Shown one piece after another: positions 1 to 64,000 of a DNA stretch of 64,000 nt. The DNA is from Parus major (lineage: Eukaryota; Chordata; Aves; Passeriformes; Paridae). Below the pieces are notes generated by a model that made no database searches, was not told the origin of the DNA, and was given only the letters and a program-made list of their open reading frames with translations. How positions within the stretch are numbered: the stretch's first letter is position 1; each line of letters starts with the position of its first letter. The position numbers and the translations under genes were made by a program. Where the stretch lies: the NCBI RefSeq assembly GCF_001522545.3, contig NC_031772.1, forward strand, positions 5,501,759 to 5,565,758. Reading direction: 5' to 3'.

Positions 1-1
1 A

Positions 2-160
2 GAGTCATGGAATCATAAACTGCTTTGGTTGAAGCTCTTCCCATCCCACCCCCTGCCATGGGCAGGGACAATTCCCACTATCCCAGGTTGCTCCAAGCCC
101 TGTCCGAGCTGGCCTTGGACACTTCCAGGAGTTTCCCTGCACAACCTGTGCCAGAGCTGG
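2..160 (-). repeat. CR1 LINE fragment
   Basis: CR1 3'-end signature (CCCCTGCCATGGGCAGGGACA, GGTTGCTCCAAGCCCTGTCC, GGCCTTGGACACTTCCAG), read here as the complement of the element. Confidence 0.9.
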
Positions 161-829
161 AACCAGCACCTAAACACCACTCTGGGTTTTTAGGGACAAG
201 ACCTTAAACAGATCCCTGCTCTCATAAGCCTGGGAATAACATGGAGATAGGGATATGTAAAGAAGCAGCAGCCTTAATTCTGTCACAGTAATAACAAATA
301 CTGACAGCAACATCCCAGGAAAGGGATGAGTTTATCCCCAAAAACATCACATTATTTCCAATTTCTCCCACTTAAGGGGAAATCATAGAGAAATTCTGAG
401 GGAAATCAGTAAGAACAAGCACTTTGTGGTGAGCCTTTCCTTCTGGGAGCGTCTCCCTTGCTCCAGGATCCAGGAAATGTCCAGTATTTACTGCGTGCTC
501 ATCACCATGGTTTCGCAGCACAATAAGGCTCTATCGCCCTGCATCCATCTGTGTTTCTGGGAATGCTGGGGCTCTGGGAATTGCACTGGGCCGACACAAA
601 GGCACCCATTGTTCTGGAGGCAGAGGGATGAACCTGCCCTTTCCACAGGAGAGGAAGCCGGCAGGAAAAGTTGCTATTGTGAGCTGGATATTAAAAAAAA
701 AACAACACATGATAAAAAAAGTTCTTTTGCATGGTCAGTGCTGCTGGGTCAGGAAAGGGGGATGGCTGGGACAGGGCACCTGTGGGACTGGGGGCTGTCC
801 AGGGGGAGTGAGGCACCCCCAGCCAGGCT

Positions 830-1210
830 GGCATCAGCTACCTGCTGAACCATCCAGAAATCATCCCAAATCCATCCTAAAAGTCAGGCTCTGGCATCAG
901 CTACCTGCTGAACCGTCCAGAAATCATCCCAAATCCATCCTAAAAGCTAAACTATCCAAACCCCATCCTAAAATCCAGGCTCTGGCACCCTCTGCCTGCT
1001 AAACCATCCAGAAAACATCCAAATTCTACCCTAAACCCACTTTTAAACCACTCTAAAAGCCAGGCTCTGGCATCAGCTACCCGCTAAACCATCCAGAAAC
1101 CATCCAAAACCCACCCTAAAAACACTGCAAGACCATTCTAAACCTATCCAAAACCCACTCTAAAGCCATCTTAAAACCACACTGAAATCACCCTTAAAAC
1201 CACCAAACAA
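830..1210. repeat. degenerate minisatellite
   Basis: Four copies of a unit containing GGCATCAGCTACCTGCTGAA begin at about 831, 894, 985 and 1070 (spacing 63-91 bp). They are separated by variable numbers of CCATCC(C)TAAAA-like short subrepeats that continue to about 1210. Confidence 0.85.
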
Positions 1211-3406
1211 ATCCTAAGAGGGTGAAACTGGACCCAGGTAGCTGGGGCATCACTTCCAAAGAGCAGGGATGGGGAGGAGCTTTAAATCCCCCCAAATTTC
1301 ATTTTCCTTTCAACCCAAAGCCATTTGCAGTGCTGGAGTTCTCCTCCAGGACTTTCCTCGGCAGGAAGAACTGCCAAAGTAGTAGGAACCAAATTGTTGT
1401 CAGCTTAAGGCCAGCCATCTGCTCAGCCTCTTCCCAGCTGCCATGCTCCCAATCAAAGCCTGGAGAACAATCCCTGATGTTTCTCACCAAGCTCAATATG
1501 AAAAAAATCTAGGAAGGAAAAAAAAAAACCAACAAAAAAATGCAAAAAACAACAAACCAACAATCCCAACCCCAAAATGCAAAAAAACCCAGAAACCAGG
1601 AAAGCAGCCCGGCAGGGATCTAACTGGGAACAGAGATGAAAGTAGGAGAAAAAGAAACTATTTTATATGTTTAAAACAATGTTTTTTAAAGAGTTCTATT
1701 GACATCTGCTTTGTAAATGCTCTGTCATTATTTATAACCTCCAGAGCACGGAATTGTCTCTGGAGTTAGAACCATGCTACTCCCAGATTTTGGCTTTGTT
1801 AGCAAAGAGCCAGCAGCATTTTTACTGGCACTCTGGGAATAGAGATCTAACATTTCATACCCAGTTTATTTAAAAGTGGACTAATTTAACATCCTTGATG
1901 GTTCCTTTTAGCACAACTGTTGCTAATTAGCAGCTCCAGAATGATTTGTTCATCTGGGAGCAGCGGCGGTTCCACGGCAGCATAAATACACCAGGGCAAA
2001 AGGGAAGGAGAGGGAAAGGAGAGAAAACAGGGAAGAGGCATTGGAGAGGGGCAGATTTCAGAGAATTAAAGGAAATGAAGCAACAGGTGGAGATGGAAAC
2101 AGTGAGGGCAAAAGAGGCAGGAAAAATAGAGTGGAAAAGGAATAACCCCAGGCCTTGAAAAGCTGGAAAAATTGGTGGCAGTTTTTAAAGCTGTGCAAAA
2201 GTTGGGTCTGGTGGCATGGACTGGAAAGAGGCTTCAAGATGATGATCCCAGGACTGGGACAGGCACCAGCCCTGAGTGATCCCGTGGGATGCCCCAGGGC
2301 TGGAGGGATGCAGGGACAAGGAAAGGGACAGGACATGACCTCAGCTGCTCAGGGCACCGTGGGTGCAGGGCCACAACCCAAAATTAAGCAAATCCAACCA
2401 TAAAACATGTCAGGGGTCAGAGGGCTGAAGCCAGAGTCCTCCAAGGAGGAGCCCCTGAAGTTCCAGAGTCCTGTTGGGGAGTGACAGGATCCAACTGATG
2501 GCTTTGCACACAATTTTCCTTGGATTTTTTAACAAAGATGCACCAAAGCAGCGCTGCTGCTCCCTTGTCTCATCCCTGTGGCTCTGTACTCTGGGCACTG
2601 CCAGGGCCACCACCCTCCCCTGGCTGCACAGAACCAGCTCTGCCCTGCCCCAAAATCACCTCTTTCACAGCAAAAGGCTTGAAAGCAAATCCTCCAAAAA
2701 GAAAAAAGCTTCTGGGAAAAGAACCATCTTCTCCCTGATGTTTATAAATCATCAAAGCCAGCCCGTTGTTGGGACCAGGAGGAGCAGGAGTGGAAGAGCT
2801 GGGAAGGGTCGGAGCAGCCTCCCTCCAGCCCCAGCCTCCACACTCACATCACTTTGGTCTTTCCCTGCATGTGTAAAAGCACTTGAAAGTTCATAAAATT
2901 AATTCCAGACAAATATTAGCGAGGCCTCAAGTGGAAAGCACATCTCCTTCCTTCTGGGAATTTATAGTTCAGCCACTTTTATCTTTGAGAGGCTCTTTGG
3001 AGATCAAAGATTTGATCAACTTTTCCTCTGTGAAACTCACGAAGAAAACGGTGTTATCAGGACCATGACAAGATTTTATTTATTAGTTAAATGATTCATT
3101 GCCCTGCTCTGACAGCAAGATTCCTTCACGAAGGTCTAAAACAAACAGCCTGAGTTCCCCAAGGCTGTGGCTCTGTTTGTTTCTCGATTTTATGGTTGTT
3201 ACAAGGTCAAGCCCTGCCCTAATGGCTCCCACTTGTTAAATGCAGCTCTAAAACCACCACAGCCAAACACGGGGCAGCCACTTGCCAAAGCCAGAGGGAC
3301 ACAACCTCACCCTGAGAGTGAGGGACAAAACTGCCACTCTGGCAGGTTTTCCCAGCTCCACCACCTGTGGGGTCAAAATCCCTAATTTTCAAAAAGACAC
3401 AGGTAA

Positions 3407-3830
3407 GAGTCACAGGATCAGCGAGGCTGGGAAAGGCCTTGGAGACCACCGAGTCCAACTTGTGACCGATCCCAGCTCAGAGCAAGGGGTGCCATGCCTT
3501 GGTGCTCCTTGGACACCTCCAGGGCACTCCAAACCTCCCTGGGCTGCCCCTTCTGAGGCCTGACCACCCCTTCCATGGAGAAATTCCTGCTGATGTCCAA
3601 CCTGAGCCTCCTCTGGCACAGTTTGAAGCCATTCCCTCTTGTCCTGCTGCTGTTCCCTGGGAGCAGAGCCCGATCCTGTCTGGCTGTCCCCTCTGGTCAG
3701 GGAGTTGTGCAGAGCCAGAAGGGCCCCCTGAGCCTCCTTTTCTCCAGGCTGAGTCCCTTTCCCAGCTCCCTCAGCCCCTCCTGGTGCCCCAGCCCCTTCC
3801 CCAGCTCCATTCCCCTCCCAGGACTGGATA
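3407..3830 (-). repeat. CR1 LINE fragment (longer)
   Basis: About 420 bp of CR1 including the 'GGAGACCACCGAGTCCAAC' type 3' end and the region with TTGAAGCCATTCCCTCTTGTCC. It differs from the shorter CR1 copies nearby, so it belongs to another subfamily. Confidence 0.9.
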
Positions 3831-4968
3831 AGTGGTGGAAGTGCTCTGCATTTCTGGGGTGACTCAACTCTGAGCATCCAGGGAACATCAGGGAAATCCA
3901 GGAAAGGAATGCCAGTCATGAAAGGATGACACTGGGCACAAGGGTGATGGGAAAAACCCTTGTTAGACACCAACCTTCAGCCTCTCTATCTCTCCTCAGC
4001 AGCTCTCTGCACATCTGGCAAGGCAGAGGCAGCCTGAGGGGTGAAGTTAATCCCTCCCAACATCTGCCGGCAGCGCTCCATCGACACCGCTCGCCTCCAG
4101 TGGGAACTTGCTACTACACCAGCAACTGGTGAAGACACTGGGATAAATTTCAAGGAGACTGGGAAAAGGACTGGGATGCTGCCTGAGCCATCTGAGCACC
4201 AGAGCAACACTTCCTCCAAAACTGATGGCCCACACTGGGCTGGAATCACTCAGGGGGTCTGTACCAAATGCATCAGACTTGTCAGCATTCTGGGCAAGAG
4301 GAATCCAGGGAGTTTCACCAAGATCTTTCTTGGAGCAGAGCCACAGGAAAATGCTTCTCCACTGTGAAAGGTTTCAGGGGAGATGGGAAACTCCTGGAGC
4401 TGGACTGGAAGACCAATGAAGATAACGGAGTTAGGGCTCAGGCTCAGCCAGGCACAGAACCACGACTCTGTCAGTCCTGTCCCTGCTTTCCCTGGCATCC
4501 AGTCCTTCCTCTGCTCCTATAAAAGGGGATCTGTGCTTTCCTGCAGTAGGGAAGCACATGAGCTCTTCCAGGAGTGGAAATCAAATTCCTCACAAAGAAA
4601 TCAGGAACCTTTCTGCTCTTTCAATCCAAGCTTTGTACAACTTTGTCTTCCCTTCACATGGGCTTTGACCCCACCTGAGACTCCACAGCAATTCAAAACC
4701 CCTCGGAGCAGTCACCAGTTTGGGATGCAGATGTTCCCAGCTGTTTTGTTGGATTGTGAAAATCCCCTGGATGATTTTAAGCAAAGCCGTGTGTGCAGGA
4801 CAACAAATAAAGGCAAACAAATACAAATTAAAGACAGTTCGAGGAGTCAAGGATGGAATTCCTAAGCAGCATTAACTCACACAAGACCTACAGTTGCAGA
4901 AATCAGAACTCCTGGAATTCCTCATCTGGGAGGAAACCAAAATCAGGCAGAAACTGAGCAGGACTCAC

Positions 4969-5074
4969 CATCGGGCCCTTCGCTGCCTTTACTCCTTTTA
5001 TTCCGACGGACGCGTCTCCCTTCTTCTCCAACGTGCAGCTTCTCCTCGGGGTGGAAGAAGTTCAGCAAGGCCAG
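4969..5074 (-). CDS. EDA: EDA coding exon 2 (furin cleavage region)
   Basis: Second coding exon of EDA, 106 bp, exactly the length known for mammals. It is bounded by a pyrimidine-rich acceptor ending TTACAG (5080-5075) and a GTGAGT donor (4968-4963). Translated in phase 0 from exon 1 it begins [12 protein letters not shown] (mammals: MALLNFFFPDEK) and contains [10 protein letters not shown]. That stretch holds the two overlapping furin sites RVRR and RNKR, where the ligand is shed from the membrane. It ends in phase 1 at a Gly codon, as in mammals. The following exons (a short lysine-rich exon, the Gly-X-Y collagen stalk and the TNF homology domain) were sought between 1 and 4968 and not seen, so only the N-terminal 125 complete codons of EDA are in this window. 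Confidence 0.95.
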
Positions 5075-7593
5075 CTGTAAGGAGAGGGAAGAAGTTTAAG
5101 CATCTTTGCGAGGCTGGTTCAGCCAAGCTGAGAAACTGGAGCCTAAAATGCCAAATCCTTTCCATCAGGGATGAGCAGGAGAACCGAGGAGGACGCGAGA
5201 TGGCTGCTCACGGATCTCAGCTCATCCCAAGGAGACATGTCCCCTTGAAATCCATCTAGGACTTGGGAAAACTCCACCTGAGGGGTTTCTGCATGGAGAA
5301 TCCTTCCCCCAGGGATGCAGGGAGATCTATGGCTGGAAATACTCAAACACCTCAAAGGCCAACGCGATAATTCCTAATTTTTCTCTGCAAAACTTGCTCA
5401 ATCCTGGAGCTCTTTCTCCAGCATTACTCACTGCCAGTAAGTTTTTCCTCTCTCAAGCTCCTCTCTGCAAGCCTCGTTAGCTACTGAGATTCAAAGGTCT
5501 TCAGGGACCTTTAAATCCAACCCAATATACCACATAAATTAACACTTTAAACCTACAGCAACATTTGTAATATGAGATTTGCCAAGAGGCAAAAATTTTA
5601 TGTAGCGACCTCTTATTCAGGAAAAAACTGCTGCTGCCTTAAAAACTCTTAAAGAGATCAATATCCTGACCTAAAAATTGGAATCTGGGGTTAGAAACCA
5701 GAATCCCAGCTACCCCCGGGTGTGGCAGCTCATCACCAGCGGCATTTTCCTGTTATTTCCACTTCATAAAAAAGGGAAGTCAAAGATCAATTAGGGACCA
5801 AACACCTTCTGTGTGTTACTGCATCTAGCAGCCAGGGCTGCTCCGACCAGGATGGGGTTTTCTTGCTGAAGAAACCCGATCGTGGTTATTTAAGCTGTAA
5901 ATACACAGCTAAACAAAAACACAGCCCAAGACAAGAACCAGGAGGCTTCAAAAAGCAGCCCCGAAGGTTATCGAGCTCATCATTGTTCTGAGAACAAAAC
6001 CTGGGGCATCAAAAGCATCTTGAAAAGAGAAGAGAAGAACAAACACCTCGCCTGAATTGCCGGGCTCGTTAAGCTCCAGCCCATAAAAGTCCCTATCAAG
6101 AGCAATAATCGCAAAAGGCCCTTGGCTTTTCACAAGCCCCAGGGCTCTCACCTCCCTCTTCCCTGAATTTCCAAGGTATTTCCCAAGCACAGCTCCCCTC
6201 CCAACCTCAGCATCCCAGTCCTTCAATCAAGATTTTACATCCCCACCTCGCTTTACTCCAAGCTCGGGTGCAGTCTCACAAATGGAAATGTTTGGAAACC
6301 CTTTGGTTTCCAAAGAAGAACCCCAAAGCTTTTCTCAAATTCCCAAACTCTTGCTATTTTCTTCAGTCCCAGTGCAGACAGGTCTGCAAAATTCCTGGGT
6401 GTTTGCCATTGCAATGGTGTTGTGGCTGAAAGGAGCCCGAAATGCTGTGGGATGACCTGGGACCAGCTTCCCAAAGTGTCACTACTGAGCTTTTAAACAT
6501 CCCTAAAGAGTAAGAATGAGTAAAATTCATCTGCCTGAGGAAGGCCAGATACAGGGTTCGATGGATGACTGAAGGCTCTCGTTTACAACAAGGAATAAAG
6601 GGCTTGAGTAATTCCCAAAGCACCACATTCCCAAAGCTCCCACATCCCGCTGCACTGCCCCAGGTGTGGAACACTGGAGCAGGAGGCTCCTGCAGGCACC
6701 ACCAGCACCTTTCCTGACACACCAGAGCAGGGCCAGGGATGGGAACACGTGAGTTTCTCTTTAAACCCCTCATTTAACTCACCTTGAGACACTGCAGAGC
6801 TAACTGAAGGAACAAATTGCACTACAATTTGGGTTAAAGTGTCAATGAAATCCTCAGCCTGGCTTTGGAATGCTGTTACTGCCTGGATCATTACTAGAGT
6901 TTTACAGAACAGGGTGAAATAGAGGCTGTTCCTCCAGGATGAACAACCCCAACTCCACTGCTCTGATCCAGGTTTCAATCTGATGTCACTTGTCACTCAA
7001 CAGTCAGAAAACACTTAATTTTGGCTAAAAGTACTCTGTTCATTAAACTCTGCAGACAGAGAAACAACAGTGAGGGTGAGTGACAGAATCACACCTTTTA
7101 CTCAGGAAACAAACCCATAAAGCAGCTTGTGCCTGACTTTGGGCACAGCAGCCGCTGCTTTGGGATAACCCCATGAAAGCATGTTTTCCAGGAGCAGTGA
7201 CACACCAGCACTCCACACGCAGCCTGGGCATGGACACAACCCCTGTGAGCAGAGAGAGGGGCCCATCCCTAGGTCACACCTTCCACAGTGCTCTGAATTA
7301 CGCCAGTAATGGCACTGACCCTCCAGTGACTGGCACCGAGGGGTCAGGGGTCCGGCTCGGGAGGGAGGGAATGCTCAGATCCCTGGGAAGGTCAGGGGCA
7401 GGGAAAGGGTGACCAAGCCTCCCAAGCCAATCTCCTCTCCGGGGACTCAAGGGCTCCGTTGTTCCAGGGCTGCAGCTGCTGGAGGTCGGGGGATGCTCGG
7501 CCATGAAGGGCCCGTCTGTGTCTGTCTGGGAACCGTGGCCGGCACCACTCGGATGCTTTTTCCAATCGCCACCCCCGAGATATCAGTAACACA

Positions 7594-7770
7594 TTGGGAA
7601 GAAATTCCTCCCTGTGAGGCTCTGGGCACAGCCCAGAGAAGCTGTGGCTGCCCCTGGATCCCTGGAAGTGCCCAAGGCCAGGTTGGATGGGGCTTGAAGC
7701 AATCTGGGATTGTGGAAGGTGTCCCTGCCCATGGCAGGGGGTGGAACAAAATCATCTTTAAGGCTCCTTC
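7594..7770 (+). repeat. CR1 LINE fragment
   Basis: CR1 3'-end sequence in sense orientation (AGAAGCTGTGGCTGCCCCTGG, GGAAGGTGTCCCTGCCCATGG). Confidence 0.9.
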
Positions 7771-10700
7771 TTTCCTCTGCATCAACCCTGGGCTCATGGG
7801 GCACCCTGGCTGTGCCACCTTCTGGGCAATTCTAAAAGGAATTCTTACCTAGTCCATGATTTCATCGAAACTTCTCATCCTCACAGCCTCAGAGAGCTGT
7901 TTCTCTCAGCCTGTGCACTTTTAGAGCCAGAGAATTTTTCAGGAGTCAAGCACACACAGCTTCTTTTTTGGGAGCAGGTATTTTCCCTGCACAGACTAAA
8001 CAATCCCCATTTCCCTCCTCCTCCAACCTAAAGCCCTCAAATCACCTTTAATTTTAGAAACACCGTGGGTTTAATCAAGAGAATCACCATAGGATGCAAA
8101 AAGGTCAAAAAGCCAACACAGGAAAAATCCCAGGGGAAGGCATTCCTCAAAATAACCTGGGAAACAATAGCACAGGCACTGCTCACCGGAGGGAATCGGA
8201 TCTGCCTCGGTTTCTCTGGGCAAAATAAAGCAAAACAAAGGCACACAGAGCTGGTTTTCCCTGCAGAACCTGCCTGGGAACATTGGACAAAGCTGCTGGA
8301 GGATGGATGTCAAGGGAGCACAGTGGGAACTCCCAGAATAACAGGGCCTCTCAAACTCATTTGCAGGATGGACATGCCACGCTCCACGCAAGTAAGGATA
8401 AAGAAAGCTATTATCGTTTTTCATAAAATGAATTATTATTTGTCTCATCATTCCAGGCCCTTGTCAAAAGTCTCTTGTAGAGCCACTGGACACCAAGGGA
8501 AGGTATTTCCAATGGTCAAACAGCTTTAAAGGAAGAAAAGTGGGAAAATAAAACCCAACCCATGCAAAGGGTGTATTTTTCCTCAGGCTAAGTTTGTGGG
8601 AAGAACCAGTGTCTTTTTCCTACAGAAGGGAAAAACACCCAAACCTTCAGGTGTACAAGGTCTTTTGGGTGAAAAGTGAAAAAAACCCTAAAGATTTTCT
8701 GCCTCCAAGGGCTCCCAATCCCTCCTGACAAAGCAAACCCAGCCAAAGATCTCATCCAGAAACCCACAGCCCAATGTCTTAAAGCACCTGAGAAAAAAAG
8801 CATGAACTCACCCTCCTGCACCAGTGTTTAACAGGATTGTTAAAGTCAAATTTCCTTTGCAGTTTGGGAGATCAGAGGTGTGAGGAGCCCAAGAACCAGC
8901 CCAGGCTCTGCAGCAGCATTCTCTGCAAGTAATGTTGTTGTTTTTCTGGTGCTCTCAAGTTCAGCCTGTGGTTCAGAGGAGCAGCTACTTGAATATCAGC
9001 CCCATTGTCCTCCAGAACTTCGCCTCTGGTCACACGATGTGCAAAAAAAAAATTGATCAAGTAGATAATTTATATTCCACCAGCCCAGAAAGAAGCTCAG
9101 GGAGTAGCTTTGCTTTATTGAAAAGAAACCCCATTCAACATATTTTAAGAATTGTTTTTGTCATCGTTTCTTGCTCCTCATAAAAATGCAAGGAGCAAAC
9201 GAGGGAACAATTCCCATTTCAACGTGACAGAACTTTGACACCGTGTCTTGTCTGCAGGACAAGCCATGGCCCTGCCTGCAAAACTCGAATGTGATCAATA
9301 CCATGAGGGGGAGGAGCAGAGATGGAGGGAGCAGAGATGGTACAACCTCCACTCCCCACCTTCCTCCCCAAACCTGGCTGTGGGAATCCTTTCCAGGGCT
9401 CTGGAGCAATAACAAACCCCTGCTTTTTCTGTGTGAAGCTGCAGTTTTGTCCTCCAAGATGCCCAGAACTCCTCTGGTCCCTGTTGCTTCACCTCTGTCA
9501 TCCTTCCCTCCCAATGCCAGCCACATTCCTGCTCTTTCCAGCTGTTTTTCCTGAAGCCTGAGATCCCAGAGGCACAATCCTTCACCCAGGAGTTGATACA
9601 AAATCCCAACTCCCCCTCATTCCAGTCTGTGCTCAAGGATCCTCGCCGAGGTTTTCAGACACAGCAGGGAACTTCAAAACACTTTCCACCCAAAGCTGTT
9701 CTTTAATCCTGGAACAGCAGCGGTGCTAAGGAGCTTATCCAGGTGGGAAGTTTGGCTGGGAGGAGGGATTGAGCTCTGGTCCAGGCAGGAGATGTAACAG
9801 CAGAGCCACCTTCCTTCCAGCACTCATGAGGAGCTTCACAAAAATGCCAACCAAGGAGTCAAGGGAGTATTTGACCACTGGAAAACAGAAATGACCTTGG
9901 ACTTGGAGACAGACCATGGAATGCCATGGACTGGGGGAGGCAGGAGCTCCCACCTCAGCACATCGACACCCTGAACATGCCACCAGTGTTTTTGGGAACA
10001 GGATCTGGGGTGCTGCCAATGTGCTGAGCACAAAAGCCTCTCCCAAGGACTGTGCCATCCCAGTTTGGAGAAGGCCAGGGAACGACACTCTGGCTCTTCC
10101 AAGCACTCCAGTAACAGACACCAACTGGAGACCAATGAAAGAGAAGGGAGCAGGTTTTCCCAAGTTTCTATTGGTATTTTACCTTCATTACCCAGGAAAG
10201 CCACTGTGTTTTGCAGGACAGAACCCTAAATCAAACTGCCGGTTCTCAGTCCAAGCCAAAGCAATGGACACAGGGAATTAATTGTCATCAGAACCATCAA
10301 CATACCTTATAAACTTCCCTTCAGAAGCAAACCCTTCCCAAAACCTCCCCTCTCTCTTCCTCCTTTCCATGTGGAACTGGACTTTAAGCAGACCTATGAC
10401 AGCAGTGATCACATCCTGCAGCTCCAAGTCCGAACAGGAATTTCCTCCTTTCCTCTAATCCAAACTTTCCCCAGCTCCAGCTCAGCTTCATTCAATAAGC
10501 AACATCCCAAATATTTACATTTCCACCACTGATCCCACTGAACACACTACCTGATTTTTACTTTCAATCAGCTGAAGGAACCTGGAGCAAATGCAGGTAA
10601 ACCTGGCAGAGGCAGCCGGCAGCTGGATCTGCTCCTCACGGGAGGAGTGAAGTGGAACTTGGGAAAGGAAGGTTCCAGCATTCCTTCAGCACAGGGAGAA

Positions 10701-12563
10701 TAACCTGTGGAACCCTCAGAAACACTTTCTGTCCTAAACCTGCACAGAAAACTGATTTCAGCACAAAACAGAACCAGGTCCAGTGTCCAAACCCCTGGAT
10801 TCCCCTGACTGTAGGAGCACCTCAATCACTAAATTTGACCCCAAACCAGCACCACCTCAAGCCTGGAAGACCTTGGTTTGTTTAACGAGGCTGTTTGTCC
10901 ACACACAGCTGTCTAAGACACCTTTCCCTGGAGCTGCCTTGTGCTGGAGGGGAGCTGGTGCCTCCCACAAAGGCTTTGATGGGGAGACAACGTCATGGAG
11001 GTGGACACGGCTCCAGCTGAGCGGCGGCTGAGGCTTCCCACTCCTTACACCTGCTGGCACCGAAGGGAAAGCTCAAACACAACCCAGATGTGAGACAACA
11101 AGGTCAAAGCTGAGTTTAACACTGCACATGAAGACACCTGCAGTGAATTTTTTACTGGTAGCAGGAGTAAGAGGTTCCTGCTGCAGGCTCCGGGTCCGGC
11201 ACAGCAGAGCCGCGGGAAGTTCCTTGCTGGGAACAGGCTGGTTGAACGCTGAGAGGGATCAATGTCAGCAAGGTAAGGAACTTAAATCAGTTCCTTTTGC
11301 CTCCCAAGGAAATCAAATTTAGCTGTGAAGCAGCGCCAGGCAGAGATCTGCTGTCTATTAGCAGGAATTCTCAGTTTTTCACATTTTAATTAGCTTTTGT
11401 AGCCCTTTTCAGGCCCATTTTCAGCCAGCTGGGCTACGCCCCCCTCCAGATGGAGGTCATGGGCTCTTCTCCTGCATTCCAACAGCAATTCCTTCCTTAT
11501 TTGAGCAGTTATATTCCCAAAATATTCATGCATTTCATAAAACACAGCACACACTTGATTTGGGGGAACCCAACCCTCAGCAATTCCACATTAACCATAG
11601 TTCCTCTTCCTTTCTCCAGCTGCACCACTGCTCTCGTTCCTCACGACCTGGAGCTTCTCCAGCACATCCAGGACAACATGAGGTCAACAGCACAATCTTC
11701 CTCAAGCCAGAATCCTTCTTAAAATATTCCTCAGATCAGGAGCTGCTCCAGCAAAGAGCTTCAGGGCCCTGCTGCTTTCCCTTGGAGCACCTCTGTTCCC
11801 TACAAAATGTAGAACTGGACTCTCTCCAGCCTGAAACCACCTTTGGGGCCCCTTCTTAGGAGAAAACCTCATTTTGCCAGGTTTGAAAACACTTTTAGGA
11901 ATTCCTGGGAAGCCCTGCTAGTCACAGCAGGAACAATGACCTCAGCTGCTCCCATAACCAACATAACATGGACCATTACGAGCATGGGGATCATTCCCAG
12001 AGGATGCTTTGGATTACCTCCACTGAAGGTGCTTCTCTGCCACCCAACTCCTTCAACTCCCACCAATTCCAGACTTTTCTCAAGAGACGGGAGCACTGGG
12101 ATCCCAACACTGGGGAAGAGCAGCTGATTCAATGAACAGCCCCATTTTGAACCCATCTCCAAAGCAGACAAACACTCCAGGTGACCAAGCCTCCTCTTCC
12201 TGCAGGAGGTGACCAACCAGATCCTGCTCTGGAGCTTTCCCTTAGGAATGTGTCTGCAGGATCCAAATTTATGGCATTTTTCAGTTCTCTGGTATTTGGC
12301 CCTTTATCTCCATTCTACACAGCCCTGTTGGCCTGGAGTGGAACCAGCTGCAACAAAGAATTGGTTTGGATTCACTCACAGAGATGGATCCATACGAGAG
12401 AAAGTTACAGGAGAACATCTGTCAGACACTGGAACTGATGAACTTCATTCTGCCCTTGCTCTCAGACAACCCCTCCTATCGTTTTTGGGGGTGGGGGGGG
12501 GAAATTTTAAAAAATCTATATAGTTTTTAAATCTTTCATCTGTTCAGATAATTGAGCTGTTTA

Positions 12564-12710
12564 AGGAAGTGTCCAAGGACAGGTTGGATGGGGCTTGGAG
12601 CATCCTGGGATACTGGAAGGTGTCCCTGCCCATGGAAAAGGGGTGGAATGAGATGAGCTTTGAGGTCGCTTCCAGGCCAAAACCCCCTGGGATTTCATAA
12701 TTCTATGATA
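12564..12710 (+). repeat. CR1 LINE fragment with intact 3' end
   Basis: Sense CR1 3' end running to the terminal ATTCTATGATA-type repeat. Confidence 0.9.
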
Positions 12711-13524
12711 AAATTTTAAAAACATTTTTTCTTGCTCCATAACAAACCCAAGACTTCCTGTCTGAGTGATTTTTTTCCCCTTTTTTCAGCACAAGGGCTT
12801 TAAAATCCTCTTTTCTCCATCTGAATGTTAAATTTGGCCTTTGGTGGGGATTAATTTTTATGACGTTTTATTGGAAGAAGAGAAACGGAAGGGAAGGAAA
12901 CAGGAGGAGAGAATCAAGCAGTCCAAATTGAATAGAATTAAAATGAAAACAAGTCTGCTGAAAATGTAACTCCCACAAAATAATGCATCCATGAAATAAC
13001 CTGGATAAACAGTCCACTGCAGCAACTGGGAAATAATCCAATTATTATGCAGCCATCCACTTCAAGGGTGAAGGTTTCAATGGTGATTCCCACACCTGCA
13101 GGGATGCATGGAATTGTGGTGGGAGACAGCGGCTGCCCGGCTAATTCTATACCATAATCTGCTCAAATAAATTATGCTCTGCTGCCTAATTAATCAGATC
13201 CCCTGCAATTAACGTCAAGGAGCCAATGACCTCATGCAGACAGGATTAAGAGCTCTGCAAGGCTCCGTTCCGGGCACAGCCACGGGAACAAGTCCCCGCA
13301 AGGCAGGGCTGGGTGCGGTGCCAGAGATGCTCCTTCATGCAGGAATTGCAAAACTCCAGATCCTACGGGGATTCCTTGGAAGCCAACGGGACACAGCATG
13401 GGAATGGGGAGAAGAGGGAATGTCCCCTCAAGCCCTGGATCCAGGGAGAACCAAGGGGCTTCTCAGCACGTGGCACTGGAGAAGCTGCCTCCAGATAAAC
13501 ATCCTGCTTCACAAAAATTGGATT

Positions 13525-13755
13525 ACAGAAATAGAGTATGGTTTGGGCTGGAAGGGACCTTCAAGACCATTTGGCCCATCCTTCTGCCACAGACAGTGAC
13601 ACCTTCCACTAGTCCAGGTTGTTCCAAGCCTCATCCTACCAGGTCTTCAATATTTCTAGGGTTGGGTTATCCACCTCCTCTTTGGGCACCCTGCGCCAGT
13701 GGTGGTAAAAATCCACCCTCACTGCAAAAAAACTCAAATTCTGCTGCTGTTTAAT
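13525..13755 (-). repeat. CR1 LINE fragment
   Basis: Antisense CR1 (GGTTTGGGCTGGAAGGGACC, CACCTTCCACTAGTCCAGGT, GGTTGTTCCAAGCCTCATCC). Confidence 0.88.
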
Positions 13756-14994
13756 CCCCTCCTGACCTGGCTTCCCCTGCCTGGGTGAGTTCAGCAGTGA
13801 GAATTGTCTCCTCTGGAAGTGAGGACACCTGGAGCAGCTCCCACAGCTGTGGCACCCACCGAAACCATCGGCATGAGGGGAAAACAGCACCCCAGCACTT
13901 CTGGGATGGAACCTTCCAGAAGCAAACCTGTGGCAGCCTGACCCACCTGCCAGCTGCACCATCTCCTCACCCCTGGAATGTGCTCTGGGGTATGTGGGCA
14001 GCGGAGGGAGTCCGAGGAGGCACATGGGATCCCTGATGGCTCCATGGAGTGCCTGGAGTGGTGCCATGGGATCAACTGTGAGCACTGGGCTGGCTCTGCC
14101 CCACCACTGCCTGTGCACTGGAGCAGCACAACCCTGAGCTACGAGAGATGAGCTGGACCAGAAACACCACGATGTGCCGTAGAATCTCTGGGAAAAGGAG
14201 CTGGGAGGAGCTGAGGAATGTGAGCCGCTATCTCACAGCCGGTCCCAGCACCGTGCACATCCCCGGCTGCCTCTAGGCCCAGCTCTGGGGCCGCCAAACC
14301 CAGCTCCACTTGCTGCTGTGAGCACCAGACAGTTCCTAATCAGAACAACATTCCCCACTCCCTCTCCACATGGCAACAGCTCCGTTTTCCATCCAAACAA
14401 CCCATCCCCAAGCCCCCACGGCCTGGCCAGCGAGCGCGAGCAGCTGGCACAGCACGAGCAAGTGGATCTCGAGGCTGCGCACAGGAATTCCATCATCCTC
14501 CCAGAAAACAAACCTCAACTACGGCAATCCTGGGTCTCTGGCTGCGGGTGGGAGCCAGGGCAGCCCCAGAGCAGAGGCAGAGGTGTGAGTTTGTGCAAGC
14601 CAAGCCTTTCTGAGCCGGGCTTTGAAGTGCAGAGCCCAACGCACGTCTTCAAACAGCGCCTGAGGCTGCACAGCAGCATCGGCTCAGCGGCTCCCGCCAT
14701 GCGCCGCAGCCCATCCAGATGTTTGCAGCCAGGCAGCCAGGCCAGCTGCTGCACAGCTGCCTCGTGTCGGGCTGGGGCAGCTCTTGGGAGGGGAGCAGCG
14801 CTAGCTCAACATCCCCTATGACATGTTCTGACTTTGTGAGGCTGAAAGAAAAAGGTTTTGTGCTGTCTGAGTTGTTTGTTGAGAGGAGTTTAAGTAAGGA
14901 GAGTAGTAAAGGATTTAATATTTCAGCTCCTGGATGCTGCTCGTGCCTCTGCAGCAGCTGCTTCTCCATCGTATGGTAGTACTGAGGCACTGTG

Positions 14995-15055
14995 AGGTTA
15001 AAAAAACCAGAAGGCTGAAAAAACTGTAAGGCTAAAAAAAAAAAAAAGGGAGCCA
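14995..15055. repeat. A-rich low-complexity tract
   Basis: Repeated GGCTAAAAAA/GGCTGAAAAAACTG-like units and a 14-A run. On the minus strand this forms a pyrimidine-rich tract. Confidence 0.6.
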
Positions 15056-15194
15056 GAAAAAGAATTTCATGGTCAGTTCTGTCCATACCCAGTGGCCAAA
15101 ATGAGGCTCAGCTGGCTTGGACTATTTGGAGCTGGCCAGCAGCTTTTGACCCTGGAAAAGAGACAATTCCAGCAGCAGAGGGTGGGGAATTCAT

Positions 15195-15495
15195 GACCAT
15201 AGGATCTCAGATTGGTTTGGGTTGGAGGGACCTTAAAGTTCATTGTGTTCTACCCCTTGCCATGGGGACACCAGTCCAGGTTGCTCCAAGCCCCGTCCAA
15301 CCTGGCCTGGGACAGTTCCAGGGGCAGCCACAGCTGTTCTGGGCACCCTGTGCCAGGGCCTCACAACCCTCACAGCCAGAAATTCCCTCCCAGTATCCCA
15401 TCCATCCCTGCCCTCTGGCAGTGGGAAGCCATTCCCTGTCCTGGCACTCCAGGTTCCACTCCAAAGTCGCTCTCCAGTGTCCCACAAAACACAGC
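15195..15495 (-). repeat. CR1 LINE fragment
   Basis: Antisense CR1 of about 300 bp, from TTGGTTTGGGTTGGAGGGACC through the CCATTCCCTGTCCTGGCACTC region. Confidence 0.9.
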
Positions 15496-18099
15496 TTGGG
15501 GTGACACATGAGCTGGAGGGGTCTCATCTGGGCACTCCACACACTCACCAGTAACAGGAAATGCTGCTGTGGTGAAGGAAAATTAGGAAAACAACCCCAT
15601 CCTGCAGCCAGGGACTATTTTCCTACTTCTCTGTGCGAGACAAGCAGTGACATCGCTTGGGGCTCAGCATAAGGAAAAAAGAAATAAAATACTGTTTACT
15701 GAGAGAATTTTGCAACTGCTCCAAATGTCATCCTGGGTCATATTTTGCCCATGATGGGGACACAAAACCTGAGGGAAACTCCAAAGGCTGTGGAGCCCCG
15801 GGGTGCTCCCTGCGGCTCCTGCCTGGACACGGAGAGACATCACCACGTGCTGGAGAAGGACCCACAAACCTTCTGAAGGCTTGAAACTGAAGAAGGATGG
15901 AAAATGTTTAACTTTTGCCAGGAAAAAGTATCAAATGTATCCTCCTAGGATTTTTCAGACAGCTTGGTTTGGGTTTGCTTGTTGTATTATTTTGTTGTTG
16001 GGTTTTTTTTTTCCTAAAGCTGAAACTGGTTTCCTAAACAATCCTGGACAGACAAACAACTGGGGACATCACACAATTCAATACCCAAACAAAGATGAGA
16101 CCACTGGTCAAATTTTGCTGCAAATTGAGTGGATTAAACCCTTTATTTTTCAGTAATGACCAGCCACGCTGCCTGCAGAGCCCAAGAAGGTCAAGGGCTG
16201 GATCTGGCTAAAATCTCATTCCCGAGGAGCAACAACACCAGGGACCAGCTGGAACCACCACTGTGGGATTCCCCTGGGGTGATCAGTTCATGATATTTTA
16301 TTCCCCTGACCCCTGGGATCAGCCAAGCTGGGAAAGGCTCCCACAAAACAGCTCCAAATGAGAGGGATATTTTACCATAACGTTAAATAAACAAAAGCAG
16401 AGGAGAGAGAGGAGATGCTGCTGGGAACTACAAAGGGGAACTGTAAACACAACAGCAGATAAAGCAGATGGATGTTTGAAACAACCATTTGCACTGGAGA
16501 AAACACATGGGATCCGTCCCCAAGCCCGCAGGGAATGAATTTACTGCAGCCAGAAACCACGTGCTGCAGTCAAATTTCCATTTATAACCATTACCTGCTA
16601 AGCCTGAAAAACCCACAAATAAAATCCAGGGCAGCAGAAATTTGTAACATTGCAACAGGAAGAACCAAATGACTGAGGATCCCATGTGGACTGAAGGATA
16701 CTGGGAATGCTGCTGCAGGGAGCTCAGGGTGCCCAAGGGCAGAACTGCATCTGGTGGTTTTAATTTCCAGAGAATTCGGACATCCAGCACCCAAAGGAGA
16801 GGGAAATGCTTGGTCTGGATCACATCAGCCTCAGTTCTGACTCTCCTTTTTTTCTCCAGCAGAGAAAACAATTTGATTTTTATTATTAGCCTGGAGAGGT
16901 GCAGGGTGGAGGTGGGAAGTGAGTGAGCAGGGCAGGAACCAGCCTCTGGTGAGAGATCTTCTGGAAGTAGCAAAGTACAGAAACTACCAATAAAACAGCC
17001 TTATAAAGTGGATTATTTGGGAATGACACCACCATTTAACAATGGTATTTTGCTAGCAGTTCCCACTCCCCCGGCAGCACCTTCACTACAGCTTGTGGCC
17101 GAATTTTTTAATTTAATTAATTAAACCACAGCCAGGGAGGCAGGAGGAGAATGTATTGCTTTGGACCACAGTCAAATAACAGATGTAAGCACTGGACTAA
17201 TTGAGACACACTTGGCACTACTGGAATATGCCAAACTCCCAAAAAAAGCCCATTCCCCACTTCTCTTTGCTCTGCCCACACATGGCAGCTCCTCACACAG
17301 GGCTGGGATTAAAGGGGAAACATTTCACCAGTGCTGGGAAGGGATCGTGAGGTCCGTGTGTGATCCTAGAGAAATTCAGGGAATTACTGAGCAGCCTCCC
17401 CTCATTCCCAGATGCTCCCATATATCACTGGGCACGGACAGCACAGAGTCAGACAACTTTATGCAGCAAGGTCACCTTTCAAAAGGAGAAGCCACCCAAG
17501 GCCTCTTTCAACTTTTAGAGTAGAAGAAAAAAAAAAAAAAAAGAGAAAAGGAGAAAGAACATCTGAAAAGGATGAAACCCCAGAAGCACCAGGTGGAACC
17601 CCCCAAAATTCACCCCACTAAAAAACAACTCCCCGTGGCCGGAGAGAGCCGCCCGCACCTCCTGAACCTGCTTCCTTGTGGGATGCCAAAAGAGCTGTCA
17701 GTCCCGCATTCCCGCAGGAGAGGAGGGATTTCTGAACCAGCTGTGTGTGTGCAGACACAGCTCCAGCAGCAAGTCCCAACACCTTCCCCTCCGGCCCTGC
17801 TTTCTGGCCTCACCCACAGCCGTCACGGGCTCCTTGTCAGGCCCCGAGTGTTGACAAATCCTGTCCTGCACAACTCCCCACAACGGGAAGCAACAAAAGG
17901 CTGGGCTGTGCTCCTGTGGATTAGCTGCTCTCATCCCTCTAGCCAGGAGCTGTGTCTGTTCCGTGTATTCATCAGGATAATTCCTTAGCCAGGCAGAAAA
18001 CCCAGGGACAGGCGGCAACAGCCACAACAAACAGCGGCTGCTCGTCGCTACCCCGCGCTCCACGAGAGGCACCAGGAGAGCAAAAGTGCTCTTTGCTTC

Positions 18100-18342
18100 A
18101 AGTACAGCCTCAAGCTGTGCCAGAGGAGGTGCAGGTTGGACATCAGGAGGAATTCCTGCATGGAAAGGGCGGTCAGGGATCGGAAGGGGTGGCCCAGGGA
18201 GGTTTGGAGTGCCCATCCCTGGAGGTGTCCAAGGGAGGCCTGGATGTGGCGCTCAGCGCTCCGGGCTGGTGACAAGGTGGTCCCAGGTTGGACTGGATGA
18301 TCCTGGAGGACTTTTCCAACCCCAGTGATTCTGTGTGATGTT
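18100..18342 (+). repeat. CR1 LINE fragment
   Basis: Sense CR1 (TTGGACATCAGGAGGAATTCC, GGTTGGACTGGATGATCCTGG) running to the 3' end at GTGATTCTGTGTG. Confidence 0.9.
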
Positions 18343-18766
18343 GTGAAGTGAAAAAGCAGCGCTTAGTGCAAGCAGAAGACTCCTGGCCGGGAATGTGTGA
18401 GCAGGAGGAGTGGAAGCTGCTCCTCCACCCTTTTCCTTGTTTAGCACCTTCAGCACCTTTCCTGAACCCTCAGCTCTGCTGCAGCTAAAGTTCCATCCAT
18501 GTTCCAGCGTCTCCTTTTGACTTATATCCAGCCAGCTCATGTCTTATGCCAGCTCATATCTTTTAGCAGCAGTTATTCATTAACAAGCAGATTTTGAGAC
18601 ACATCTCACGTGGCACTGGGGTCTTTCCACCAACAGTCAGGACAGTCACATCTTCCCATCACAACCAGACCAGGAAAACTCTGACCCAGGGAAAAGGAAA
18701 ATGTACTGGCACAACTTGGGTCACTCAAAGCCCAGAGCACAAGATCATATCTCCAGGAGGGTTAGG

Positions 18767-18925
18767 AATAATCCCAGAATGGTTTGGGTTGGGAGGGAAA
18801 TTAAAAGTTCGTCCAGTTCCATCCCCTCACATGGGCACCTTCCACTATCCCAGGTTGTTCCAAGCCTCATCCAAACTGGCCTTGGACACTTCCAGAGATG
18901 GGGCAGCCACAGCCTCTGTGGCTGT
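18767..18925 (-). repeat. CR1 LINE fragment
   Basis: Antisense CR1 3' end (CCCAGAATGGTTTGGGTTGG). Confidence 0.9.
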
Positions 18926-21195
18926 GTCCATGGAGATGTCCATGGGCTAAGGATGGAAGGTGCCCCTACCCCAAAAACCCGATATATGTACACAATACAT
19001 AAATGTAAATATAAACAGCAGCCACTTTACCAACACTTCCCCAAAACTGCTACAAAACCAGTATAAAACCAGTTCCCCCCCCAGAGCAAGGCTCACTTTC
19101 CCATCAGCAACACACACAACCTCCCAACACAAACACAACCAGATCTGAGGCCATCACTCAAGCCTGGCTGATGAATAATGTTGGGAATAATCCCTTTAAT
19201 AGCAGCTCTGCTCCCCATTTCCCTCCTGTCCCTGCCCAGACACGCTCCCAGGCTGAGCTGCTCCCCTGGGCTCTGACTTGGAGACACAGAATCCCACACT
19301 CACACGAGGGTTTGGGGTGAAAGGGACACATTTGGGGTCACCTCTGTCACAGGGCACATCACCTGACCAGGGACAGCGAGCCAAAAATTCAGTCTCCATT
19401 GCCTGAGTCAAAAAAAAACTCACTCCAACCCTGCCAAATTCCAAAAACATCATTTCCAATGTGTCATTTCCAAAGAAAAAGAGAAGCCAGAGGAACTGAC
19501 AGGAAATACAAGGAAAATATGTTCTTAAAAAACACTGCTAGAGAAAGCAAACTTCAAGTCCTTTTCCTCTGACATGTAACAGCAGCTTATCATGTTACCA
19601 AAACCCTCTAATTTGAAGTGAAAAAGCCCTAAACCACACAGTTATTAAACTGCAGGCATTAAATTCTGTGTCTTTCCTAATTTCACAACTTTCCTTTAGT
19701 TAATCACTGATTAATGCTGCAAACCCCAGCAGAGGGCCCTACCTGGCCCTTTTCACTACAAAGCAACTGAAAAGAGAGGGATAAAGTTTTATTCCTACTT
19801 CAGAATCTCCAGTTTGGGCATGAGAACAGCAAGATGCTCCTTCTTCCCAGTTTATCCCAAAGTCAAACAACTCAAGCTGAATGAATTTTTATTTTCTGTA
19901 GAGCCAATGCTCATAACCTGCAGCACCCAGTGGGTGAAGGGCTGGGTTTCTCCTGGCAAACCAATCCAAATAATTATATATAGAGAAAAAAAAATAGACC
20001 TAAACAAGACACAACCCTCATGGGGTTTTAAAGGTTTATTTGGGAAAGAATGAAATGTAACCAGTGGAGCAGTAAGAGCCAGAGGTAAAAATTAAAATGC
20101 TTAAAAAGAGAGAATAAACCAACATGGAGAATCCCCTGCTGCAGCAAAAGAAATTAATTAATTAATCTTAGTTTGTGCAAGACCTGGCCAAGAAAATGTG
20201 TTTTTCAGCACTGCTCCTTGAGGGGTCAATGCATGTCAGCCTTATTTCTTTTAAAAAGTTGCTCTAAGTTCACTTATCTCAGTTTTTCCATGTCCTCTAC
20301 AGACACGTGTCCTTGGTGTTTTCAGCCTGATCCAGGAGGGATTTCAGGAGGAAATCACGGACAGAAAGCCACTATAAATTTATCAAACTGCCCAGGAGCT
20401 GGCAAAGACCTGAGCCTTTCAATGTGCTCCATCATTACCCCAATTTTCATGTTACAAACCTTCAGGACAGACCTTTCTTGACCTTTTTAAGCTTCAAAAC
20501 CCCAGCATGTTGGGGAATATCCTCCACAGCAATGTCTCACTGAGGAAATTTTGGACCAACCCCTTGGGATGCAGAGCATGAACCTGTGGATGACTCCCCA
20601 AACCCCAGCTCGGCGCCTCAAAGATCCAGGGAGAGGCACAGATGTGCTAAACCCTCCCTGTTTATTTTCCAACTACCAGAATTCCTGCTGGATCAGCTCC
20701 CGAGAACCCACAGGCCGTAAATCCCGGCAGCCCCGACCCCAGGGAACACGTGCTCCCCCCCACTAACATCTCCAGCAGCTCAACCCCAGCTCCTGCACCA
20801 CTCCAAGCCTTGGTCCCAGACGCTACAAATTAGTTCTGACTATACAAATCCCAGCCATAACACTAAACCCAAAATTCCAAACAATAGAAGGGAATCTAAA
20901 CCTCACCCAGAGACCATTTGCTCACAATATATTTTTTTTACAATGTTTGCCGCATAAATCAGAGCAGAAGTGGCCTGGGTTTGATGACTTCATTTGGGGT
21001 TGGACGTGGTGACGCCTCTTTTGGTGCCATAAAAGACTTTTCCAGAGCCACCTTGCGTGCTCTGCAGCAGGAGGGGATGAACTGCCACAGGAGCCCATGG
21101 AAAATGCCTCCAGCACCTCAGGAAAGGCTGGGACACAGCGCAGCTCCCAACCCCTTCACCCATGGATCAGTCTCAGGCTGATTTTCCAAACTATC

Positions 21196-21325
21196 AGAAT
21201 AATCCTGGAATGTGTTGGGTTGGAAGGGCCCTTACAGCTCATCTCATTCCACTCCTTCCCCACCATCCACTAGCACGGCTTGCTCCACAAGCCACCCCTG
21301 GACAATTCCAGGGAACACTCCCATC
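21196..21325 (-). repeat. CR1 LINE fragment, diverged
   Basis: Antisense CR1 3' end (GGAATGTGTTGGGTTGGAAGG); the interior is more diverged than in other copies. Confidence 0.8.
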
Positions 21326-23739
21326 AATCTGCCTCCATCCCAGCTCCTCAGTGCCTCCAAAATTGTTGCCAGAACACAAAAAAATGGAGCAGATGGACAG
21401 CGAAGGCACCATCCTGCCTGCACGTGTGCTGCCAGCAGCAGCAGCATTTCAGGACACCTCTCCCACCCAAAACAGTTGAGTTCCCCTTCAGCAGCCTTGT
21501 CCAAGTGAAATCCCGGCTTTCCCCTGAGCTGCTCCAGCAGTTTGGGATGCCTTTTTTTCATTAAATCCCTCCTTCCAAGCTGAGAGCTTTTCCTAAATTT
21601 AATTTGAGTGAATCACTTTCTTGCCAAAGGAAAAAAACAAATCAAAGGTTTATTCTGATGCTATTGAATTCAATGCCTGTAAATTTAATTTCTATCTGTA
21701 CTTTTGTTTAAACATTTTATGGTGTTAATTACAACAAACCATGCAAATTAGGCTGCCAGTGGAATAAAAGGCCTGTTCTAACAGATAATAAATAGCTCTC
21801 AACCATAAGCTCATTAAGATGCTGTTCAAGTGCGTGCTCTGACTCCCAGGTTGAGATCAAAATCTGCATCCTAAAAACAGGAGGATCTTTGGGGCAGCAC
21901 AAGCTGCTGGCATGGAATATTCTGGCATTCTTTCCAAAGGAAGATCCTGGAGCAAGAGGATGGTCTGAAATGCAAACCCTCCGTGTCTGGTTTGGGGCTC
22001 CAACAGAGCTATTTTAAACAGGTACCACGAATCCTACACATTATTCCTGCTTATCCATGAGCACTCAAATGCCAAGCTTGGTGCATATAAATTACTTCTT
22101 TGGTTGAATCATTGATATCCTCCAAGCCCTGCTGCCCTGACCCCCTTCCTTAAATCCATAGGGAAAACCAGCTGAAGTGTCAGACACCTTCCTTGCAGCC
22201 CCTGCAGGAGAAGCTCAGCACCTTTCTGGTCTTTCACAAGGTTCCATTTTGACCACCCCAGAGGAGGTTGGAGCCCAACATGGACCAAGGAGGGGCAGGA
22301 GGGATGGAAAGATCTGAAATGGTTCTGTCTTCACAAAACCTGGGAGAGATTCCATGGACACAGAGTGAAGTTTTCCCTGCCAGCTGCAGGTCAGCCTCAG
22401 GATACGCAGGATTTTGAGGACATCTGGCTGGTCCTCCCCTTGTGATCCAAGATCCTGGGAGAGAGGAAGGTTTCCTGCCAAGACACTTGTGGGCCTGATA
22501 TGCTGCTGACACAGGGACAGAGAGGACTTACCACTTCCAACTGGGAGCAGGTGATCCGCTGACAGGAATTCCAGCAGCCGAGGCAGCCAAGGCTTCACGG
22601 GGATCTATCCCAGGGAAAAAAGCTCGGCAGCTGTGGCACACGGACACCTGCACATCCCACAGGGATGTGGGAACGTCCTCCCACCCAAGGGGCAGCTCTG
22701 GGCCCTCACCCCACAGCCACAAACGGGGAGAGATGGGGAGATCTGGAAAGGAATGGAAGTGTGGACAGCGAGAACAAGGGAAAGCTTTTCCTCACAGGGA
22801 ATGTGAAGAGCTTGGTGTGTGCTCTGGACCTCACCATCCTTAACTGGGATCCATCACCAAACTGGCCAAGCACCAAGATCCTGCCAGTGCTCCTTCCCTC
22901 CTGCCTTTTGGAAGGACAGCAGCCCCAGTGCCAGATGCAATTGTCCCCCTGATCCTCATGGGATGCAGCCTCAGCCTGAGGAATGTCCCTTTCCTCTGGG
23001 CTCATCCAGAGACGAGGATGTGGAATGTCTCCATACTGACAGCTCCCAACACCACAGTCCCCATCCCAGTTTCTGCTGGAGACTGGCTGTGTCTGAGCCC
23101 AGCTCAGCAAAGACAAACAGCTTTGATGCTCAGTTTGCTCCTACAGGGAATCATCCCCCCCACCACTAGCTGGGAATTCAAGTAGTTAAAAGCACCAATC
23201 ATGAATCCAACGAGTTTATCCTTAACACCACCCCTGGCTGTTCTGTGGATTTGAGCCATGTCCTACCTAAGGAAAAAGATGGAATTACCACAGAGAGGAG
23301 ACCACCACTTGCAGCCCCTTCAGGCACCACCTCCCTGCTTTCCTCAGCAGAGAAATCCTGGGCAGAGCACCTCCAGCCACAGATGTTCCAACCACACATC
23401 TGGCACATCAATGGCTTTTCCCCATCCCTCTGCATGGACAGAGACTCCTTGATCTCCTGATTTAATATGGATTTCAAAACAAAGCACAGGCAGGTGTTTC
23501 CCTCCACAGTTGGGCTTTTGGCTCTGTTTGAAAGGCCAGGAGGGCTCAGAGAGCTTCAGGCAGAGCTCTGGCTGGAGCTGGTGGCTCAGGGCTGTGCTCA
23601 GGAGATCCAAATGGAAAATGTTGGCTCAGCCAACTCTGTCCCTTTGGCCACACCAACATCTCCCCATTTATGAATGGGGTGAAACTCCCCAACCCAACCA
23701 TCTCCTGCTGCTCGTCCAGGCTTTTCCTGTGTCCAGAGG

Positions 23740-24143
23740 AGAGAACAGAGCTGGAAGAGAGTCTGGAGCACCAGGAGCAGCTGAGGGAGCTCAGCCTGGA
23801 GAAAAGGAGGATCAGGAGGGACCTTCTGGCTCTGCACAAGTCCCTGACAGGAGGGGACAGCCAGGGGGATCAGGCTTTGCTCCCAGGGAACAGGGACAGG
23901 AGGAGAGGGAGCAGCTTCCAGCTGTACCAAGGCAGGTTCAGTTGGATATTAGGGAAAATTTCTTATGGAAAGGGTTGTCCAGCCCTGGCACAGGGGTGAA
24001 GTCTCCATCCCTGGAGGGGTTTAAAAGCCATGTGGATGTGGCACTTGGGGATGTGGGCCAGTGGTGGCCTTGGCAGTGCTGGGGAAGGGTTGGACTCGAT
24101 GATTCCAGAGGGCTTCTCCGACCTGAATTATCCTGTGATTGTC
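23740..24143 (+). repeat. CR1 LINE fragment (longer)
   Basis: About 400 bp of sense CR1 (AGCCTGGAGAAAAGGAGGATC, GGTTGGACTCGATGATTCC). It explains the 239-codon frame that spans it. Confidence 0.9.
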
Positions 24144-24731
24144 TGCAACAGAAAATGAGGCCAAATCCAAGGAAAAAGGGAGTCTTTGAAAGTGAAGGGT
24201 GTGCACAGAGCTGCACTGGGCCCTTCTAGGACCACTCAAAGGTCTGGAGAAGGTTGGGTCAGATAAAGCCAAGGGTGAATGGAGGGGTGAGATGGTTCTG
24301 GAAACATAAGCCTCATTTATCCTTCCTGGAAAAGTATGGGCAGCCCAAGAGAGGTCGGATAGGTTGGAGCTACAAAAGAGAATGGCAAAACATAGCCGAG
24401 AAGGAATTTTCCATTCAGCATTAATTAGTTTCCATTAACACCCAATTCCACGGCTCACTTTTAGAAGAAAAGCTCTTTTGTTCCAATTCCAGGGCCTGAA
24501 AAGGGCAACGAAGGGCTGAAAATGCTCTTCCCAGAGAAAGAAGAAATACCAGGGTTTGTATTCCTGATATTCCTGGGGTTTGAAGATGTAGGGAAGTCAC
24601 TTAAATGCACAGCTTGGTCTCCTCCTGCCAATTAATTTTGTCATCAATATAGGAAATTCCTGGGAAAAGCAGCAGCTGTATGAGCATCTTCAGTACTAAA
24701 TTCCTTCCATACTTTAGGATAATTATTTGCA

Positions 24732-24868
24732 AAGAATCCTGGAATGGTTTAGGTTGGAAGGGACCTTAAAGCCCATTCAGTTCCACCCCTTGTCATGGGC
24801 AGGGCCACCTTCCACCAGATCAGGTTGCTCTGAGCCCTGTCCAACCTGGCCTGAAACACTTCCAGGGA
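24732..24868 (-). repeat. CR1 LINE fragment
   Basis: Antisense CR1 3' end (GGTTTAGGTTGGAAGGGACC, CTTGTCATGGGCAGGG). Confidence 0.9.
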
Positions 24869-25554
24869 TATAAAAGGAATGTTCCATACTTGGAACAAGG
24901 AAGAAAATCCAGTAGGATCAGAATAATAAGTAAATAAACAGAAAGGTGACTCTGCCCATCTTCCCTAAAGACCAACACTCCAAAAAGTGAAATGAAACAA
25001 ATGCTGAGGGTTCCTCCCTTCATTTCAAACCCTTTCATGCTGGATTTGAGAATTTTTCAGGGATTTCAAGCTGCATGCAGTGCAGGGGATGGGAATCTCC
25101 ATTTCCAACTGAAGTGGCAGCAGTCAAGCCCGAGCAGGAATAAAGAGGAGCAGGGAATGCTCATCCCATTTCCCAGGCAGCTCACACAGGACACTGCAGC
25201 ATCCCAGACCTCAGAGCCCCTCGGGTGCCCTCCAAGAGCCTGGAGACAACGTGCGGCTGGAAGAGGCAAATCCTCAACCCCTGGGTGCCCCCCATCCCTC
25301 CTTGGGGCTGGGGATGCCCCACTGGGAAGGCAGCTCAGGAAGGACTAGGACACACAAAGAAAGTTTCCACATCTGCTCCCACAGCCCAGGCACATCCAGC
25401 AGCTCCCACCCCCTCCCAAACCCCGGAATGGAGGACACCCCAATCCCTGGGAACCCCTGGAAAGCCACCAGGCACCACATTCCCTGCTCTTGGCAGGTCC
25501 CACATATCCACACTCCTCTACACAGCCCAAAATCTGCTTTGTTAGGGGTTTTGG

Positions 25555-25770
25555 GTTGGGTTTTTTTTTTTTCCTTGGGTTTTGCCTTTTTTTTTTTTTT
25601 TAATACTATGTTTAAAGTTGTATATTGTTCCAAAGTTTCCTTGTTTCATGTCATTGTTTGTTACTGTGTTTGAAAGTTGGCACATATTTGTTCAATTAAA
25701 GATTTATTTGCACTATTTGTTGAATAAAGATTATTCTTGCTAAAAGCTAAATAAAGTTTCATAAAAACTC
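25555..25770. other. AT-rich patch with multiple AATAAA signals
   Basis: On the plus strand two T-runs (about 25560 and 25590) are followed by ATTAAA and two AATAAA hexamers at about 25690-25760. On the minus strand AATAAA and a 15-A run are also present. This resembles a transcript 3' end, but no coding sequence adjoins it on either strand. Confidence 0.35.
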
Positions 25771-26569
25771 ACACGTCCCATAAACAAAATACAATGTCCT
25801 TTCCAAAAAAGCGTTGCACAAAACATTTCAAAATCACTCAATTCATTAGACAATAAATCCACACACAAAATAACCAGGCCTTGCCAGAATACATCATAAA
25901 ATCTCATTACAACACTTTCAGGCCGGGGCTTCAAAGCAGGAACACAAAGGCTCCACCAACCCCTCAGCCTTGAAAAATCGCTGTCGGCATGGCCGGAGTG
26001 AGTCCCTGGCACCTCCCGAAAGCTTTGGCACCTCCAGCAGCACCCATGGGTGCCAAATCCCTCCCTCCCGGCCACTCTGGGCGGCTCCTGGCCAGCGGGG
26101 CCAGCGTGGTTGGAGTGGGGATCCCGGGCATCCCATCCCAGCTCTCCCAAACCACGGGAGCAGACGGAGAGCAGGCTTTCCCAAATCAGCACCACACGAG
26201 CCCCTCTCGGCACTAAAGCAACAGGAGGAGTTTCCAAAGCCATGGATCCATCCAGATCCCAGCACAATGACCAGGCTGGGGATGGTGACAGTCGTGAGGT
26301 GAGAAATAAGTCCTTGAAGGCTGAGCTGAGGTTTGGGGCAGAAAGTGATGGTACAACGCACTTAGGGAATCCCAGCCATGGAACAGCATCCCTGGACTCA
26401 GAAATGCTTCCAAAGGACAATGGCAGCCCCAGCAGTTGGGTTGGACCTGGCCAAACACCAGATCTGACCACAGCAAAGGCACCGACAGCACCGGCCTTTG
26501 TCACCCCGGGGGCACCTCAGCCTGGGACAGAGGAGGACAGCAGCACTGTCACCTGCCCATCACCAAAAT

Positions 26570-26800
26570 CAGCATCATGGAATATCCTGACTTGGAAGGG
26601 ACCCCCATGGATCATCAGTCCAGCTCCTGGACCTGCACAGACACCCCAACAATCCCACCCTGTGCCTGGGAGCAGTGTCCAAATGCTCCTGGAGCTCTGG
26701 CAGCCTCGGGGCTGTGACCATTCCCTGGGGACCTGCTCTGTGTCAAAACACCCTCTGGAGAAAGAACCTTCTCCTAAAATCCAGCCTGAAGCAGTTTCAG
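26570..26800 (-). repeat. CR1 LINE fragment (second subfamily)
   Basis: Antisense copy with the diagnostic order GACTTGGAAGGGACCC, CACAGACACCCCAACAATCCC, CTCTGGCAGCCTCGGGGCTG. It shares these with 47880-48140. Confidence 0.88.
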
Positions 26801-27404
26801 GCAAACCTTCTCTGCCCCCAAAAACAAAGCTGTGCCATACACAATCCCTGACCCTGAGCAATGGGAACACCCAGCTGAGAAAAACCAGCATTTTCCTTTA
26901 CAGCCCCAAAACACCTTGATTCTTCCCTCAACCACAATCTGGAAGTTGGAGAGGTTTTGGGGTTGGTTTCCCTGGGTTTAAGCGCCGAGGGCTCCCAGAG
27001 AGCGATAGCCGTGCACCGGCTGCACTCCCTCTGGCACAAATCCCAAACTTTAGGGATGCACTTACCCACTCCCCTCTGAGCAACAGCTGTCCATGTGGAT
27101 TTGCTTAGTTGGGAGCAGCTACTCCTCAGCAGCACTGGAAGAAGCCCCCTGTGCCCAGGAACCCTCAGCAAGTCCCAAAAGAAAGGGGACGATGGAGCAT
27201 GAAAGGTGATGGCAGTGCCCCAGCCTGGCCTGGCTGGGTGTGACAGAGCACCCAGGCTCTGCTGAGCAGGGGAAACTCTGGAATAACGCTGGGAAGAACC
27301 TGCTGAGAGAGGGATGAGGCTGTGGAATCGCTTTCCAAGAAAAATGGAAGCGGAGCTGGCTCTGCTGCCTGAACAGCGCTGGGGAAATTGAGGAAGGAAC
27401 AGAA

Positions 27405-27472
27405 TAGGGGGTTGAACGAGATGATCATTAAGGCACCTTTTGACCCAAACCATTCCATGGTTCCACAATAAC
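27405..27472 (+). repeat. CR1 LINE 3' stub
   Basis: Short sense CR1 tail (GAACGAGATGATCATTAAGG, ACCCAAACCATTCCATGGTTC). Confidence 0.75.
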
Positions 27473-28564
27473 AGAGACCACAGCAAAGATGTCCCACCTC
27501 CTGAAAACCCAGGACACGTTTTCCACCTGGAAAAGCTCCTTAACTCTATTGAAATCAGCTGTTAAAGCTCACGCCACAGGAGGAAGGACAGGGACAAAGG
27601 CAGCCGAAGGACAAAGACCCTTGGAATGGGTCTTGGTGAGAAGATCCGAGGTACACAAAGGTTCATGGGGTTAAAAGTCTGCTTTTTCCTGCCTTTTCAA
27701 GCACATAATCACTTGCTTTAGTTGCTAGAGACGCCTCCCTCCCAGCTCTTGGGGAATATATTGTCTCAGCAGGCAGAGGGGGATGAACTCATCGTGGTTT
27801 CCCAATCCTGACCAGGGGCTCTGCGAGCTACTGGCAATACATATAATAAGTTATTATGCAAATAAAAACTGGACCCAGCCAAGGGAAATATGCTGGCTCT
27901 TCAAGTCCCATCTGCATCCCAGCAAGGATCTCAATGAACTTTAAAATCCTTATTGTCACCACAATGGGCAATATTATATTCTAGTTTGGATCTGTTCCTT
28001 CGGAGCATTAGCTCTCATTTGGAGATATTTTTAGATTTTCCTATCCCACTCCTCATTATGAAACACTGAGCTGCAGATTGATTTATTTCTTAAAAGCAAG
28101 TTGCTGTTTTCCCAATAACAGATTTAACAAATTTGTTCCACCTGTTCAGCTATGCTTCCAATGTCTTTTTTGTGGTTTCATTGAAGTTTTTTTTAATCCA
28201 AACCTCAAAGCCTCTAAACTCAGCATTAAAAGACAAGCTCAGCATCATCACTACCACTCACAATTCAAATGCTGCTCCAAATTACTGCAAGCTTTCATTT
28301 GTAAGTTGATACAGACACCAAGATTATGGAGTTTAATGGCTGTGGGCACAAACACACACTCTTCCAAGGGCATTCTCCTACTGGAAATCCTGTCTTGCTG
28401 GAGCAGGGACTCGCTGCCTCATCCCCTCCATCCTTCTCCCTCACCCCAGCTGACCTCAGCCCCCAATGGCAGACAGAGCTACTGAAACAGAAATTAAATC
28501 ATCCTATATATTAAATAATCCTATATTCACCAGAGCCACTCCAGCCCAGTGTTTTCCATCATTT

Positions 28565-28660
28565 TGTGGAAGAAGCTGTGGTTGCCCCATCTCTGGAAAA
28601 GTCCAAGGCCAGGCTGGAGCAATCTGGGATAGTGGAAGGTGTTCCTGCCCATGGGAACGG
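28565..28660 (+). repeat. CR1 LINE fragment
   Basis: Sense CR1 (GTCCAAGGCCAGGCTGGAGCA, GTGGAAGGTGTTCCTGCCC), lacking its 3' tail. Confidence 0.85.
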
Positions 28661-29006
28661 GGTTGCCCCATCCTGACCCACCCCACTGCTTCTAAGAACC
28701 GTTCATTTGCTCGAACAACCTCTTTCTGTGCAGCCTTAATTCACAACTGACCACGGGAGAAGTCTCAAAAGAAGAATTTTTAGCTTTCCCGAACCATTCC
28801 TTGGCAAATATTTTAGGAGCAGCATTTCAGGGCAGCAATTTCCTGGCGGGTGATTGGAGTGCACAGGTGCGCACGAGAGCTGGCCAAAAACTCCGCTTCA
28901 TTTATGTGCAAATGGTTCTGCTGTGGAGATTTCAGAGGGAAAGAAGAAAACAAGGATCCTGTATGAAATAACCCAAGTTCTTCCAATCCAAGCATGCAGT
29001 AGGAAA

Positions 29007-29180
29007 ATCATGGAATCACTGAGGCTGGAAAAGCCCTCTGAGATTGGAGTCCAACCATTCCCTCAGCACCACCAAGGCCACCACTGGCCATGTCCCCAAG
29101 TGCCACGTGCAGCTACAGGCATGGGGACTCCAGCACCCCTGTGCCAGGGCTGGACAACCCTTTCCATGCAAGGTGTCCCT
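29007..29180 (-). repeat. CR1 LINE fragment
   Basis: Antisense CR1 (AATCATGGAATCACTGAGGC, GGACAACCCTTTCCATG). Confidence 0.85.
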
Positions 29181-32100
29181 TAATGGCCAACAAGGCCCAA
29201 CCCTGCTGATCTTCTGCAGATCCTGAACAGCCTGACAGGTTCCTCTTCCCCACGCACACCAACCCTGGCACATCGTGGTGGAAAAGCCCACGAGGGGCCC
29301 AAACTCAGCCCAGCCCAGAGAGCAATTCCCGATCTCCGAAACGAGCAATTCACTGGATGTAAAGATAAATGGAGTGACTCCTCATCCTCCTGCAGCCCCA
29401 GCTGCCACACACATCTCTCCACTGGCTCCCAGTCAAGAGAGCTCCCTAAATCACTCACCCTGTGGGGTGAAGCCCTGGCTACACCAAGCCCAGCTGAACC
29501 AACCAACCTAAAAGCCACCACAAGAGAAGCTGCCGGGGACACGGGACCAACAGGGCATCACGGAGAACATGGCCAATCTCTTCCATCTCTAAACCGCCAT
29601 AAATTTTCCTCACAGAAGTTCAAGATCTTCAAACCCAGAGAAGTGGCCTTAAAAAAAACCCCAAACATCCAAGCAATGGCCCTGGGTTTTGTTCCATCTC
29701 AGGCGCCCGTCAGGCTGACACGTCCCGACACGAGAGCCCGGGGGCCAAAAGGGACACGGGGACATCCAGCTCAGCCACGGCTCCTCCTGCGCTCAGACCT
29801 CTCCCCGGAGCACAATTCCCTCCACAACCAACCTCGTTATCAGCAGGAACATTTCAGCTGGGTCCCTTTCAGGGTAAGGCCAAAAGTAAAATCCAGGGAA
29901 GGCGGATTTCTGGAGCAGCAATAATTCCAGCTCTGTTCTGGGGACGTCGGGCATATTTCATGGGAAGATGTCAGCTCCTCACATTTAATGCTGACACTGT
30001 CATTTGCCCTTCAGCGAGAAGAAAGGCATGTAAGCAACACAAACCAAACTGAAATTTCCCCATTGCAAAGCATTCCTGCCAGGAATCACAATCCCAGTGT
30101 CATGTTTCTTATGCCCTTCCTTCCACAATAGCCCTCGAAGGCCACACTTCCAAAGTTTTATTGCTCAGAATTCCTCATGCCAGAGTTCACAGAGCATCCT
30201 GGACACCCTCTGGACCAGTTTCAGGCCAGTGCCTTTCTATATCGGAGGGAAATCAAAGGCAGCAGCTGGATCAGGACCAACATTACAACTTTATTCCTGA
30301 TTTTTCGTGTCAAAGTCCCCGTTTCTCACAAATGCAGTTCTGCTTCATTCTTCAAACACACGCAAAACCAGGACAGAGGGACTGGTGGATGAACATGTGA
30401 CACAAAACCCTCACAGAAACATTTACTCACATTTAATTCCCATTTATTAGCATTTAATAATACCTCAGACCAATCCAGCCCCAGCACAAGGGGAAGTGCA
30501 GCTGGGGTGAGGGCTGAGATGACTTTAGGGGTCTCAGGAAGGACTATCCCTTCCAAAGTCAGTTTTTACTGCCCAACCCAAGTGTTTTCCTTTAGTTGTT
30601 TCTAACCCACCTCTTCACCAGCCTCTAAGAGCCTCACAGAAGTTAAAAGTTAAACCCCTTCCAATCCCAGTGTTTTTAAAACTCTGATTCAGGCACTATC
30701 TCACCACACCTGGCCTCGCTCCAATTAACCCCTAAATGCCAAGGAGTCAAACAAAAAGCAAAAAAATCATTTGTTATCTCCAAGCTGCATCTGCTGACAA
30801 ACCCTGCAGTGGGGTTTTTGTTGCTATTGTTCTCCAGGTTTGGGCTTTTTGAGCACTTCATGATAAGAAAATTGTTCGGTAAATATGTCAGGAGCCCTTC
30901 CCTGTCAGCCGTCATCGCCTCGGGGTGTGATTGCTGTTCACAGACATCAAAATTTTTGCTATTTGCCAGATTTCAGAAAGCAAACTTGGATCCCCTGGGA
31001 GATACCTGGCGCTGCTCGTGTGCACCAGCAGCAGGAATTTTTTAACTCCTTCAGTACCTGATCCAGCTTGAAGCCACATGGGATCTTCACAGGGATCTGA
31101 CTAAAGGGTATCACCTGCCCCAAACACCCCATGAACCCTCGTTAGCAGAATTATCATTTATAAATTGGGGTTTCAGCATCTTCAGAGATGGGGGAAAAAA
31201 AGAGTTTGGAGTCAGAAGGACTGAACAGAGAAGCTCATGGTCAGTGAGTGGGGGGGACACCAGGGGTCCCTGGGGGACTTCTCCTGAACCCATCTGCACA
31301 AAACCAGGCTCAAAAAGCCTTTCTTAGGAACAAGCTCTTTAATATTCCAGCCAAAACCCCCCTGGTCCAACCTTCAGGTACCAGAGGAGAAGAACTTGAG
31401 TTATTCTCAGGTGAATGTGACCCTCAGCTGTCACCTCAGCAATGGGATGGCAGAGGGACCCCACAGCGCTCGTGTGAGGTGCTGCTGTCTGGGATGGGGT
31501 GAGGATAGAGGCAAGGGGATGAAAGCATCGCTGAGAGCCCCAAATTCCATATCACCTCCAAACAGCCCAGTTATTCTGGAAAGCAGGAGAAAAGCTGCCC
31601 AGCAGCAAAGGGAGGAAAGAGTTGACAGCTCTTTGCTGCATCCAGCGTCATTTTCCTTGGCAAATCCCGGCTGTTGTTGGAAACGTGCGCCAGACGCCGG
31701 GATCGGAGCTGAGCCTGAAGGAGCAGCACTTGGGATTTAACACTTGAAGATCTCAGCTTCCCAGAGCTCCTCCTGCAGCTCTATCCCAGCCAGGACACGG
31801 ACACAGCACATCTGAAACTGTCCAAGCCCTGCAGCCACACAGGGGAGTGTGAACGACCTGCCCAGCACCTGCTGGAAGTCTAATCCTGCTTTTATTAGGA
31901 ATGTGCTGGCTCTCAGCATCCCTGGCAGTGGCACAGAGATTCTCCTGCCCCTCTGCTGCTGGTGCTGAGCCCGAAATAAGAACCAGCCCCTGGGAACACA
32001 GGGGAGATGCACTGGACTGAGCCTGGAGTGCTGGATTCCATCCAGGGGATCCAGGGATTACACCAGACAGCATTCCTGCAGGGGCTGAGCATGGTGGCTC

Positions 32101-32282
32101 TCCCATCTCCTAAGCAAAATCCACCCCACCAGCAAAATGTTGAGTTTTTCACTTGGTTTCAGCATCTCACCAGACACAGAGGCCAAGCTCAGCTGAGCCA
32201 GGATTAGTGCTGAGCTCCCAAGGCTCAGCTGAAACCTTCAGTTCAAGGACTTTTCCTGCACAAATTCCCTTTCCAGAGAATG

Positions 32283-32525
32283 AATTCCAGAATGGATTGT
32301 GTGGGAAGGACCTTAAAGCTCATCCCCTGCCATGGACAGGGACACCTTCCACTATCCCAGGTTGCTCCAAGCCCTGTCCAGCCTGGCCTTGGACACTTCC
32401 AGGGATGGAGCAGACACAGAATCTGTGCCAGGGCCTCACCACCCTCACAGGGAAGAATTCCTTCCCAATATCCCATCTAAATCAACCCTCTTAGTTTAAA
32501 TCCATCACCCCTTGTCCTTTCACCA
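32283..32525 (-). repeat. CR1 LINE fragment
   Basis: Antisense CR1 (CCAGAATGGATTGTGTGGGA, CACCTTCCACTATCCCAGG, CCTTCCCAATATCCCATC). Confidence 0.9.
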
Positions 32526-33649
32526 TCAAGTCCTGCACAGCCCAGGAATCTGTGCAGGAGCCGTGTTCTGAACCAAACAACTCTTGTCAACAACAGGAGA
32601 AAACCCCAAGCTGGCAATAAAGATATTGCTCAAAGGAAGATTTAACATTCCTTTAAAATGGACAATTACCAGCTTTAAACTTTGCCTTCCTGACCCCCTA
32701 GAAAAAAACCCCTCCTTTTGACCTTAGAAATCTGCCAGCATTTATTTACTGAGGCAGGTGGAGGTAATTCCTGATGGGCTTCCCTCGCCTTTGGATGGGA
32801 TCTCCCCCCTTCCCAGCAAGAGTTAACACCCCAGACAGCCAGAGCAAGCACCAACAAGCCCATCCACAGCCCCAAGGCAGCCAGCTACTCACTGAGTTCA
32901 TTATCACTCAAAAGATACAAACAGCTGCAGCAGAAAACCCAGCTCCTTCCTTCACCCTGCTCTGGAAATGCACCCCATCAGCTGCACATCCAGCGATTCC
33001 TTGTCTGATCCCACTTTTCTGCCACAGGTTACATTTTAGGGGAAAACATGAGAATTCAAGTTTTCCAGGCAGAGCCTTTCTGCAGCCACAGGAACATCAG
33101 CAACTGCAGTAAAAAAATTAAAATAAGCCTGTCATTTTTGAGTCTGAGCTGTTCCATCCTTTTGGATTGGCAACAGTTCCAGCTGCCAGCTTTAAATGCC
33201 TTATCCTATTTTCCTACCCCATGGGAAAATTAGAATAAAGTGCTGGTTAAGGGAACCAGTAGCTCAGCAACTTGTTTGCAAAGTTCAAGGAAATAATTGC
33301 TCTGAAATGATTTCCTAGATTAATTTCACTGAGCCCGGCATGTGGGGAAGACTGGAAGGATCACAAAGGTCTGTTTAGGCCATTAGTGCCTGCCCCACAT
33401 CCCTGGGAGACCCAGGGAAAGCTGCTGCTGCCTCATGGATCAGAAAACATAAAGAGGAATTCAAAGTTTTAGTTCTTTTTAGAAAATGTAAATATTATTA
33501 TCAAACAAGAATGAGATTCAAAGATCTGTATTTAATTTTTATTTTTTTTCTGGACAGGGCACTCTGATCATCTCAACTCTCTGGGAAGGAATGCCAGCAT
33601 TATCCAGTTAAAACAAGGAATGGAAAAGGGAGGAGACAACTGGGAAGAT

Positions 33650-33790
33650 GCCCTGAGAAGTTGTGGCTGCCCCGTTCCTGGAAGTGTCCAAGACCAGGCT
33701 GGAGCAATTTGGGAAGTGGAAGGAGTCCCTGCCCACGGAGGGAACGGGATGAGCTTTAAGGTCCCTTCCCACCCAAACCATTCTGGGATT
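33650..33790 (+). repeat. CR1 LINE fragment
   Basis: Sense CR1 3' end (GTGTCCAAGACCAGGCTGGAG, CCCACCCAAACCATTCTGGG). Confidence 0.9.
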
Positions 33791-34347
33791 AAGCAGCACA
33801 AAAGGGTCTGTCCCACACAGCAGCTCCCCAAGCCTCCCAGCTGCAGATAAATTACAACCACAGAGCCTGTACCTGCTCCCCGGTGGATTTGACTTCCAGC
33901 ACCAGCTCAGGGAACACCTTCCCTGCCTCTCCCCTCTGAGTGCTTTGTGCCTCGGGAGAGGCCAAAAGCCCAGAGGTGACAGGAATTGCAAAAAGGGATT
34001 AAAGGACAAAGGCAGCACTCAGGGACAGCACCCCGCTGGCCTGGCACGGGATTTAACCCTGCTGTCACTCAGGGATGGGATTTAACCCCTGGGGCACCGG
34101 CACTGCCCAGGAAGGGTCTGATCTCCCAAGGCCCAGGCAAGAGGCAGCTCTGGCAGGAGGTAACTCTTCCCCAGTCCTTCCCTCCTGTCCTGGGAGCGTC
34201 CAGCAGCTTCCAGCCCTTGTGGCCATTGTCCTGCCACACCACACAGTGACCACAGCCCCACACAGCACAAACAACCCTCACCCCGTCCACCACGGCAAAG
34301 CCACATCACACAACAGCCATCACCACAAAGCCACCGAGCCAGAGCTC

Positions 34348-35198
34348 NNNNNNNNNNNNNNNNNNNNNNNNNNNNNNNNNNNNNNNNNNNNNNNNNNNNN
34401 NNNNNNNNNNNNNNNNNNNNNNNNNNNNNNNNNNNNNNNNNNNNNNNNNNNNNNNNNNNNNNNNNNNNNNNNNNNNNNNNNNNNNNNNNNNNNNNNNNNN
34501 NNNNNNNNNNNNNNNNNNNNNNNNNNNNNNNNNNNNNNNNNNNNNNNNNNNNNNNNNNNNNNNNNNNNNNNNNNNNNNNNNNNNNNNNNNNNNNNNNNNN
34601 NNNNNNNNNNNNNNNNNNNNNNNNNNNNNNNNNNNNNNNNNNNNNNNNNNNNNNNNNNNNNNNNNNNNNNNNNNNNNNNNNNNNNNNNNNNNNNNNNNNN
34701 NNNNNNNNNNNNNNNNNNNNNNNNNNNNNNNNNNNNNNNNNNNNNNNNNNNNNNNNNNNNNNNNNNNNNNNNNNNNNNNNNNNNNNNNNNNNNNNNNNNN
34801 NNNNNNNNNNNNNNNNNNNNNNNNNNNNNNNNNNNNNNNNNNNNNNNNNNNNNNNNNNNNNNNNNNNNNNNNNNNNNNNNNNNNNNNNNNNNNNNNNNNN
34901 NNNNNNNNNNNNNNNNNNNNNNNNNNNNNNNNNNNNNNNNNNNNNNNNNNNNNNNNNNNNNNNNNNNNNNNNNNNNNNNNNNNNNNNNNNNNNNNNNNNN
35001 NNNNNNNNNNNNNNNNNNNNNNNNNNNNNNNNNNNNNNNNNNNNNNNNNNNNNNNNNNNNNNNNNNNNNNNNNNNNNNNNNNNNNNNNNNNNNNNNNNNN
35101 NNNNNNNNNNNNNNNNNNNNNNNNNNNNNNNNNNNNNNNNNNNNNNNNNNNNNNNNNNNNNNNNNNNNNNNNNNNNNNNNNNNNNNNNNNNNNNNNNN
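34348..35198. other. assembly gap (851 N) in EDA intron 1
   Basis: A run of N ending directly in a 20-bp tandem repeat, so the gap is probably an unresolved repeat array. Confidence 0.98.
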
Positions 35199-35280
35199 GG
35201 AACACAGACCGTCCCCACGGAACACAGACCGTCCCCACGGAACACAGACCGTCCCCACGGAACACAGACCGTCCCCATGG
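35199..35280. repeat. 20-bp tandem repeat at gap edge
   Basis: About four near-perfect copies of a 20-bp unit (GTCCCCACGGAACACAGACC) emerge from the gap. The array probably extends into it. Confidence 0.9.
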
Positions 35281-35735
35281 ACCCTCACACCAGGGACACA
35301 AACCCTCACCACACGATGCCACCTCGTGTCACACAATGTCACACAACTCAACCCTACGCCATGCAGTGAACCCAAATCCTGATGGGACCCTTCCAGTTCA
35401 GCAGATTCTGGGATTCTACTCAAGAGCCATCCCCAAGGATGCTCCGAGCTCCATCCCTGGAGCTGAGATGCAGCCAGGCAGGAAGATGCTGGCAATTCCA
35501 TTTGGAAGGTGTTACAGGGCTGGCACCCCATCAATGGGCTCCTGCATCATTAGGACTTTGCACTTATAACAGAATTTCATTTGGGCTTAGGGAAAGAGCT
35601 CGTTTCCATCCACACCCATCTGGGAGTGATTATTCCTGCTGTAGTAGCATCCAGGCCCGACTGGCATCGGCACCATTAGCACACAAACCCAGAGTTTAAC
35701 GAGAGAGCACTTACCACTGCAACCACCCCATAAAG

Positions 35736-35872
35736 GCACTTAACCACGGTAAAATTGCATCCAAATCTCCCACTTAACCACGGCAAAACTGCATCCAAAA
35801 CTCCCACTTAACCACGGCAAAACTGCATCCAAATCTTCCACTTAACCACAGCAAAATCACATCAAACCTCCC
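35736..35872. repeat. ~33-bp tandem repeat, four copies
   Basis: Four imperfect copies of a unit containing CACTTAACCACGGCAAAA and CTGCATCCAAATC lie in EDA intron 1. Confidence 0.85.
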
Positions 35873-36639
35873 TGTGATTCCATGCTTGTGCACAATGGAT
35901 CCTGACAGATTACACCTCTCCAGGGACACACTTCCCACTTACTCACTGCATGGAGTTTCCTCAGTGCTTCACATCCCCCAAACCCCTCACACACCGGTAT
36001 CTTCTGCAGCCAGACACCTCTAAAAATAACATCCTCCCCAAGTGTTGAAAGATATTAAAATATAAAGCTATTAACATATAATAAGACTGGAATGAGAGCT
36101 CCGCATGCTCTGAAGCTCTCAGGGTTTGGCTTCCAGTCAAGAAAAATATATTGGATTAGTCTGAGAGCAAAATTAGGCTGGTGTGCAGTTTAATTAGCAT
36201 TACAAGACACTACATGTGTATGGGAGAGCAGGGAAGATTTATGTTATTATGTGGTAAGAAAAATAATGTTAAAAGGTTAAAATAATATGGGGTTGATACA
36301 GCACTATTTACTCTGGGGTTAAGGGGAAGATAATTTTGGAATGCTGTTAAAAACCCAAGTTCAGGGATTTGCCAGGGAACTCATCGAAAAATAGTGGAAA
36401 AACCCTGCAATTTGGTCATGGGTCAGTCAAACACTTACTCTGACAGCAACATTCTCCATCAAGGAACTCAGTAAATGCTGATAAAATGTCCTGGTCCTCA
36501 CACAAAGTCACAGTTTTCCTCCTTCATGGAATGAGTGGAAAACAGAAATGAAACCCCAGCTCAGCTGTGGAGGAGGCCGGGGGGGCAGAAGGAAAGGCAC
36601 CCTTGCAGCACCATAAATCTGGGAATAAGGACTTTGGGA

Positions 36640-36735
36640 AGGTCCTGACTGAGTTGAAGGTGTCCCTGCCTGTGGCAGAGATGGGACTCTGTGGCCTTGA
36701 GAGGTCCCTTCCACCCCAAACCCTTCTGTGATTTC
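36640..36735 (+). repeat. CR1 LINE fragment, diverged
   Basis: Sense CR1 3' end (GTCCCTGCCTGTGGCAGAG, CCACCCCAAACCCTTCTGTG). Confidence 0.8.
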
Positions 36736-37522
36736 CCAAGGACCAGCTGGGCTGTTCCCACACAGCCAAAGGTTTCTCCTCACACCAGGAGTTCACCCCA
36801 CAGGACATGCAGGGATGCACCTCCAGCCCTCGGGAAGGCTCACACTGGATTTAATTTCCCAAAGGATTAATTTCCCAAACACATCAGCCACTGCCACGCT
36901 CCTGCCACTCTGCAGCATCTCAACAGGAGGAGTTCTGGATCCAGGCCAGATTTTGCATGGAATATTCATAGGCACAGCAGCAGGAATACGAGAATTCGAG
37001 TTGTGAATGAAGGTAACCAGAGCCTGACATTGGCCACAGAGCTCTGCAAGCTCCCATTATTGCCCTCTGAGAGCTTCTTCCAGCTAAAACCAGGACCCAC
37101 AAAGTGAAATTTGAGGGAAAACCCATGGTGGGGGCACTTCCCTAATCACCACCTTCCCTCTGCACAGACCCAGCCTTTCCCTAAGCCGGGATCAGAGCTG
37201 TGAAATCCCAGCACACAGGCCCTGAGCAGGGATTTAAAGGCCTGAGCCCACTGGCTGCTTCCAGAGGAGGCTGGAGAAGCATTTCCAACAGGAGCTCAAA
37301 GCTTTCAGCACGTTGGGCAGGTTCCAGCTGGGATGCAGGAAGCAGACATGGGGATGAAGACGCATGGATGAGCTACAGGTATGCTCAGGGTGGGAGAAGC
37401 CTCAGGAGCAGCTTGGACACCTTGAGAGCCTCTGTGCCAATCACACCAAGAGCTGGAGCCAGAATTAACTAAAATAAAATGGGAAAAATAACTGTAATTT
37501 CACACTGGTGAGGGGGGAAAGA

Positions 37523-37728
37523 AAAGGAAGAAATTCCTTCCTGTGAGGGTGGGGAGGCCCTGGCACAGGGTGCCCAGAGAAGCTGTGGTTGCTCCTGGAT
37601 CCCTGGAAGTGTCCAAGGCCTGGATGGACAGGGCTTGGAGCAACTTGGGCTAGTGGAAGGTGTCTCTGCCCAGGGACTGAATGAAATTTAAGCTCCTTTC
37701 CAGCTCAAACCATTCCATGATTCCATGG
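37523..37728 (+). repeat. CR1 LINE fragment
   Basis: Sense CR1 of about 200 bp (GAAATTCCTTCCTGTGAGGG, CAAACCATTCCATGATTCC). Confidence 0.9.
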
Positions 37729-40700
37729 GAGCGACGCCAGGGTCAGGAACACCGATGTGGGCACTGCTCCAAAGTGGGCACATCCCTTGTTGTAAAAGTG
37801 AGAAATGGAGACAGATCAGACACCTTGGCACCGGGAAGGTGAAATGCCAATAAGGAAACTGCTGCTCAGCACATTTTTTTTGATGACTCAGCACCTCCCC
37901 TCCCTCCCCCCCCCACCAGCTGCGAGCGCCTCCACAATTCGTTTGACAAAACCAATGGCATTTGATCCCATTCCCAGGCTTTGGCAGTTTTTATCCCTGT
38001 CTTGGGACACTCTCAGGGCACACACTTCACCCAGCATCAGCCAAAAAACAAGTTTTGGCAGAAGCGTGGCATGACACAGATTTGGTTGGAGAAAAAACAC
38101 AGGAATGTGATGCTCTGCACAGCTCAAATATTCCAATGATAATTTTTTGACAGCAAAATACGATTTAATTTTGACACAAAATCCTCTGAAGGGACACAGT
38201 GCCCTGGTGTGGATCTCCATGAGCAAAGCTTATCAGACAGAATCCCTCTCCCATCCCACAGGACACCCATCCAGAGGGATTAATCGGATTTTATCCCACC
38301 AGCCAAGGCTCCACCACTCCCCAAACCCTCTCTGACACCTCTGAGCCACTGAAGAGTCAATGAATTAAAGCAGCTCTAACAAACTCCTCATCTCGCAGCC
38401 AACGTGGTGATGCAACACCCGGCGGGTTCTGGGACAAAGATGTGGAACTACAATGCCTCAACCTCTGCCATGAAAATCTGCCCTTCCATCCCAAATGAGT
38501 TACATATTTGGATACCCTGTGAGATAGGGAAGCGGGGTGTTATCGAGCTGCCAAATCTCACTCCTGTCATGAGGTCATTTCTGGCACGTGGCCAGGTGGG
38601 GTTTCAGCCAAAATCTCAGCGCTGACCATCGCTCCCCATCCTTCCCCCTGTGCTCCTCTTCCTCCTGCCTCAGGTCAGAAAGATGGGGGTGGAATAAAAT
38701 GATTAAAAAATAAAGAAAAAAGGGTCAGGAAGGGGAGTATCTTTTGGGTTTAAGTCAGTTTCTACAATCACAACACACACAGCACTTGGCCTCTTCACTG
38801 AGGACACCTCAGCAGCTGAATGACATTTGAGGGCTCACAGCCCTGTGGTCATTGGTGCCCCCCAAATAAACCCTGGCTCTGACCATGGTCCTCAGGAGAG
38901 AAACGTCATTGATCACACCCCTTGAATTAATTATTTAGTAATTTCAGCCCAATTTATGCATGCATCACATGTATGGGATGACCCTTTGGGTTTGTCAGCA
39001 GCACAGCTCGGAAGAGCTGCCAGGAACTGCACACGCACCCCAAAGCTGGACAGTAACTTCCTAAATAAAGTTATTTGCAAACTCCTCATTTCACTGCTTT
39101 AATCACTGAAGGGATGCACTCACAGCACCCCAGGACACCCAAAGTATTTGTTTTTAGCTCCACATCGACTCAAGGCAGAAAAAATCAGTGAGAAACGGGT
39201 GAGCAGCACCACTAAAAATCCCATTTATCACACGTTGTCACGGCAGCCATTCCCAACCAGAGCAGCTCGGGATGCTCAGGCTCCCTTCCCCATGTCCCTA
39301 CTACCAGCAACCCTTGTCTCCAACCCAACTGCTTCAACGTGCCCCAAAGAATATTTCATCTCAAGCCTGACAGGCCAGATGTAGAATAAAGAAATAAATA
39401 ATTAGCGTTACCTTATCTGGAGTCCGTCAGCTGCAGCGAGCGACGCTCAGAGCTCCATCCGCATCCAGAGACAAATTATCTAACGCTGTAATTTATGAAT
39501 GCCTCAAGTATTTGCCCTGGTATTTCATTATACACTCGCTGGAAAGAAGAGCTCGAAAGACTAAACAGATCCAGCACGATAACACGAAAGGCACTCCAGC
39601 CGTGCGCTATTCCAAGGCAACCCAGGAATCCCAGCACGACATCAAACTGCTTCGGCTCACTCTGTGTTGACACTGCTCGAGGGGCAGCGAGGGGAGAGCG
39701 ATGACCCGGGAGCTCGGCTTCCCTCCGGTTCAACGCTGGACTTGGATTTATTATGGGAAGCTGCGGGATCCAGGCAGCGAAGGAAGCGCAAGCCCGCTCG
39801 GCTTTCCCGGGGGCAGCCGAGGCCGGCGCGGCGGAACGGCTCCCGCTGCCAAGTGGGAGGAAGAGTTCCAAACTCGCCGCTTTATCAAAGCTATTTTTGT
39901 CCTTCCCCCCCACACGCTGATAACCAGCAAGGCGAGGACCGCCGGGGTGCCGAGGCAGGGCTTGGCATCTCCCCCGAAACCCCGCTGCGACTCCGCGGCA
40001 AAGCCACCCCGGCACCTTGGGGGAGCGGGCCATCCGCTCGGGAGGCTCGGAGGGGAGGAAACTCCTTCCTCCAGCTTATCCTGCTCGCAGCGAGGTTTCG
40101 TGCCTGGAAAAAATGAGCTAAGTTTGCGAGCGGAGGCCCCAGCTCCGCTCCGGCTTTCCCAGAGGCTCTCGGGACAGGCGACCCCCCCGAGGGGCTGGGG
40201 ACAGCGGCGGGGACAACCGGGAGGCTGCTGCCCACCTGTCCTGCACCGACTGAGGAGCTGCTGCGGGGGGGACACCGAGGCATCACCCAAAAGGTGATGC
40301 ACTGGGCTGGGGGAGCAGTGGAATCACGAACCCGGCGCAGGAGGAGGGAGGGAGGGAGGGAGGGGAGCGAGCGGAGGCCGTGCGGGACCGGGACCCAGCG
40401 CGCACGGCGGGTGCGGGGCTGAGCCGTGCGGGGCTCCCCGGCAGCAGCACCCCGCGCCCGGAGGAACCCCGCAAGGGCCGGGGCAGAGCCGCTGCCCCCC
40501 GCCAAGGCTGGGCTGTCGGGACACACGGCGGGTCTGTCGCGACAGGGAGACGGCGAGCAGCAGGTGGAACACAGGCGGCCCCGCAGCCCGTCACCCCCAG
40601 CCCAGACGAGTTTCCCGCGCGTTTCACCCCCGCACCGCAACTTCGGGGCTTTCCCCCATTTCTCCCCCAAACTCTGCCGAGAGGCCGTCCCGCAGCGCCC

Positions 40701-40791
40701 CGCGGCGCGGCACCGGAGCGCGGCACCGGAGCCGGGGGATGGCCCCGAGCGGCGCGGAGCCCCCGGTCCCCCCGCCCCCGGCCGGACCCAC

Positions 40792-41061
40792 CTGCTGGCG
40801 CCGCTCCGCGCCCTCGGCCGCTCGCTGCGGGCGGCCCCCGGCCGGGGCTCCGGGCGCTGCCGCCGTCCCGTCCCGGCGCGGCGGGGCCGCGGGCTGCGGG
40901 CCGCGGTCGCGGCGGAGTTCGGAGCGCAGCTCCAGGTAACAGCCCAGCGTCAGGACGTGCAGCGCCAGCGACAGCGCGAAGAAGCCGAGGAAGAGCCGCC
41001 AGCTGCCGCCACCGCCGCAGGCGCAGCCGCGGGGAGCCGCCGCCCTGCGCTCCGCGCCCAT
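40792..41061 (-). CDS. EDA: EDA coding exon 1 (ectodysplasin A, N-terminus)
   Basis: This is the first coding exon of ectodysplasin A, a type II membrane TNF-family ligand that signals through EDAR/XEDAR in skin appendage (feather, scale, tooth) placodes. The 90 codons give a short cytoplasmic tail with a Cys/Gly-rich stretch (residues about 12-19), then a transmembrane segment at about residues 22-43 containing [13 protein letters not shown], then [11 protein letters not shown], which is nearly identical to mammalian EDA. The start codon at 41061 has an ideal context (A at -3, G at +4). The exon ends in phase 0 at a CAG/GTGGGT donor (intron starts at 40791), the same phase and alignment position as the mammalian exon 1 junction (…Q). 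It is about 40 codons shorter than the roughly 132-codon mammalian exon; the missing part is the weakly conserved extracellular stalk, which here is Pro/Ala/Gly/Arg-rich. The identification is secure from the membrane segment and from exon 2. The transcription start cannot be placed. Confidence 0.95.
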
Positions 41062-41159
41062 GGTGCGCTCGGGCGGAGCGGCGCGGAGCGGCCCCAGCGC
41101 TGCTGCTCCCGGGGCGCGCCGGGCACCGCGGGCTGCGCGGCCGGGCCGCCAGCGCCCCG

Positions 41160-41290
41160 CCAGGGGGCGGGGCCGAGCCCGGGGGGCGGGGCCGGGCCGC
41201 CAGAGGGGCGGGGCCTGGCGGGGCTCGGCCGGGGCAGCGCCGCCTCAGCGTCCGGGCGGGGGCGGGGCCTGAGAGGGGGAGGGGCCTGGG
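41160..41290. promoter_or_regulatory. EDA: cluster of GC boxes (Sp/KLF-type) upstream of EDA
   Basis: At least five GGGGCGGGGC-type motifs fall within about 130 bp, 100-230 bp upstream of the EDA start codon. Sp/KLF proteins are known to bind such motifs in TATA-less island promoters. The motif is seen directly; binding is inferred. Confidence 0.6.
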
Positions 41291-41319
41291 CAGACCCGGC
41301 GATGCTGCGGGGCGGGGAT

Positions 41320-41327
41320 ATGCAAAT
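41320..41327 (+). promoter_or_regulatory. EDA: octamer motif ATGCAAAT upstream of EDA
   Basis: A perfect ATGCAAAT octamer (POU/Oct factor site) sits 259 bp upstream of the EDA start codon, embedded in otherwise GC-rich sequence between two GGGGCGGG-type stretches. An 8-mer can occur by chance, so function is only inferred. Confidence 0.35.
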
Positions 41328-41372
41328 CAGAAGGGCGGGGTTAGAGCGCGCTGGAGCCACGCCCCGACACGG

Positions 41373-41407
41373 GCCCGATCCCGATCCCGATCCCGATCCC
41401 TGTCCCA

Positions 41408-41448
<41 letters not shown>

Positions 41449-41508
41449 AGTCCCTGTCCCTGTCCCAGTCCCTGTCCCTGTCCCTGTCCCAGTCCCTGTC
41501 CCTGTCCC
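41373..41508. repeat. hexanucleotide repeat (CCCGAT/CCCTGT/CCCAGT)n
   Basis: About 22 tandem 6-bp units, first CCCGAT, then CCCTGT interspersed with CCCAGT, lie immediately upstream of the EDA promoter. A decayed continuation of the same units (CCCAGT, CCCGAT, CCGGTG) occurs at 41578-41672. The repeat creates long false open frames with Ser-Leu/Cys-Pro periodicity. Confidence 0.9.
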
Positions 41509-41937
41509 GGCACGGGCAGGAGCGGTGATGGGTGGGCCCGTGCCCAGTGCGGTGCGGGAGGGCCCGGTCTCTCTTCCGATCCCAGTCCAGTCCTGGTCCC
41601 AGTCCCAGTGCCGGTCAATTTCCCCATCCCGATCCCAATCCCGGTATGGATGGACCCGATCCCGGTGCCGGTGCCCGCAGTCCCTCCAGTCGCTGTTCCA
41701 GGATTCCTGGCTGCAGATACTGGCTGCAGATCCCCGGTAGTGGCAGCGTTGTCACCGCTCTGCCGGGGGACACGGCCGAGCACGGGGTGCCCAGGGCTGT
41801 GGGAGTGTTTTGGGGCAGCTGTCGCTGCCTTCTCCAGCTTTTTAAAGGTTGATTGTCACTGTGGAAGCTTATGGAAGCTGGAAAACAGCCTGGGAAAGTG
41901 TGAACCAGGGAGAGGAGTGGGTTTGGAGAGGGAACCA

Positions 41938-41985
41938 CGGAATCAAATCACACCTGGTTTGGTTTGGAAGGATCTTAAAGCTCAT
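41938..41985 (-). repeat. CR1 LINE stub
   Basis: A short antisense match (GGTTTGGTTTGGAAGGATC, TTAAAGCTCATGG). Confidence 0.6.
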
Positions 41986-42897
41986 GGAGAGGAGTTGGCA
42001 AAGCCTGGGCTGGTTCCATTCGCAGTCAGGGGGTTTAATTGATATCAAGAGGGATAATGTGATGAGTAAGGGGATGTGTGGTGCTCACAGGCTGCCAGGA
42101 AATTTGACTTGAGAAATTAGAAATGTTCTGAACAATCTCGAGAGGTGGCCTGAAGAAAATAGGATTTGATTTGGAAAAGTAAAATGAAAAAAACAAAAAG
42201 CTATTAAATAGGAGGTGTTAACGGCAGCAGAGATGGTGGCACTGCAGAGGAGGATTCCAGCTGGTTTTGGAGGATCACATGATGCAGAGCAGGTCAGCAG
42301 TGCTGCGAGATGTCAGAGCCATGCCCAGATCTCCAGGAAGGGCCAGCACCAAGGGCTGTCACCAGCACATCCCTGAGATGGGTCCTGGCGAGCTCCCCTG
42401 GGTGGGCTCCGAGAGCTGGGTGGTCCCGTGCCAGGTCTGTGCTCCCAGATCCTGGGGGCAGGGTGAGTTTCCCACGAAGCTGTCCCTTCCAGGAGAAACC
42501 CTTCCAAGTCCTGGAACACATTGTCTGAGAATTTGTGGGGTCTTCATCCCACAGATCACAGCCATAAAGGATCCCCTGGTGGCCTTGTCCTGCCTTTGGG
42601 GAGGAGGACGACCTTTGCCAGCCCTTCCTGGCCTTCTTTTCCTGCAGGAAGGTTTTTCTTCCTATAGTCCTGTGTCATAAATATGAAATTCCATTAGAGT
42701 CTCTGTTTTCATTTAAGAAAGAAATGTTTCCCTAATATTTGGGGAGAGCAAAACTGGAAGTGTCAAGCGCTGCCAATCCCAACAACTGAGGAGCAAAAAG
42801 CAAAATAAACACAAATGAACCCTCTGTTCAAAACCCTACAATTATTCTGGGAACATTTATAATTATTTGAGTGCTTAGTGTTGTTTCTGGTTTTCGT

Positions 42898-42980
42898 AGG
42901 ATCGCAGAATATCCTGAATTGGAAGGGACCCACAAGGATCATCAAGACCAACTCCTGCACCACCAAAATCCTGTTTTTCA
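42898..42980 (-). repeat. CR1 LINE stub (second subfamily)
   Basis: Antisense match (CAGAATATCCTGAATTGGAAG, followed by GGACCCACAAGGATCATC). Confidence 0.75.
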
Positions 42981-44414
42981 AGATGAAAATCCCAACTCAA
43001 ATCCTACATGGACCTACCCACACTTGCAGCAGCCTCATCCCATTTTCTAGGGTCACTGAGGTTACTTTGAAGGTGGATTTTAGAGGTCAGCCTGGGGCTG
43101 GGTCAGGGGGAAGATGTGAGCTCTCCATTCCTGCCTTGATCTCATCAGGGATTTAAGCCAAATTGAGAGATTTCTGCCTCCAAGAGCTGAGCAGCATCCC
43201 ACTAATTAAAAAGGAATCCCATGTGATGATGGAATTAAAACATAATTAATAAGTGGGATCCTCACACCCAGACCAGTCGAGCCCCACAGCCCATGGTTGC
43301 AGTTTCTCCAGGATTTTATTTTAATTCCTCTTCTTCCGAGCATTCCTTCCCCTTCCTCTGCCATCCCTGAGAAACTTTGTTACTTGGATGAAGAACCTCA
43401 CAGATTGAAGTTGTTTTTTGTATCCTGCCTGTGCTCCAAGAATCCTGGTCCAGGAGAAGCAGGAGCCAGAGGGTGGGGAAGATGCAGAAGGGATCTCTGA
43501 TGCTTTGGATGGGAAAACAAAGAGCAGTTGAGAGGGTCCTGGGGAGGGTGGGCAGAGGCTGCAGAGGAGGAGAACACACAGAGGACATGTCTGGAATGAC
43601 TTTTTCTCTTGGTTCCCAAACTTGCTGGGTTTTTTCCAGCATCGCCTTCCCACCCCAGCAGGATTTAACCACAGGTGGCAGGAAGCTGCTGTAGCTTAGG
43701 AGATTTCCCTTCCCTTTGGAATGGGCACAACTCTGCAGAGCACAGGGCACTCCCTGGCAGGTCTGAGTGCCCCTCTCCACGTGAATTCCACAGATCAGGG
43801 AATCTTCCAGTGATGTAAAGCAGCTTTGAGCCCATTTCCCATTTACATTTTGGCAGCAGCTGCAATTCCTGCAGCGGCTGCAGAGTTGAGTTTAACATGT
43901 GTGACCTCAAAGCTTTGGAATTCCTGACTTTTGAGGAAAGCCATCCCTTGCTCTCTCAGAGATGTTCTCGACATCATGAGTACAATAAAGTCTCCTAAAA
44001 CCTGAAATCCTGGCACTCCAACAGCACATCCACGGGTGTTTATGAGCCCTTAGGAAGGAGAATCCTGATTTTATGGAGCCTCCATCCAGCGCTGCAATCT
44101 CAATTCCTCTTCCTCAGTGAGATCTAAGATGTTCCATACAATCTGATTTGCTTAAGACTGTTTTTTCAGTCACTGTGAGCTCTGTCTGTGCAGGAAAGGT
44201 AATTATTTGTATCCAACTGCTTCCAAAGGAGCAGGGATTGAGCAATATGTTCATCTTAGAAGAGCAAGATGTACTAGGGAATCACATTCATGGCTTTTTT
44301 CCTAGCTCTGCCAGGGACTCTTCCAAGATTTTCCCTCTCAGGACATCTCAGTGTCTCTGAGCATTCATCTCTCCCTCTCATCTTACTCCATGAATTCTCA
44401 CAATGAGCACTAAG

Positions 44415-44539
44415 TTGCTCAGAGAAGCTGTGACTGCCCCATCCCTGGAAGTGTCCAAGGCCAGGATGGATGGGGCTTGGAGCAAGCTGGGCTAGTGGAA
44501 GGTGTCCCTGCCCATGGCAGGGGCTGGGATGGGCTTTTT

Positions 44540-44540
<1 letters not shown>
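44415..44540 (+). repeat. CR1 LINE fragment
   Basis: Sense CR1 (GGAAGTGTCCAAGGCCAGG, GTGTCCCTGCCCATGGCAGG) that passes into a CAA microsatellite. Confidence 0.9.
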
Positions 44541-44585
<45 letters not shown>

Positions 44586-44586
44586 G
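44541..44586 (+). repeat. (CAA)15 microsatellite
   Basis: Fifteen uninterrupted CAA units follow a truncated CR1 fragment. The apparent poly-Gln and poly-Thr frames over it are artefacts. Confidence 0.95.
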
Positions 44587-45424
44587 CTGTGCTGACTCTT
44601 GCTGGGCTTATTTTCACATTTCCCCCTGCACTGCTGACTTTGAAGGACCAGCAGCACACTGACACCTCATTTTCCTGCATGGAGCAGGTCTTGCTCTGTT
44701 GTGAAGGAGGATGAGGCCTGGCAGCCCCACGATTCCATCCTGGAGCACGCCGGAGGAGGTTTGGCCAAGGAGGCCGAGTTCAGCCTAAACACAACTTCTT
44801 GCAGAGGGGGTGAGGAAGATGCTGCTCTTGGTTCTGTTGTATGTTTATTTATATGTTATTTGGTGATAATGAGAACCAAATGTTCGGGATCTATTCAGTT
44901 CTTAAACTTTTATAGACTCATTGTCTTGATTTTCAACTGTGCAGCCGTCTCCGAGCCCCTGCCTCCCCCGGAATCATGGAAGTGCCGTCGGTGACCAGGC
45001 TCAGCTGTGCTCTTACTCATCCTGGCTGGAACAATGATATTCCACACCACGTTATTCAACCTCCCCGGTGCCTCCTGGCCCCCTCATCCCGACCCCTCGG
45101 CTCCCACATCCCGGGTCAGCGCCGGAGCCGGCCAAGGCATTGTCCTGGGGGTGCCACTTTTGGGCTGTGCTGGTGCCAGGGAAAGAGGATACGATCTGTG
45201 CCTCGAGGAGCAGACGTGATACATGAAAGATGCTCTGCCAGAGAGCCCAGAGCCTGCTCTGCCCCTCGGATCGCTCACCAAAAGGCAGGGAAAAGGAAGG
45301 AGCTGCACCCTGATGCTGAGCCGGAGCAGGGACCACAGAGAAGGGGCTCCTCTCCCTGCCCCTTGGCAAGGATTTCTCCAGCTTTCCTGGTGCCAAGGAT
45401 TTCTCCAGCCTTCCTGGTGCCATG

Positions 45425-45492
45425 GCCTTGTTGGATCCTGGATTGGACTCAATGATCTCTGAGGTATTTTCCAACTTCATTCTGTGCTTTTC
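45425..45492 (+). repeat. CR1 LINE 3' stub
   Basis: Sense match (GATTGGACTCAATGATCTCTG, TTTTCCAACTTCATTCTGTG). Confidence 0.75.
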
Positions 45493-46057
45493 TGGGCCTG
45501 TTTGTCCAGGAACACAGCTCTGGATTTGGGGCTCTTTGGGGAAAAGGACAGAGCCACGCCCTGTCCAGGTGGGACCCCCCCCCAAGCAGACCCTTCCCCA
45601 CCTAAACCATGACTGCTCTCACAGCACAAGGGTTTGCAGCAGCTTTGCCACACCCTGAGAGCCTCTTCCAGTGCCTAAAAAGGCTCCAGGAGACCTAGAA
45701 AGGGATTTAGGACAAGGGATGGAAGGACAGGACACAGGGAATAGATTCCCACTGCCAGAAGTACACGGGATTAGCACCAAATTGTGGGCATGGGAAACTG
45801 GAACCTCAGTGTCAGCACTTGTGTGTTCTCTGGGCAAGGGGGAATTCTGAGAGGAGAGCTCCTGGAAATCCCCTGCCCGAGGTTTGTGGCCAGTGTGTCC
45901 ATTTCAGCCTCTTTGGCTTTTGCTTCTCTCTCGTTAGAAATGTAAATTCTGTGGATAACGATTTGAGCCCAAAGATGCAATTTCTGCATTAAGAGAGACA
46001 AATATAAAGTGACTAAAATCCTTTGCAGATGGAGCAGGGCCACAGTTCCAGCCCCAG

Positions 46058-46325
46058 AAGAGAATCCCAGAATGGTTTGGGTGAGAAGGGACCTTAAAAC
46101 TCATCCCATCCCACCCCCTGCCATGGGCAGGGACACCTTCCCCTATCCCAGGTTGCTCCAAGCCCCTTCCAACCTGGCCTTGGGCACTTCCAGGGATCCA
46201 GGGGCAGCCACAGCTTCTCTGTGCACCCTGTGCCAGGGAAGAATTTCTTCCCAAAATTACCTCTAACTCTGCCCTCTGTCAGGTTGAAGCCATTCCCCCT
46301 TTTCCTGTCACTCCAGGCCCTTTTC
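46058..46325 (-). repeat. CR1 LINE fragment
   Basis: Antisense CR1 of about 270 bp (CCCAGAATGGTTTGGGTGAG, CCTGCCATGGGCAGGGACAC). Confidence 0.92.
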
Positions 46326-47879
46326 CAAAGCCCAGTTCTGGCCTAAACTCAAACTTTCAAGCATTTCGGGTAAGACAGGGCAAGTCCAGCATTAAGAACC
46401 GAAGCCCTGGCTTCAAAAAGGGTAAATCCAAGGAATTCATATCAAAGCAGGAGCAGTCATAAGGAGAACATCTGGAAGTGTCTTTTTCTGCTCACAGTGA
46501 TTGGAAACTGCACGCCCAGGCCCTGATCCAGCTACAGGACCCCACATCCGGGGCTTAGTTTCCAGGTGACCCGGGATTTCAGCGATTTCCAGCCTTGGGA
46601 TTGTTAATGTGAGATGACAGCAATAACCAGGGAAGGAAAACCCCACGTGTTTGTTCTTCCCAGCGTGCCAGCACTTGTGGATTTAAGTGAGGAGAAAGAT
46701 CACAAGGCTCAGACAGAATATCCTCCAGAACACAGCCCTAAAGCAGCAATTTCCTCTGCGGAGCCCATGTGAGATCAAGGCAGGATAAAGCACTCCATGT
46801 GAGCCTGGCTGAGGGGATTTGGGAAGGGGCAGGAGCCATTTGTTGGGGATGGAATAGTAAAGATTAAATTGGGTGTTACAGAGGGACCTTTCCAGAGGGA
46901 ACAGCTCCAGCTCCGAGTGCCATTTGCCTTCATCTCTTCTCCACGAGGAGACTCCTGGCTTTGGGAATGCAGCATTCCTAAGCTAAACCTGCTGATGGGA
47001 ACATGTGCATTTCATCTCAGAATGAATAAAAAAATGATTGAGAAATAGCAAACCCTGTAATTTTGGTGAAGAATAATTCCCGTGCGATTGGAGGCAGCGC
47101 GCTCTCGGATGGAAGGGCCGATTCCTCCGGATCAATGGGATGGGAACATCTGCTTTATCTCACCGAGATCTGAAGAGGTAAGAGCTGACAGCTCTTTGTG
47201 GGAATCTTTGCTATCTCATTGTATATCTAAATTACATTTATTGATGTCCAACGTTGATGTTTCGGGTAATTCTCGTGGATCTCACAACCTTCTGTTTCAA
47301 ATTCACAGTCTTCCACCACTCAAGCTATTATTATTTTTACCAGTCCCAAGGGTGTGCTGGAGTCTCTTTGGTACAAATTAGAAAGGCTTTTATGAAAAAC
47401 TCACAGTTTATGGAACAGAGGTTCCCGTTGGCTTCCTGACCTCGAGGTAGTGACAGCTCCCACCGGAGCCTCACCCACAGCAGGGGTTTTAGCACCGTTC
47501 CCAACGCGGCTCGGGAGCTGACACGGGGTGAGGAACAGCAGTAATGTCCCCCAAGAGGGACAAAAAAGCCAAATGTTGACAAGTTTATGAGTACAAACAT
47601 GTCAGGGGATCTCCTGGCAGCGAGGCTTTGCTCCAAGCCTGTGCTGGGTTTACCTGGGGCTGGTTTTTCACCTGGGCTGGGCTCTGAGCTGTGGGAGAAT
47701 GGATTTGGGGGAGACACAACCCATTCAGCAAGGCACAAGAGTGGGATAGAAATGACCCAAAGATCCCAACCCAATTAACTCTATTAAAAAAAAAACCAAA
47801 CTCAATGAGTTTTGGAGAAAAGATCAAGCAACACAGCTGAGGGAGAGAAGAGGGTGGTAGGAAGATGCTGAAGGAAGGA

Positions 47880-48140
47880 GAGTCACAGAATCCCAGGATT
47901 TCCTGAGCTGGAAGGGACCCACAGGATCATCCAATCCAAGCCCTGGCCCTGCACAGACACCCCAAACATCCCACCCTGTGCCTGGGAGCGGTGTCCAAGC
48001 CCTCCTGGAGCTCTGGCAGCCTCGGGGCTGTGCCCATTCCCTGGGAACCTGTTCAGTGCCTGACACCCTCTGGGGGAAGATCCTTTCCCTAAAATCCAAC
48101 CTGAACCTGCCCTGACAGCTCCAGCCATTCCCTGGGTCCT
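47880..48140 (-). repeat. CR1 LINE fragment (second subfamily)
   Basis: Antisense copy (AGCTGGAAGGGACCCACAGG, CTCTGGCAGCCTCGGGGCTG, AAAATCCAACCTGAACCTGC), the same subfamily as 26570-26800. Confidence 0.9.
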
Positions 48141-49964
48141 GTCCCTGGTCACAGACAACAGAAATCAGAGCTGAATGAAGCTCCAAGCACCCTTGGAAAG
48201 GTGACAGTGTGAAGGGTAAGCAGGAAACCAGAGGGAGGAGGGGGCAGCAAACCCAATCCTGCCCAGCTCTTTCCCATCAAGGGCTTCTCCTCACTTAAAT
48301 TAAAGCTGAATTAATAAAAATATGGAGTTTTCAGTGGGGAAAACACATCAGTAAAACCTTGATCTTCCTCAGGTACCAAAAGAGATCCAAGGCCATGATC
48401 CAAAGGAGAAACCAGGAAAAGCAGAACAAGGGAGAAAGAAATCACCCAGTAAAACCCATCTGGTTCACAGCACCCATGGAAATCCACACAAACCCACCTT
48501 CCACAGCCCCTCCAGGCTCTGCTGGGGCAAAGGGGGCTGGAATGAAAAATTAATTGTAAGCTGTTACTTAACACAGATTTTGAGACAAAAAGAAGAGAAC
48601 AAAGGAGTCCTTCAGGCAAAAAATGTGGAAAATGACGATCATTAATAACGTCAACTCCTCACTCCAGGATTTTCATCAGTTGGCTGAGGTGGCATCACAT
48701 TGTCAAGTCACAAAAACCATAAACACACCCAAAAAAACCTGACTGATCCCAGAAAAATAAATGTAGGACTCACCAGCATCAGGAGCTCCAGTTGGACTGT
48801 GTCCAGAATGTCAAGACTTGGAAAGGCCTAAAATCATCCTGGAGTTTCCTGGTAGGTGGAAAACACCCTGAAACTGCATTCCTGACAGGAGGAATCTTCT
48901 CTTCAGAATTCTTAATCTCCCATGGTCAAGTGCTGATGTGAAAAACAGGGATCTCAAGCACATTTTTAGAGCCCTGTTTCTGAATTTCCATAAATCCCAA
49001 GTTCTCCTCAGCTCAGGGAGGATGGAGAAGCTGCAGGAGGTCTGAAATTGTTCAGAAATACACATTTGAAAATGATCCTTTTTCCTTTTTGATAACCCAG
49101 AAAGCAGGAGCTGGTGTGCCATCTATTAAACTATAAACAAAGACATAAAAGAGGAATTCCTAATCCACATCCAGAAGGGCTGGGGTTCAAAATCCAGACC
49201 CCACCCAGGATTTCAGCATCTGGAGAGTCCCATCTCACACCTCAAAACATTCCCAGGCCTGGACTTTGATTTGGGTCTGCTGCCCTTTCTGCCTTTTTCT
49301 CCGAGGTTCAGCATTTTCCAGGCTCTTTCCAGCAGAATTCTTTCCATGCTGCCCATCACAGTTTTTATGGAGTCACGAGGCAAATTTACAGCTGAGAAAC
49401 TTCTCCCTGGCCCCACGCTGCCTCCCAGCTTTGATGTGCACAGCCCTATAGCCATGAAAACTCACATCCACTTAACTCAAATCCCTGCTAATCAAATCCT
49501 TGGGAAGCAGCACGTTCCTGGGTGGATTTGCAGCTGCTGCAGCAGCTTGGGCACCATGTGGCCACCAAAACCCTTCCCTAGGAGCTCAGGAGTGGCCAGC
49601 ACTGCGCCCCAGGCACCCAGGAGGTTGGTGGGAATGAGAGATGGCACCAGGATTGTCAGGACACGTCCTGCCAGCAGCATTCCCGAAGGAGAACATCCCA
49701 AACACACTACTGAAAAGGTTAACACTGCATCCCAACACTGCTCACCACCCCAGGCCCTTGCAGGACCCTAAATGTAGTTCCTAAAGCCCAGCTGGGACCC
49801 AGAGCTCTCAGACTGGGGCAGTTTAGGGCACACTCAGGAGTCACTCTGGGCTGCTGTAATTGCCTGCAGCAGGACAACCTGGGGCACCTGAGGCTCCCTG
49901 GGGACAGGCTCCAGTGGGTGCTTTCCTGTCTGGGGAGCCAAACACCTCTTCCATCCCCTCTGGA

Positions 49965-50310
49965 CAACCTCTGCCACCCTCACAGCCTGGAATTCCTTCC
50001 CAATATCCCATCTAACCCTGCCTCTGGCAGCGTGAAGCCATTCCCCCTTGTCCTGTCTCTTGATCCCTTGTCCCAAGTCTCTCTCCAGCTTTCCTGGAGC
50101 CCCTTTAGATCTCTGAGATCTCTCTGGAGCCTCTTCTTCTCCAGGTGAGCACCCCCAGCTCTCCCAGCCTGGCTCCAGAGGGGCTCCAGCCCTTGGAGCA
50201 GCTCCGTGGCCTCCTCTGGACTCTCAGAGCAGCTCCAGGTCCTTCTGATTTTGGGGTTCCAGAGTTCGAGGCAGCTCTGCTGGTGGGGTTTCACCTGAGC
50301 AGAGGGACAG
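49965..50310 (-). repeat. CR1 LINE fragment
   Basis: Antisense internal CR1 (CCTTCCCAATATCCCATCTAA, CCATTCCCCCTTGTCCTGTC, GGCCTCCTCTGGACTCTCAG). The 3' end is missing. Confidence 0.85.
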
Positions 50311-51059
50311 AATCCCCCCTTCCTGCTGCCCACGCTGGGGAAGTGCTGAGTGATGAGATGCCCTTCATCATCACCCCCACCCCTCTCACTGTGACCCCCC
50401 AGGCCCCAAAATCCCCCATCCTGCACCCCCCACTCTGTGCCTTGGCTCTCCAGCAGAGCTGGTGCCTCCCCCATTTGCCTCCTGCACCAATCTGGTTTTT
50501 TGAAACATTTATTTCCATCCCCAAGCAATTTCTTCCCCTTTTCCTGCTATTCTTTCCAAACAGAGGTTTCCAGCTCAGGATGGGGATGGCCACAGTGGAA
50601 CTCCAGAGCTTTATCCCGTGGCCTTTCCCAGCCTGGCACGCAGCGCTCAATTTGGAGCGCGGTGTCCTCGCTCTGTTCCATGCCGAGCTCTGTTGTCCAG
50701 AGGAATTAATTCCAGATTATGTGTGGGTGTGGACTTCAGCTGGGCAAAATTTGGATACCCTGGTTGAGTCATTATTGTCTGATGAATCTCTTGGTGACAG
50801 CCTTCGCCCCTATTGTTCTGAGGTGAGCCCCGTGGCAAGAAATGTGAAAGCAAGAAACAAAAGAATATAAAGAAAGGTTACGAAATCAAATTCAGTTAAG
50901 GCAGGGTTATTGTCCCTCCATCCTGCCTCTCTGGCCTCCAGTTGGGATTGGATTTGGCAGAAAAACAACCCCCATGGGACAGTGGCTGGGGTTTAGAGCA
51001 GGTTCTGGGGGGAACCCATCCCCGTGGGACCCTGGTGGCCCCAATGAACAGCAGAGACA

Positions 51060-51560
51060 GGGAGGAGGAGTTATCATCAATTCTTAACATTTTATTTCTT
51101 TACTGGGTTAAACAAGGAGCAGAGAAAACCTCGGCCCCAAAATACAACAGAACTGAAAGCATTACAGGTACAGAGACTATTGAACACAGAGAGTAGTAGG
51201 ATAATATTTTAATACAACTGAATTATAGCATGGGATTGTGTTTTTGTTGGGTTTTTTTTGTTTGTTTTTTGTCAAACCAGTTTGGAAAATAAATGTAATA
51301 GGAACTAGTGCAAAAAAGTTCTAAACATGAAGCACAGTGTATAAAATGGCATAAGAAAACTGTCCCCTCGAGGACACAGTCACTTTCTTATGACAGAAGG
51401 GAGAAAGAGAAACAGAAGGGGGGTGGGAACAGAGGGAGGGTCCAGGAGGCGGAGGAGGAAAAGCTGGAAAGAAAGAGAAACCGGGCCGGGGGATTAGAAA
51501 GGATACTTTGAGTTCAGCAATGTTGGTTTGTGTTTCACCACCACGCACTGTTAAAGGACC
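51060..51560 (-). other. 3'-UTR-like patch with poly(A) signal
   Basis: On the minus strand the sequence is U-rich and low in CpG, with AATAAA near 51090 preceded by several hundred bases free of CR1. It could be a distal end of a NALF2 transcript (8.7 kb from the stop) or an unrelated non-coding RNA; neither is shown. Confidence 0.25.
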
Positions 51561-52239
51561 TCGTTGGGGTCAGGCCGAGCTCTGTCACCACCCATGGCAC
51601 AAGCACTTGAGAAGGGTTCGGGCACCAGCAGCACTGCAGGGGTCGGGTCCCACAGGTCCCCCTGAGGTCCCCACAGGTCCCCCCAAGGCCCTGAGACACC
51701 CAGCACAAGGCAGGGAGCCCCAGCTCAAGACACGCTCCAGGGGGAGAAGGGCACGAGGGGCTGGGGTCTCCTCCTGCTCTCCCTTCCCACATCCCTCCTG
51801 AACACGGCGTTGGCTCCCTCAAGGACCAGCACACAGAATTTGTCCCCAATTTCCACCCCGTGGTCAGACAGGAGCATCTCCCTTTTGAAGGCATCCTGAG
51901 GCTGTGTCCGAACAGGAGGTTCGGAGGAGCTGGAATCAGTTTGGGTTGGAACAGAAAACCAAACCAAACCTCCACAGAGGCATGGCTGGGCTCCCCAGGA
52001 ATTCCTCCCATCTCTTGATTCCCACGGGGGAGGTGTCCCTGCACTCCCAAGGTGTTATCCCGACCTGCTCAGCCAGGATTCGCTCCAGCCTGTTCCCACC
52101 ACGGAGCCACCCATCCTCCTGCCCTGGAGAAACTGGCTGGATGCTATTTTAGGGAGAGCTGGTTGGAATTCCTTACAAATTGCTATTCTCTCCCAATCCG
52201 CTGCTGCCCGTTCCAACTGTGCGAGCAGAAAAAGTGTGA

Positions 52240-52440
52240 TTGGTATTTTTTAATATTTTTTTTTTTGCCTCATCTTCTTTTTGGAAAATGAAAGGTTTTG
52301 TGGGAAAGGGCTGTTCTGGATGCATTTCTCAATTTGCAAAAAAAAAATAAAAAAATAATAAAAAAAAAGAAAAAAAAATTGGTCCTAATGATCAATCTGG
52401 CTTGTTTTGACAAGTTTCAAAATTAAAAAAAATCACTGTC
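52240..52440. repeat. A/T-rich low-complexity region
   Basis: Several poly(T) and poly(A) runs, including an A-rich stretch with scattered T and G at about 52338-52379. No element is recognised. Confidence 0.7.
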
Positions 52441-53355
52441 TGGCTCTTTTTGTCTTTTTGTTTTGCAATTCAGGCATGTCCAGTTCCCAAATACATTTAA
52501 AAATGGTAAAACCAACCCCAAATTTCATAAGCCAAACCTAATTCTTGGGGTTTTTTTGCTGAGTTTCAGTTTACAACAAGCGGAGTTGTCGACTTTCTGG
52601 GCTGAAAAAGGATCATCCTGAAGTGCTAAAAAGGCTGGAAACTGCTCCTGGCCTGGAACACAAGTCCTGGAGATGTGGAGCAGGAAAGGGTGGAGGGACT
52701 GGGCTCAGGATCTCACCCATCTCCTGCCCAGGCCTTTGAGAGGGGCTGAGAGTTTTGATAAAATCCCAACAACTTTTAAAATTTATTATTCCTTATTTAT
52801 GATCCTGAATTAAAAATGGTCCATCCCCTACTGCAGCATTCCCTCTACTCCCTTCCTCCTTCCTCACAGAGACACGTAGGGCTGGGAGGTCACCCAAAGA
52901 ACCACCAGGACCAAGAACACCCAAAAAATCCTTCCATTCCTGGAATAAAATGGACTCATGGTGGGAGCTGTGCAGCTCCAGGGCTGCTGTGATCCAGGAG
53001 CTCCGAGCAGGCTCCTTTGGTGGGAGAAAGGATGGTTTTGGGGCTGTGTGATGGTGGTACCTCCAGCTGGGATGTCCATGAGCTAACTTTTGGGCTGAAG
53101 GAGATCCTTAACATCCAACCTGAACATCAGACATGGCCCCTCCCAACTTTTCCAGCCTAGTTTAAGAGATTTGAGCCCCAGGGGTGGAAAGCCCCAGGAA
53201 AGCACAAAAAGCTGATACACAGAATTCCCTGCCTGTCTTGGGTTACAATGTAAGCTGTAACCAAAAGATAGGTGGGGCAGTGTTCTTTATCTTCCCCACA
53301 ACTCAGCCCTGGTAACTCCCTCCAGTTCACCATCACCAGCAATGGGCCACCAGGG

Positions 53356-53764
53356 TCTCACAGAATGACTTGTGAAATTACATCATCCCGTTGTCAGATG
53401 CTCCACCCAGGGGGAGGAACCAAACATTCCTACCTGGATATAATCTGAGCCTTGGAACACCATGGGAGCACTACCACTGGATTCTCAGAGGACAAGAGCT
53501 CCAAAACCACCACCAGACCTCCAGAGAAGGACCAGATCTTTTTGCAGGATCACCGCTTTGACAGAAGCCTCTCCATCACTCCAACAGGACTGCAGCCACC
53601 TTTTAATCAGACTGCTACCACCACCCTGACTGACGGGGTCAGGTCCTGCTCTGACTCTGTCAGTCCAAGCCAGTGTTTCTGTACTACTGCCTTTATCTTA
53701 ATTTTCTTCTTAAATCGTAATTCTGACTTGGAATCTCCTGCTGTTTTGCTTTCAGACTAGAACA
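53356..53764 (+). mobile_element. 5' LTR of endogenous LTR retroelement
   Basis: About 409 bp, repeated at 54562-55060 in the same orientation. The shared sequence starts at TCTCACAGAATGAC and ends CTAG(A/T)ACA. It includes a TATA-like ATATAAT at 53438-53444, conserved in the other copy. The 3' boundary ends in CA and is followed four bases later by a primer-binding-site-like sequence, as expected for a 5' LTR. The 5' boundary is less certain because a canonical TG is not visible at the start of the shared block. I cannot name the family from sequence alone; it is avian endogenous-retrovirus-like. Confidence 0.8.
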
Positions 53765-53768
53765 TTTT

Positions 53769-53786
53769 TGGTGCCCGAAGCGGGGC
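53769..53786 (+). other. primer binding site (PBS)-like sequence
   Basis: TGGTGCCCGAAGCGGGGC begins four bases after the LTR end. It has the TGG start (complement of a tRNA CCA 3' end) and the TGCCCGAA core typical of retroviral primer binding sites. The tRNA species is not identified. Confidence 0.7.
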
Positions 53787-53814
53787 ACTCCTGGAGGTGT
53801 GGCTGAGGTGTAGG

Positions 53815-54544
53815 ATGGCAGTGGTGAAGTGCAGTGTCCTCTCCTTGCAGCAAGGACTCGGGGAGCGATGGGGGAGCACCCACAGGAGAGGAAGGAGGCC
53901 TGGGGTGAGTTGGGTATGGAGAAGATGACTTTACCTGCCCGGATGGGGAAGGGTACGAAGAGGAGGATGATGACAACAGCAGGCTGTCAGCAGATGACGA
54001 TTCACAGACTGAAAAACCTGAGGCTGGTGACCTAAAGGAATTCCGTGAAGTGGAGGAAAAAGATCCTTGGGAACCGGTTGCTTCTTTTTCAGAGAGAGTG
54101 TGGAACGTGTCTCCAGATGAGATCAAAATCCCTCCTGAGCCTCCAGGCAGATGTTGTAAACAACTGCAGGATAAAATTGGTAAGTTGTATGAGAGGAAAA
54201 TGAAAGAAGGCATGGATATGAACTATATCATCCAGAAGAAAAATGAATTTTGCAACCCCAGCATCTATGAAAAACGGATCCAGTTTTGTTCCATTGATGA
54301 AACCGGTACAAATTACCCAAAGGACATGTTTGATCCCCATAGCTGGTCAGAGGATTCATATTATGAGGCACTAGCTAAAGCCCAGAAAACTGAGATGGAT
54401 AAATTGGAGAAGGCCAAGAAAGAACGTGCAAAGATTAAATCTGTGACTGACACTAAAAGGGGTACAACAACAAGCTCTGCTTCCACAACCACCACAACAT
54501 CCAGCACCACTGTGGGAGATGCCCAGAAGAGGAGGAGCAAGTGA
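53815..54544 (+). pseudogene. SAP30BP: intronless, 3'-truncated SAP30BP copy carried between two LTRs
   Basis: The parent protein (SAP30-binding protein, HCNGP) is a nuclear factor linked to the SAP30/HDAC corepressor complex and to pre-mRNA splicing. The copy starts at an ATG (53815) that aligns with the SAP30BP start codon. It then shows the acidic N-terminal region (YGEDDF, GYEEE, DDDS, TEKPEA), FSERV, SPDEIKIPPEPPGRC, LQDKI, LYERK, EGMDMNYII, NPSIYEK, NYPKDMFDPH, SWSEDSYYEALAKAQ and DAQKR. All exon junctions of the multi-exon parent are absent, so it derives from spliced mRNA. Decay: small indels in the first 30 codons put the ATG out of frame, and a TGA at 53906-53908 interrupts the frame. 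From 53909 to the TGA at 54542 the frame is open for 211 codons, with extra cysteines and other substitutions. About the last 50 residues, the 3' UTR and any poly(A) are missing; the match stops about 17-20 bp before the 3' LTR. It is probably not functional as SAP30BP. Confidence 0.93.
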
Positions 54545-54550
54545 CACGTG

Positions 54551-54561
54551 TTGAAGAAGGG
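54551..54561 (+). other. short purine-rich run before 3' LTR (candidate polypurine tract)
   Basis: The short run GAAGAAGGG directly abuts the 3' LTR start, where a polypurine tract for plus-strand priming is expected. It is short, so it is only a candidate. Confidence 0.4.
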
Positions 54562-55060
54562 TCTCACAGAATGACTCATGAAATCACATCATCTCATTGT
54601 GCGTCCCCCAGCCCTGAGGGGAGGAACCAAACATTCCTACCTGGATATAATCTGAGCCTTGGAACACCATGGGAGCACTACCACTGGATTCCCAGAGGAC
54701 AAGAGCTCCAAANNNNNNNNNNNNNNNNNNNNNNNNNNNNNNNNNNNNNNNNNNNNNNNNNNNNNNNNNNNNNNNNNNNNNNNNNNNNNNNNNNNNNNNN
54801 NNNNNNNNNNNNNNNNNNNNNNNNNNNNNNNNNNNNNNNNNNNNNNNNNNNNNNNNNNNNNNNNNNNNNNNNNNNNNNNNNNNNNNNNNNNNNNNNNNNN
54901 NNNNNNNNNNNNNNNNNNNNNNNNNNNNNNNNNNNNNNNNNNNNNNNNNNNNNNNNNNNNNNNNNNNNNNNNTTCTGTACTACTGCCTTTATCTTAATTT
55001 TCTTCTTAAATCATAATTCTGACTTGGAATCTCCCACTGGTTTGCTTTCAAACTAGTACA
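54562..55060 (+). mobile_element. 3' LTR of the same retroelement (contains assembly gap)
   Basis: Matches the 5' LTR from TCTCACAGAATGAC to CTAGTACA, with a 260-N gap replacing the centre. In the readable roughly 240 bp I count about 18-20 differences from the 5' LTR, that is about 8%, so the insertion is not recent. The gap corresponds to 171 bp (53506-53676) in the 5' copy, so the true length may differ from the N count. No clear target-site duplication is visible (5' flank …CACCAGGG, 3' flank CTGCCTCATC). Confidence 0.8.
54713..54972. other. assembly gap (260 N) inside the 3' LTR
   Basis: A run of N. By alignment with the 5' LTR it hides roughly 171 bp of LTR sequence. Open frames that cross it are not real. 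Confidence 0.98.
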
Positions 55061-55227
55061 CTGCCTCATCACTTTCTGGCAGAATCCAGGAACATTTCTG
55101 TCGTGACTTTGTCTCCACCAAGCCCTACAGGCATTCCTTTCCCAGATGCCAGCAGGAATGGGATTAGGATGAACCACAAACTGAGGGTAACCTGGGCTAT
55201 GGAACCTCATTCCCTTTGTCTCTATGG

Positions 55228-55390
55228 AAATTGTGGAATCCCAGAATGGTTTGGGTTGGAAGGGACCTTCAAGATCATGAAGTTCCACCCCCTGTCATGA
55301 GCAGGGACACTTTCCACTATCCCAGGTTGCTCCAAGCCCCATCCAGCCTGGCCTTGGACACTCAGAGGGATGGGGCAGCCACAGCGTTTC
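55228..55390 (-). repeat. CR1 LINE fragment
   Basis: Antisense CR1 3' end (CCCAGAATGGTTTGGGTTGG), inserted about 170 bp right of the LTR element. Confidence 0.92.
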
Positions 55391-57165
55391 CAGGCAACTT
55401 CAACAACCCATCCCAAACCACCACATCGGTGCCACCAGAGACCAGGTGGCATCTGCAGAGCTCCACGCAGGGACACTCCATGGCCTGGCCCCACAGAATC
55501 CTGCCCAGGAGAGGCAGATATCCAGGATTTTCCCTTTATTCCCTTCCTCCAGGCGGCAGCTGAGTGTCTCCTGGCCCCGCCCATGGCCTTGAGTGGCAGT
55601 GAATGAACTGCCCTGACATCTCCTCTTGAAGCAAAGCAAAATGTGTTGAAGGAAAACCAGTTCCAGATGTTTTCCCAGTGTTGCCAAGTTACTCAACATG
55701 TTCTGCTTTAGTTGTCAGATGCTTTCAAAGCGATTTCCCTAACTCCGAGCACGAATGGTAAGGGCTCTCCCTGGGAATCTTCTGCCTGGGGCTACCATGG
55801 ATCTGTATTTTCATAAGAAAAAGACTCAGCTAATGATTAATGTTCCCCAGAGGAAGCGGGGCCTTTCTTTGGGATTTTTCTTCAGTTATTTTTAATTAAT
55901 TTGTACAACTGGCAGCTACATGAAAGTGCAAAACTCGGGAATAACGCTGGACCCAGCTCCCTTTGCTCCTTCTCTCTGCCCACACCTGGAGCTTGTGGAG
56001 ACATCACCACCCCTCATTTGTCTGGGGATGAGAAACCCCCTCACCAGGGAGGAATCACTGCTTCCCACTGGGAATTTTCTCTGAGCAAAGAGAAGTTTGT
56101 CCACTGAAGGAAAAGTTGAGTTTTACATTAAACCCAACACGGGGCATCTTCTTTAGGGAGAAGAGATAAGATCATTGGATGAAAAAGACAAAGCCCCTTG
56201 GGTTTAAGTTCCTGGTTGGATAAATCCTTTAGAGCTCATGTTTTACAAGGTGGCTTTGGGAATGTGAAAAGCATTTGGGATTGCAAAGGGCCCTGCTCTG
56301 GTGGACACAGGGCTCAGCATCCCTGGACACACAGGGTAAGGAAGCTCTTCCCCTCCTTATTCAGGCACATTCCTTCTTTATCCAAGCACACTCCCTCCTT
56401 TTCCAGGCACATTCCCTCCACTTTGAAATAAAAATAATGCCAGTGGTGTTAAGTGAGACAATGTCACCGTCTGCTTCCCGGGCTGTTCTCTCAGAGAGCA
56501 AAGCCAGAGCGCTCGGGGATGGAGGATTAGGAGGTTGTAATGTCAGACCAAAGGCAGGAATTTTATCCGACGGGCTCCTGATGATGGACTGCTCCATACA
56601 CCACTTCCAGCTGCTCCTGCTCTGGGAACAGCCTTGTCTGGATCCATTTAAGGAGACTGGCAAAGTGTTGAATGCAGCATATGGTGCCCTAAAACCACAA
56701 AACTTATTGACAGCAGCCCAGACTCGCTACAGAAAAGATCTCCTTCCAAAGCCTCGCTCTGGGAAGACTCAGCACTTTCCTTCCACTTGCAGCAGGTAAA
56801 GCCCATCCCACGCTCCCAGAGAGGATCCGCATCCCCTGTGCTCTCTCTGGCATCTCGTTCTCTTGGGAACACCCCCTGGGAGCCACGGTGTGGATCTCCT
56901 GCCCTAGAAGCCTCTTCACTCCCAGTGGATGGGGCTCAAACCTCTCCAGTAGCCACCCAAACCAGCCCAGTTCTGCACTGGCTCCACTTCCATATTCCCT
57001 GGGATGCAACACATGCTCCTGACCTCCTAAGGGAAGCCTCCAGTTGGTGTTAGGGAAAGTGAAACTGTTTCTCACAGCTCACAGGTTATCCCAGCAAATC
57101 CCTGCCTGCACGCCCTGGAGATGACTTGGGTTGTTGGATCCCACTCCTGCAGCTCTGTGGAAATC

Positions 57166-57290
57166 ATGAAATCATGGAATGGTTTTAGGTTGTTCCACTC
57201 TCTGCCATGGGCAGGGACACTTCCTACTGGACCAGGTTGCTTCAAGCCTTGTACAACCTGGCCTTGGACACTTCCACAGCTTCTCTGGGA
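57166..57290 (-). repeat. CR1 LINE fragment, diverged
   Basis: Antisense CR1 (ATCATGGAATGGTTTTAGGT, CTGCCATGGGCAGGGACAC) with an internal deletion. Confidence 0.85.
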
Positions 57291-58812
57291 ATCCCACATC
57301 ACCCATCACCAGCCTGGTCTGATGCTCCATCACCCGTACGGCACAAGGGCTTCGGGGCAGGGAGAAGGACACACATCCCTCAGGATGGTGCCGGATCTGG
57401 ATGAGGCACAGGGACTGAGGCCGGGCCACCGCGTGCCCGCCAGCACTGCTCAGTGTCACACATGACACAATGAACAGGGCCAGTGACTCAGGGCCACTTG
57501 CTGACGCACCACACTGGGCTATTCTTCTCTCTCCCGATGAGTCGCTCCAAGATTGGACACAGTCTATCTCCGAGAGAGGCGCCTGGAATTAGCTTAACTC
57601 TTGGCAGTACAGGAGAAATCTAATTTCCTTCAGGATCCGGCTGTCTGGAGGCAGGGACGGGGCTGTGCTCCCTCCCCTGGCCTGCCTGGGAGCTTTTACT
57701 CCTTATCAGAGCAGCTCCACAACCCACTGCTCACAGAAAACCAAGGGATTGGATCCTGGTTTGCAGAACTGCTCCATGTCCAACTCTTCTGATTGGTGTA
57801 AACTAGGCTGAAATTATATGGATGTCATGAGGAATAGTCAAATGAGAGACATCCTACTTTTTGGATGGCAACAGCAAGGGAATCTGGTCAGGAAACACTC
57901 TCCACCTTCCATGAGCACCACCTCTCCCACCCCAAAACCCATGGGACAATGGGATCACAGGCCTCGTCTCTGCAGGACTTTGGGAACAGGCAACTGGTGG
58001 TGTGTAAACATCACCCCAAAGCTCTGAGATTCAAGTCAAAGCAGGAATCAAACATTCAGCTGCTTCTCAGAGCCTCTTTGGTCTGGAAATGGGCTGGAAA
58101 TGTCAGGAAACCTGTGCTTCCCACGAGATGCCTGGTACTTCCTTCTTCCAGCCAGGCAGGAAGTAGCTTTGCTCATGGGGCTCTGCTCACGGGGCTCTGC
58201 TTCACCTCCACAGACCAGAAACTACAAAACTCCTACAGGTCATCAGCTCTGAGACTTCTTGCACCCTCACAGGGATCTGGGATCCATTTGGGATGCAGCA
58301 GGACATTCCTCCTGCTCCATCCTTGTCTCCTGAAGTGACCCACACAGGGCTCTGCTGTAGGTTCCTGTCAAGAGCCAGCCTGGAAACAGAGGGACCATCC
58401 CAGCCCCTCTGGGAGCAGGGAGTGTGTTCACACCCAACTCGTGATCTTGTGCTAAAACACCCTCTCTTCCTTCCCTGCCCACACCCAGGACAAATTACAG
58501 CCCCTGGTGCCCGGCCCGGAGGCACCACCTCGCAGTGTCCATGCTGAGAACAGTTCTGGTGGGTGGGTGGAGAATTGGGAGTTTCCCAGGAAATGACCTG
58601 GGGATCAGATCCTAGAGATCTGATGTTTGTTTGGGGCTGAATCCCTGGATATGCTGAGCTCAGGTTAAAAAAAATCACCCCAAGTGAGCCGAATGAGGCT
58701 GCACCAGCCAGCACCTTGCCTGGCCAAGTCCAGCTGGGCTCCCAGAAATTTCCGGATCTGGGGGCATCCATGGATTGAAACTATTCACAAAAATGCTCCT
58801 CCCTAGCTGGGC

Positions 58813-59841
58813 TTTATTAGTGCCTCTTTGTGTGGGAGACTCTCCCTCCAAGCCAGATTTCTCCAGCCCGTTTGCCCAGTCCTCCTGCCATCCAGTCAAT
58901 GATTTGTAGCTGGGAAGCATGGAAGGATGCCTTTGGGATTCCCTGCATCCAAACTGTTGCCACGTGGGAACCCTCTCCCTCACAGCCTGTGTGCTGCTGG
59001 AGCCACATCTCCCCAACTCCTCACTGAGACCAGTCTCACCAGCCAGGAAGGACAACAGAAAAGGTTACACCAAATCATCAGGACACTTGGCAAAGTGGGA
59101 TGTGGGAATGCTGGGGACATCCCTCCTGCTCCGTGCCTCCTCCCCCTCCTCCTCCTCACACAGAGGAGCAGGAAAGGCCAGGCTGGAGGAGCAGGTTGGG
59201 ATGCAGTGAGACCAACCCCGAGTGGTACCACAGTGCAGTGTCACAGCATCCCACTCCTGTCCCCAAACGCCACCAGCCAGGCAGCGCTGCACTGGGGACA
59301 CTGCGCCCCACCGGGGCGAGTCTGCCCCGAGCCGGTGGCTTTTCCCTGGGACAGGAGTGGGCCAGGCTGTGCCGGGAGGTGCTGCCCCTCAGCCTGCTCC
59401 CTCGGGATTCACAGACCCAGGAGAAAAGGAACGAGGGCTGGGCCGACCGTCAAACCTCGGCACGGCGCAAGGGGGAGGCGCGGGCGCCCAAGGCACTCGC
59501 GGCAGCGGCCGGGGGACCCTCGGCAGTCCCATGGGGACACCCTTCGATTCCAAGGGACCCCTCCCCTCGGTCTCCCCGCCCCCGTGCTGTTCCTGCCCGC
59601 CCGGCGCCTGCGGGGCCGGGAATGCTGGCCCTGCCCGAACCCTTCTGGCGCCGGGTCCCGCAGCCCTGTGCGCGTTAGAGACTCTTCACCACGGGGATGC
59701 CCCGCGAGCAGCTCTTGGGGGATGTGCGGGGGTGCGTGTGCGCCACCCCCAATCCCGTGCCTCCCATTGGAGGAATAGCATGTGCCCCCCTTATGGAAAA
59801 AGATCTGGCGTTCTCCTTGGAGGTCGGCTCTGCCCTCTGTG
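58813..59841 (-). other. NALF2: candidate NALF2 3' UTR
   Basis: Downstream of the NALF2 stop codon on the minus strand, the first good AATAAA poly(A) signal is at 58818-58813, about 1.0 kb from the stop. The end of the UTR is a guess; a more distal 3' end near 51.1 kb is possible. The stretch includes a GC- and CpG-rich patch at about 59440-59720. Confidence 0.35.

Positions 59842-64000
<4,159 letters not shown>

Follow-up and report, generated by a model that had tools for sequence, protein, structure and literature searches.

A spliced SAP30BP cDNA between two LTRs in Parus major, probably captured by an LTR element in the ancestor of oscine songbirds

Capture of host genes by endogenous retroviruses has reportedly been described in crocodilians, and retroviral oncogene transduction is a familiar case of an LTR element carrying spliced host coding sequence. 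The same is outlined for the maize element Bs1 (PMC5408686). In animals, LTR-mediated retroposition by template switching at short similarities was reported from mosquito, zebrafish and chicken (Tan et al. 2016, as reviewed in PMC5408686), and likewise leaves a spliced host mRNA between LTRs. Gene retrocopies are described as few in chicken (78, versus 4738 in human), which was put down to the CR1 LINEs (PMC3136929). The locus of Parus major described here differs from Bs1 and from oncogene transduction in that it is found in one copy in the genome, shows no PPT and contains no viral genes. It differs from the animal cases, as reviewed, in that the right junction lies inside the LTR and in that the copy is apparently oscine-wide and annotated as open in many species. 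The mechanism is thus already known, and the SAP30BP case appears to be new: among the best matches in the open-licence PMC literature no paper was found that ties SAP30BP to bird retrocopies or LTRs, and the main text of a 2026 survey of vertebrate retrocopies (PMC13320880) contains no mention of it.

The window, i.e. the whole stretch of 64,000 nucleotides that was analyzed, lies on contig C5 of the searched genome (1.02 Gb). The element spans 53234-55060, and all of its parts are on the plus strand. A perfect 5-bp target duplication, CTGCC, is located outside both LTRs (left copy 53229-53233, right copy 55061-55065); it was obtained with the right end set at 55060 and the left start scanned. 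The 5' LTR is complete (53234-53764, 531 bp, TGTCTT...AGAACA). The 3' LTR (54559-55060) lacks the first 119 bp and contains a 260-N assembly gap at 54713-54972. The preliminary description was right about two LTRs in one orientation around a cDNA, but its 5' LTR start, 53356, has to be moved: LTR family homology in the genome copies extends upstream of that position, and the start is placed at 53234 because three family copies share the TGTCTT start together with 5-bp duplications and because CTGCC flanks the element. A 6-bp candidate target duplication, CATCAC, came from a scan with the start at 53356; it lies off the LTR ends, with 0.13 such matches expected by chance, and was dropped because the family copies revealed the true LTR start. 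As previously stated, gag, pol and env are absent between the LTRs. Rfam and tRNA scans of the 64-kb window gave no match.

The identification of the LTR family, proposed earlier as a check, was carried out by searching the genome with the 5' LTR. There were 711 candidates, and scores were obtained for 40 of them. Apart from the window's own copy, the other 39 are 75-81% identical to the query, and the family is genuinely multi-copy. Of seven copies that were fetched, three carry 5-bp duplications around an LTR starting with TGTCTT (L005, CCCAT; L006, CCTAA; L007, CAGAC), and the remaining four have no 5-bp duplication (three 4-bp matches at other starts, one with none). In songbird annotation, 5-bp target duplications mark ERV3/ERVL elements, whose LTRs have TG...CA ends (PMC6523648); the window element and the same three copies show both features. 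In contrast to the songbird ERVL (ERV3) retrotransposons, the present family is known from its LTRs alone, without an internal region or polymerase for phylogeny. With the 3' LTR side as query (40 scored of 521 candidates) the best match is the window's 5' LTR at 90%, followed by the next copy at 84%. The 3' LTR is readable in two parts, to which the 5' LTR is 91% and 93% identical, and the pair has 22 differences in 241 aligned bases (K2P 0.098). The blocks 53392-53412 and 54598-54617 diverge far more than the rest of the pair, which could reflect gene conversion with another LTR copy. Eight of the 40 scored copies, with equal scores, lie within about 1.8 Mb (C32:66.97-68.78 Mb, on a contig of 74.5 Mb), perhaps as an amplified array.

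Relatives with internal sequence were sought by an LTR-PBS pattern with at most 2 mismatches, which gave 123 forward and 91 reverse hits versus 51 and 73 for a reversed control. No provirus of the family was present among the 20 loci fetched, and of these 20 only the window locus has this LTR. An LTR-encoded frame used as protein query returned 4 candidates and no match. Nothing was found when a viral contig collection was searched for other bird DNA. A 19-base match in a Bacteroidales record of the genome contig collection was taken as chance. Each of the two junctions of the element was found at one place in the genome.

The SAP30BP cDNA (53815-54543) begins with its own ATG at 53815, as the preliminary description had it, and comprises the parental exons 1-11 in spliced form according to blastn and the protein match. 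In a comparison with SAP30-binding protein (chain 31zn_A), the frame 53909-54544 aligns with residues 48-259 (E 5e-100), and it carries the Pfam domain HCNGP (E 1e-31). When the protein was compared with the genome, nine matches were obtained, i.e. the one retrocopy and eight exon pieces of a single parental SAP30BP at C19:6746568-6773566. The parental gene, rebuilt from its own locus, has 11 exons and a frame of 311 residues. Alignment to the parent, suggested earlier as a check for intron loss, showed the retrocopy to be continuous across all 10 parental introns that it spans. It includes the equivalent of the human alternative exon 3, given as residues 73-88 (PMC13324802). Of exon 11 the cDNA retains 25 nt; the last parental residue that it encodes is number 259 of 311, and the parental stop codon is missing. 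Residues through 259, including the cyclin-L-binding segment 98-215, are common to the retrocopies and parental SAP30BP (HCNGP family), and the 52 C-terminal residues are found in the parent only. The claim that the cDNA ends within the coding region without 3'UTR or poly(A) agrees with the A-runs of 54500-54620, none of which exceeds 3. When the 80 bases around one cDNA end are compared with those around the other, shared exact words do not exceed 5 bp. The 3'UTR, the poly(A) and the own target duplication of a LINE-made processed pseudogene are all missing.

On the left, a PBS-like sequence is present beside the LTR (53769-53786), as had been proposed, but the resemblance is weak: it matches 14 of 18 positions of three tRNA 3' ends, two of Lys and one of Leu, the primer expected of ERVL (ERV3) elements, with both amino acids fitting alike. 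For 20 tRNA strings, 10 matches this good occur on the plus strand of the window, with the three at the PBS-like site included. The 28 bp that follow (53787-53814) had been read as leader, and this reading can hold for at most half of them. The blastn match to parental SAP30BP starts at 53801 (C19:6746554), 14 bases before the ATG, so that the last 14 bases align to the parental 5'UTR, and the letters upstream of 53801 resemble the parental 5'UTR by eye only. Because the parental match begins at -14 of the ATG and 5'UTR-like letters lie beyond it, little or no viral leader seems to remain behind the PBS-like site. Decay has gone too far at the left junction for microhomology to be read there.

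On the right, SAP30BP joins inside the LTR, and the 3' LTR is entered at LTR position 120 (54559). In the genome search with the 3' side, the best matches to the LTR family have their left limit at 54558-54561. A PPT at the purine run noted before the 3' LTR was considered and dropped, since similarity to the family sets in directly behind the run and the 5' LTR has the 119 bp that the 3' LTR lacks. The cDNA and the LTR are separated by 15 bp (54544-54558) that match neither the parental locus nor the seven LTR copies, where a 16-mer of the junction was absent with up to 3 mismatches allowed; at the same threshold it has one match elsewhere in the window, at 15844. By tblastn, the Oenanthe model (P0067) extends beyond residue 259 and can be aligned to the window as far as 54571. 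In the models of Ficedula (P0108) and Sylvia (P0023), too, the frame continues past residue 259 towards the LTR (54542-54571). Going by these three models, a short tail of non-host origin was likely present in the ancestral protein; it would lie near the place of the parental RBM17-binding motif.

The structure is probably best explained by a retrovirus-like LTR element that captured a spliced SAP30BP mRNA by template switching during reverse transcription and was inserted as a unit in an oscine ancestor, with the reading frame kept for a time and lost in Parus major. Ordinary reverse transcription of one chimeric RNA makes both LTRs alike. For this reason a complete left LTR, a join of the PBS-like site to the mRNA start and a right LTR beginning at position 120 are hard to obtain by the ordinary route. 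In the proposed sequence of events the growing minus strand, with most of the LTR copied, would have jumped from U3 into SAP30BP mRNA near codon 260 and run to near the 5' end of that mRNA; a full LTR-PBS strand made from a sister genome would have supplied the far end through strand transfer. The jump from U3 and the strand transfer would explain why viral leader and PPT are missing and why the LTRs are unequal. The host-gene capture claimed by the preliminary description is thus supported by the absence of 10 introns, of poly(A) and of 3'UTR, by the single outer duplication and by an LTR pair whose members are closest to each other among the scored copies. The further idea of a mobile, gene-carrying element finds no support, with one retrocopy, each junction at one place in this genome and no PPT shown.

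The main rival to template switching is a capture followed, before the songbird radiation, by a deletion from codon 260 to LTR position 119 that also took away more of SAP30BP and the PPT; we infer either route, and consider the deletion unlikely though a serious contender. It would explain why only the right LTR is truncated and would restore the two like LTRs that are the standard product of retroviral reverse transcription, and the 15 junction bases fit end-joining. Host 5'UTR-like sequence beside the PBS-like site means, however, that the left side needs irregular template switching anyway, and P0067, P0108 and P0023 reach the right junction without a longer right side, which protein models are hardly able to show. 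Patching at the DNA level, with a SAP30BP cDNA joined into a break in a resident provirus so that the interior and part of the 3' LTR were replaced, would also yield one outer target duplication and a cDNA without its own, and filler bases are present at the right junction. A random break does not favor a left junction near a PBS-like site, though, and no remnant of a viral interior was recognized, which makes this origin improbable. That two independent solo LTRs surround a LINE-made processed pseudogene, the arrangement named earlier as the one to speak against capture, is hardly credible even with LTR copies numerous in the genome. It is contradicted by the one common 5-bp duplication outside the LTR pair, by the LTRs being closest to each other among the scored copies, and by a cDNA that ends in mid-coding sequence with neither poly(A) nor a duplication around it.

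The copy in Parus major is broken by a frameshifting N-terminal deletion (near 53845-53858) and by stops at 53906-53908 and 54542-54544. Its Ka/Ks to the parent is 0.30 (Ka 0.078, Ks 0.26), with 0.58 for residues to 100, 0.17 for residues 101-218 and 0.56 for residues 219-259. What lowers the value of the cyclin-L segment is mainly its high Ks (0.40, other parts 0.14-0.17) and to a lesser extent its low Ka (0.067, other parts 0.080-0.096). Ka/(Ks/2) is 0.59 with a bootstrap range of 0.35-1.03, so that the codon rates of this copy alone are compatible with neutrality. When the LTR rate is used as neutral yardstick, a Ka of 0.078 shows no constraint. The K2P distance of the LTR pair (0.098) is lower than the Ks to the parent (0.26), a discrepancy that has to be put down to gene conversion, to unequal rates or to an earlier capture.

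Two protein searches (best 120 of 808 and best 120 of 1501 matches) gave 137 distinct proteins, and 57 of these lack the parental last residues. Five of the 57 are from frog or mammal, and 52 are from 52 species that are oscine by their names. The 52 are annotated models; their number is not a rate of retention over genomes. Most of them end at or before the motif DAQKKR, short of the junction, and six extend beyond it (P0023, P0046, P0067, P0070, P0105 and P0108). No suboscine or non-passerine protein of the retrocopy form was among the best 120 of either search. In a phylogenetic tree with 11 parental proteins, the nearest a suboscine parent and none of them oscine, parents and retrocopies are split with 99/90 (bootstrap/SH-aLRT) and the retrocopies form one clade. 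Within it Dasyornis and then Pomatostomus branch first, followed by Corvides (100/99) and Passerides (92/86), which is the known order of songbird relationships. The window copy falls among the core Passerides (100/95) on a long branch. Cnemophilidae, Melanocharitidae and Picathartidae are likewise given as basal within Passerides, with the earliest splits among songbirds in the Oligocene (PMC5013600); for the insertion we infer an Oligocene date.

The evidence from the other species consists of gene predictions, aligned to the window by tblastn. Residues 1-68 of the Geothlypis model (P0105) match 41060-41254 (plus strand, 75%, E 3e-25). Residues 4-13 of the Lamprotornis model (P0071), from its first exon, match 52475-52504 (plus strand, 10/10, E 0.025), and residues 248-264 of the Corvus model (P0058), from its last exon, match 55553-55603 (plus strand, 14/17, E 0.014). 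The latter two matches are weak alone, but they are in order and on the expected sides. Residues 3-64 of a Motacilla model match the 5' LTR side (53349-53534, 69%, E 3e-22) and a C-terminal stretch of the Ficedula model matches the LTR (E 7e-13); given the many copies of the LTR, the Motacilla and Ficedula matches are evidence of an LTR next to the copy and not of this particular locus. Judged from the predicted proteins, the annotated copies of the 52 other species are likely the same copy, common by descent. The insertion likely predates the split of Corvides and Passerides and belongs to an ancestor of the oscines, because the retrocopies are one clade that tracks songbird relationships and because five models contain flank or LTR residues.

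Residues 98-215 of SAP30BP are described as the cyclin-L-binding part (PMC13324802). In the 52 retrocopies, the number of parsimony changes per column is 5.85 for residues 1-97, 2.92 for residues 98-215 and 4.54 for residues 216-259; with columns of at least 40 rows, residues 98-215 differ from the rest at p 1e-9. For columns that are also in the window copy the values are 2.92 in the segment and 4.77 elsewhere (p 5e-7). Without arginine and CpG-context columns the contrast has p 1e-6, and 10 of 12 residue types are slower inside 98-215. This slower change of the cyclin-L-binding segment, at about half the rate of the other parts, suggests constraint in other species. R110, which closes the ring around cyclin L, differs from the parental state in most retrocopies and is kept in only 3 of the 51 that are readable there (35 W, 10 Q). 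R160 is kept in 30 of 52 retrocopies, N161 in all 52, D184 in 50, K167 in 48 and K157 in 47. Forty-five of the 52 rows have at least 235 residues and none contains X. In neutral simulations at 15-20% amino-acid divergence, 7-17% of the runs were without a stop, and 1 of 2400 runs was without both stop and frameshift (with an assumed indel rate of 0.1 per substitution).

From these comparisons, the annotated copy of other songbirds may still work. It is a tentative proposal that the locus supplied a lineage-specific, virus-captured partner of cyclin L: a truncated SAP30BP, made from a retroviral LTR locus next to an EDA-like gene, that could have stayed a working gene over a large part of the oscine radiation, with a role in splicing as a partner of cyclin-L/CDK11, modified or competing, and been lost in some lineages. 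The reading frame would have been kept for a time under selection for the cyclin-L-binding part, with transcription possible from the LTR or from a nearby CpG island, and would then have been lost in Parus major. It is also possible that the copy had no function anywhere and always decayed neutrally, the annotated proteins being products of pipelines that skip frameshifts and stops. The broken copy of Parus major, codon-rate bounds that include neutrality and the label LOW QUALITY on the RefSeq models P0023 and P0070 are in line with such decay, as is the wide change of R110 and R160, the common replacements of which are one CpG-type step from the parental codons. Against it stand the rarity of open frames in the simulated neutral runs, set beside the length of most retrocopy rows, and the coincidence of the uneven rates with the cyclin-L-binding segment.

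An LTR-made copy with a target duplication, a full left LTR and a switch point internal to the LTR would be another route to retrocopies in a bird. As it is likely present in 52 oscine species, the copy offers a natural experiment that can be dated: it would tell for how long a frame of this kind remains open, and whether domestication of a truncated splicing factor is possible. Were the copy functional, cyclin L would be acted on in songbirds by two proteins of the SAP30BP type.

The window contains, at 40627-41061 on the minus strand, a first exon resembling ectodysplasin A (EDA), in which one EDA motif is matched at 27 of 31 residues; three further EDA motifs that were looked for alongside were not found. 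This exon is contained in a CpG island at 39.5-42.0 kb, and the first exon of the Geothlypis model (41060-41254, plus strand) is antisense to it. A gap of 851 N at 34348-35198 adjoins apparent tandem repeats in translated ORFs, and a His-rich open stretch is located at 59842-60288 on the minus strand.
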